40,278 bases of DNA from an uncultured Lachnospiraceae bacterium (GTDB lineage: Bacteria; Bacillota; Clostridia; Lachnospirales; Lachnospiraceae), in contig CALWDR010000143.1 of NCBI GenBank assembly GCA_944376745.1, positions 1 through 40,278 of the forward strand. Reading direction: 5' to 3'. How positions within the stretch are numbered: position 1 is the first letter of the stretch; the number at the start of each line of letters is the position of its first letter. Positions 1 through 40,278 of the stretch are shown here, piece after piece. Below the pieces are notes generated by a model. It was not told where the DNA came from, searched no databases, and saw nothing but the letters and a program-made list of their open reading frames with translations. The position numbers and the translations under genes were made by a program.

Positions 1-716
1 CCGAAAGCAACTTAGTGAATTCAAGCGGAGCGCAGAATGAACTTAGTGCGAGGCGGTTCTTTGAGATTAATGAAACCAAGCCGCAGGCGCAGGTTGAATT
101 TAGCGAAAAGAACATCCTTAATTATGCAGGCATGGACGCTTGGAACTTTCTATATTTTACAGGCTACCTGCGTGAATGTGGCCGAAGGATGGAACAGGAA
201 ACATTTTATGTAAGGCTTTCGATTCCAAATACAGAGATTCGGCTCCTTTACCGGCAGACCATTCTGAGCTGGTTTGATAAAAAGGTGAAGGAAATAGATA
301 AGCGTCCTTTCATAAGGGCTTTGGAGGAGGGAGATTGTCAGGCTGCGGAGCGCTTTGTCAGTCGCCAGCTTATGGATACCATCAGTTATTTTGATTATAA
401 GGAAAGTTATTATCATGGTTTTATGACAGGCCTATGCTCCGGTATAGAGGGATACCAGATTCAGTCCAACCGTGAAAGCGGAACCGGCCGTCCAGACTTG
501 ATTTTCCGGGAAAAAGAATTTGGAGGGCGAGCCATGATTTTGGAACTGAAGGTGGCGGAGCGTCTGGAGGATATGGAGAAATGCTGCTTTGAGGCGCTGC
601 GGCAGATTGAGGAACAGAATTATGAAGCGGAGCTGATCTTGGACGGCTATGAGAATATTGCAAAATATGGGGTATGCTTTTACAAGAAGAGGTGTAAATT
701 CCAGAAAGGACAGTAG
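1..716 (+). CDS. AAA-ATPase-like / PD-(D/E)XK nuclease protein, C-terminal part (5' cut by window edge)
   Basis: The reading frame is open from base 3 and no start is visible, so the gene enters from the left or is itself truncated. The protein matches the C-terminal half of the gene at 31759-33550 (families AAA-ATPase_like PF09820 plus PDDEXK_9/DUF1703 PF08011, recognised by pattern). Visible blocks are FTGYLRECGRR, IPNTEIRLLYRQTI, TISYFDYKESYYHGF, then a PD-(D/E)XK core with the Asp of GRPDLIF and the ELK of MILELK near the end. The family is usually ~550-600 residues; about 238 are seen here. Bases 1-119 are identical to 32835-32953, then similarity falls sharply. Function is unknown; the nuclease fold is inferred from the motif. 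It is followed after a short gap by a decayed relative. Confidence 0.75.
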   Translation, partial: ESNLVNSSGAQNELSARRFFEINETKPQAQVEFSEKNILNYAGMDAWNFLYFTGYLRECGRRMEQETFYVRLSIPNTEIRLLYRQTILSWFDKKVKEIDKRPFIRALEEGDCQAAERFVSRQLMDTISYFDYKESYYHGFMTGLCSGIEGYQIQSNRESGTGRPDLIFREKEFGGRAMILELKVAERLEDMEKCCFEALRQIEEQNYEAELILDGYENIAKYGVCFYKKRCKFQKGQ

Positions 717-724
717 GAGGGCAT

Positions 725-1146
725 GTGTTTGACAGCTTATTTCCCGGTGCGGGGAGAAGTATCTTGCGCACCAGCAGCAGTACCCGGTGATTCAGCTGTC
801 TTTAAAGGGAGAGTGATTGCTTTGGCTTTACCGAAGCTTTACCGGCTATCTCAAGGAGTGCGGCCGCCGCTCGGACGGCGAGACGTTCTATATTAGCCTG
901 GCGATACCAAATACGGAGATACGCTCCATATACCGCCAGAGCATTCTCACCTGGTTTGGCAAGAAAATGAAGACAACGGACAGAAGTCCCTTACTGCGGG
1001 CTCTGGAACAGGGGGACTGTCAGACTGCGGAGAATTTTATTTCCGCCCAGCTTTTGGATACCATCAGCTATTTTGACTATGGAGAGAATTACTACCATGG
1101 CTTCCTGGCGGGGCTGCTTTCGCGAGCGCCGGGGTATCAGATCAGC
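725..1146 (+). pseudogene. Decayed AAA-ATPase-like / PD-(D/E)XK relative with internal deletions
   Basis: This is a collapsed third member of the same family. A first piece reads VFDSLFPGAG, then after a one-base frame change EKYLAHQQQYPVIQLSLKG, matching the region after Walker A in the intact gene (TRHLGQYPVIFLSLKS). A TGA at 814-816 follows at once. A second tiny piece (CFGFTEA, in another frame near 815-835) resembles SFGFTQTEAE of the mid region. From ~838 the C-terminal block is well preserved: FTGYLKECGRR, IPNTEIRSIYRQSI, TISYFDYGENYYHGF, GYQI. Similarity stops at ~1146, before the nuclease motif. The pieces are in the right order but hundreds of bases between them are missing, so this is a gene dying by internal deletion. 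Confidence 0.7.
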
Positions 1147-1170
1147 TCATTTCCTTTTGTAAGCAAGAGT

Positions 1171-1202
1171 GCCTGTAAACCGAAAAATAAGGATTTACAG
1201 GC
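1171..1202. terminator. Inverted repeat, probable terminator of the beta-CASP gene
   Basis: GCCTGTAAA (1171-1179) and TTTACAGGC (1194-1202) form a perfect 9 bp stem with a 14-base loop. It lies 55 bases past the stop of the minus-strand gene at 1257-4031. The minus-strand sequence after the stem is only moderately T-rich, so efficiency is uncertain; it could also mark the right edge of the decayed gene on the plus strand. Confidence 0.5.
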
Positions 1203-1256
1203 TCTAACTCTTTTGAATGACACAGCCCTTTGTCTGATCGAAGGAAGCACCCAAAG

Positions 1257-4031
1257 CTACCCCTGCGCAAATTCGCACCCGCATCCCGTCTCCCTGCGGA
1301 AGACCTCCGCAACTTCCGTGAGGCTTTCTTCGGAGGTGCCGGGAGCCGTTTTGATGACAAGGGTCTGCCGCTGCGGCAGATAGGAGGGGTTCTTTGCAGG
1401 TGTGATACCGTACCGGGCGCAGAGGGCCCCGGCGATCCGAAAGAGCGCGTTCTGGTCTACCCGTGGAGCGATACGTATCCGCCAGCCAGTCTCGTTGGCC
1501 AGCGCCTGCAGCTGCTGCCGGTGAGAGAGGCCAAAGGCCGGGGAGAGGAAGGCAACCTCCAGGTAGCGACCTTTGGGATCTTGCTTCAGGCCTTTTTTGG
1601 GCGGTCCGTAGGGCAGGTCTGAAAATTCCTGTTCGATACAGGCAAAGGCAAGGTTCTGTTCCAAAGGCTCTGTAGACGGGTCGGCGGGGCGAAACTCCAT
1701 GGAGCTTTCCGTTTGCCGGGACGTTGTGGAGATGCTGCCTGCCTGACCGTTGCCCGTGCCCGCCTGGCTGCTGTCCGCGCAATAGGAAGCGCTGCCAGCC
1801 TGGCCGTTCGCTGTGGCTGTTCCCGCAAGGAGGATTCCGTTGACACGAAGCTGCCAGCCTGTCCTTTTGGCAAATTCTCCGGCAGCATTTTGCGTCTCCT
1901 CTGTTTGTGCAGTTTCCTGCTCTGAATACGGAATGGACGACTGCGTATCCGCCTGCCCTCCGGATAGGGACGTATCCGCCTGCCCTCCGGATAGGGGCGT
2001 ATCCCCCTGCCCTCCGGATAGGGGCGTCTCCCTCTGCTCTTCGGGGCTGCGTGCGTATTCCTGGCCGGCCAGGGTAATGCTGTAGACCTTTTGCTCCTGA
2101 AAATAGGAGATCTTTCGGATCTGGCCCGGAAAAAGGGCATACAGGAGCGCACTGGCCGCGCTGTGATTCATGGCGGTATTGGCCCGGATCTGCCAGCCGG
2201 TGTCCGCCGCGAAGCGCTCCGCTTTTTTCTGGAAATCCGCACGGTCAAGGCTGTCCGGAAAGTCAAACTGAAGGGTGATCTCCTTCGATTCCATGTGATA
2301 ACCGATCCTGCGGAAGGAGTATCCGGCGAAAGCGGCCTGTACCAGAGGTTCCAGCTCCTGCATGGTCAGCTCCTTCGGTGCCAGCGCTTTCTTTACCTCC
2401 TCCTCGGGGACCGCCTCAAACAGGAAGAGCTGTCGGGCGTTCTGGCAAAAGTAAGGGCTTTTCAAAAGCTCCTCCTGCATGGCGGAAAGAATGTCCTCCT
2501 CTGTCACCGGCTTCCCGTACCAGATGTGGGCGAGCTGGGCAACGCCAAAGGTCCTTCCTGGAAAATGCTCCCGCCAGTAATTCCACAGCAGTATTTCGTC
2601 CTTCTGAGAGAAAGGCGTCTGCCGCTGCAGGGTAAAGGCGGGGACGAAGGAGATCTGTTTGCGCGGGGAGCGGAGGGTGAGCTCGTATTCCTGGCCGCAT
2701 TCCGGCAGGTACACCCGGCGGCGGTAGTCCTCGGCGGATACCTCCTGCCCCAGCTCCCGGATGGAATCGGAGCTGCCGTGGACCAGGAAAATATGCCGGG
2801 CCGACAGGCGGGAGAGCAGGGAGAGGATCTCGGATTTGTCCCCGTGGGCGGACAGCCCCACCTGCTCGATCCGGCAGTTGACCGGAATGGAAGCGCCGTC
2901 TAAGGCAAGCTTCCGTTCCGGAGAGCCGGCGGGTTCTTCCAGAAGCTTTAACAGCTGCCGGCCGGGAGATTCTTCATCCTGATAGCCGGTGATGATGATG
3001 CAGGCGTCCTCCCGGGGAGCCAGCTGCCTGGCGTACTGGCAGCTGGGGCCGCCGGTGAGCATGCCGGAGCTTGACACCAGGATCAGGGGGCCTTTGGCTT
3101 TCAGCAGCTCCTCCCGGTTCTGATTGGGTGCCACCGGCTGGATCTCTTTTGTATAGAAGGGCTCGTTTCCCTTCAAAATTCGCTTGCCCAGGGCATTTTT
3201 CAGAAAGGCGGGATTGCGGGTATACATGGTGTTGATATTGCGTACCATGCCGTCCGCGTACACCGGCACGGCGGGGATTTCCTGATTCTGGATGGCGGCT
3301 CTGAGGATCAGAAGCACCTCCTGGGCCCGGCCCAGGGCAAAGGCGGGAATCAGGATCTTCTGTTCTTTTTCGACGCATTCTTTGACCAGTTCTATAAGGC
3401 GGTGCTCCTCCACCTGGCGGTTGGAGTGGAGCCGGTTCCCGTAGGTGGATTCTACGATGGCGATATCGGGGCGCAGCTTCGGGATGTGGATCCCCTCAAT
3501 GGTGCGCTGGGAGAAGGCTGCGAAATCGCCGGAATAAAACAGCGTTCCCTCCTGGGTGACAAGATAGACGCACGCCGCCCCGGCAATGTGGCCTGCCGGA
3601 TAGAAGGTCAGCGTAAAGCCTTCCGCCGGAGTCACGGGAGCCTGGTACCGCACCGGTGTGACGCGGCCTAACATATCCAGTACATCCTGCTCCGTGTAAT
3701 GGGGGATATCATCCTCGCGGTTATTCATGATCTTCAGACTGTCGTAGAGCAGCACACGGGTCAGGTCGGCAGTCATGGGCGTCATGTAGATCCTGGCCAG
3801 GGGATAGGCTTTGCTGAGAATGGGCAGGGTTCCGATATGGTCCATATGGGCGTGGCTTATGAAGATCATGTCAAGTCCGCCCTGCTGCTGGATGGTATGA
3901 AAATCCGGAAGGGGATCCTTCGTTCCGGACTGGCGGATGCCGCAGTCCAGCAGAATGCCTTTGTCCGCTGCCCGCAGATAGATACAGCTTCCGCCGATTT
4001 CCATGGCGCCGCCCAGAAAATGTATGTTCAT
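1257..4031 (-). CDS. Beta-CASP metallo-beta-lactamase (CPSF/RNase J-like) with long repeat-bearing C-terminal extension
   Basis: A predicted zinc-dependent nucleic-acid hydrolase of the MBL/beta-CASP superfamily, probably a cytoplasmic RNase. The N-terminal ~460 residues carry the expected motifs in order: HAHMDHIG, GHIAGA, YSGDF, the beta-CASP blocks VESTYGN and AFALGRAQEV, SSSGMLTGG, and GLSAHGDKSEI. Start ATG has GAGGT 7-8 bases upstream. At 924 residues it is far longer than the usual ~530. The extension contains recurring modules ending in DTGWQIR, RTGWQLRVN, ETGWRIRI and a degenerate ETGCGCEF, each preceded by a beta-strand-like segment and a helix. The second module is split by a 9-residue tandem repeat (D/E-T-P-L-S-G-G-Q-x). 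The modules might bind RNA; that is inference. It is divergent from the NifX-like gene. Confidence 0.85.
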   Translation of the reverse strand: MNIHFLGGAMEIGGSCIYLRAADKGILLDCGIRQSGTKDPLPDFHTIQQQGGLDMIFISHAHMDHIGTLPILSKAYPLARIYMTPMTADLTRVLLYDSLKIMNNREDDIPHYTEQDVLDMLGRVTPVRYQAPVTPAEGFTLTFYPAGHIAGAACVYLVTQEGTLFYSGDFAAFSQRTIEGIHIPKLRPDIAIVESTYGNRLHSNRQVEEHRLIELVKECVEKEQKILIPAFALGRAQEVLLILRAAIQNQEIPAVPVYADGMVRNINTMYTRNPAFLKNALGKRILKGNEPFYTKEIQPVAPNQNREELLKAKGPLILVSSSGMLTGGPSCQYARQLAPREDACIIITGYQDEESPGRQLLKLLEEPAGSPERKLALDGASIPVNCRIEQVGLSAHGDKSEILSLLSRLSARHIFLVHGSSDSIRELGQEVSAEDYRRRVYLPECGQEYELTLRSPRKQISFVPAFTLQRQTPFSQKDEILLWNYWREHFPGRTFGVAQLAHIWYGKPVTEEDILSAMQEELLKSPYFCQNARQLFLFEAVPEEEVKKALAPKELTMQELEPLVQAAFAGYSFRRIGYHMESKEITLQFDFPDSLDRADFQKKAERFAADTGWQIRANTAMNHSAASALLYALFPGQIRKISYFQEQKVYSITLAGQEYARSPEEQRETPLSGGQGDTPLSGGQADTSLSGGQADTQSSIPYSEQETAQTEETQNAAGEFAKRTGWQLRVNGILLAGTATANGQAGSASYCADSSQAGTGNGQAGSISTTSRQTESSMEFRPADPSTEPLEQNLAFACIEQEFSDLPYGPPKKGLKQDPKGRYLEVAFLSPAFGLSHRQQLQALANETGWRIRIAPRVDQNALFRIAGALCARYGITPAKNPSYLPQRQTLVIKTAPGTSEESLTEVAEVFRRETGCGCEFAQG
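1944..2035. repeat. 27-bp tandem repeat, three copies plus a partial
   Basis: Units at 1944-1970, 1971-1997 and 1998-2024 differ by only one to two bases; a degraded fourth begins at 2025. The core is CTGCCCTCCGGATAGGG. Read on the minus strand it encodes the 9-residue TPLSGGQ(A/G)D linker repeat of the beta-CASP protein, keeping frame. Confidence 0.9.
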
Positions 4032-4054
4032 TTTATTACCTCGCTCATAGGGGA

Positions 4055-4083
4055 TTGTTATTTCTTATCATTTCGAGTATACT
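4055..4083 (+). promoter_or_regulatory. Sigma-A type promoter of the NifX-like gene
   Basis: TTGTTA (4055-4060), a 17-base spacer and TATACT (4078-4083) lie 35 bases before the ATG at 4118, in the divergent gap. An AAGGAGG ribosome site follows at 4103-4109. Confidence 0.65.
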
Positions 4084-4117
4084 AGAAAAAAAGCGATTTC
4101 GCAAGGAGGAAAAGAAC

Positions 4118-4681
4118 ATGAAGATAGCGGTAACCTACGAAAATGGACAGGTATTCCAGCATTTTGGACATACGGAGCAGTTTAAGGTTTACGAGGTGAC
4201 AGACGGGAAGGTGACGGCCTCCTCGGTGGTGGATACCAACGGCAGCGGCCACGGCGCCCTGGCAGGCTTTCTGCAGGATCTGGGCGTGCAGGTCTTGATC
4301 TGCGGCGGCATCGGCGGCGGAGCCAGGACGGCCTTGGCCGAGGCCGGCATCGAGCTGTATCCCGGAGCCGCCGGGGATGCGGACGCCCAGGTGGCGGCGT
4401 ATCTTGCCGGGAGCTTAAGCTATGATCCGGATACGGTCTGCAATCACCATCACGGCGGCGAAGAGGGAGGCCACAGCTGCCACGGTTACGGCGGCGAAGA
4501 GGGCGGCCACAGCGGCCACGGCCACGGCGGCGAAGAGGGCGGCCACAGCTGTCACGGCCACGGCGGCGAGGATGATGGCCACAGCTGCCACGGCCATGGC
4601 GGCGAAGAGGGAGGCCACAGCTGCCACGGCCACGGCGGCGAGGATAAGGGCCATACCTGCGGCGGCCACACTTGCGGATAG
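4118..4681 (+). CDS. NifX/NifB-type dinitrogenase cofactor family protein with His/Cys-rich metal-binding tail
   Basis: The first ~105 residues fit the dinitrogenase iron-molybdenum cofactor biosynthesis family (PF02579): MKIAVTYENGQVFQHFGHTE, a VLICGGIGGGA turn and an ending like AAYLAGSL. Small proteins of this family in anaerobes carry or handle metal clusters; no nitrogenase genes are visible here. The ATG at 4118 is chosen because AAGGAGG sits 8 bases upstream. The family is normally ~110-120 residues; this one has 187 because of six 13-residue tandem repeats of the type GGEEGGHSCHGHG (4454-4678), ending GGHTCGGHTCG. The tail holds many His and several Cys and should bind soft or transition metals (inference). 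The next gene begins 11 bases downstream. Confidence 0.8.
   Translation: MKIAVTYENGQVFQHFGHTEQFKVYEVTDGKVTASSVVDTNGSGHGALAGFLQDLGVQVLICGGIGGGARTALAEAGIELYPGAAGDADAQVAAYLAGSLSYDPDTVCNHHHGGEEGGHSCHGYGGEEGGHSGHGHGGEEGGHSCHGHGGEDDGHSCHGHGGEEGGHSCHGHGGEDKGHTCGGHTCG
4454..4678. repeat. 39-bp tandem repeats encoding the His-rich tail
   Basis: Units start at 4454, 4493, 4532, 4571, 4610 and a divergent one at 4649. The period is 39 bp (13 codons), so copy number can vary without breaking the frame. Differences are mostly GEE to GED, one Cys-to-Gly and one His-to-Tyr change. Confidence 0.9.
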
Positions 4682-4692
4682 GACTGGGGATC

Positions 4693-5556
4693 ATGGTAGA
4701 TAGAAATACATTTACGGAGACACTGCGGGCCGTCAAGGAGATCGCCGGGACTTCCCCGGAACCCATGGACCGGGAGACAGCGCTGTCTTATTTTAAAGAC
4801 ATGGAGCTGACGCCCCAGCAGGAGGAGCTGGTCTATCAGTTTCTCCTGCAGGAGGAGCAAGAGCAGGAGGCCGGAGACTTTGGAGAGGAGCCGGAAGCTG
4901 GGGATCTGGCGGAAGAAGACCAGGAGCCGGAAGCTTCGGATGCAAAAAAGGAGGCTTTGGGGTCTGAGAAAAATGCTTCCGGCCCGAAAGCGGCAGGGCA
5001 GGGGACAGAAGCCCGGCGGGAAACGGATTCCGCCCATTTTCAGATGTATCTTGAGGAGATCCAGGGAATCCGGGGGCTGCGGCAGGAGGCTGAGGAAGAA
5101 CTGTATGAACGGCTTCTTTTGGGGGATGTCTCCGTCATGGAAGCCATCACCGGCCAGTGGCTTTCCCGCATTGTGGCCATTGCGGAGGAATACGAAGACC
5201 GGGGGTACCCCGTGGAGGATCTGGTGCAGGAGGGCAATATGGGCCTGCTTTTGAGCCTTCATGTCCTGTCCAGGAACAGTCGGGAGGGCGGAAATCCGAA
5301 GCTGACCGCCGCCGGCGTGCCGACCCTTTTAAAGGGCGCGATCCGGGAATCCATGGAGCAGTATCTCGGAGAGGAGAGCGGACAGAATCAGCAGATCGAG
5401 GCTGTGCTGGCCAAGGTATCTCTGGTGCATCAGGCCCGGGAATTTCTGACCAGGGAGAAGGGGGAGACGCCCTCCCTGCGGGAACTGGCAGCGTACACGA
5501 GGCTTTCGGCGGAGGAGATTTCCGACATACTGTCCCTGGTGAAGGATGCAGGATAA
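4693..5556 (+). CDS. Sigma-70-like protein with degenerate region 2.3/2.4 and no region 4
   Basis: A 287-residue protein. Residues ~1-50 are helical, ~55-110 are an acidic low-complexity linker (many Glu, Ala, Asp), and the last ~175 resemble primary sigma factors. DLVQEGNMGLLLSL matches region 2.2 (core RNA polymerase contact). REFLTREKGETPSLRELAAYTRLS with SAEEISDIL matches region 3. Between them, where sigma-A reads YATWWIRQAITRAI, this protein has GVPTLLKGAIRESM, so the aromatic promoter-melting residues are gone, and it stops before region 4. It may bind RNA polymerase without recognising a normal promoter; this is inference. ATG at 4693 is preferred to an upstream TTG at 4672; the ribosome site is weak (GGGGAT). 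It is probably co-transcribed with the NifX-like gene. Confidence 0.6.
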   Translation: MVDRNTFTETLRAVKEIAGTSPEPMDRETALSYFKDMELTPQQEELVYQFLLQEEQEQEAGDFGEEPEAGDLAEEDQEPEASDAKKEALGSEKNASGPKAAGQGTEARRETDSAHFQMYLEEIQGIRGLRQEAEEELYERLLLGDVSVMEAITGQWLSRIVAIAEEYEDRGYPVEDLVQEGNMGLLLSLHVLSRNSREGGNPKLTAAGVPTLLKGAIRESMEQYLGEESGQNQQIEAVLAKVSLVHQAREFLTREKGETPSLRELAAYTRLSAEEISDILSLVKDAG

Positions 5557-5643
5557 TCTGCCGGATTGGAAGCTGAACCGCCCCGGCTGATACGGGCAGA
5601 GATTGAAGCGTTAGAAAAATCGTGAAGATACAAGGAGAGAAGC

Positions 5644-7071
5644 ATGCTTCCCGAGAAATTTACGGAAAGAATGAGAGAAATGCTGGGGGAGGAATACCCC
5701 CGGTTTTTGGAGTGCTATGAGCGGGATGTGGCCCATGCGCTGCGGGTGAATTCTTTAAAATGCGCGGCAGAGACCTTAAGGGCCCAGGCGCCGTTTACTT
5801 TAACCCCGGTGCCCTGGAATGAGAACGGGTTTTATTATGACGGCGGGGACAGGCCGGGCCGCCACCCTTATCACGCGGCGGGCGTTTACTACATCCAGGA
5901 GGCCAGCGCTATGGTCCCGGTGATGTATCTTGGGCCAAAGCCTGGGGAGCGGGTGCTGGACCTGTGCGCGGCTCCGGGAGGCAAGAGCACTCAGATCGGG
6001 GCGGCCATGGAGCAGCGGGGCATCCTCATTTTAAATGAGATCCATCCGGCCAGGGCGGGCATCCTTACGGAAAATGTGGAGCGGATGGGGATCCGAAACG
6101 CCATTGTCACCAACGAGACGCCCGGGCGGCTGGCGGAGGCGTTTCCAGAGTATTTTGACCGGATCCTGGTGGACGCCCCCTGCTCCGGGGAGGGGATGTT
6201 TCGGAAAAATGAGGAGGCGGTTTCCCAGTGGAGCCCGGAAAATGTGGAGCTCTGCGCCGCCCGCCAGGACGAGATCCTTATCAGCGCCGCCCGGATGCTG
6301 GCGCCGGGCGGAAGGCTTGTGTATTCCACCTGCACCTTTGCGCCCCAGGAAAACGAGGGGACCATTGCCCGCTTTTTGGCGAAACATCCGGAATTTCAGA
6401 TAGAACCCGTGGAAAAATTTCCGGGGATGGCTCCCGGAGTGCCGGAGTGGGCCTGGAAGTTCGGCTCGGGGCAGGAGAAAACGGAGGGGACCGCGCAAAG
6501 GGACAGCATCCGGCTGATAGCTGCCTCATCCGCCGGCCTGGACGGAACGATCCGCCTGTGGCCTCATAAGATCCGGGGGGAAGGCCATTTTGTGGCGGTT
6601 CTAAGAAAAACGGGCACGCTGCCGGAGAAGCGGAGCGTCCCCGTGCAGAGAGGCCTGAAGGAAAAGGACGCCAGGGAATATCTGGATTTTGCCAGGGAGA
6701 ATCTCGGCCTAAGCCTTGCGGGAATTTTGATAAAGCGCAAGGACCAGCTCTATCTGGCGCCTTCGGAGACGCCTTCCCTGGAAGGGCTTAAGGTGCTGCG
6801 GCCCGGCCTGCACCTGGGCACCGTCAAAAAAGGGCGCTTTGAGCCGGCCCATGCGCTGGCGCTGACGCTTCAGCCAGAGGAGGTGCGGCACAGCCTGCAT
6901 CTGCCGGCGGATTCCAGGGAAATCTGCGCGTATTTAAGGGGAGAGACGCTGCCGGTGGAAGGGGAGAAGGGCTGGTATCTCATGACCGTGGACGGTTACA
7001 GCGTTGGCTGGGGAAAGCAAAGCGGCGGCGTGATGAAGAACCATTATCCAAAGGGACTGCGAAAGCCTTAA
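5644..7071 (+). CDS. rsmF: 16S rRNA (cytosine-C5) methyltransferase RsmF-type
   Basis: A SAM-dependent RNA m5C methyltransferase of the NOL1/NOP2/Sun family acting on 16S rRNA. Motifs: RVNSLK near the N-terminus, SAM-binding LDLCAAPGGKS (~residue 105), DAPCSGEGMF with one active cysteine, and STCTFAPQENE with the catalytic TC cysteine. The C-terminal ~170 residues match the extra domain that separates RsmF (YebU-like) from RsmB. Length 475 is normal for Firmicute members. ATG is preceded by AAGGAGAG. It stands 87 bases after the sigma-like gene with no clear terminator between. Confidence 0.9.
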   Translation: MLPEKFTERMREMLGEEYPRFLECYERDVAHALRVNSLKCAAETLRAQAPFTLTPVPWNENGFYYDGGDRPGRHPYHAAGVYYIQEASAMVPVMYLGPKPGERVLDLCAAPGGKSTQIGAAMEQRGILILNEIHPARAGILTENVERMGIRNAIVTNETPGRLAEAFPEYFDRILVDAPCSGEGMFRKNEEAVSQWSPENVELCAARQDEILISAARMLAPGGRLVYSTCTFAPQENEGTIARFLAKHPEFQIEPVEKFPGMAPGVPEWAWKFGSGQEKTEGTAQRDSIRLIAASSAGLDGTIRLWPHKIRGEGHFVAVLRKTGTLPEKRSVPVQRGLKEKDAREYLDFARENLGLSLAGILIKRKDQLYLAPSETPSLEGLKVLRPGLHLGTVKKGRFEPAHALALTLQPEEVRHSLHLPADSREICAYLRGETLPVEGEKGWYLMTVDGYSVGWGKQSGGVMKNHYPKGLRKP

Positions 7072-7201
7072 GGCGGCAGGGAGGCGGGTGATAGGATTCT
7101 CACCCCAAACAGGCATAGAAACCCGCCCGCCCGGAATAGAATGAAATGGCAGAAAACGATCAGAAGGGGAATCACTCCCATCTGATACAGGGGGAGCGCA
7201 T

Positions 7202-8188
7202 ATGACCATTTCAGATTTCTTTTCCCTGCTGGGCGGCCTGGGATTTTTTATGTATGGCATGCGCATGCTGCGGGAGCATTTGGAGGCGGCAGCGGGAAAC
7301 GCCATGGAAACGCTGCTTAGAAGGCTTACGAAAACGCCCCTGCGGGGATTTCTGGCCGGGATCGGGATCACGGCGGCGGTGCAGTCCTCCACCGCCGTGA
7401 TGGTGCTGCTGGTGGGCTTTGTGGATTCCGGGTTTTTGACCCTTCAAAGGACCGTGTGGGTGATTCTGGGGGCCAACATCGGAACCACGGTCACCAGCCA
7501 GCTTACGGCTCTGGATCTGGGGATGCTGGCCCCGCTTCTGGCGTTTGCGGGAATTGTTATGATGCTGTTTTCCAAAAATGAGAAAGTGTCCTGCGGGCAT
7601 ACCTTTATGCCACCCGGCAGGAGTAAGGAAATTTTCCGGCTGGGCGGCATATTATCGGGCTTTGGCATGATGTTTCTGGGACTGTCCATGGCGGAGGCGG
7701 CCATGGCGCCTTTGGGGGAATCCGGAGTGTTTCAGTCCCTTCTGATAAAATGTCAAAATCCTTTGGCGGGAATCCTGGCGGGAACGGTTTTCACCGCATT
7801 GCTCCAGTCCTCCACGGCCTCGGTGGGAATCCTGCAGATGCTGGCCAGAAACGGCCTCATCGGGATCGGGCAGAGCATCTATATCGTATTCGGTCAGAAT
7901 ATGGGGACCTGCTTTACGGCCCTGCTGGCCTCGGCGGGCACCTCCATAAATGCCAGGCGGACGGCGGCCCTCCACCTTTTTATCAACGTGCTGGGGACCC
8001 TGGTCTTTCTGGCGCTGTGCCAGGTGCTTCCCCTGGAACTGTGGGTGGGGCGGCTGGCGCCCTCTGACCCGGCCCGGCAGGTGGCCCATGTACATACCCT
8101 GTTTAACGTGGGCTCCTCCCTGGCCTTCCTGCCGCTGGGCGGGCTGCTGGTCAAATGGATAAAACGGCTGATACCGGAGAAGGCGTGA
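7202..8188 (+). CDS. Na+/phosphate cotransporter family protein (NptA-type, PF02690), short form
   Basis: An integral membrane symporter. Two inverted halves each carry the hallmark QSST motif: AAVQSSTAVMVLL (~residue 60) and ALLQSSTASVGIL (~residue 203). LGGLGFFMYGMRMLREHLE at the start and GANIGTTVTSQLTAL are typical. At 328 residues it lacks the ~200-residue PhoU-like cytoplasmic domain often fused to this family, so regulation through PhoU would need another protein. ATG follows GGGGGAG at good spacing. It sits 130 bases after rsmF; the gap holds a long GGCGGGT/ACCCGCC inverted repeat that is not terminator-like. Confidence 0.85.
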   Translation: MTISDFFSLLGGLGFFMYGMRMLREHLEAAAGNAMETLLRRLTKTPLRGFLAGIGITAAVQSSTAVMVLLVGFVDSGFLTLQRTVWVILGANIGTTVTSQLTALDLGMLAPLLAFAGIVMMLFSKNEKVSCGHTFMPPGRSKEIFRLGGILSGFGMMFLGLSMAEAAMAPLGESGVFQSLLIKCQNPLAGILAGTVFTALLQSSTASVGILQMLARNGLIGIGQSIYIVFGQNMGTCFTALLASAGTSINARRTAALHLFINVLGTLVFLALCQVLPLELWVGRLAPSDPARQVAHVHTLFNVGSSLAFLPLGGLLVKWIKRLIPEKA

Positions 8189-8204
8189 ACCGGGATTCTG
8201 TTTG

Positions 8205-8303
8205 GCATTGCCGTTCAGTCGCAAAAAAGAAATGACGCATTGCCGGCCAGGCCGCAAAAAAAGAAATGATGTATTGCCGTTCAGGCCGCAAAAAAAGTCG
8301 GGG
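8205..8303. repeat. Intergenic tandem repeat, three ~33-bp copies
   Basis: Copies start at 8205, 8237 and 8271, each reading ATTGCCG(T/G)(T/C)CAG followed by (T/C)CGCAAAAAA and then GAAATGA or GTCGGGG. They lie just after the Na/Pi symporter stop and before uppP. No stem followed by a T-run is seen, so this is a minisatellite more than a terminator. Confidence 0.8.
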
Positions 8304-8477
8304 CTATTTTAAGAAAAATTTACTTGAAAAAAGCGGCGAAGTGTTGGAAAATAAGAGGGTATGAGAAATGTGCGGACGACCTGAACTTCCATTTGCAGGA
8401 AAATGCTGGTACACGGTCCGGTTATCTGGCGAACGGTGTACTGGATAAAGGGTCCCACAGCGAGAAAAGGAGTATCC

Positions 8478-9305
8478 ATGGAAATTTTAGAATTGTTGAA
8501 AGCGCTGATCCTGGGAATCGTGGAGGGGATCACCGAGTGGCTCCCGGTCAGCAGCACCGGGCACATGATCCTGGTGGATGAATTTTTAAGTCTGGACGTA
8601 TCTGCGGATTTTCGGGAAATGTTTCTGGTGGTGATACAGCTTGGCGCCATCCTGGCCGTGGTGGTGCTGTATTTCTGGAAAATCTTCCCCTTCACCCGGG
8701 AGCAGGGCAGGGTGAGGGTGAAGATGGAGACCATCTCCATGTGGCTGAAGATCCTGGTGTCCTGCATCCCGGCGGCCATTGTGGGACTGCTCTTTGACGA
8801 TGAGATCGACGCGTTGTTTTACAATTGGCAGACGGTTTCTATCATGCTGATCCTGTTCGGTATCTTTTTTATTTTGATCGAGCGGTACAACCGGGGGAAA
8901 CAGCCGGCGATGGAGTCCCTGGATGCCCTGACCTACCGGGCGGCTGTCATCATCGGCCTGTTTCAGCTGGTGGCGGCGGTATTTCCCGGGACCTCCCGGT
9001 CCGGGGCCACGATCCTGGGGGCCCTTTTGATCGGCGTATCCCGCACCGTGGCGGCGGAGTACACCTTCTTCCTGGCCATCCCTGTGATGTTCGGGGCCAG
9101 TGCCTTAAAGCTTGTGAAGTTCGGCTTCGATTTTACAGGGCAGGAGCTTGCCATCCTGGCGGTGGGCCTGGTGTCCGCCTTCGTGGTGTCCGTTCTGGCC
9201 ATCAAATTTTTGATGGGATACATCAAAAAGCACGATTTTACCGTGTTCGGCTGGTACCGGATCGTGCTGGGTGCTCTGGTGATCCTGTATTTTAATTATA
9301 TGTAA
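8478..9305 (+). CDS. uppP: Undecaprenyl-diphosphatase UppP (BacA)
   Basis: An integral membrane phosphatase that converts undecaprenyl diphosphate to the monophosphate, recycling the lipid carrier for peptidoglycan and other envelope polymers; overproduction in other bacteria gives bacitracin resistance. Signature motif 1 EGITEWLPVSSTGHM (~residue 17) and motif 2 FPGTSRSGATI (~residue 170) are both intact, with the catalytic Glu/Ser/Arg residues present. Length 275 is standard and about eight membrane segments can be read. ATG at 8478 has AAAGGAG 6-7 bases upstream and starts with the family-typical MEILELLKALILGIVEG, so the longer upstream reading is rejected. Confidence 0.95.
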   Translation: MEILELLKALILGIVEGITEWLPVSSTGHMILVDEFLSLDVSADFREMFLVVIQLGAILAVVVLYFWKIFPFTREQGRVRVKMETISMWLKILVSCIPAAIVGLLFDDEIDALFYNWQTVSIMLILFGIFFILIERYNRGKQPAMESLDALTYRAAVIIGLFQLVAAVFPGTSRSGATILGALLIGVSRTVAAEYTFFLAIPVMFGASALKLVKFGFDFTGQELAILAVGLVSAFVVSVLAIKFLMGYIKKHDFTVFGWYRIVLGALVILYFNYM

Positions 9306-9374
9306 AATGCGAAAGGCGTATCCGCTTGCAAGAAAAATGTAAAATGCGAAAGGCGTATCCGCCTACAAGAAAAA
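9301..9374. repeat. 37-bp perfect-period duplication spanning the uppP stop codon
   Basis: Two copies, 9301-9337 and 9338-9374, begin TGTAAAATGCGAAAGGCG and differ at only two bases. The first copy includes the TAA stop of uppP (9303-9305), so the last bases of the gene were duplicated into the spacer before the next gene. Confidence 0.9.
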
Positions 9375-9394
9375 TGAGAGACAGAGGGAAAAGG

Positions 9395-10990
9395 ATGAAG
9401 AAGCACGATATTTTAAAGAACAAGTATTATCTGTATCTGACGGAGTTTTTCTCCGGCGTGTCCGTGATGGCGGTGGAGCTGGGGGCGAGCAGGCTTCTAG
9501 CCCCCTATTTCAGCTCCTCTCAGATCGTGTGGACCATCATCATCGGCACCATCATGATCGCCATGGCCCTGGGAAATATCTGGGGCGGCCGGGCGGCGGA
9601 CAAAAATCCCAACCCGGACAGGCTGTACCTGCGGCTGCTGATCGCGGCGGTGTGGATCGCGGCCATTCCCCTTCTGGGAAAATACGTGATCCTGGGAATC
9701 TCCGGCCTGCTGGTGCTGACGGTGAACAATAATTTCCTGATCCTGGCGGCCTTTCTGGCCTGTATGGTGGTCTTTGTGTTCCCGCTGTTTCTGCTGGGGA
9801 CGGTGACGCCGTCCCTGGTAAAATATACCACGGAAAGCCTGGAGGACAACGGCAGGACCGTGGGGACACTGGGGGCCTTTAACACCATCGGAAGCATCAT
9901 CGGAACCTTTCTCCCCACCTTTGTGACGATCCCGGCGGTGGGGACGGCGGTGACCTTCCTGATCTTTTCCGGGATTCTCATGGCCCTGTCCCTGATCTAT
10001 TTTATCAGCAGGCGGGCGAAGCCCATCGCCTGTATCGTCTCTGTGGTGCTGTTCGTGGTGTGCAGCGTGTTCGGCCACTCCGGCAGTTTTGCCTTCTGGG
10101 AAACGAAGCTGTTGTATGAGGGAGAATCCATTTACAATTATCTGCAGGTGAAGGACACCGGCCCCAGCGTGATCCTCTCCACCAATGTGCTGTTCGGCGT
10201 GCAGTCGGTGATGATGAAGGAGGACTCCCTCACGGGCATGTATTACGACTACGCCATGCTGGCTCCGGTGATGACGGACCTTGCGCCGGAGACGGAAATT
10301 CTGGTGCTGGGCATGGGAACCGGGACCTTCGGGAAACAGTGTATGCGTTATTTTGACGGCGTCTCGGTGGAGGGCGTGGAGATCGACGAGAAGATCACCG
10401 GCCTGGCCCGGGAATATTTTGAACTGCCGGATTCGGTGCAGGTGGCCACCTACGACGGGCGGGCCTATTTACAGGCGGTGGACAAAAAATATGACGTGAT
10501 CATGGTGGACGCCTACCAGGACATCACCATCCCCTTTCAGATGTCCTCCGTTGAATTTTTCACGATGGTAAAAGAGCATCTCGATGAGGGCGGCGTGATG
10601 GTGGTCAACATGAACATGCACTCCAGCGAGGAGGGCAATATCAACGATCATCTGGCGGATACCATTGCCTCGGTGTTTCCCTGTGTCTACACGGTGGACG
10701 TTCCCGGCACCACCAACCGGGAGCTCTTTGCCGGAAGCAGCCCGGACATGCTGACGAAGGCGGAGGAGCATATCGCCCAGTTGAAGGATGAGGAGCTTGG
10801 AGAAATGCTGGAGGAAGCCTACGGGAACCTTGCGGCCTATGAGAAGGGTCCCTACCTTCTCACCGATGACAAGGCGCCGGTGGAGCTTTTGGGCATGCAG
10901 GTTATCGACAGCCTGATTCAGAATGAAATCGGCTACTACAAGGAAATTTTCCGGGAAGAGGGCATTGAGGGGCTGTTAAACAGCTTTTAG
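9395..10990 (+). CDS. Membrane-anchored spermidine synthase-like methyltransferase-fold protein
   Basis: The N-terminal ~220 residues form several membrane spans (SGVSVMAVELGASRLLAPYF, TIIIGTIMIAMALGNIWGG, later TLGAFNTIGSIIGTF), like MFS-related fusions with spermidine synthases. The C-terminal ~280 residues have the Rossmann nucleotide-binding turn EILVLGMGTGTFGKQ, the acidic VEGVEID, ATYDGRAYL and DVIMVDAYQD, as in polyamine aminopropyltransferases (PF01564). Such fusions are common in bacteria, but their true substrate is usually untested. Length is 531. ATG at 9395 is chosen for its AGGGAAAAGG site and MKKHDILKNKYYLYL start. It follows uppP after the 37-bp duplication. Confidence 0.75.
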   Translation: MKKHDILKNKYYLYLTEFFSGVSVMAVELGASRLLAPYFSSSQIVWTIIIGTIMIAMALGNIWGGRAADKNPNPDRLYLRLLIAAVWIAAIPLLGKYVILGISGLLVLTVNNNFLILAAFLACMVVFVFPLFLLGTVTPSLVKYTTESLEDNGRTVGTLGAFNTIGSIIGTFLPTFVTIPAVGTAVTFLIFSGILMALSLIYFISRRAKPIACIVSVVLFVVCSVFGHSGSFAFWETKLLYEGESIYNYLQVKDTGPSVILSTNVLFGVQSVMMKEDSLTGMYYDYAMLAPVMTDLAPETEILVLGMGTGTFGKQCMRYFDGVSVEGVEIDEKITGLAREYFELPDSVQVATYDGRAYLQAVDKKYDVIMVDAYQDITIPFQMSSVEFFTMVKEHLDEGGVMVVNMNMHSSEEGNINDHLADTIASVFPCVYTVDVPGTTNRELFAGSSPDMLTKAEEHIAQLKDEELGEMLEEAYGNLAAYEKGPYLLTDDKAPVELLGMQVIDSLIQNEIGYYKEIFREEGIEGLLNSF

Positions 10991-11062
10991 AGCTGTCGGG
11001 ACTGCGGGAGCAGGAAGCGCGATGCAGTCTCCGGAAGAATCGAAGGACAGGAGAGATGTGGT

Positions 11063-11482
11063 ATGAATATTTTGGTCATTGACAGCCAGGGCGGCGGCAT
11101 GGGCAGGCAGCTGGTGGCGGCCATCAAGGCGCGGTTCCCGGAATTTTCCGTGACGGCGGTGGGCACCAATGCGGCGGCTACCACGGCCATGCTGAAGGCC
11201 GGCGCGGACAGCGGGGCCACCGGGGAGAATCCGGTGATCGTATGCGCAGGGAGGGCGGACATCATTCTGGGACCTGTGGGCATTGTCATTGCCGATTCCA
11301 TGATGGGCGAGGTGACGCCAGCCATGGCCGCGGCGGTGGGCCAGAGCCACGCCAGGCGGATTCTGCTTCCGGTGAACCAGTGCGACAATATCGTAGTGGG
11401 CGTGGCGGAGCTTTCCATGGGAAAGCTGGTGGAGCAGGCCGTGGAGGAGATTGAGAGGCTGGTGGTTCCTTTTTGCGGGTAG
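11063..11482 (+). CDS. DUF3842 family protein
   Basis: A 139-residue protein recognised as DUF3842 (PF12953), found mainly in Clostridia. It opens MNILVIDSQGGGMGRQLV, a glycine-rich turn after a beta strand that suggests nucleotide or cofactor binding. It continues with VTAVGTNAAATTAML, GENPVIVCAGRADIILGP and an alanine-rich GEVTPAMAAAVGQS. No signal peptide or membrane span is seen. Function is not known. ATG has AGGAGAG upstream. It sits 72 bases after the spermidine synthase-like gene and before the ABC importer. Confidence 0.8.
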   Translation: MNILVIDSQGGGMGRQLVAAIKARFPEFSVTAVGTNAAATTAMLKAGADSGATGENPVIVCAGRADIILGPVGIVIADSMMGEVTPAMAAAVGQSHARRILLPVNQCDNIVVGVAELSMGKLVEQAVEEIERLVVPFCG

Positions 11483-11555
11483 GCGGTAACGAGTCCCGGA
11501 AAAAGGATGATGGTTTTTGCTTGACAGACATGCCTGGTCGAAACCAGGAGAGATT

Positions 11556-11642
11556 ATGCAGAAGCATAAAAGTGAAAAAGCAGATTCCCGTGAAATGATA
11601 AAGCTCTGGGTTTCCTATGGGAAGCGGCCGGATAAAAAATAG
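11556..11642 (+). CDS. Possible 28-codon small ORF upstream of the ABC importer
   Basis: An ATG preceded by CCAGGAGAG at good spacing opens a 28-residue, Lys-rich peptide (begins MQKHKSEKADSREM, ends GKRPDKK). Just before it CCTGGT/ACCAGG can pair around a 4-base loop and would mask the ribosome site, and TTGACA lies at 11521-11526 without a convincing -10. The rest of the 272-base gap from 11483 to the importer shows no other gene. It could be a leader ORF or chance. Confidence 0.25.
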   Translation: MQKHKSEKADSREMIKLWVSYGKRPDKK

Positions 11643-11754
11643 ATAAGCGATGTGAAATTTACCAGGAATGTGAGGCATCTCTAAGAAGGAGAGGGATTCC
11701 CCACCTTTCTTTATGTCCCAAAAACGGGACAAGTAATGAAAGGAATTGATTGCA

Positions 11755-13420
11755 ATGAAAGAAAACAAAAGAACGAAAAAATGGCTGAGTATCCTGCTGG
11801 CAGCAAGCTTTATGGCAGGAATCCTGGCCGGCTGCGGAAAGGCCGGCCAGGAACCGGAGAACGGAACCAGCGAAACCGGGAATTGGACTGCCAATGAGGA
11901 AAACGGAGAAGGAGAAAACTCTGAGGCAAAGGACTTCGTCATCGTCACTATGCCCATCACCTCGGAGCCGGAGGCGGGCTTTGACCCCATCTATGGCTGG
12001 GGCGCCGGGGAGCATGTCCATGAGCCCTTGATTCAGAGCACCTTGCTTGTCACCAATGAAGATCTGGAAATAGAAAAGGATCTGGCCACAGACTACCAGG
12101 TCAGCGAGGACGGTCTTGTCTGGACCGTCACCATCCGGGGGGGATGTGACGTTCACCGACGGACAGCCGCTGACGGCGGAGGATGTGGCATTTACCTATA
12201 ACCAGTGCCGGGACAACAGCACGGTCAGCGATTTTTCCATGCTTCAGGAGGCGGTTGCCGTGAGCGATACCCAGGTAGAATTTCATCTGAACCGCCCCTA
12301 TTCCATCTGGGCCTATACCATGGCCAATGTGGGAATCGTGCCGGAGCATGCCTATGATGAGAATTACGGCAGCAATCCCATCGGTTCCGGACGTTACAAG
12401 CTGATGCAGTGGGACAGGGGGCAGCAGGTGATCCTCCAGGCCAACCCGGACTATTACGGGGAACCGCCCAGGATCAAGCAGGTCACGGTTTTATTTATGA
12501 CGGAGGACGCTGCCCTGGCGGCAGCTATGGCGGGGGAGGTGGATGTGGCCCACACGGCGGCCAGCTATGCCGCCCAGAAGATTTCCGGCTATCAGCTCTT
12601 TGCGGTGGACACGGTGGATAACCGGGGGCTGAATCTTCCCGCGGTTCCGGCCAGGGAAGCGGAGGGAACCATTCTTGGAAACGATTTTCTGAGCGACGTG
12701 CAGGTGCGCCGGGCGATCAACATCGGAATTGACAGGGAGCGCCTGATCGACAATGTTCTGCATGGATATGGAACACCGGCCTACAGCGTCTGCGACAATC
12801 TGCCCTGGTACCAGGAGGCCTCCGAGACTGCCTGGGACCCCGAGGAGGCGGTCCGCCTTCTGGAGGAAGCGGGCTGGAAGAAGGGAGAGGACGGTGTCCG
12901 GCAAAAGGACGGCGCGCGGGCAGAGTTCACCATTTTGTTTGACCCGGAGGACTCTGTGCGTCAGGCTCTCGCGGAGGAGGTCAAAAACCAGCTTGCGGAG
13001 CTGGGGATCGAAGTCACAACGGAGGCGGTGGGCTGGGATACGGCCTATGACAGGGCCTTAAGCCAGTCCATGGTCTGGGGCTGGGGCGCCCACACGCCCA
13101 TGGAGCTTTACAATCTCTACCACAGCACGGAGAACGGGTATGCCCGCTATTCTCCTTACCGCAACGAAAGGGTGGACGCCTACATGGATGAGGCCCTGCG
13201 GTGCACGGATCTGGAGGTGTCCTATGAGCTCTGGAAAATGGCCCAGTGGGACGGCAGTACGGGCGTTACCCAGGAGGGAGACGTGCCCTGGATCTGGCTG
13301 TGCAATGTCAAACACCTGTATTTCGTCCGGGAGGGCCTTGCCATAGCGGAGCAGAAAATCCACCCTCACGGGCACGGGTGGTCGATCCTCAACAACGTGG
13401 ATGCATGGAGCTGGGAATAG
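11755..13420 (+). pseudogene. ABC importer substrate-binding lipoprotein (SBP family 5, peptide/nickel type), frameshifted at G7
   Basis: An extracellular solute-binding lipoprotein. The signal peptide ends in lipobox LAGC (~residue 24), followed by a Glu/Asn/Gly-rich linker and an SBP_bac_5 fold: GWGAGEHVHEPLI, then DVTFTDGQPLTAEDVAFTYN, RRAINIGIDRERLIDNVL, EEAVRLLEEAGW. The first frame (11755-12201) runs out right after VTIRGG; the rest is in the next frame to 13420. The switch lies in a run of seven G (12137-12143): with six G the protein reads TIRGDVTF and is continuous (554 residues). This is either a phase-variable switch, a real mutation or a sequencing error. The permeases follow directly and larB/larE lie downstream, so nickel is a plausible ligand; peptide binding cannot be excluded. 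Confidence 0.8.
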
Positions 13421-13481
13421 ACTGTCAACGATGTGGATGTATAGAATAGAGCAACAATGTGGATGTATGGAGCTGGGACAG
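13389..13481. repeat. ~30-bp repeats copied from the 3' end of the binding-protein gene
   Basis: Copy 1 (about 13389-13420) encodes the last residues NNVDAWSWE and the stop; copy 2 (13424-13451) and copy 3 (13452-13481) repeat the core ATGTGGATGTAT. Copy 3 supplies GGAGCTGGGACAG directly before the permease ATG, so the duplication has produced that gene's ribosome site. Confidence 0.8.
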
Positions 13482-14471
13482 ATGAAGACGAAAACAGGAT
13501 TTTTTGCGGGACAACTGCTGCGGGGCCTGCTGCTGGTGGCGGGAGTCAGCATTGTGACCTTTTGGCTGGTCAGCCAGTCGCCCATTGATCCCCTTACGGC
13601 CAATGTGGGACAGACGGCGCTGGGAACCATGAGTGAAGAACAGATTGGGAAGCTTCAGGCGTATTGGGGGATGGACACGCCTTTGGTGGAGCGGTTTTTA
13701 AACTGGGCCGGGGATTTTATACGGGGAGATATGGGGGTCTCGCTCCTTTACCGCCGTCCGGTGGCAGAGATCATCGGGGAAAAGCTGGCCAATTCTCTGC
13801 TGTTGATGGTGACGGCCTGGGTCATTTCCGGCGTGCTGGGCGTTTTGCTGGGGGCTTTGGCGGGGATGAAAAAGGGAAAATGGACGGACAGGGTGATTCG
13901 GGGCTATGGGGCGGTGATGGCCGGCACTCCGGCTTACTGGGTGGGGCTGTTGTTGCTTCTTGTGTTCGGCGTCTGGCTGAAAATTTTCCCGGTGGCCCTG
14001 GGGGTGCCCATCGGTGTCACGGCGGAGGAGGTCACCTTCCTTGACCGGCTGCATCATGCCGTGCTGCCTGCGCTGGCCCTGAGCGTTACCGGCACACCTT
14101 CCGTGATCCTCCACACCCGGGAGAAAATGGCGGAGGTGATGGACAGCGATTTCATGCTCTTTGCCCGGGCCAGAGGGGAGAGCAGAAGGAGGCGCTTTTT
14201 CTGCCATGGCCTTCGGAATATCCTGCTTCCGGCGGTGACGCTGCAGTTTGCCTCCATCGGGGAAATTTTCGGCGGCTCGGTGCTCATTGAGCAGGTATTT
14301 TCCTATCCCGGCCTGGGGCAGGCGGCGGTGAGCGCCGGGCTTGGCAGCGATATCCCGCTTTTGATGGGGATCACGGTCATCAGCGCGCTGCTGATCTTTG
14401 CGGGAAATCTCACCGCCAATCTGCTCTACAGTGTCATAGACCCGCGAATCGGGAAAGGAGGGAGCAGATGA
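13482..14471 (+). CDS. ABC importer permease, DppB/NikB type
   Basis: An inner-membrane channel subunit of a peptide/nickel-family importer. About six membrane spans: the first at GLLLVAGVSIVTFWLVSQSP, then SLLLMVTAWVISGVLGVLLG, and so on. The cytoplasmic coupling loop reads LFARARGESRRRRFF followed by HGLRNILLPAVTL, the EAA-type region. Length 329 is normal. ATG at 13482 is preferred to an in-frame ATG at 13467 because GGAGCTGGGA then sits at a usable distance; both are possible. It overlaps the next permease by 4 bases (ATGA). Confidence 0.85.
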   Translation: MKTKTGFFAGQLLRGLLLVAGVSIVTFWLVSQSPIDPLTANVGQTALGTMSEEQIGKLQAYWGMDTPLVERFLNWAGDFIRGDMGVSLLYRRPVAEIIGEKLANSLLLMVTAWVISGVLGVLLGALAGMKKGKWTDRVIRGYGAVMAGTPAYWVGLLLLLVFGVWLKIFPVALGVPIGVTAEEVTFLDRLHHAVLPALALSVTGTPSVILHTREKMAEVMDSDFMLFARARGESRRRRFFCHGLRNILLPAVTLQFASIGEIFGGSVLIEQVFSYPGLGQAAVSAGLGSDIPLLMGITVISALLIFAGNLTANLLYSVIDPRIGKGGSR

Positions 14472-15496
14472 TGCGGTGGAAAAAGACCGGGCAGGAAAGT
14501 GCGCATGACCTGCCGGAAAAGGAAGCGCCCGGGCAGGGAAGCGTGTATGACCTGCCGGAAAAGGAAGCGTCCGGGCAGAGAAACGCGCATGACCTGCCGG
14601 AAAAGGAAGCGTCCGGGCAGAGAAACGCGCATGACCTGCTGAAAAAGGAAGCGCCCGGGCAGGGCGGGCAAAAACTGTGCTGGAACCGGAAAAAGAGAAC
14701 TGCGGTGGCGCTGGTCCTGACTGTGCTGCTACTGGCACTGGTGATCGTTGCGGGCATTCTCTGCGGCGAAAAGGCCCTTAAGACGGATCTGGCTCTTGCC
14801 AGCCAGCCCCCGGGGCCTGCCCATCCCTTCGGCACGGACTGGATGGGCAGGGATATGCTGGCCCGCACCCTAAAGGGGCTGTCTTTAAGTATTGTGATCG
14901 GCGGGGCCGCTTCCATCGCCAGCGGAGCGCTCTCCCTGGGATTTGGGATTCTGGCGGCCACCCTGGGCAGGAAGGCCGACGCTGCCGTCAGCTATCTCAT
15001 CGACCTGATCCTGGGGATTCCCCATCTGCTGCTTCTGGTGTTGATTTCCCTGGCGGTGGGGAGGGGATTAAGAGGCGTTGTCCTGGGGATCGTCCTCACC
15101 CACTGGCCAACCCTGGCAAGGGTGATCCGGGGAGAAATTTTGCAGCTTAAGGAGCAGCCTTACATTCTCGCTGCCGGAAAGCTGGGAAAAAGCAGGCGCT
15201 ACATTGTCCTTCATCACATGCTGCCCAATATCCTTCCGCAGTTTTTGACGGGGATGCTTCTGACCTTTCCCCACGCTATTTTGCATGAGTCCAGCATTAC
15301 CTTTCTGGGCTTCGGGCTGTCGTCGGAGCAGCCGGCCATCGGGAATATCCTGTCGGAGAGCATGCGGTATCTCATTACGAGAAACTGGTGGCTGGCGATT
15401 TTCCCGGGGATTTTGCTGGTGTGCGTGGTCTTGCTGTTTCAGTACCTGGGCGAGAGCTTACGGCGGTTTGCGGACCCGGCGGGGGCCCACAGGTGA
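14468..15496 (+). CDS. ABC importer permease, DppC/NikC type, with repeated cytoplasmic N-terminal tail
   Basis: The second channel subunit. From ~residue 78 it follows the DppC pattern: one span (VALVLTVLLLALVIVAGIL), HPFGTDWMGRDMLAR, then a five-span core with the EAA-type loop ILAAGKLGKSRRYIVLHHML and the ending FLGFGLSSEQPAIGNIL. The first ~65 residues are unusual: four tandem 14-residue units of the type DLPEKEASGQRNAH, hydrophilic and charged, not part of the family. The start overlaps the previous stop (ATGA), implying translational coupling. Confidence 0.85.
   Translation: MMRWKKTGQESAHDLPEKEAPGQGSVYDLPEKEASGQRNAHDLPEKEASGQRNAHDLLKKEAPGQGGQKLCWNRKKRTAVALVLTVLLLALVIVAGILCGEKALKTDLALASQPPGPAHPFGTDWMGRDMLARTLKGLSLSIVIGGAASIASGALSLGFGILAATLGRKADAAVSYLIDLILGIPHLLLLVLISLAVGRGLRGVVLGIVLTHWPTLARVIRGEILQLKEQPYILAAGKLGKSRRYIVLHHMLPNILPQFLTGMLLTFPHAILHESSITFLGFGLSSEQPAIGNILSESMRYLITRNWWLAIFPGILLVCVVLLFQYLGESLRRFADPAGAHR
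14507..14674. repeat. 42-bp tandem repeat, four copies, in the DppC-like permease gene
   Basis: Units begin at 14507, 14549, 14591 and 14633, each opening GACCTGC and containing AAGGAAGCG(C/T)CCGGGCAG. The second and third are nearly identical. The 42-bp period equals 14 codons, so the frame is kept. Confidence 0.9.
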
Positions 15497-15570
15497 GGCG
15501 TCATCGTTTCCGGCGGGGTGTCGGAGCACGGCTTTCCTATTTTTCAGAAAACACAGATGAGGAGCGGAGC

Positions 15571-17241
15571 ATGGAACCTTTGTTGGAGATAAAAAATTTT
15601 TCGGTGACCTTCCGGCAGTATGAGCGTGGGTGGAACCGCCGGGTATTTACGGCGGTGGAGGATTTAAGTTTCAGCCTGTCTGCCGGGGAGGTGGTGGCAG
15701 TGGTGGGAGCCAGCGGCTCCGGAAAAAGCCTGCTGGCCCATGGAATCCTGGGGATTCTGCCCTACAACGCCGCCGGGAAGGGAACGCTGCTCTACCGGGG
15801 AGCAGAATTGACCCAAAAGCGCATGGAGGCTTTGCGAGGACGAGAAATTGTCCTTATCCCCCAGAGCGTCTCCTTTTTAGACCCGCTGATGAAGGTGGGG
15901 AAGCAGATTTTAAAGGGCCGCAGGGAGCCTAAGGCCCGCCGGCGGATGGAGGAACTGTTGGCACAGTACCATCTATCGGAGGGGGTGGCGGAGAAATATC
16001 CCTTTGAGCTGTCCGGAGGCATGCTGCGCAGAGTGTTTCTGACCATGGCCCAGATGGAGCGGCCCAAGCTGGTGATCGCCGACGAGCCCACGCCGGGGCT
16101 TCAGAAGGAGCTGGCGGCCCAGGCCCTCTCCCATCTGCAGGAGCTGGCCGATGAGGGGGCGGGCGTTCTGCTTATCACCCACGATCTGGAACAGGCTCTT
16201 GTGGCGGCGGATAGAATTGTGGTATTCTATAAGGGAAGAAGCGTCGAGGAGGTCCGGGCGGAGGATTTTGAGCAGGTGGAAAACTTAACGCATCCCTATA
16301 CGAAAGCGCTTTTCTGGGCTATGCCCCGGCACGGGTTTCTGTGCCCGGGAGAGAAGGCCGGAGCCGGAGGAGCACGCCTGAAAAAAGGCAGCGAGAAAGC
16401 CGGATATGGCGATATGCCGAAAAACAGCGGCGGCCTGTCTCAAAGTTCGCAGGTGCGAAAAAACAGCGGCGGCCTGTCTCAAAGTTCGCAGATGCGTAAA
16501 ATCAGCGGCAGTCCGTCCCAATCGGAGCAGTCCTGCAAAACAGAGTCAACCTCAACGCTGGAGGCCAGAAATCTTACCTTCCGCTATGGGAAGAACCAGA
16601 GGGACGTGCTGAAGGGCGTTCACCTGAAGGTGAGAGGCGGGGAGCTGGTGGGCTTAACGGCCCCCAGCGGCTACGGGAAGACGACATTATGTAAACTATT
16701 GGCGGGCTATGAGAAGCCTCTGGCGGGAGAGATTTTGCTGGATGGAAAACCCTTGAAGCTTCAAAAAGGCCCCTGTCCAGTGCAGATGCTCTGGCAGCAC
16801 GGGATACAGGCCGTGAACCCCGGGATGAAAATGAAGGAAATCCTGCGGGAAGGCGGAAAAGTGCAGGATGAAATTCTTGAAGGCCTGGAAATTCAGGAAA
16901 GTTGGATGAACCGCTTTCCAGCCGAGCTCTCCGGGGGAGAACTGCAGCGGTTCTGCATTGCCCGGGCCCTGGGCCCTGAGACCCGGTTTCTGTTGGCGGA
17001 TGAGATGACGGCCATGCTGGATCTGGTTTTGCAGTGCAAGATATGGCGGTTTCTGGTTCGGGAGGTTAGAAAGCGGGGCCTGGGGATTCTGGTGGTGAGC
17101 CACAACACGGATCTGCTGGAGCAGATCTGCGACAGGATCGAAAAATGGGATTACCCTCTACAACAGGAGAGCGGCGGCGCGCGGACATGGTCCGAAAAAC
17201 AGCGGGAAGGAGAACGAGGATGGAAATTCAGGAAATTTTAA
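15571..17241 (+). CDS. ABC importer ATPase with two fused nucleotide-binding domains (DppD-DppF / NikD-NikE type)
   Basis: This powers the importer. NBD1 (residues ~1-260): Walker A GASGSGKS, LSGGMLRR signature, Walker B LVIADEPTPGL, H-loop LLITHD. NBD2 (~330-545): Walker A APSGYGKT, signature LSGGELQR, Walker B FLLADEMTAMLD, VVSHNTDLL. Peptide/nickel importers normally use two separate ATPases; here both are in one 556-residue chain. The linker contains three 13-residue repeats of the type KNSGGLSQSSQVR. In NBD2 the usual DEP/DEA is DEM, still with the catalytic Glu. ATG at 15571 fits MEPLLEIKNFSVTF; GAGGAGCGGAG precedes it. The gene overlaps larB by 22 bases in another frame, tying transport to cofactor synthesis. 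Confidence 0.85.
   Translation: MEPLLEIKNFSVTFRQYERGWNRRVFTAVEDLSFSLSAGEVVAVVGASGSGKSLLAHGILGILPYNAAGKGTLLYRGAELTQKRMEALRGREIVLIPQSVSFLDPLMKVGKQILKGRREPKARRRMEELLAQYHLSEGVAEKYPFELSGGMLRRVFLTMAQMERPKLVIADEPTPGLQKELAAQALSHLQELADEGAGVLLITHDLEQALVAADRIVVFYKGRSVEEVRAEDFEQVENLTHPYTKALFWAMPRHGFLCPGEKAGAGGARLKKGSEKAGYGDMPKNSGGLSQSSQVRKNSGGLSQSSQMRKISGSPSQSEQSCKTESTSTLEARNLTFRYGKNQRDVLKGVHLKVRGGELVGLTAPSGYGKTTLCKLLAGYEKPLAGEILLDGKPLKLQKGPCPVQMLWQHGIQAVNPGMKMKEILREGGKVQDEILEGLEIQESWMNRFPAELSGGELQRFCIARALGPETRFLLADEMTAMLDLVLQCKIWRFLVREVRKRGLGILVVSHNTDLLEQICDRIEKWDYPLQQESGGARTWSEKQREGERGWKFRKF
16420..16536. repeat. 39-bp tandem repeat in the linker of the fused ATPase
   Basis: Units at 16420-16458 and 16459-16497 are almost identical; a third at 16498-16536 is diverged. 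Each contains AACAGCGGCGGCCTGTCTCA or a variant. The period is 13 codons and lies exactly between the two ATPase domains. Confidence 0.9.
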
Positions 17242-17996
17242 AACAGGTACAAGCGGGAAACATGACAACGGAGGAGGCGGAGCGGATTCTGCGCCGCCAG
17301 CCCTTTGAGGATCTGGGCTATGCCAAGCTGGATACCCACCGGAAGATCCGGTCCGGTTTCCCGGAGGTGATCTTCTGCAGCGGGAAAGCGGACGAGCATC
17401 TGCTGCGTATTTTTGGAAGGCTCTTCACGGAGGAGGGGGAGGTCTTCGGGACGAGAGCCACCAGGGAGCAGTATGCCCTGATCCGGGAGCAGTATCCCCA
17501 GGCTGTGTATGACCCGGTCTCCCGCATTGTCAAGATAGAGAAGCCGGGCAAAACGCTCCGGGGAAAAATCGTGGTGTGTACGGCGGGAACCGCCGACATC
17601 CCGGTGGCGGAGGAGGCGGCCCAGACCGCGGAATATTTCGGAAGCTATGTGGAGCGGATCTATGATGTGGGAGTGGCGGGCATCCACCGCCTTCTGGCAA
17701 ATGTGGAGAAGCTTCAGAGCGCCAACTGCGTGGTGACGGCGGCAGGCATGGAGGGAGCGCTGGCCAGCGTGGTGGGCGGCCTGGTGGATAAGCCCGTCAT
17801 CGCCGTTCCCACCTCCGTGGGTTATGGAGCCAGCATGCACGGGCTGTCCGCGCTGTTGACCATGATCAATTCCTGCGCCAACGGCATTGCCGTGGTCAAC
17901 ATTGACAACGGTTACGGGGCGGGCTATATCGCCACTCAGATCAACCGCATGGGATATCAAGGAGGAGCGGGCTGTGATAAGGCAGAGCATGCCTGA
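17220..17996 (+). CDS. larB: Nickel-pincer cofactor biosynthesis protein LarB
   Basis: LarB carboxylates and hydrolyses nicotinic acid adenine dinucleotide to pyridinium-3,5-biscarboxylate mononucleotide, the first step of the nickel-pincer nucleotide cofactor of lactate racemase and relatives. The sequence shows the N-terminal helical part (EEAERILRR), the LarB-typical RSGFPEVIFCSGK, and a PurE-like C-terminal half: GKIVVCTAGTADIPVAEEA, VGVAGIHRLL, VVTAAGMEGALASVVGGL, PTSVGYG. Length 258 is normal. ATG at 17220 has AAGGAGAACGAGG upstream and overlaps the ATPase end. larE follows; larA and larC are not in the window. Confidence 0.9.
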   Translation: MEIQEILKQVQAGNMTTEEAERILRRQPFEDLGYAKLDTHRKIRSGFPEVIFCSGKADEHLLRIFGRLFTEEGEVFGTRATREQYALIREQYPQAVYDPVSRIVKIEKPGKTLRGKIVVCTAGTADIPVAEEAAQTAEYFGSYVERIYDVGVAGIHRLLANVEKLQSANCVVTAAGMEGALASVVGGLVDKPVIAVPTSVGYGASMHGLSALLTMINSCANGIAVVNIDNGYGAGYIATQINRMGYQGGAGCDKAEHA

Positions 17997-18064
17997 CCGG
18001 CAGCTTGCAGTAAAATGTGGGAAAAGCACAGCTTAGAAGTGTGAAAGGCAGAATGGAGATTGCT

Positions 18065-18904
18065 ATGGAGATTCAGGAAAAAGATTATGCGGACGCATAC
18101 AACAAACTGCAGGAAAAAATGGACGAATACACAGACCGGGACTGCCTGGTGGCCTTCTCCGGCGGCGTGGACAGCAGCGTGCTTTTAAAGCTGGCCTGCG
18201 ACAGGGCGAAGCGGAAGGGAACGAAGGTCTATGCGGTGACGGTGCAGTCGGAGCTTCACCCGGTGGGCGACCTTGCCGTTTCCCGGCGTGTGGCGGAGGA
18301 GATCGGCGCGGAGCATCACGTCCTGAAGGTCCATGAGCTTCAGGAGGCGGGAATCGGGGAAAATCCGGTGGACCGCTGTTATCTCTGTAAAAAATATCTG
18401 TTCGGCAAGGTACTGAAGCTGGCCGGCAAGCTGGGGGCGGAGGTGATCCTGGAGGGTACCAACGAGGACGATCTTCATGTGTACCGCCCTGGAATCCGGG
18501 CGGTGCGGGAGCTGGGATTGAAAAGTCCTCTGGCGGAGGCGGGCATGAACAAGGAGCAGGTGCGCCGGCTGGCGTCGGAGTTGTCCCTGTCCGTGGCCGC
18601 CCGCCCGGCCACCCCCTGCCTTGCCACCCGCTTTCCCTACGGGACAGCCCTCACCCTGGAAAATATGAAGCGGGTGGAGCAGGCGGAGGGATGGTTCAGA
18701 AGCAGAGGCGATGGAAATGTGCGGGTGCGGGTCCACGGAAAGATCGCCCGCCTGGAGCTGGATAAGAGAGATTTTCCGGCTCTGCTCAACCAGCGGGAGG
18801 AGGCGGTGTCCTATCTGAAAAGCCTGGGATACGCTTACGTGACGCTGGATCTAGAAGGCTTTCGCTCCGGGAGCATGGACATTTCATGGAAAGCTTCCAT
18901 TTAA
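18065..18904 (+). CDS. larE: ATP-dependent sacrificial sulfur transferase LarE
   Basis: LarE adenylates pyridinium-3,5-biscarboxylate mononucleotide and donates sulfur, either from its own cysteine (leaving dehydroalanine) or through an iron-sulfur cluster in three-cysteine variants. The PP-loop FSGGVDSSVLLK lies near residue 30; VDRCYLCKKYLF, EGTNEDD and the AARPATPCLATRFPYGT segment with the expected sulfur-donor cysteine follow. Only that one cysteine is seen in the PCLATR region, suggesting the sacrificial type. Length is 279. ATG at 18065 has GGAG 6 bases upstream; an ATG at 18053 is an alternative. With larB and the importer it forms one nickel-cofactor transcription unit (inference). 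Confidence 0.9.
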   Translation: MEIQEKDYADAYNKLQEKMDEYTDRDCLVAFSGGVDSSVLLKLACDRAKRKGTKVYAVTVQSELHPVGDLAVSRRVAEEIGAEHHVLKVHELQEAGIGENPVDRCYLCKKYLFGKVLKLAGKLGAEVILEGTNEDDLHVYRPGIRAVRELGLKSPLAEAGMNKEQVRRLASELSLSVAARPATPCLATRFPYGTALTLENMKRVEQAEGWFRSRGDGNVRVRVHGKIARLELDKRDFPALLNQREEAVSYLKSLGYAYVTLDLEGFRSGSMDISWKASI

Positions 18905-18933
18905 AAAGTCCATTTTTCCGCACAAAATACGCA

Positions 18934-18962
18934 TGTACATCTTTTTGCTTTCCCGCTACAAT
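18934..18962 (+). promoter_or_regulatory. Possible promoter of the URO-D/GHL6 operon, with downstream dyad
   Basis: TGTACA (18934-18939), a 17-base spacer and TACAAT (18957-18962) precede the URO-D-like gene by 145 bases. Downstream, GACCGG...CCGGTC (around 19053-19073) forms a dyad that could be an operator or part of the leader. The match is moderate. Confidence 0.4.
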
Positions 18963-19107
18963 AAGGGCATGGAAATGCAGCGCCGCATTGCGGCCTGTAG
19001 TCCTTGTATCAAGAAAACCAAGCAATAGCCGCGCGGTTCTATTGGAAGGGAGCGGACCGGAAGCTGTGACCGGTCAGAAAAAATAAAGACGCAGGAAGGT
19101 GGAACAT

Positions 19108-20166
19108 ATGTCATACAGGGACGGGTGGGCGGCGCTGAATCTGGAAATGCCGGAAAAAGTGCCGCGCACAGAGTATTCGGCGGAAACCCATTGGGATTTG
19201 GTGCAAAAGGTAACGGGGATACCGGTAAATTCCAGGAGCCCCAGGGAGGAACAGGAGAGGGCCGCAAGCGCCTTTCGCAGGGCCTGGGATTACGGGTTTG
19301 TGTGGAACATTCTCATTCATGGCCAGGCGCTGGAAGCGTGCAGGACAAGGATGGGACATGCCAATTATGCGGCGGACGGGGTGGATTACAGCGACGAAGT
19401 GGCCTGCCCCTTTGAGGACCCGGAGGAAGCCCTGGAATTTCAGCCCATGGAGGTGTACGGCAGGCAGGAGCACGGGAAGCTGGTGGAGGATTTTAACCGG
19501 GATTACCGCCTGCGCTGTGAGCAGCTGCCGGACGCGGTCAACACCACCGGCATTTATATCACTCTGGTCTCGGGGCTTTTAGAGATATCTGGCTGGGATA
19601 TTCTGCTGATGGCCTTAGGGATGGACCCGGAGGGCTTCGGGGAGACGGCCAACCGGTATGCAGACTGGGTCCGGCAGTATTTTGAAGCCCTGGCGGACTG
19701 TGAGGCCCCGGTGGTGAAGATCCACGACGACATTGTCTGGACCTCCGGCGCCTTCGTGAATCCCGCATGGTACAGAACCTACATTTTTCCCAATTATAAG
19801 AAGCTGTTTTCGCCCCTTCGGGAGGCCGGGAAGAAGATCATTTTTACCTCGGATGGAAATTATACCCAGTTCGTGGACGACATCGCGGACTGCGGCGTCA
19901 GCGGTTTCGTGCTGGAGCCTGCCACGGATATGGCGTACATTGCGGAAAAATACGGGAAAACCCATTCCTTTATGGGAAATGCGGACACCCGGGTCCTGCT
20001 GATGGGCAGCAGGGAGGACATTTACCGGGAAGTGAAGCGCTGTATGGACATCGGCAAAAAATGTCCGGGCTTTTTCATGGCGGTGGGCAACCACATTCCC
20101 TCCAATACCCCCGTGGAAAACGCCCTCTATTACAATGAGGTGTTTGAGAAATTAAGAAAAAGGTGA
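19108..20166 (+). CDS. Uroporphyrinogen decarboxylase (URO-D) superfamily protein
   Basis: A 352-residue TIM-barrel protein of the URO-D/cobalamin-independent methyltransferase superfamily, recognised from PVVKIHDDIVWTSGAFVNP, the C-terminal KIIFTSDGNY, GFVLEPATDM and GNHIPSNTPVENALYY. True HemE residues for porphyrin decarboxylation are not evident, and no haem genes are nearby; relatives include corrinoid methyltransferases, and such paralogues often lie in sugar-catabolism clusters. The substrate is unknown. The ATG at 19108 has AGGAAGGTGG just upstream. The GHL6-type gene follows after 58 bases with its own AGGAGG, so the two are likely co-transcribed. Confidence 0.75.
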   Translation: MSYRDGWAALNLEMPEKVPRTEYSAETHWDLVQKVTGIPVNSRSPREEQERAASAFRRAWDYGFVWNILIHGQALEACRTRMGHANYAADGVDYSDEVACPFEDPEEALEFQPMEVYGRQEHGKLVEDFNRDYRLRCEQLPDAVNTTGIYITLVSGLLEISGWDILLMALGMDPEGFGETANRYADWVRQYFEALADCEAPVVKIHDDIVWTSGAFVNPAWYRTYIFPNYKKLFSPLREAGKKIIFTSDGNYTQFVDDIADCGVSGFVLEPATDMAYIAEKYGKTHSFMGNADTRVLLMGSREDIYREVKRCMDIGKKCPGFFMAVGNHIPSNTPVENALYYNEVFEKLRKR

Positions 20167-20224
20167 CGAATACAATAAGACGTTTGAAGAATCAGGAAAA
20201 GGACAGCGGAAGGAGGATATTAAG

Positions 20225-22207
20225 ATGAGACGATTGCCCGCAAGGCAGGTACACCTGGATTTCCACACATCCGAATATATGGAACAGGTGGGAAGCAAAT
20301 TTGACAAAGCGCAGTTTCAGAATGCCCTGCAGGAGGGGCATGTGAACAGCATCACCATTTTTGGAAAATGCCATCACGGCTACTGTTATTACCCCACAAA
20401 GGTAGGAACTATACATCCGGGCCTTCAGCCGGGACGGGACCTGGCCGGGGAAATGATGGAGGCCTGCCATGAGATCGGCGTGTACGCGCCCCTGTATCTG
20501 ACGCTGGGCTGGTCGGCCCTGGACGCCCGGGAGCATCCGGAATGGATCGCCAGAAAGAAGGACGGCTCCTACCTGGCCGTGAACTATGATTTTGAAGCCG
20601 GAGGGGATATGCCAAGGCCCGAGACCTCCTGGATCAGTCTCTGCTCCGCCGGAGGTTACCGGGATTATCTCTACGCTCTGACCAGGGAGGTCTGCGACAG
20701 ATATGAGCGGTTGGACGGACTGTTTTTCGATATTGTGTTCACCTATGACGTCTGTTACTGCGACAGCTGTATCCGGGGAATGCGGGAAATGGGGCTGGAC
20801 CCGGCCAAGGAGGCGGACGCAAAGCGGTACTATCAGATACAGAAAAAGGCGACTCTGGACGGCCTTAAGGTGATCTTGATGGAAAAGCACCCGGAAGCTA
20901 CTCTCTTTTTCAATTCCGGCGGCGCGGAGATCCACCTGCCCCAGTGGCATTACGCCAGCACCCATTTTGAGATGGAGGACCTGCCCACCACCTGGGGCGG
21001 TTATGACAAAATGCCCCTGCGGGCCAGGTATTTTGCGGGAACAGGCAAGGATTACCTGGGCATGACGGGGAAATTTCACAGAAGCTGGGGGGAGTTCGGC
21101 GGCTACAAGACGCCGGAGGCGCTCACCTATGAATGCGCAGCCATGCTGGCCAACGGCGCCCGGGTCAGCGTGGGCGACCAGCTCCATCCTTCCGGGACAA
21201 TGGACCCGGCAACCTATCAAAACATCGGACGGGCCTACGCCTATGTGGAGCAGATCGAGGACTACTGCTTTGATACGGAAGAGACGGCCAGGCTGGGGGT
21301 TTTAGTCAGCTTAAGTGCCAGGCGAAACGAGGCCATGGCCAAGCTGCTTCTGGACTGCCAGATCGATTTTGATGTGGTGCACAGCCCGGAGGATCTGCCG
21401 CGGTTTGACACGGTGATCCTGCCGGACAATTATCGCCTGAATGAGCAGATGGGGAAGGCCTTCGATGACTATGTGAGGCAGGGCGGGAAGGTGCTGCTTC
21501 TGGGCGGCAGCGGCCTGAAGGAAGAGTCGGACGAATTTGCCTTCTTGGTGCCCTTTGCCTACAGGGGAAAATCGCCCTATGACAGGGATTACTTTGAGCT
21601 TGCAGGGGAAAAGGAGGAGGCCGTCGTGTCCTCCCCCATCCTCTGTTATACCTCCGCCCACCGGGTGGAGGGCGACGGGACGGTTTACGCCTATGTGAGA
21701 GAGCCCTACTTCAGCCGGACCTATGAAAAATATTGCTCCCACAGCAACACGCCCTACCGGGAGGAGCGGGCGGAGTATCCGGGGGCCGTAAAAAGCGGCA
21801 ATATCCTGTATGTGGCCCACGAGCTGGCCGGCATGTATGCGGATTACGGGGTCACCTATCACAGGCGGTATTTCAAATGGCTCCTGAGAAAGCTCTATCA
21901 CGGCGACTGCGTGGAGGCGGACATGCCCTCCCAGGGAAGGGTTCATCTGGTGAAACGCAGGGAGCAAAGGCAGTACGTGATGCACCTTCTGTACGCTTCC
22001 CCGGTGCAGCGGGGCAGTGTGTCCGTGCTGGAGGATTTTCCGACCCTTCGGGACGTGGCGGTGAAGCTGCACATCCCGGAAACGGTAACGAAGGTACTTC
22101 TGATTCCGCAAAATAAGGAGCTTCCCTTTGAAAAAGACGGGGAAGGTTATGGCATCACCGTCCCGGAGGTGACCGGGCATCAGATGGTGGTGGTCAGTTA
22201 TGAATAA
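20225..22207 (+). CDS. Putative glycoside hydrolase, GHL6/GH42-like architecture
   Basis: A 660-residue cytoplasmic protein with no signal peptide. The N-terminal ~330 residues fit the hypothetical glycosyl hydrolase 6 family (PF14871), a TIM barrel: [32 protein letters not shown], then [20 protein letters not shown] with an Asp at a strand end. The middle (~360-450) looks like a beta-galactosidase trimerisation (GH42 M-like) alpha/beta domain: [34 protein letters not shown]. Catalytic residues and substrate are not established for this family. ATG follows AGGAGGATATTAAG. It is flanked by a URO-D-like gene and a nucleoside hydrolase fragment, as in a small carbohydrate or nucleoside scavenging operon. 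Confidence 0.7.
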
Positions 22208-22233
22208 CAGGCAGAAAAGGAGACGTGAAGCGG

Positions 22234-22449
22234 ATGGAGAAGCTATTGTTGGACACGGATATTGGGGGAGATATTGACGACGCCCTTTGCCTTGCCTATC
22301 TTCTGAAGGAGCCGGAATGCGATCTGGTGGGAATCATTGAACGGATAACCGGGACAGGCGGTGCGCAGACCTTGCCGGGAGCGTACCGCCTGTTCGCCGT
22401 CTTTGCCTTGCCATCTCGCATGTTACTGCTCACGGGGTGGGGAAAATAG
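22234..22449 (+). pseudogene. Inosine/uridine-type nucleoside hydrolase, N-terminal fragment
   Basis: The first ~33 residues ([20 protein letters not shown], then PECDLVGI) are a clear nucleoside hydrolase start, including the DxDxxxDD calcium-binding motif. Family members are ~310 residues. After about 22336 the frame continues into unrelated sequence (IERITGTGG...) and stops at 22449, just inside a large palindrome. No remainder of the gene is visible downstream, so this is a truncation, by insertion with deletion or by rearrangement. It begins 26 bases after the GHL6 gene and was probably the third gene of that operon. Confidence 0.75.
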
Positions 22450-22679
22450 ACAAACTTTCCAGCTTTTGACTGGAACGTAGCCCTGGATGGCGCATTTGTT
22501 ATAAGCAGACCATTGAAAGACGCCGGCACTTGGCGAACCGTCCGCTTGCGGGCGGCGAGCCTAGTACCGCTGCGTCTTTCTCTGAGCGGAAGCGTGTCTG
22601 CGTTAACAAATGCGCCATCCAGGGCGGCCTCCAGACAAAAACTGTTAGTTGAATATTTCCCCACCCCATAAGCAGTAAC
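22422..22679. repeat. ~260-bp nested palindrome (MITE-like element)
   Basis: Outer arms: GTTACTGC at 22422 with GGGGTGGGGAAA pairs with 22654-22679 (TTTCCCCACCCC...GCAGTAAC). Middle arms: a perfect 21-bp inverted repeat, 22481-22501 and 22604-22624 (contains GGATGGCGCATTTG). Inner arms: GAAAGACGC (22515-22523) and GCGTCTTTC (22572-22580). At the tip CCGTCCGC and GCGGGCGG can pair. Arms are ~100 bases each. No plausible protein is encoded. It follows the point where the nucleoside hydrolase ends, and 22336-22421 is unassigned sequence between them. Non-autonomous transposon, or a folded RNA element, are both possible. Confidence 0.75.
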
Positions 22680-22718
22680 TCTCGCATCAACCAAAAATGA
22701 AATTTAACGCGCTGCCGG

Positions 22719-22747
22719 TTGACAGAGTTTGTATTAGGAGATATAAT
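22719..22747 (+). promoter_or_regulatory. Full-consensus sigma-A promoter of the GntR gene
   Basis: TTGACA (22719-22724), exactly 17 bases, TATAAT (22742-22747): both hexamers match the consensus perfectly. The start codon is 36 bases further on. Such a strong promoter before a YtrA-type gene suggests autorepression through an operator overlapping this site. Confidence 0.85.
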
Positions 22748-22783
22748 ACAAAAAACAGATTTTATGAAAACGAGGGTGCGCCT

Positions 22784-23152
22784 ATGATACTGACACTGGA
22801 TTTTGCCAGCGATATCCCCATTTATCAGCAGATCCGCAACGCCGTCGTCAGGGCCATCGCCGACGGTCAGCTTCAGCCGGGAGAGCGGCTGCCCACGGTC
22901 CGAGCCCTGGCTCAGGAGGCGGGGATCAATTCGATGACGGTGAACAAGGCCTATCAGCTTTTAAAACAGGAGGGCTATATTACCACCGACGGACGGAACG
23001 GGGCGGCCGTGGGAAGCGGGCCCGGCAGGGCGGCAGCGGCCAGCGCCAGGCGGCAGAAGCTTGAAGAGGAGCTTAAGCTGATCGTGGCGGAGGCCAAAGT
23101 AAACGGGATTTCGCTTGGAGAGCTGGAGCAGATGATCGGAAAGCTCTACTAG
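22784..23152 (+). CDS. GntR-family transcriptional regulator, YtrA subfamily
   Basis: A 122-residue DNA-binding repressor. A GntR winged helix occupies residues ~8-75: IYQQIRNAVVRAIADGQLQPGERLPTVRAL is the classic helix 1 to wing region, with INSMTVNKAYQLLKQEGYI as recognition helix. The short tail (~40 residues, helical) is typical of YtrA regulators, which usually control adjacent membrane or ABC transporter genes and themselves. ATG at 22784 follows GAGGGT; an upstream ATG at 22764 lacks a site. It is likely to control the membrane protein gene 90 bases downstream. Confidence 0.9.
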   Translation: MILTLDFASDIPIYQQIRNAVVRAIADGQLQPGERLPTVRALAQEAGINSMTVNKAYQLLKQEGYITTDGRNGAAVGSGPGRAAAASARRQKLEEELKLIVAEAKVNGISLGELEQMIGKLY

Positions 23153-23242
23153 TAAACCCTTCGCTAAATAACCGGACCAATCGCGCAGAATGCTTTTTCG
23201 AGTGTGCGGTTAAAAAACGTTTATGACAACAGGAGGCAGCGT

Positions 23243-24655
23243 ATGGGAATAAAATTGATCATGGCATGTTGTTTTCTTCCTTGTATCTTGATCATGTTTG
23301 GCGTGTTGTACATGGAGGGCCGGCAGAAGGGCAATGTCCTTCTGGGGGTTACCCTGTGGCCGGGAGCCGATAAGGAGGAGGGCGTCCGGAAGATCCAGAA
23401 GCGTTTTCGGAAGGAAATGTACCTGGCGCTTCTGAGTTCTGTCCTTGTGTTTTTATGCACTTGCATACCTAATAGGGAATCCATCGTCCTAAGCACCCAG
23501 ATCCTCTGGCTGATGGCGGCGATAGCGGTGTTTTTTGTGCCCATGGCAAACGGGAACCGGCGCATGAAAATCCTCAAGCGGGAGCGGCGGATCGAGATAC
23601 TGGAAGGGATACCGGAGGCTGTAACGGGGGCGGAAGGCGGCCAGAAGGTTTATGTGGATCTGAAGGCAGCTGCCGCCCCGAAGGGAAAGCCCTTCTTCCG
23701 GCTGTCCCTGGCGGGAGCCCTCCTGGGGCTGGTTCCGGTCCTGGGAGAACTGTTCCTGGCCCAAGGCTCCTTTTACGGGTGGTGGACGGAGCTTTTGCTG
23801 GTCATCATGTTCCTGGTGGGGCTTCTCTGCCTGTGGTTTCAGCGCTATTTCTGGCGGATGCGGACGGACGTCATCAGCTACCGCAGTCAGGTGAACATTC
23901 AGCTTTCCCGGGTGCGGCAGTACCAGTGGAGCCGGTTCTGGTGTATGTTCCTCTGGGGCAACTCGGTCTTTAATATCCTTCTGTGGATCAGTATGCACTG
24001 GACGAAGGGAGGAATCTACCTGATTCTTGGCGGTACATTTGCTTATATGCTTTTGGCCATGGCGGGCATGTTTGTGGCGGAGCGCAACGTGCGGAAGGTG
24101 TATGGAGCCTTTCAGAAGGAAGAAGGACTTTCGGTGGAGGAGGACGACCACTGGATATGCGGGATGTTTTACTACAACAAGAACGACAACCGCTTTATGG
24201 TGAATCAGCGGGTGGGGATCGGGACCACCGTAAATCTGGCCAAGACCTCGGGCAAGGTGTTCACTGCGGGCATTTCCCTGCTCACAGCGGCGGTGCTCGT
24301 CTGGGCTGTGGGCCTGATCCTTCTGGAGGACTTTGTCCCGGTCTCTCTGAAGGTGACGGAGGACGCGGTGATCTCCAGCCAGTATAAGGAGGAGTACCGG
24401 ATACCTCTGGAGGAGATCGATACGGTGGAACTGGTGGAGGAACTGCCCGCCATGAGCAAGCGTGTGGGTACCGCCCTGGATACCATCAAGAAAGGCTCCT
24501 TCCTGACGGAGGACTATGTGCCCTGCAAGGTATGCGTTCGCATAAAGAAACTGCCGGTTGTGAAGATCACCGCGGACGGGATGGTGTACTATCTCAACGA
24601 CGAGGAGCCGGAGGTCACGGAGGAGGTGTATGAGGAGCTTTTGAATTTGATGTAA
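23243..24655 (+). CDS. DUF1648/DUF5808-type polytopic membrane protein
   Basis: A 470-residue membrane protein. Spans can be read near residues 5-22, 60-80, 90-105, 165-180 (LAGALLGLVPVLGELFL), 185-205, 245-265, 270-290 and 350-375. A soluble loop GADKEEGVRKIQKRFRKE follows the first span. HWICGMFYYNKNDNRFMVNQ with GIGTTVNL matches the DUF5808 pattern, and the C-terminal ~90 residues (ISSQYKEEYRIPLEEIDTVEL) look like a bacterial PH-like domain. Function is unknown. ATG at 23243 is chosen for AGGAGG. A YtrA-type regulator upstream is the usual partner, suggesting cell-envelope stress response. Confidence 0.7.
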   Translation: MGIKLIMACCFLPCILIMFGVLYMEGRQKGNVLLGVTLWPGADKEEGVRKIQKRFRKEMYLALLSSVLVFLCTCIPNRESIVLSTQILWLMAAIAVFFVPMANGNRRMKILKRERRIEILEGIPEAVTGAEGGQKVYVDLKAAAAPKGKPFFRLSLAGALLGLVPVLGELFLAQGSFYGWWTELLLVIMFLVGLLCLWFQRYFWRMRTDVISYRSQVNIQLSRVRQYQWSRFWCMFLWGNSVFNILLWISMHWTKGGIYLILGGTFAYMLLAMAGMFVAERNVRKVYGAFQKEEGLSVEEDDHWICGMFYYNKNDNRFMVNQRVGIGTTVNLAKTSGKVFTAGISLLTAAVLVWAVGLILLEDFVPVSLKVTEDAVISSQYKEEYRIPLEEIDTVELVEELPAMSKRVGTALDTIKKGSFLTEDYVPCKVCVRIKKLPVVKITADGMVYYLNDEEPEVTEEVYEELLNLM

Positions 24656-24694
24656 AAAAATTACCGTATCAAAGAAAAAAAGATACAGGAGAGG

Positions 24695-24722
24695 TTGTAA
24701 AATCATAAAATCCGTGTATAAT
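24695..24722 (+). promoter_or_regulatory. Promoter of the ATPase/TOPRIM cassette
   Basis: TTGTAA (24695-24700), a 16-base spacer and TATAAT (24717-24722) end 27 bases before the ATPase ATG, which has GAGGAGGG upstream. The surrounding base composition turns AT-rich here. Confidence 0.7.
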
Positions 24723-24749
24723 ATCTCATATACGAGGAGGGCATGGGAT

Positions 24750-25847
24750 ATGTTGCAGGAGTTTAAGGTTAGGAATTATAAGAATTTTCGGGATGAGCTT
24801 GATTTTTCTTTAAAGACAATAAAGAATTATGAATTTAATAAAAACATTGTTGATAACGGCATTATAAGAGACAGTCTTGTAATCGGAGAAAACGCCAGCG
24901 GAAAAACAAATTTAGGCTATGCCATCCTGGATATTATCTGGCACTTGACAGACAAGGGCAGAAGAGATATCAGATGGTCGCCTAATTATTTCAACAGCGA
25001 TACGAATGTGTATTTTGAGTACACATTTCGGTTTGATGAGTCCATGATCGTATACAGCTACGAGAAAGAGCAGGCGGACAAGGTTGTCAGAGAGCGGTTA
25101 TATATTGATGGAAAAAAAGTGATTGAAAATGATCGCTCAGAAATGTGGGTCAGCCTGAAGGGGGCTGAAAATCTGAACCTGAAAAATTACAAACGCGATA
25201 TTTCGCTGGTAAAATATGTATATGCCAACACCATACTAGATGTAAACGATCAGAATTGTAAAGTGTTTCAGGAATTTATGCAGTTTGTAAACGGCATGTT
25301 ATGGTTTAGCAGTACGGAAGGCAATAATTATATAGGATTTTCCAATGAGAGGGGAAATCTTTTTGAGGCAATCGCAAGCCGTGAGAATGGAGTTGAAAAA
25401 TTACAGGCGTTTTTGCGGGAAGCGGGTATTGATTATCAACTGATTGTACGAGATAAAGGCGAGGGGAAAAATATTTATTGTAAGATGGGGCAAAAAGAAG
25501 TACCTTTGTCTTCTGTGGTATCCAGCGGAACAAGGTCGTTGATTTTTTTCTTTTTCTGGTATCTACAGGCAGAACAGGTTTCTTTTCTTTATATTGATGA
25601 GTTTGATGCTTTCTATCACACGGATTTATCTGCTGCAGTTGTAAAAAAGGTAATAGAACTGCAAAATGTACAGGCGATTGTGACATCACATAATACGGAC
25701 TTGCTTTCCGCAGGGCTGCTGCGTCCGGACTGTATTTTTAAATTGGAGGAGAATAAAATCAAGTCTTTCTCTGAACTTACAGAGAAAGCGCTGAGAGAGG
25801 CTCATAATTTACAGAAAATGTATAAAGCAGGGGCGTTTAATGATTAA
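24750..25847 (+). CDS. AAA15/AAA_21-type ATPase (RloA/AriA-like), first gene of an AT-rich cassette
   Basis: An ABC/SMC-like ATPase of the COG1106 type, 365 residues. The N-terminal FKVRNYKNFRDELDFSL is the typical OLD-like opening; Walker A is IGENASGKTNL (~residue 50); a signature-like VVSSGTRSLIFFF lies near 265; Walker B is FLYIDEFDAFYH, followed by VTSHNTDLL. Such ATPases work as sensors in two-gene defence or toxin systems with a nuclease partner. It overlaps the following TOPRIM-like gene by 8 bases (ATG inside the end of this gene). Composition is far more AT-rich than its neighbours (14 of 60 G+C in bases 24781-24840 against 38 of 60 in 24241-24300), a sign of horizontal transfer. 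The substrate or trigger is unknown. Confidence 0.75.
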   Translation: MLQEFKVRNYKNFRDELDFSLKTIKNYEFNKNIVDNGIIRDSLVIGENASGKTNLGYAILDIIWHLTDKGRRDIRWSPNYFNSDTNVYFEYTFRFDESMIVYSYEKEQADKVVRERLYIDGKKVIENDRSEMWVSLKGAENLNLKNYKRDISLVKYVYANTILDVNDQNCKVFQEFMQFVNGMLWFSSTEGNNYIGFSNERGNLFEAIASRENGVEKLQAFLREAGIDYQLIVRDKGEGKNIYCKMGQKEVPLSSVVSSGTRSLIFFFFWYLQAEQVSFLYIDEFDAFYHTDLSAAVVKKVIELQNVQAIVTSHNTDLLSAGLLRPDCIFKLEENKIKSFSELTEKALREAHNLQKMYKAGAFND

Positions 25848-26615
25848 GGATAAAGTAAAAAAGATTGCACTGATTTATGAGGGTATAAAAACGGAGAAAA
25901 ATTTATTTGAAAGTATAAAAAAGCATTTTTTTATGGTTCAGGCTGAGCTGGTGATCGTGACATTGCCTGCGGATGGAAATATTTACATGCTATGGTCAAG
26001 ATTAAAAGCAGATGATTTTGAAACGGATTTGATTCATGTTCTGAAGGAAATGAACCGTGATATTTCAGAAAAGCTGAAAGATGTGATGATAATGATTTTT
26101 CAGAGGTGTATCTTTTCTTCGATTATGATAGCCAAAATGATAATATTCCGAAAGAATTGCGGGAAAGAGATGTGCTGGAGGAAATGCTGCAGACATTTAA
26201 TAATGAAACGGAACTGGGAAAGTTATACATCTCTTACCCAATGGTGGAATCCATCAAAGAGATTTCTGTTAGCAGGCAGGATTATGTTACGTTTTATTTA
26301 CCCTTGTCTGAGTGTGGAAAATATAAGGAAATTGTTGGCGGTAAGTCGGATTACAGTGATTATAGAAAGATTACAAAAAAGATGTGGTATGCGGCTTGCA
26401 ATGCCAGCCGGAAGAGAGCCTCTGTGCTTGTGTCCTATAAAGAACAGTGTAATTATCAGGAGTTTCTGAATCGGCTTACGCAGGAAAACATTTATAAATC
26501 GCAAAAGAAGATTTTTATAAAAGAGAATCAGGCGATAGGTATTTTGAATTCAGTGCCGTTATTTTTACTTGAATATTATGACGAAACGTTTTGGAATCTG
26601 GTTTGCGAAGTATAA
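25840..26615 (+). pseudogene. TOPRIM-like (RloB/AriB-like) nuclease candidate, frameshifted
   Basis: The second cassette gene, ~257 residues once the frame is restored. The N-terminus IALIYEGIKTEKNLFESI carries the TOPRIM glutamate (compare CEGEKTEPNYF of RloB-like proteins), and VYLFFDYDSQND supplies the DxD acidic pair. The rest is helical, with SYPMVESIKEI and a Lys-rich C-terminus. Frame 1 (25840 to ~26082) must switch back one base (or skip two) at GATGTGATGATAATGAT to reach the frame that runs to 26615; the unshifted reading degenerates after LKDVMIM and stops at 26469. So the gene is inactivated, mis-sequenced or uses a programmed shift. Family placement between RloB and DUF4435/AriB is not settled. 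Confidence 0.6.
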
Positions 26616-26688
26616 GTCTTTCAGGAAGAGCTTGAGAATATGACATTTCCTATAATAAGCGCCTCCCCTGCCTTCATATAATATAAGG

Positions 26689-27435
26689 ATGACTCCCGGC
26701 GAGGATCTGCCCTTGAAGCCTTTGTATCGAAAAATCCTGTTTCTGGATATGGTTCTTTTGTGCCTGGCATTGCTTTTGGGCCTTAAGGAGCATGCGGCGG
26801 GGCACCCGGACTGCCTGCTGGCATCTCTGATCTTTTGGGACAGCGGCGAGGAGTCGGAGGAAGACCCCTACGGGGAGTTGATAAAAAAAGTTGCCCTCAC
26901 CTTTGACGACGGTCCCTATCCGCCGGGCACGGAACGGCTTTTGGACGGACTTTCGGAGCGGAAGGTGAAGGTGACTTTTTTTGTGTTGGGCATCCAGGCG
27001 GAGAAATACCCCGCGCTTCTGGAGCGGATGGACCGGGAGGGCCATCTGATCGGGAATCACACCTACAGCCATATCCGGCTTGGCAGGGACAACCGGGAGG
27101 CCTACAAGGCGGATCTGAAGAAGGCCGGGGAGCTGATTGCCTCCGTCACGGGGGAGGAGGTCCTGTTCGTGCGCCCGCCCTTTGGAAAATGGGATAAGGA
27201 GCTGGAGCAGGAGCTTGACATGTTTGAGGTGCTCTGGAGCCTGGACCCCAAGGACTGGAGTAAAGACAGCGCCTCTGAGATCGCCCGCGCGGTGCTTGAC
27301 AAGGTGAAGCCCGGCGATATTATTTTGCTCCATGACCAGTTTGCCTCCAGCGTGAACGCGGCCTTCCTCATTATAGACGAGCTGACCAGGCAGGGCTATG
27401 AGTTTGTGACGGTGGATGAGCTTTTGTTGGATTGA
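26689..27435 (+). CDS. Polysaccharide deacetylase (CE4/NodB family), membrane-anchored
   Basis: A metal-dependent de-N-acetylase of cell-wall or exopolysaccharide. NodB motifs in order: ALTFDDGPYPPGT (motif 1, catalytic base and metal Asp), HTYSHIRLG (motif 2, metal His), FVRPPFGKW (motif 3), WSLDPKDW (motif 4) and IILLHD (motif 5). All five are intact. A single span near residues 14-32 (ILFLDMVLLCLALLLGL) acts as signal anchor, placing the domain outside. Length 248 is compact. The ATG at 26689 has AAGG touching it, so a TTG at 26713 with GAGG 8 bases upstream may be the real start. GC content returns to the genome norm. Confidence 0.88.
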   Translation: MTPGEDLPLKPLYRKILFLDMVLLCLALLLGLKEHAAGHPDCLLASLIFWDSGEESEEDPYGELIKKVALTFDDGPYPPGTERLLDGLSERKVKVTFFVLGIQAEKYPALLERMDREGHLIGNHTYSHIRLGRDNREAYKADLKKAGELIASVTGEEVLFVRPPFGKWDKELEQELDMFEVLWSLDPKDWSKDSASEIARAVLDKVKPGDIILLHDQFASSVNAAFLIIDELTRQGYEFVTVDELLLD

Positions 27436-27786
27436 GGAAGCCGGCGGGTTTCCGGCGCATGCAGGCAGAGGGCCGGACAGCTGGCGGAGGAGCGGCGCGT
27501 GCAGGCATCTGTCCAAACAGCCGGCGCCGGGAGGTTCCCCTTTTGGAAATATCCCACAGGGAAAATGGGTATTTCCCCCAAAAAAACATCCTATTTGTAA
27601 AATCTTTGCGAAAAACAGACTTTACTCTTGTAAAGAGCCCGCTTTTCGTGTATCTTAGTATAATAGGTAATTGAAGGAATCAAACTTCTGTCTGTCATAT
27701 TCGCGGGACACAGAGGGCGTTAAGCGGAATAGACAACTGAATTTTGCAAGTTTTGAGGATTCATCATGCAAAAAGAGGAGAAGCAC
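27436..27786. other. Intergenic region with hairpins, no gene
   Basis: The first ~110 bases are very GC-rich with short dyads (GCCGG...CCGGC at ~27440-27457) and two related GC(A/G)TGCAGGCA stretches. Next, GGAAATATCCC (27545-27555) pairs with GGGTATTTCC (27567-27576), one bulged base, with no T-run after it. A TATAAT at 27659-27664 precedes rarA but has no good -35 partner. No protein is supported on either strand. Confidence 0.5.
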
Positions 27787-29106
27787 ATGGATTTATTTGA
27801 TTACATGAGAGAACAGAACCAGAAGAAGGAATCTCCTCTGGCCAGCAGGCTCCGGCCCACGACTCTTGAGGAGGTGGTGGGGCAGCAGCACATTATCGGG
27901 AAGGATAAGCTTCTGTACCGGGCGATCCAGGCGGATAAGCTTAGCTCCATCATTTTTTACGGTCCTCCGGGCACGGGGAAGACCACCCTGGCCAGGGTGA
28001 TCGCCAACACCACCAGCGCGGAATTTACCCAGATCAACGCCACCTCTGCCGGGAAGAAGGACATGGAGGAGGTGGTGGCCAGGGCCAAGGAATTAAACGG
28101 CATGTACGGGAAGAAAACCATCCTGTTCATCGATGAGATTCACCGGTTCAACAAAGGCCAGCAGGATTACCTTCTGCCCTTCGTGGAAGACGGCACCGTC
28201 ATTTTGATCGGAGCCACCACGGAGAATCCCTATTTTGAGGTGAACGGGGCGCTCCTTTCCAGGTCCGTGATCTTTGAACTGAAGGCGCTGAGCAAGGAGG
28301 ACATCAAGGTCCTGCTTCTTCGGGCCGTCCAGGACAAGGAGAAGGGCATGGGCGCCTACCATGCCGTCATGGATGCGGAGGCCCTGGAATTTCTGGCGGA
28401 TGTGGCCAACGGGGACGCAAGGGCGGCCCTGACGGCCATCGAGCTGGGCGTCCTCACCACCCCCCGCAGCGAGGACGGGAAGATCCATATCACCCTGGAG
28501 GTGGCCTCCGAGTGTATCCAGAAACGGGTGGTGCGCTACGACAAGACCGGGGATAACCATTACGACACCGTTTCCGCCTTTATCAAGAGCATGCGGGGCT
28601 CGGACCCGGACGCGGCGGTGTACTACCTGGCCCGGATGCTGTACGCCGGGGAGGACATCAGATTTATCGCCCGCCGGATCATGATCTGCGCCGCGGAGGA
28701 TGTGGGAAACGCGGACCCTAACGCCCTGACGGTGGCGGTGAGCGCGGCCCAGGCCGTGGAGCGCGTCGGCATGCCGGAGGCCCAGATCATCCTGTCCCAG
28801 GCCGTGACCTACGTGGCGGGGGCGCCCAAGAGCAACGCCGCCAGCGAAGCCATTTTCAAGGCCATGGAGGCGGTGAAAAATACCAGCACGGCGCCCATTC
28901 CCGTGCATCTTCAGGACGCCCACTACAAGGGAGCCCAGAAGCTGGGCCACGGGGATGGTTACAAATATGCCCACCTATATCCCAATCATTACGTGAAGCA
29001 GCAGTATCTGCCCGACGGGCTTACGGAGACAGAATTTTACCAGCCTACGGAGCAGGGCTATGAAAAGCGGATGAAGGAATGGTTGGATTTTCTAAAAAAA
29101 GAGTAA
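27787..29106 (+). CDS. rarA: Replication-associated recombination protein A (RarA/MgsA)
   Basis: An AAA+ ATPase of the clamp-loader-like family acting at stalled replication forks. N-terminal PLASRLRPTTLEEVVGQQHI, Walker A YGPPGTGKTTLA (~residue 58), Walker B ILFIDEIHRFNKGQQD, sensor 1 IGATTENPYFEVNGALLSR, and the C-terminal MgsA domain with DPDAAVYYLARML, AAEDVGNADP and YKYAHLYPNHY. Length 439 is standard. ATG at 27787 is chosen over 27766 because AGAGGAGAAG sits at the right distance. The aminotransferase begins 15 bases downstream. Confidence 0.95.
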   Translation: MDLFDYMREQNQKKESPLASRLRPTTLEEVVGQQHIIGKDKLLYRAIQADKLSSIIFYGPPGTGKTTLARVIANTTSAEFTQINATSAGKKDMEEVVARAKELNGMYGKKTILFIDEIHRFNKGQQDYLLPFVEDGTVILIGATTENPYFEVNGALLSRSVIFELKALSKEDIKVLLLRAVQDKEKGMGAYHAVMDAEALEFLADVANGDARAALTAIELGVLTTPRSEDGKIHITLEVASECIQKRVVRYDKTGDNHYDTVSAFIKSMRGSDPDAAVYYLARMLYAGEDIRFIARRIMICAAEDVGNADPNALTVAVSAAQAVERVGMPEAQIILSQAVTYVAGAPKSNAASEAIFKAMEAVKNTSTAPIPVHLQDAHYKGAQKLGHGDGYKYAHLYPNHYVKQQYLPDGLTETEFYQPTEQGYEKRMKEWLDFLKKE

Positions 29107-29121
29107 ATGGAGGAGAAACGA

Positions 29122-30408
29122 ATGCAGTCCTATCAGGAAATGTCAAAGGAAGAATTATTACAGGAGAAGGCGAAGCTTTCCGCCGTCTACAAGAAGTATC
29201 AGCAGAGCGGTTTGAAGCTGGACATGTCCAGAGGAAAGCCCTCAACGGAGCAGTTGGATCTGTCCATGGGAATGCTGGACGTTCTAAACAGGGACAGCGA
29301 TCTGAAATGTGAGGACGGGACCGACTGCCGCAACTACGGCGTGGTGGACGGTATCCACGAGGCCAAGGTGCTTCTGGGGGACATGATCGAGTGCCATCCC
29401 GACAACATCATCATTTACGGCAACTCCAGCCTGAACGTGATGTACGACTGTATCTCCCGATCCATGACCCACGGCGTGATGGGAAACACCCCCTGGTGCA
29501 AGCTTGACAAGGTAAAATTCCTCTGCCCCGTTCCCGGATATGACAGGCATTTTGCCATCACGGAGTATTTCGGCATCGAGATGATCAACGTGCCCATGCT
29601 GCCCACGGGCCCGGATATGGACATGGTGGAAAAATTAGTCAGCGAGGACGAGGCCATCAAGGGGATCTGGTGCGTGCCCAAGTATTCCAACCCCCAGGGG
29701 ATCACCTACTCCGACGAGACCGTGCGCCGGTTCGCGCGCTTAAAGCCCGCGGCCAAGGATTTTCGCATTTACTGGGACAACGCCTACGGCGTGCATCACC
29801 TCTATGACATCGACCAGGATAACCTGATCGAGATCCTGGCGGAGTGCAAGCGGGCGGGCAATCCGGATATGGTGTACAAATTCTGTTCCACCTCCAAGAT
29901 CACCTTCTCCGGCTCCGGCATCGCGGCCCTGGCCACCTCCCTCAACAACCTGGAGGATATCAAGAAGCAGCTCTCCATCGCCACCATCGGCCACGACAAG
30001 GTGAACCAGCTTCGCCATGTTAGGTTCTTCGGGGACATTCACGGCGTCATGGAGCACATGAAGAAGCACGCGGACATTTTAAGACCCAAATTTGAGCTAG
30101 TGCTTGACACTCTGGACCAGGAGCTGGCCGGACGGGGAGTGGGAAGCTGGATCCGTCCCAAGGGCGGGTATTTTATCTGCTTTGAATCCCTGGAGGGCTG
30201 CGCCAAGGCCATCGTGTCCAAGGCCAAGAAGGCCGGCATGGTGATGACCCCGGCGGGAGCGCCCTTCCCCTACGGAAAGGACCCCAAGGATTCCGTCATC
30301 CGCATCGCGCCCACCTACCCCACCCTGGAGGATCTGCGGCTGGCCACGGATATTTTCGTGGTGTGCGTGAAGCTGGTGAGCATCGATAAGATTCTGGAAA
30401 CGAAGTAG
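29122..30408 (+). CDS. PLP-dependent aminotransferase, class I (aspartate-aminotransferase-like PF12897)
   Basis: A fold-type I aminotransferase of 428 residues. Landmarks: LDMSRGKPSTEQLDLS (N-terminal substrate segment), YGNSSLNVMYD (PLP phosphate region), WCVPKYSNPQGITYSDE with the Asn/Pro turn, YWDNAYGVHHLYD (Asp and Tyr contacting PLP), and the Schiff-base lysine in CSTSKITFSGSG. The C-terminus has RIAPTYPTLEDL with the carboxylate-binding Arg. This subfamily is related to MocR-like aminotransferase domains but has no DNA-binding part; the amino donor is not predictable. ATG at 29122 has GGAGGAG upstream. A hairpin follows its stop. Confidence 0.85.
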   Translation: MQSYQEMSKEELLQEKAKLSAVYKKYQQSGLKLDMSRGKPSTEQLDLSMGMLDVLNRDSDLKCEDGTDCRNYGVVDGIHEAKVLLGDMIECHPDNIIIYGNSSLNVMYDCISRSMTHGVMGNTPWCKLDKVKFLCPVPGYDRHFAITEYFGIEMINVPMLPTGPDMDMVEKLVSEDEAIKGIWCVPKYSNPQGITYSDETVRRFARLKPAAKDFRIYWDNAYGVHHLYDIDQDNLIEILAECKRAGNPDMVYKFCSTSKITFSGSGIAALATSLNNLEDIKKQLSIATIGHDKVNQLRHVRFFGDIHGVMEHMKKHADILRPKFELVLDTLDQELAGRGVGSWIRPKGGYFICFESLEGCAKAIVSKAKKAGMVMTPAGAPFPYGKDPKDSVIRIAPTYPTLEDLRLATDIFVVCVKLVSIDKILETK

Positions 30409-30416
30409 GTATCATG

Positions 30417-30438
30417 GGGGCAAAATATTGGTTGCCCC
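30417..30438 (+). terminator. Possible weak terminator after the aminotransferase
   Basis: GGGGCAA (30417-30423) pairs with TTGCCCC (30432-30438) with an 8-base loop, followed by TGCATTTTA. The T-run is short, so partial read-through into the next gene is likely. Confidence 0.45.
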
Positions 30439-30472
30439 TGCATTTTATAGGAGTCGGGGAGCAGGATAGGAC

Positions 30473-31576
30473 ATGAGCAAGAAAGAGGATTTATCAGGCA
30501 AGGAACATACATTTTTGAACAAAGTGAAATCATTTTTGAAGCGGAAGGACATTGAATTTTCCGCAAAGAGGTACGGCATTGACGCCATGAGCGCCATGGC
30601 CCAGGGGCTGTTTGCCTCTCTCCTGATCGGTACCATCATCAGCACCCTGGGGCAGCAGCTTGGGGTGGAAGCCTTGGAGCAGGTGGGAAATTTTGCCAAA
30701 AATGCCACGGGCTACGCTATGGCCATCGCCATCGGACATGCCTTGAAGTGCCCGCCGCTGGTGCTGTTTTCCCTGGCCGCCGTGGGCGGGGCCGCCAACG
30801 AGCTGGGAGGCGCCGGAGGGCCCCTGGCGGTGCTGGTGATCGCCATAATCGCGGCGGAGTGCGGCAAGGCCGTATCCAAGGAGACGAAGATCGACATTCT
30901 GGTGACGCCCTTTGTGACGATCCTGGTGGGCGCTCTGCTGTCCATGTGGCTGGCTCCCGCCATCGGGAAGGTGGGAACTGTGGCGGGCAGCGCCATCATG
31001 TGGGCCACGGAGCTGCAGCCCTTCTTCATGGGCATCCTGGTGTCCGTGATCGTGGGCATTGTCCTGACCCTGCCCATTTCCAGCGCCGCCGTCTGCTCCG
31101 TGCTGGGACTTACCGGACTGGCCGGGGGCGCCGCCGTGGCGGGCTGCTGCGCCCAGATGGTGGGCTTCGCGGTGCTGAGCTTTCGGGAGAACCGCTGGGG
31201 CGGACTGGTGGCCCAGGGCCTGGGCACCAGCATGCTGCAGATGGGCAATATCGTGAAAAATCCCAGGATCTGGATTCCGGCGACCCTGGCCTCCGCCGTC
31301 ACCGGTCCCATCGCCACCTGCGTGTTTCAGCTTGAGATGAACGGGGAGGCTGTGGCCTCCGGCTTGGGTACCTGCGGTCTGGTGGGGCAGATCGGCGTAT
31401 ATACCGGATGGGTCAACGACATTGCGGCAGGGACGAAAGCCGCCATTACGGCCTTCGACTGGCTGGGCCTGGTGCTGATCTGCTTTCTCCTGCCCGGCTT
31501 GCTGAGCTGGGCCTTCGGACTATTTTTCCGAAAGATCGGCTGGATCAGGGAGAACGATCTGAAGTTGGATCTGTAG
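30473..31576 (+). CDS. PTS EIIC-like membrane protein (PTS_EIIC_2, PF13303)
   Basis: A 367-residue membrane protein of the PTS sugar-channel-like family PF13303. After a charged N-terminus (residues 1-35) it shows DAMSAMAQGLFASLLIGTI, a glycine-rich GYAMAIAIGHALKCPPLV, LVTPFVTILVGALLSMWLAP, QPFFMGILVSVIVGIVLTLP, SAAVCSVLGLTGLAGGAA, and an ending near WAFGLFFRKIGWI, in all about nine to ten spans. No EIIA or EIIB domain or gene is nearby, so phosphotransferase coupling is unproven and the substrate unknown. ATG has GGGAGCAGGA upstream. A good terminator follows. Confidence 0.85.
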   Translation: MSKKEDLSGKEHTFLNKVKSFLKRKDIEFSAKRYGIDAMSAMAQGLFASLLIGTIISTLGQQLGVEALEQVGNFAKNATGYAMAIAIGHALKCPPLVLFSLAAVGGAANELGGAGGPLAVLVIAIIAAECGKAVSKETKIDILVTPFVTILVGALLSMWLAPAIGKVGTVAGSAIMWATELQPFFMGILVSVIVGIVLTLPISSAAVCSVLGLTGLAGGAAVAGCCAQMVGFAVLSFRENRWGGLVAQGLGTSMLQMGNIVKNPRIWIPATLASAVTGPIATCVFQLEMNGEAVASGLGTCGLVGQIGVYTGWVNDIAAGTKAAITAFDWLGLVLICFLLPGLLSWAFGLFFRKIGWIRENDLKLDL

Positions 31577-31652
31577 AGTCTTATGATGATTGCGGCAATG
31601 CTCCTTGAGAGAAAAGAGTTTACTGTATACGATGTCAAGAATACGAAAGTAG

Positions 31653-31683
31653 GAAGGGTGCAGAGAATTTTACTGCATCCTTC
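31653..31683 (+). terminator. Terminator after the EIIC-like gene
   Basis: GAAGGGTGCAG (31653-31663) pairs with CTGCATCCTTC (31673-31683) with one G-T pair and a 9-base loop, followed by TTGCTATTTT. It separates the operon from the AAA-ATPase-like gene. Confidence 0.75.
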
Positions 31684-31758
31684 TTGCTATTTTCATAGAA
31701 ATACGTCATAATAATAAAAAGGTTGTAAAAGAAGCTTTAAGGAGGTACCGGTTATGGA

Positions 31759-33550
31759 ATGAAAAAAAAGAATACCGATTGGGGTTGAATTCTATAAGCA
31801 GATGATAGAAAAAGACTATTATTATATAGATAAAACACTTTTGATAAAAGATATTCTGGAAAAGGGAGGACAGGTGAATCTGTTCACAAGACCCCGTCGC
31901 TTTGGCAAAACGCTGGCGCTGACGATGCTGCGCACTTTTTTTGAAGCCGAGATAGACAGAAATGGCGCGTTAAAAGATAACCGTCATTATTTTGACGGGA
32001 TGAAGATTATGGAGGCAGGAGAAGAATATACCAGACATCTTGGACAGTATCCGGTAATTTTTCTCTCCTTAAAGTCTGCGAAACAGCCGAATTTTGGGAT
32101 GGCCTATGAGATGCTGAAGCGTCAGATAAAAGATGAATTTGACCGGCATGCATATGTGCTTAAGACGGATGCTTTGGACGAGGTCGCAAAAGAAAGATAT
32201 CGGAAGATATGTGATTTAAGTGCAGGCCCGGAGGAATATGCAGCGGCGCTTGCCTTTTTGTCAAAATGTCTGGAACAATATCATGACAAGAAAACAATCA
32301 TTTTGCTGGACGAATATGACGTGCCCCTGGAAAATTCTTATTTTCAGGGATTTTACGACGAGATGATACAATTTATCCGTTCCCTGTTTGAATCCGCATT
32401 AAAGACCAATGAAAGTCTGGAGTTTGCTATAATTACAGGATGCCTTCGTATCAGCAAGGAGAGTATTTTTACGGGGTTGAACAATCTGGAGATTATTTCG
32501 ATTTTGAACAGGCAGTTTGCGGAAAGCTTTGGATTTACACAGACGGAAGCAGAACAGATACTTATGGATTACGGACTGGAACAGAGAAAACAGGAGATGA
32601 AGGAATGGTACGACGGATATCTCTTTGGAGAGGTGGAGGTCTACAATCCGTGGAGTGTTATCAATTATGTGAAAACAGCGGTATTTGACGAGCATGCGTT
32701 TCCGAAACCATACTGGTCCAATACTTCTTCCAACAGCATTGTAAAGGAACTGGTACAGCATGCGGACAGTAAAGTAAAAAAAGAAATTGAACATCTGATA
32801 GCGGACGGTACGATTGAAAAACAGGTACACGACGCCGAAAGCAACTTAGTGAATTCAAGCGGAGCGCAGAATGAACTTAGTGCGAGGCGGTTCTTTGAGA
32901 TTAATGAAACCAAGCCGCAGGCGCAGGTTGAATTTAGCGAAAAGAACATCCTTGATTACGCAGGTATGGATATCTGGAATTTTCTGTTCTTCACTGGATA
33001 TTTGAAAGCTGTGAGCCAGCGGTTTGAGGGAGACACAACGTATCTGACCATGAAGATACCTAATGCGGAGATACGTTATATTTATCGTAATACCATCCAG
33101 GAATGGTTTGAACAGAAAATCAAGGTCTGGGATTTCGCACCCATGTATAAAGCGATTTTTCAGGGGGATGCAGAAGGCTTTGAGCGGATGGTGAAGCAGC
33201 AGCTGTCGGGCAGCATCAGCTATTTTGACAGCGAGGAACAGTTTTACCATGGATTTCTTTTAGGACTTCTTCGCCCATTGCAGGATTACGAGGTAGTGTC
33301 TAATCGGGAAAGCGGAGACGGCAGACCTGATATTGAATTAAAACCTTATGATGAATTAAAACCGGCGGTGATTCTGGAAATCAAACATGTGAAACAGTTT
33401 CCCCAGATGGAGAACGGTTGTCGGGAAGCTTTGAAGCAGATAGAAGAAAAGAGGTATGCGGAGGGGCTTTTGGAAGAGGGCTATCATACGGTTATGAAGT
33501 ATGGAATCTGTTTTTGCAGAAAAAGCTGCAGGATTGTTGTTGACGTATAA
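31759..33550 (+). CDS. AAA-ATPase-like / PD-(D/E)XK nuclease protein, near full length, start frameshifted in A8
   Basis: The nearly intact family member. Walker A-like FTRPRRFGKTLA (the family form), FDGMKIM, YPVIFLSLKSAKQ, Walker B TIILLDEYDVPL, ITGCLRISKESIFTGLNN, WYDGYLFGEVEVYNPWSV, then the C-terminal nuclease with GRPDIEL and VILEIKHVKQ (D...ExK). AAGGAGGT (31739-31746) precedes two candidate starts: ATG 31754, which reads Met-Glu-stop, and ATG 31759, which runs into a run of eight A. With seven A the reading is the family-typical MKKRIPIGVEFYKQMIEKD and 596 residues; with eight it stops after ten codons. Translation could instead begin at ATG 31802 (582 residues), which has no ribosome site. 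AT-rich relative to neighbours. Function unknown; nuclease-type defence or selfish roles are guesses. Confidence 0.75.
32835..32953 (+). repeat. 119-bp segment identical to bases 1-119
   Basis: Bases 32835-32953 equal bases 1-119 without a mismatch; the first difference is 32954 (g) against 120 (a), after which the genes diverge strongly. Upstream comparison is impossible because the window starts there. The segment encodes the junction between the ATPase and nuclease halves (NSSGAQNELSARRFFEIN and on). Confidence 0.95.
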
Positions 33551-33610
33551 GAGTCCATTTCTAAATATTTTATGAATATTGCAAATTTCCCCCAATTTCT
33601 TTGCCGGATG

Positions 33611-33619
33611 TGTTATACT
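33611..33619 (+). promoter_or_regulatory. Extended -10 promoter of the alarmone synthetase gene
   Basis: TGT followed by TATACT (33614-33619) is an extended -10 element; no good -35 is seen 16-18 bases upstream. Between it and the TTG start is a small ACGGG...CCCGT hairpin (about 33632-33647) in the 5' leader. Confidence 0.45.
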
Positions 33620-33672
33620 AATAAAAAAATGACGGGGAATTTCCCGTTTCGCAGAAAGTAGAGAAGAAAAAA

Positions 33673-34359
33673 TTGGACGCAACGATTAAGTTTAACGAGG
33701 ACATAGACAGTTGGAAGACTGTGATGTTTCTATATAATTCTGCCCTGAAGGAAGTAAATACCAAGCTGGAGATCTTAAACGACGAATTTCAGCATGTACA
33801 TCAATACAACCCCATCGAATACTTCAAATCCAGGATCAAGACTCCTGAGAGTATCGTAAAAAAGCTGAAGCGCTACGGCTATGAGACCTCCATCGACAAT
33901 ATGGTGAGTTACGTCAATGACATTGCCGGAATCCGCATTGTCTGCTCCTTTACCTCGGACATTTACCGTATCGCGGAGATGATCGGCAGGCAGAACGATC
34001 TGACGGTGGTCTCCGTCAAGGATTACATCAAGAATCCCAAGGAAAACGGCTACAAGAGCTATCACATGCTGGTGACGGTGCCCATTTTCCTGACGGACCA
34101 GGTGGTGGATACCAAAGTGGAGATTCAGATCCGCACCATCGCCATGGATTTCTGGGCCAGCCTGGAGCATAAGATCTATTACAAATTCGAGGGCAACGCG
34201 CCGGAGTACATCAGCCGTGAATTAAAGGACTGCGCGGACATGGTTTCCATGCTGGACGCCCGCATGCTGCGGCTCAATGAGGCGATCATCCAGGCGAAGA
34301 AGGAGAACCGGGACGCGGAGGAGAAGCGGAGAAGCATGCTGCGGCAGGCCGAGAGTTGA
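33673..34359 (+). CDS. Small alarmone synthetase (RelQ/YjbM-like GTP pyrophosphokinase)
   Basis: A single-domain (p)ppGpp synthetase of 228 residues with the RelA/SpoT fold (PF04607) and no hydrolase, TGS or ACT domain. IEYFKSRIKTPESIVKKLKRYG is the ATP-binding Arg/Lys stretch; VNDIAGIRIVCSF, NGYKSYHMLVTVP (G-loop Tyr) and VEIQIRTIAMDFWASLEHK with the catalytic Glu-x-Gln are all present. The C-terminal helix supports tetramer formation in RelQ. No ATG fits: the frame starts at TTG 33673 after a weak GTAGAGAAG site, so translation is probably low, as suits an alarmone enzyme. The radical SAM gene follows after 118 bases. Confidence 0.88.
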   Translation: MDATIKFNEDIDSWKTVMFLYNSALKEVNTKLEILNDEFQHVHQYNPIEYFKSRIKTPESIVKKLKRYGYETSIDNMVSYVNDIAGIRIVCSFTSDIYRIAEMIGRQNDLTVVSVKDYIKNPKENGYKSYHMLVTVPIFLTDQVVDTKVEIQIRTIAMDFWASLEHKIYYKFEGNAPEYISRELKDCADMVSMLDARMLRLNEAIIQAKKENRDAEEKRRSMLRQAES

Positions 34360-34477
34360 GGAGGCTTCTGGAAAATCCGGGAGCGCGGCTATTTCCTTCT
34401 CTGCGCCGTGAGGAGCCGGATCGACGCATGGTTGCCGGAGCACAGCCCGCACATAGGAAAAGGGAGATGAAAAAGTT

Positions 34478-35917
34478 ATGAAGATCAGGTTTATCGAGCC
34501 GGGGAACCGTCCTTATAAGTCTACCATTTTAAATTACTTCGTCTATGACCGCTACATACGGACGCCCTCGGTGGGGCTTAACACCCTTGCCACCATCGTG
34601 AAGGCTAGGGTGGAGGATACGCTGATGTACAGCGAGTCCATCTCCCGGCTGGTGATGGAGGACATTCTGGACGCGGATCTTATCTTGATCGGGATCTTTA
34701 CCTTCAGCGCCAACCGGGGCTATGAGCTGGCCCGGTATTTTAAGGAGCACAGCAGAGCCGTGGTGGTGATGGGAGGCCTGCACGCCTCTATGAACTATCC
34801 CGAGGCGGTAAGGTACTGCGACTATGTGCTCCTGGGGGAGGGGGATGAGTCCGTCCTGGAACTGGTGGAGGCCGTGAGGCGGGGAGAGAAGCCGGAATTT
34901 CCCGGCCTGGCGTACCTGTCTGAGAACGGGGAGCTTGTCCACACCGGGAACCGGAAGCCCCCGGAGACTTTTGAGACCATCCCCGACAGAACTCTGATCT
35001 ACCGCTATCAGAAGATGGCCGGACACAACACCCTCTGGGGGCAGGTGCACGCCTCCCGGGGCTGTCCCCACAACTGCGACTACTGCGCCCTGGTGCGCCA
35101 TTTTGGCCATAAGGTGCGCACCAGGACGCCGGACAATGTGATCGAGGATATCCGCCGGACCATCGCCTTCCAGGAGCAGGGCCATCACCGTCTGCTGAAG
35201 GTGCTGTGGATCACGGACGATAACTTTTTCGCGGACCGGGAGTGGGCCGTTGCGGTCTTAAAGAAGCTCATCGACAGCGGGATCAAATACAATTTCACGG
35301 TCCAGGCCCGCTACGAGGTGGGCTTTGACGACGAGATGCTGGATCTCTTAAAGCGGGCGGGCTTCCGGGAGCTGGCCATGGGGATCGAGTTTATCGACGA
35401 CGAGTCCTTCGCCCTTTACCACAAGAAAAGCACCCGGCAGGAGATCATCGCCGCCATTGAAAATATCCACCGGCACGGCCTGGCGGTCCGGGGGCTGTTC
35501 ATCCTGGGAGCCGACAACCACCGGGTGGGCATCGGCGATAAGCTGGCGGATTTTGTGATAAAGCACCATATCCAGGGCGTGCTGATCCAGTGCATGTATT
35601 TTGTGCCGGGGACCCCGGTGTATGAGAAGAATAAGGACCGGCTGCTCCATGAGGACTGGTCCAAGTACAACGGCAATACCGTGCATTACCCTAAGAACAT
35701 GACGCCCTATGAGCTGCAGCTGGAGCAGATCAAGGCCAGCCGGAGGATCTATTCCTTCCGCCGGCTTCTGGGGGCCCTGCTTCATGAGGACTGGCTGCAC
35801 AAGCTGTTGTTCGCGGGGGAGTATTTCTGGCATATGAGCGTGCGGTCGGACCTGAAGAAGGAACTGCCCTATCTGAAGGAGCGAAGCGGACGCCCGGGGG
35901 AGAGTAGAGAGCGGTAA
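34478..35917 (+). CDS. B12-binding-domain radical SAM protein
   Basis: A 479-residue iron-sulfur enzyme. Residues ~1-140 form a B12-binding Rossmann-like domain (DADLILIGIFTFSANRGYEL, VVVMGGLHASMNYPEA, CDYVLLGEGDESVLEL). The cluster motif CPHNCDYC (CxxxCxxC) lies near residue 200 after VHASRG, followed by the radical SAM barrel with LWITDDNFFADREW and AMGIEFIDDESFALYHKK. The His of the DxHxxG B12 motif is not evident, so cobalamin may not be bound. The C-terminus (YELQLEQIKASRRIYSFRRL) matches the DUF4070-like tail of such proteins. Substrate unknown. ATG follows AAAAGGGAGATG. Confidence 0.85.
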   Translation: MKIRFIEPGNRPYKSTILNYFVYDRYIRTPSVGLNTLATIVKARVEDTLMYSESISRLVMEDILDADLILIGIFTFSANRGYELARYFKEHSRAVVVMGGLHASMNYPEAVRYCDYVLLGEGDESVLELVEAVRRGEKPEFPGLAYLSENGELVHTGNRKPPETFETIPDRTLIYRYQKMAGHNTLWGQVHASRGCPHNCDYCALVRHFGHKVRTRTPDNVIEDIRRTIAFQEQGHHRLLKVLWITDDNFFADREWAVAVLKKLIDSGIKYNFTVQARYEVGFDDEMLDLLKRAGFRELAMGIEFIDDESFALYHKKSTRQEIIAAIENIHRHGLAVRGLFILGADNHRVGIGDKLADFVIKHHIQGVLIQCMYFVPGTPVYEKNKDRLLHEDWSKYNGNTVHYPKNMTPYELQLEQIKASRRIYSFRRLLGALLHEDWLHKLLFAGEYFWHMSVRSDLKKELPYLKERSGRPGESRER

Positions 35918-35949
35918 GGTGATGAAGGGAAGAGGAAAGGGGCCCCCTC

Positions 35950-37191
35950 TCAGACCGGCAGCGCAGCCGTGATCTGGAAGGTGTGCCCGTCCGGGGCGAG
36001 GGCCTTGATCTTCCCGCCGTGGGCGTTCACAATGGCCCGGGCAATGGACAGGCCGATGCCGTGTCCGCCGGTCTCCGAGTTGCGGGATTCGTCCGTCCGG
36101 TAGAAGCGGTCAAAGATACGGGGAAGGCTCTCCGGGTTGACGGGGGCGGCGGTGTGATTGGAAACGGATAAGTACACCGTTTTGTTCTGCTGTTCCAGAT
36201 CCAGGGTGACAGTGCCCTCCGGCGGAGAATACTTGAAGGCGTTGTCCAGCAAAATGGAGATCAGCCTGGCGATGGCGGCGTCATTGCCGTTGACGGACAG
36301 GAGGGGCTGTATGCGGCAGGCGAAGGTCTTGTCCTGCTGGGCGGCCAGCCGGTGGTAGGGCTGCGCGGCCTCGGCGGCCACCTCGGAGAGGGGAAAGACG
36401 ATTTTTTGCATGGCGTCCTCCGATTCCTCCATCCGTGCCAGGGTGACCAGATCGTCCGTCAGCGCCTTTAAGCGTCTGGTCTGCTGGAGGATGTCCGACA
36501 GGCTTTCATTTTCTCCCAGCTCCATTTCCAAAATATCCGCATTGGCGCCTATGATGGTCAGCGGCGTCTTGATCTCGTGGCTGGCGTCGGTGATGAAACG
36601 TTTCTGTTTTTCATAGCTCTCGGCTATGGGCCGGATGATTTTCCCCGCGAAAAAGAAGATGACGAAGAAAACAGCCATGATGCCCAGAAGGGTCATGGTG
36701 AGGCTTGCGTACAGAAAAGTGCGGAAGCTGTCCAGGGTCCGGCTGCAGTCCAGGAAAATAATGCGGATGGCTTCACCGTCTCTGTAGCTGGTGAAGCGGA
36801 ACAATCCCAGGAAGCCCTGGGTATCCCCCCGGCTTACCACCTGCCTGGCATAGCCGATGGCCGTCTCCGCGTCCACGGAGGCGATATGGCTGGTATCGGT
36901 CAGAAGGATATCCCCTGCGTCATTGAGCAGTACCGAAAAATATCTGGATTCATAGGGAAGCTCCGGCGACAGGCCGGGGGGCGGCTCCCAGGGAGGAACG
37001 CCGAAGAAAACGTCCATATTTGCTTCTGGAAAACGTCCCTCGTTCTGGGCCAGGATGGACAGGGTCTCATCCGCTTCCGAGACCAGGGCGCGGTAGCTTA
37101 TGAGGTTCATGCCCGCCACGATCAAAAGGAGCAGGACCGCCAGGGCCGTCATGGACAGCGCGATAAATCGAAGCTTCAGTTTTCGGATCAT
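35950..37191 (-). CDS. Two-component sensor histidine kinase
   Basis: A membrane kinase of 413 residues. Span 1 is at residues ~9-30 (ALSMTALAVLLLLIVAGMNL), an extracytoplasmic sensor of ~120 residues follows, and span 2 is at ~160-185 (LTMTLLGIMAVFFVIFFF). H-box DASHEIKTPLTIIGANADIL holds the phosphorylated His; N-box is LISILLDNAFKYSP; F-box DRFYRTDESR; G-box GGHGIGLSIARAIVNAHGG. All catalytic boxes are intact. It overlaps the response regulator stop by 4 bases. The signal is unknown. Confidence 0.93.
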   Translation of the reverse strand: MIRKLKLRFIALSMTALAVLLLLIVAGMNLISYRALVSEADETLSILAQNEGRFPEANMDVFFGVPPWEPPPGLSPELPYESRYFSVLLNDAGDILLTDTSHIASVDAETAIGYARQVVSRGDTQGFLGLFRFTSYRDGEAIRIIFLDCSRTLDSFRTFLYASLTMTLLGIMAVFFVIFFFAGKIIRPIAESYEKQKRFITDASHEIKTPLTIIGANADILEMELGENESLSDILQQTRRLKALTDDLVTLARMEESEDAMQKIVFPLSEVAAEAAQPYHRLAAQQDKTFACRIQPLLSVNGNDAAIARLISILLDNAFKYSPPEGTVTLDLEQQNKTVYLSVSNHTAAPVNPESLPRIFDRFYRTDESRNSETGGHGIGLSIARAIVNAHGGKIKALAPDGHTFQITAALPV

Positions 37192-37859
37192 TTGATCTCC
37201 TCCAGAGAATACCCGGCGTTGCGGGAGGCTTTGATGCGGATGGTGGCGCCCAGGGCAGTCAGCTTTTTGCGGAGATAGGAGACGTAGGCCCAGACCACGT
37301 GAATCTCCACCTCGCTGTCAAAGCCCCAGATCTTCTCCATAAAACGTTCGGCGGAGATGATGCGGCGGGGATTTGACAGGAAAAGCTCCATCATCTGGAA
37401 TTCTTTGTTTGCCAGACGGAAGCTGCCCGAGGGGGACGACAGCTCGAAGGTGGAGCGGTCCAGGCTGATATTTCCGAAGGTCAGCCTGGAATCCACCTCC
37501 GTGTGGCTTCGGGTGATGGCCCTAAGGGCGGCCAGAAGCTCCTTGGAATCAAAGGGCTTGGTGAGATAATAGTTGGCGCCGCTGTCAAGGCCCAGCACCT
37601 TGTCGTCAATCTCCGCTCTCGCGGTCAGAAGCAGTACCGGAAGCGGATTCCCCAGCGCGCGCAGACGCTTTAATACGGTAATGCCGTCCATCCCCGGCAT
37701 CATGATATCCAGAACCGCCGCGTCATAATTTCCGGCGGCAAGATAGGACAGGGCGTCCTCCCCGTTGTACACCGCGTCGGCGGCGTGGTGATTTTTCTCA
37801 AAAATTTTCACGATGGCTCTTGCGAGAGGCTTCTCGTCTTCGGCAAGTAAAATTCGCAT
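37188..37859 (-). CDS. OmpR/PhoB-family response regulator
   Basis: A 223-residue regulator and partner of the downstream kinase. Receiver residues: acidic pocket EDE at 7-9, phospho-acceptor Asp51 in DIMMPGMDG, LLLTARAE, and Lys in TKPFDSKEL. The C-terminal winged helix (~125-220) has NKEFQMMELFLSNPRRIISAERF and the VVWAYVSYLRKKL recognition helix. ATG follows AAAGGAGCGCGCC. It is the first gene of its operon, with the start 181 bases from the anti-sigma gene end. Confidence 0.95.
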   Translation of the reverse strand: MRILLAEDEKPLARAIVKIFEKNHHAADAVYNGEDALSYLAAGNYDAAVLDIMMPGMDGITVLKRLRALGNPLPVLLLTARAEIDDKVLGLDSGANYYLTKPFDSKELLAALRAITRSHTEVDSRLTFGNISLDRSTFELSSPSGSFRLANKEFQMMELFLSNPRRIISAERFMEKIWGFDSEVEIHVVWAYVSYLRKKLTALGATIRIKASRNAGYSLEEIK

Positions 37860-37990
37860 CTGGCGCGCTCCTTTGCTGATATTTCTTAGAATATCATATA
37901 ACGGGAACCTTAATTGAGACTAAAAAAGTGGAGGGGAAATGGAATCTTCCGCACGTTTTGACTTTTCTTTTTCCCGTGAGAGTCCCGCTT

Positions 37991-38012
37991 GGAGCTCCTG
38001 CGCGAGAGCTCC
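37991..38012 (+). terminator. Terminator-like hairpin facing the plus direction
   Basis: GGAGCTC (37991-37997) pairs with GAGCTCC (38006-38012), an 8-base loop, then GCTTTTCTTTTT. The T-run lies only on the plus-strand side, though both flanking genes run on the minus strand. For the minus strand it is a hairpin without a tail. Confidence 0.4.
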
Positions 38013-38039
38013 GCTTTTCTTTTTCGCGCGCTTTGGCTC

Positions 38040-38954
38040 TTATCTTCTGCGCAGCAGATCCAGGCCGAACAACAGCGCCAGGTAGAGAAGCAGCGCCACG
38101 CCCGCGATAAAGCACAGGTCCCGGGTCATATGGTAGCTGTAACCGGAGAAGCCCTTGACGCAGAGATGGCCGAGGATGTAGGACGCCGGAAGCAGCAGCA
38201 GACGCAGAATCCAGAGCCGCGCGCTCCTGCGGCGCCAGAAGATCAGCAGGGCAACAGCCAGCAGCAGGAATAGGATACAGGCAAGCTGCATATAGTAGGA
38301 CAGCGCCAGTCTTGGCAGCGTTACGGTGCCGAAGGAATTGCTTTGGTCTCCATATATCACAATGTCGCCCTCGGAGCCGGTGCCGTTCTGGGTAAAAGAA
38401 ATGCGGGTGGCAGCTTCCTTTGGCAGCGCCAGATCCCCGGTACCGGACCTGTCCAGGAAACGGTCCAGGCGGGTGGTCCAGGCGGAAAGAAAATAGGTCG
38501 CGGCGCCCTCGGGTTCACGTACCTCTTCACAGAAATAGCCTGTGACGCTTTCATCGAAGGCCACTGTCACGGCATCCTCCGTACTCGTCACGGTCAGCAG
38601 ATCCTCAGAGTAAGGAAAATAAATGGGCGCGGTCAGATAGGAGAAGACCGCCAGGGCGGCTGCCAGGGCCAGGGCGGCTGTCAGCACAATGGCCTGGATT
38701 TTTTTTAACAGCAGCTTTTTTTTAAGTTTCCCCAGCGGAGCGGTGTCCTTGGGCGCAGGGGCGGCGGCCCGGCGGGAAGGGGCAGCGTCTCTGGACGCGG
38801 CAACAGCCATGGGGTGTTTGATGAGGGACAGCTCCTTCTGACAGCCCGGGCAGTGGGCAAGGTGCTCCTCCACCAGGGAAGCCGTATAGGGGCTTACCAT
38901 ATCCTCCGCGTAGAGGGGAAGCAGATCTTTGATCAAGTCGCATGGTTGGTTCAT
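38040..38954 (-). CDS. Zinc-finger (zf-HC2-like) membrane anti-sigma factor
   Basis: A 304-residue regulator of the adjacent ECF sigma factor. The N-terminus CDLIKDLLPLYAEDMVS and HLAHCPGCQKEL form the zinc-binding anti-sigma domain (His-x3-Cys-x2-Cys). An Ala/Pro-rich linker leads to a membrane span (~residues 84-108, many Ala/Leu), an outer domain of ~100 residues, and three more spans (YMQLACILFLLLAVALLIFW, LWILRLLLLPASYILGHL, FIAGVALLLYLALLFGL). Four spans are more than in most anti-sigmas. It overlaps the sigma gene by 4 bases, so they are made together. Confidence 0.8.
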   Translation of the reverse strand: MNQPCDLIKDLLPLYAEDMVSPYTASLVEEHLAHCPGCQKELSLIKHPMAVAASRDAAPSRRAAAPAPKDTAPLGKLKKKLLLKKIQAIVLTAALALAAALAVFSYLTAPIYFPYSEDLLTVTSTEDAVTVAFDESVTGYFCEEVREPEGAATYFLSAWTTRLDRFLDRSGTGDLALPKEAATRISFTQNGTGSEGDIVIYGDQSNSFGTVTLPRLALSYYMQLACILFLLLAVALLIFWRRRSARLWILRLLLLPASYILGHLCVKGFSGYSYHMTRDLCFIAGVALLLYLALLFGLDLLRRR

Positions 38955-39448
38955 GGGAAATCCTCCATTTCTTTACGAATTTTGTTCCGGGCCCGGTGAT
39001 AGGTGACGCAGGCCCAGTTTTCGGTGTGGTCAAAAATTTCGCCGATTTGGGAAAAGCTCAGCTCTCCGAAGGTGCGCAGCATGAAAACCTCCTTGTAGGG
39101 TTCCGGAAGGGCGTGCAGCAGCCGGTGGATTCTCTGTGCCTCGCTCTGATCTATGAGGCGTTCCTCCAGGGATGCCTCCCCGTCGGGAAGGGTCTCCAGT
39201 ATTTCCGGCTGGGCGGTCTCCTCCCGCCGGCGGTGTTTTTTCAGATAGGAGTAGTAGCAGTTCTTTCCGATCTGGCACAGCCAGACGCGCACGTCGCAGC
39301 CGCCCCGAAAATGTTTCAGGGAGCGCAGGGCCTTGAAAAAGGTCTCGCTGGTGAGCTCCTCCGCCAGGCTCTCGTTTCCGGTTAGGCCCTTGAGATAGCG
39401 GAAGACGTCCCCGAAATAGGCTTCATAGATCTTCTCAAATTCCGTCAC
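38951..39448 (-). CDS. ECF-type RNA polymerase sigma factor
   Basis: A 165-residue sigma-70 family factor with regions 2 and 4 only. Region 2: FEKIYEAYFGDVFRYLKGL, then AEELTSETFFKALRSL and VRVWLCQIGKNCYYSYLKK. Region 4: LPEPYKEVFMLRTFGELSFSQIG with helix-turn-helix ending VTYHRARNKIRKEM. The start is GTG 39448, with GGAGGTGA 5-6 bases upstream; the longer reading frame lacks a ribosome site. It is followed by its anti-sigma gene and preceded by a promoter resembling its own class. Confidence 0.9.
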   Translation of the reverse strand: MTEFEKIYEAYFGDVFRYLKGLTGNESLAEELTSETFFKALRSLKHFRGGCDVRVWLCQIGKNCYYSYLKKHRRREETAQPEILETLPDGEASLEERLIDQSEAQRIHRLLHALPEPYKEVFMLRTFGELSFSQIGEIFDHTENWACVTYHRARNKIRKEMEDFP

Positions 39449-39468
39449 GATTTCACCTCCTTCCCTTA

Positions 39469-39497
39469 TAAGACTCCCATGAGAACGGTTTCTTACA
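39469..39497 (-). promoter_or_regulatory. Candidate ECF autoregulatory promoter
   Basis: On the minus strand TGTAAG (39497-39492) and GTCTTA (39474-39469) are 17 bases apart and end 20 bases before the sigma GTG. This resembles ECF promoters of the TGTAAC...CGTCTA type, and no sigma-A promoter is obvious at that position. Confidence 0.45.
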
Positions 39498-39606
39498 AAA
39501 AAAGTAAAATTTTTTGATGAGGTACTTTTCTTTGCTCCCATATTATTGTATCATGAAAACGCAGCGAAGAAGCATTTATTTTTTGTAACGCAGGAGGTAG
39601 GAACGG

Positions 39607-40278
39607 ATGAATTTTTCAAAAGAAACCGCTGGCTATGAGCAGATCAGAAAAAATACGGTAAAAGCAGAAAATCAGTTAAAGGAGACGGAGTACGTGACCT
39701 TTGAAAATCCCCAGGGGAAGGGCGTCAGGGTGATGTTTGTGGGGAATTCCATTACCCTTCACGGCGCGGCCCCGGACATTGGCTGGAATCACAGATGGGG
39801 GATGGCGGCCTCCGCAAAGGACAGGGATTACGTTCACCGGCTGATGGCGAAAATCGATACGGTCAGGGAGGATGCGGCTTACTGCATCTGCCAGGTGGCT
39901 TCCTGGGAGCGCGGATACAAGGACGGAACGGAAAAAATGTATCCGCTTTTTGAAAGCGCCCGCGCATTTCGCGCGGATATCCTTGTGCTGCGTTTTATTG
40001 AAAATTGTCCCATGGATGGGTTTGACGGGGAGATGTTTCAGGCGGAGCTTGGAAAGCTTCGGGCTTATCTGAATCCAGCGGGAACAACAAAAATCGTGAT
40101 CACAACAGGCTTCTTGCATCACTGTGGGGACGAGGCGATCCGGCAGTTCGCCCAGGCCCGCGGGATGCCTCTTGCAGAGCTTGGCGATCTGGGAGAAAAG
40201 GATGAGATGAAGGCCATCGGACTTTTTGAACATGAGGGTGTTGCAAATCATCCGGGGGATCTTGGCATGCAAAAGATC
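39607..40278 (+). CDS. SGNH/GDSL-family hydrolase, 3' cut by window edge
   Basis: An open frame from ATG 39607 (AGGAGGTAGGAACGG upstream) runs to the window end: 224 residues with no stop. FVGNSITLHG holds the block I catalytic Ser in a GNSIT setting; after a helical region, DILVLRFIENCP resembles block III (with an Asn), and HEGVANHPGDLGM fits block V with the catalytic His (HP-D-GM). No signal peptide is seen. SGNH enzymes are esterases or lipases, often deacetylating carbohydrates; the substrate here is unknown. It is divergent from the ECF sigma operon. Confidence 0.8.
   Translation, partial: MNFSKETAGYEQIRKNTVKAENQLKETEYVTFENPQGKGVRVMFVGNSITLHGAAPDIGWNHRWGMAASAKDRDYVHRLMAKIDTVREDAAYCICQVASWERGYKDGTEKMYPLFESARAFRADILVLRFIENCPMDGFDGEMFQAELGKLRAYLNPAGTTKIVITTGFLHHCGDEAIRQFAQARGMPLAELGDLGEKDEMKAIGLFEHEGVANHPGDLGMQKI

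What the first reader, a model, noticed from the sequence alone, without database searches (positions are those of the whole stretch)
24695..26615. AT-rich two-gene ATPase/TOPRIM cassette with its own promoter: candidate defence system
Seen: an OLD/AAA15-like ATPase (IGENASGKT, YIDEFDAF, TSHNTDLL) overlapping by 8 bases a protein with a TOPRIM-like pattern (YEG.KTEKN...FFDYDS), preceded by TTGTAA-16-TATAAT, in DNA much more AT-rich than both sides. Known: pairs of AAA15-type ATPase with RloB-like or DUF4435 TOPRIM proteins (RloA/RloB, PARIS AriA/AriB) act in phage defence. The ATPase is small (365 residues) and the partner does not clearly match either family, so it may be a distinct subtype.
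Basis: partly seen in the sequence, partly recalled or inferred. Interest (0 to 1): 0.7.

Follow-up and report, generated by a model that had tools for sequence, protein, structure and literature searches.

The report
Phage-defence cassette with broken toxin
A bacterium carries a small extra two-gene cassette, an ATPase and a predicted nuclease, of a family that probably protects against phages by shutting down infected cells; here the nuclease gene is broken, and where relatives have lost just one of the two genes it was nearly always the nuclease, which suggests that the ATPase keeps a poisonous partner in check.

Summary
In detail: a 365-residue ABC-type ATPase gene (24750-25847) overlaps by 8 bases a partner gene whose frame is broken near 26080-26105, in AT-rich DNA with a promoter-like site. 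The block (about 24644-26672) is absent from one sibling species. The partner is a remote RloB/AbiLii relative with invariant acidic residues in 101 homologues; its predicted fold does not settle TOPRIM. It is not PARIS by PARIS's rule (no DUF4435). Intact pairs sit on 4-kb E. coli plasmids and a Vibrio filamentous phage. New here: of 33 classifiable loci found by searching with each gene, 22 have both intact, 9 an intact ATPase without intact partner, 1 the reverse, 1 neither; on a tree of 81 loci the partner's status changes 19 times (15 forced by well-supported branches). This one-sided decay fits an ATPase restraining a toxic nuclease; published tests on related pairs agree only in part. 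Trigger, target and protection are untested.

The parts
24644..26672 (.). AT-rich block, absent from sibling genome G005 (29 bases at the same site)
   Evidence: blastn of flanks; composition
24695..24722 (+). sigma-70-like promoter TTGTAA-16-TATAAT, inside the block
   Evidence: 10 of 12 matches; consensus match only
24734..24741 (+). likely ribosome-binding site before the ATPase start
   Evidence: read from sequence
24750..25847 (+). ATPase, 365 aa, PDC-M12A / AAA_21
24885..24908 (+). Walker A GENASGKT
   Evidence: G46, N48, G51, K52 invariant in 88 homologues
25521..25538 (+). ABC signature SSGTRS
   Evidence: S258, G260, T261 invariant
25584..25601 (+). Walker B FLYIDE
   Evidence: D283 invariant, E284 nearly so
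25779..25844 (+). conserved C-terminal tail with K-x-Y-x-x-G-x-F, proposed partner contact (inferred)
   Evidence: many invariant positions; low confidence in the lone model; similar tails on RloB-paired ATPases
25840..26615 (+). partner gene (PDC-M12B, RloB/TOPRIM-like), reading frame broken between about 26080 and 26105
   Evidence: N piece PDC-M12B E 8.5e-16, C piece E 6.4e-45; intact 258-aa copy P0002, 99% identical to the C piece
25879..25881 (+). predicted catalytic Glu of the YEG motif
   Evidence: E14 invariant in 101 homologues
26121..26129 (+). predicted DxD metal site (FFDYD)
   Evidence: D95 and D97 invariant
26247..26249 (+). Glu of SYPMxE, aligned with the Glu of RloB SNxxFE
   Evidence: E137 invariant; hhalign

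Best explanation
The window carries a two-gene cassette of the PDC-M12 family, apparently inserted by horizontal transfer, that pairs a small ABC-type ATPase with a predicted TOPRIM-type nuclease and likely works as an abortive-infection, toxin-antitoxin-like phage defence, although the nuclease gene is frame-broken in this copy. Shown by sequence: the pairing, the 8-base overlap of the two genes, the ATPase motifs, the invariant acidic residues of the partner, the empty site in one sibling species, and the one-sided loss of the partner in relatives. Inferred: the ATPase forms an ATP-dependent assembly that senses infection and holds the nuclease inactive, probably through its conserved C-terminal tail; an infection cue frees or switches on the nuclease, which would cleave essential nucleic acid (tRNA by analogy with AriB is my first guess, DNA not excluded) and stop the cell before phage is released. 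In this strain the pair is probably non-functional for defence unless the break is an assembly error.
For: Both halves match PDC-M12; the ATPase also matches AbiLi (3.7e-42) and AriA (3.4e-21) profiles. The partner profile aligns with 12 RloB proteins over three motifs in order (hhalign E 1.1e-4, probability 57); 49 of 101 homologues hit RloB at E <= 0.1, best 3.1e-7. Of 14 ATPases beside RloB genes, 10 end in K-x-Y-x-x-G-x-[YF] as PDC-M12A does, 3 differ at one position, 1 departs. The nearest partner start codon overlaps the ATPase end by 8 bases in 36 of 59 intact loci and by 4, 11 or 14 in 19 more. Classified loci: 22 both intact, 9 ATPase only, 1 partner only, 1 neither (sign test 0.021). 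Tree of 81 loci: 27 lost, 19 changes, 15 forced by starred branches. Intact pairs on plasmids and phages. Published: a related AAA:TOPRIM_OLD pair of C. algidicarnis passed a toxicity-neutralisation test (PMC10440598, passages and section 11 part 1 of 2); F. nucleatum AbiLii is toxic in E. coli (PMC3985639, passages); AriB, held by an ABC ATPase, cleaves tRNA (PMC12409363, abstract and introduction).
Confidence: 0.68

Rival explanations
1. The pair works like OLD/Gabija: ATPase and nuclease act together on phage DNA, and the ATPase activates or loads the nuclease; it does not restrain it.
Against: If the ATPase only helped the nuclease, there is no reason for relatives to lose the nuclease and keep the longer ATPase gene. 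A related pair shows neutralisation by the ATPase.
Confidence: 0.2
2. The cassette is chiefly an addiction module that stabilises small plasmids and phages; protection against phages is secondary.
For: It sits on 4.0-4.4 kb E. coli plasmids with few other genes and on a filamentous phage; the mobile copies that I read are intact, whereas copies in genome assemblies often lose the partner, as expected once addiction brings no gain.
Against: Full pairs are also found in many genome assemblies; homology is to AbiL and PARIS, which act on phages (as stated for them in the papers). The plasmid and phage sample is small and partly near-identical.
Confidence: 0.2
3. At this locus it is simply a decaying relic with no present role.
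For: The partner frame is broken in the window and relatives often carry broken partners.
Against: ATPase reading frame and motifs are intact; an intact near-identical partner exists on another contig (P0002), so an assembly error or a strain-specific break is possible.
Confidence: 0.35

Closest known systems
PDC-M12 (PADLOC-DB candidate system)
   Same: Both proteins match its models over nearly full length (P0002 for the partner).
   Different: The window's partner is frame-broken; I saw no other difference. A library search for the name found no paper.
AbiL (AbiLi/AbiLii, Lactococcus)
   Same: ATPase matches the AbiLi profile (E 3.7e-42); partner weakly matches AbiLii (2.5e-4); two-gene ATPase plus TOPRIM-like effector.
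   Different: Partner similarity is remote; phage aborting not tested here.
RloA/RloB
   Same: Partner shares three acidic motifs in order; 10 of 14 RloB-neighbouring ATPases share the C-terminal motif.
   Different: P0002 is under the RloB cut-off (20.8 against 31.5 bits); ATPase 365 aa against open frames of 394-470 aa in those 14 loci; no restriction-modification gene among the neighbours scanned in the window.
PARIS (AriA/AriB)
   Same: ABC-type ATPase plus separate TOPRIM-like effector; AriA profile E 3.4e-21. Depositors of a Vibrio phage labelled the ATPase Paris_II__AAA_21.
   Different: No DUF4435 match in the scans made, which PARIS detection requires (PMC9122126, passages).
AAA(D29):TOPRIM_OLD(D44) toxin-antitoxin pair of Clostridium algidicarnis (NetFlax)
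   Same: AAA ATPase paired with an RloB-homologous TOPRIM toxin, validated for neutralisation (PMC10440598).
   Different: I did not have its sequence, so whether it is itself PDC-M12 is open.
OLD / Gabija GajA
   Different: Two separate genes here; GajA is one chain.

Membership tests
PDC-M12 | ATPase matching PDC-M12A over its length | tested here: met
   E 1.4e-128, residues 1-364
PDC-M12 | adjacent partner matching PDC-M12B | tested here: met
   two pieces in the window; intact copy P0002 E 1.2e-67
PDC-M12 | intact partner reading frame in this copy | tested here: not met
   frame broken at about 26080-26105
PARIS | AAA_15 or AAA_21 ATPase | tested here: met
   AAA_21 67.6 bits against cut-off 27
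PARIS | DUF4435 (PF14491) partner | tested here: not met
   no match at E <= 1 for the window pieces; not among the matches of P0002, nor among the 25 families shown of 29 for 101 homologues at E <= 0.1
RloB (PF13707) | score over Pfam cut-off | tested here: not met
   P0002 20.8 bits against 31.5; 7 of the 120 listed homologues (of 197) carry a precomputed PF13707
RloB (PF13707) | EG-TE, DxD and SNxxFE-type motifs in order | tested here: met
   hhalign of A1 against 12 RloB-type proteins, E 1.1e-4, probability 57
TOPRIM nuclease | TOPRIM fold | tested here: inconclusive
TOPRIM nuclease | nuclease activity | not testable with these tools
   needs protein
AbiL | AbiLi and AbiLii profile matches | tested here: inconclusive
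   AbiLi 3.7e-42; AbiLii 2.5e-4 for P0002, 2e-6 for P0031, none for P0097 at E <= 1
AbiL | phage abortive infection | not testable with these tools
   needs phage plating
OLD / Gabija | ATPase and TOPRIM in one chain | tested here: not met
   two overlapping genes
toxin-antitoxin system | partner toxic alone, neutralised by the ATPase | not testable with these tools
   indirect only: one-sided loss of the partner

The most novel reading that the evidence does not exclude
PDC-M12 is a phage- and plasmid-borne suicide cassette whose toxin arm is purged again and again after it lands in a chromosome, while the left-over ATPase is kept because it protects the cell from incoming copies of the toxin: a defence system that turns into a vaccine against itself.
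Probability: 0.13. Interest if true: 0.65.

Novelty: new member of a known kind. Interest (0 to 1): 0.4.

Why it matters
It gives a listed but, as far as I could find, undescribed defence candidate a lineage (AbiL, RloAB, PARIS), a likely division of labour, and natural intact copies on 4-kb E. coli plasmids and a filamentous phage, so that its toxicity, neutralisation and phage range can be tested directly in laboratory E. coli. The recurrent loss of one gene is a genomic hint of which partner is the poison in two-gene ATPase/TOPRIM systems, and could be applied to other uncharacterised pairs.

Tried and rejected
PARIS membership: rejected, no DUF4435. Partner as another known domain: DUF5085 (unknown function) matches 84 of 101 homologues at E <= 0.1 and is listed as precomputed for P0002, but in my scan P0002 scores 25.9 bits under the cut-off of 30, over 58 residues. 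PtsI-like rows in the PDB sequence searches have E 0.29-0.63 and 0.11-0.37. Swapped effectors in ATPase-only loci: of eight loci read in three frames, L121, L018 and L052 still show the first residues of the partner after the ATPase, L127 its first third, and L028 a possible scrap; L123, L128 and L145 show no clear remnant, so a swap and a full deletion cannot be told apart there. Ancient orphan ATPases: partner remnants still show dN below dS (ratio about 0.04, 0.16 and 0.30 in the three close pairs L032, L029, L057; in the others dS is over 1 or saturated), so the losses look recent, which speaks against the novel case. Programmed frameshift in the window: not studied beyond noting that intact homologues read in one frame. 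Defence-island test: 148 of 192 neighbour proteins, from 37 of 48 loci, scanned without a control; PADLOC showed 25 of 50 matching families, each with 1-3 proteins, and Pfam three terminase ATPase domains, so no enrichment is claimed. Rfam (gathering) and tRNA scans of the window found nothing. Two of the three stretches fetched (L178, L179) were not used.

Full report
What is there. The ATPase gene (24750-25847, 365 aa) and the partner start at 25840 overlap by 8 bases. The partner's two halves are in different frames; the N piece (25840 to about 26091) and the C piece (26106-26615) match the same family at consecutive positions. An intact relative, P0002 (258 aa), is 99% identical to the C piece, so an intact copy exists elsewhere. 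Whether the break is real or an assembly error cannot be told here; the genome G000 is a draft of 340 contigs.

It looks like an insert. In sibling genome G005 the left neighbour (23204-24655) and the right neighbour (polysaccharide deacetylase, 26689-27435) are contiguous, with 29 bases between the aligned ends where the window has 24644-26672. This is one empty site: in the other four genomes of the genus the two flanks were not both found side by side. No terminal repeats stand out. The promoter-like TTGTAA-16-TATAAT is inside the block. The neighbours scanned are ordinary: GntR regulator, DUF5808 protein, deacetylase, MgsA-type ATPase.

What family. PADLOC-DB: ATPase PDC-M12A E 1.4e-128, then AbiLi 3.7e-42 and AriA 3.4e-21; partner copy P0002 PDC-M12B E 1.2e-67, AbiLii 2.5e-4. 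Pfam: AAA_21 67.6 bits; no DUF4435. NCBIfam gives no real match. A search of the paper library for PDC-M12 found none; that PDC stands for phage defence candidate is recalled.

Mobility. tblastn finds the ATPase in 3 of 50,697 phage records (E <= 1e-20), all Vibrio phages, of which the one that I opened is filamentous (Tubulavirales), and in 14 of 72,556 plasmid records (E <= 1e-15), 9 of them Escherichia plasmids of 4.0-4.4 kb. The E. coli pair has near matches in 9 of 5426 complete genomes, all on plasmids, 7 covering at least 80% in one place. In that phage and in the E. coli plasmid opened, the two genes overlap by 8 bases. The mobile copies that I read have an intact partner: L211-L215 and six of eight IMG/VR loci; the other two are weak ATPase matches without a partner. 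Several are near-identical, L208 has its ATPase cut by the contig end, and L207 has the contig length and range of L030 of my genome set. Fusobacterium L216 (filed as plasmid, 2.1 Mb) is also intact.

One-sided decay. I searched each gene separately over 397 genomes of G000's family (probably Lachnospiraceae, judged from titles of related contigs) and 391 of its class; the ATPase limit was E 1e-25, the partner limit 0.001, and at most 5-6 candidates per genome were scored. That gave 37 loci after I dropped one weak partner-only hit (G344). By script, 33 were classifiable: 22 both intact; 9 ATPase intact with partner broken (5) or absent (4); 1 ATPase broken with partner intact; 1 ATPase broken with partner absent; 4 touch contig ends. 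'Intact' for the partner allows an open frame of 235 aa or more where the model match is short; L144 was let in below the ATPase score limit; and L124 (G193), which marks with one stop inside, was counted intact. The window is one of the nine. Sign test of 9 against 1: 0.021 two-sided; against the gene-length share 0.0022 one-sided. Four of the nine (L126, L127, L128, L145) form one clade, so the independent count may be 6 against 1. In the ATPase-recruited set of 71 loci (biased towards intact ATPases, and overlapping the first set), 58 have an intact ATPase and room downstream: 37 partner intact, 17 broken, 4 absent; L008 and L059 are near-copies, and L060 is counted intact though the model covers only its first half. 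Two loci have a broken ATPase with an intact partner (L067 shows the same pieces as G015 of the first set), three have lost both. On a tree of 81 loci of both sets, without duplicates, contig-end cases and broken ATPases, 27 have lost the partner, with 19 label changes, 15 forced by starred branches; shuffled labels give about 23. Tree counts cannot tell loss from gain, but partner remnants at the expected place do in many loci. Remnants keep dN below dS, so losses look recent.

Coupling. In 59 intact loci of both sets (some duplicates) the in-frame start codon nearest the ATPase stop overlaps it by 8 bases in 36, 11 in 16, 4 in 2, 14 in 1; 2 lie after it and 2 had none found. True starts were not verified.

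Mechanism. PMC10440598 (passages and section 11 part 1 of 2) reports neutralisation of an RloB-homologous TOPRIM_OLD toxin by an AAA ATPase in C. algidicarnis and speculates on abortive infection. PMC3985639 (passages) reports that F. nucleatum AbiLii is toxic in E. coli, that its AbiLi did not neutralise it, and that Lactococcus AbiLii was not toxic. PMC12409363 (abstract, introduction) describes AriB held by the AriA hexamer, freed by phage proteins and cleaving tRNA. PMC11630473 (passages) reports accessory defence loci in Vibrio filamentous prophages. The decay pattern agrees with a toxic partner under ATPase control. Trigger, target and real protection are not tested.

Verdict. A real cassette of a listed candidate defence family, with its toxin arm broken here. 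The one-sided decay and the small-plasmid copies are the useful additions.

Noticed in passing
window 31802-34359: A second AT-rich stretch: a predicted AAA-ATPase with PD-(D/E)XK nuclease domain (PF09820, PF08011) followed by a RelA/SpoT-domain protein (PF04607).
   Followed up: partly
window about 23143-23221: An intergenic stretch of about 70 bases with 84-92% matches on five other contigs of the same genome (C44, C47, C76, C85, C137), probably a dispersed repeat.
   Followed up: no
G000 contigs C78, C123, C281, C135 (L184, L195, L201, L202): The same genome holds four further RloB-family genes above Pfam cut-off, three of them seen beside an ATPase gene.
   Followed up: partly
L212 (PQ189355.1) 6862-8728: A Vibrio filamentous phage carries an intact PDC-M12 pair; the partner is annotated as hypothetical.
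   Followed up: yes
L211 (NZ_CP123265.1) 1172-3071: A 4.4-kb E. coli plasmid whose largest annotated genes are an intact PDC-M12 pair.
   Followed up: yes
L105, L107-L112: Partners with longer open frames (335-362 aa) and a C-terminal part not covered by the model, possibly a variant effector.
   Followed up: no
L005, L025, L029, L032, L035, L038, L042, L057: Many partner losses are internal deletions that leave the ATPase end intact; mapped pieces overlap by a few bases in several, hinting at short-repeat deletion (for six of them, for L005 and L042).
   Followed up: partly
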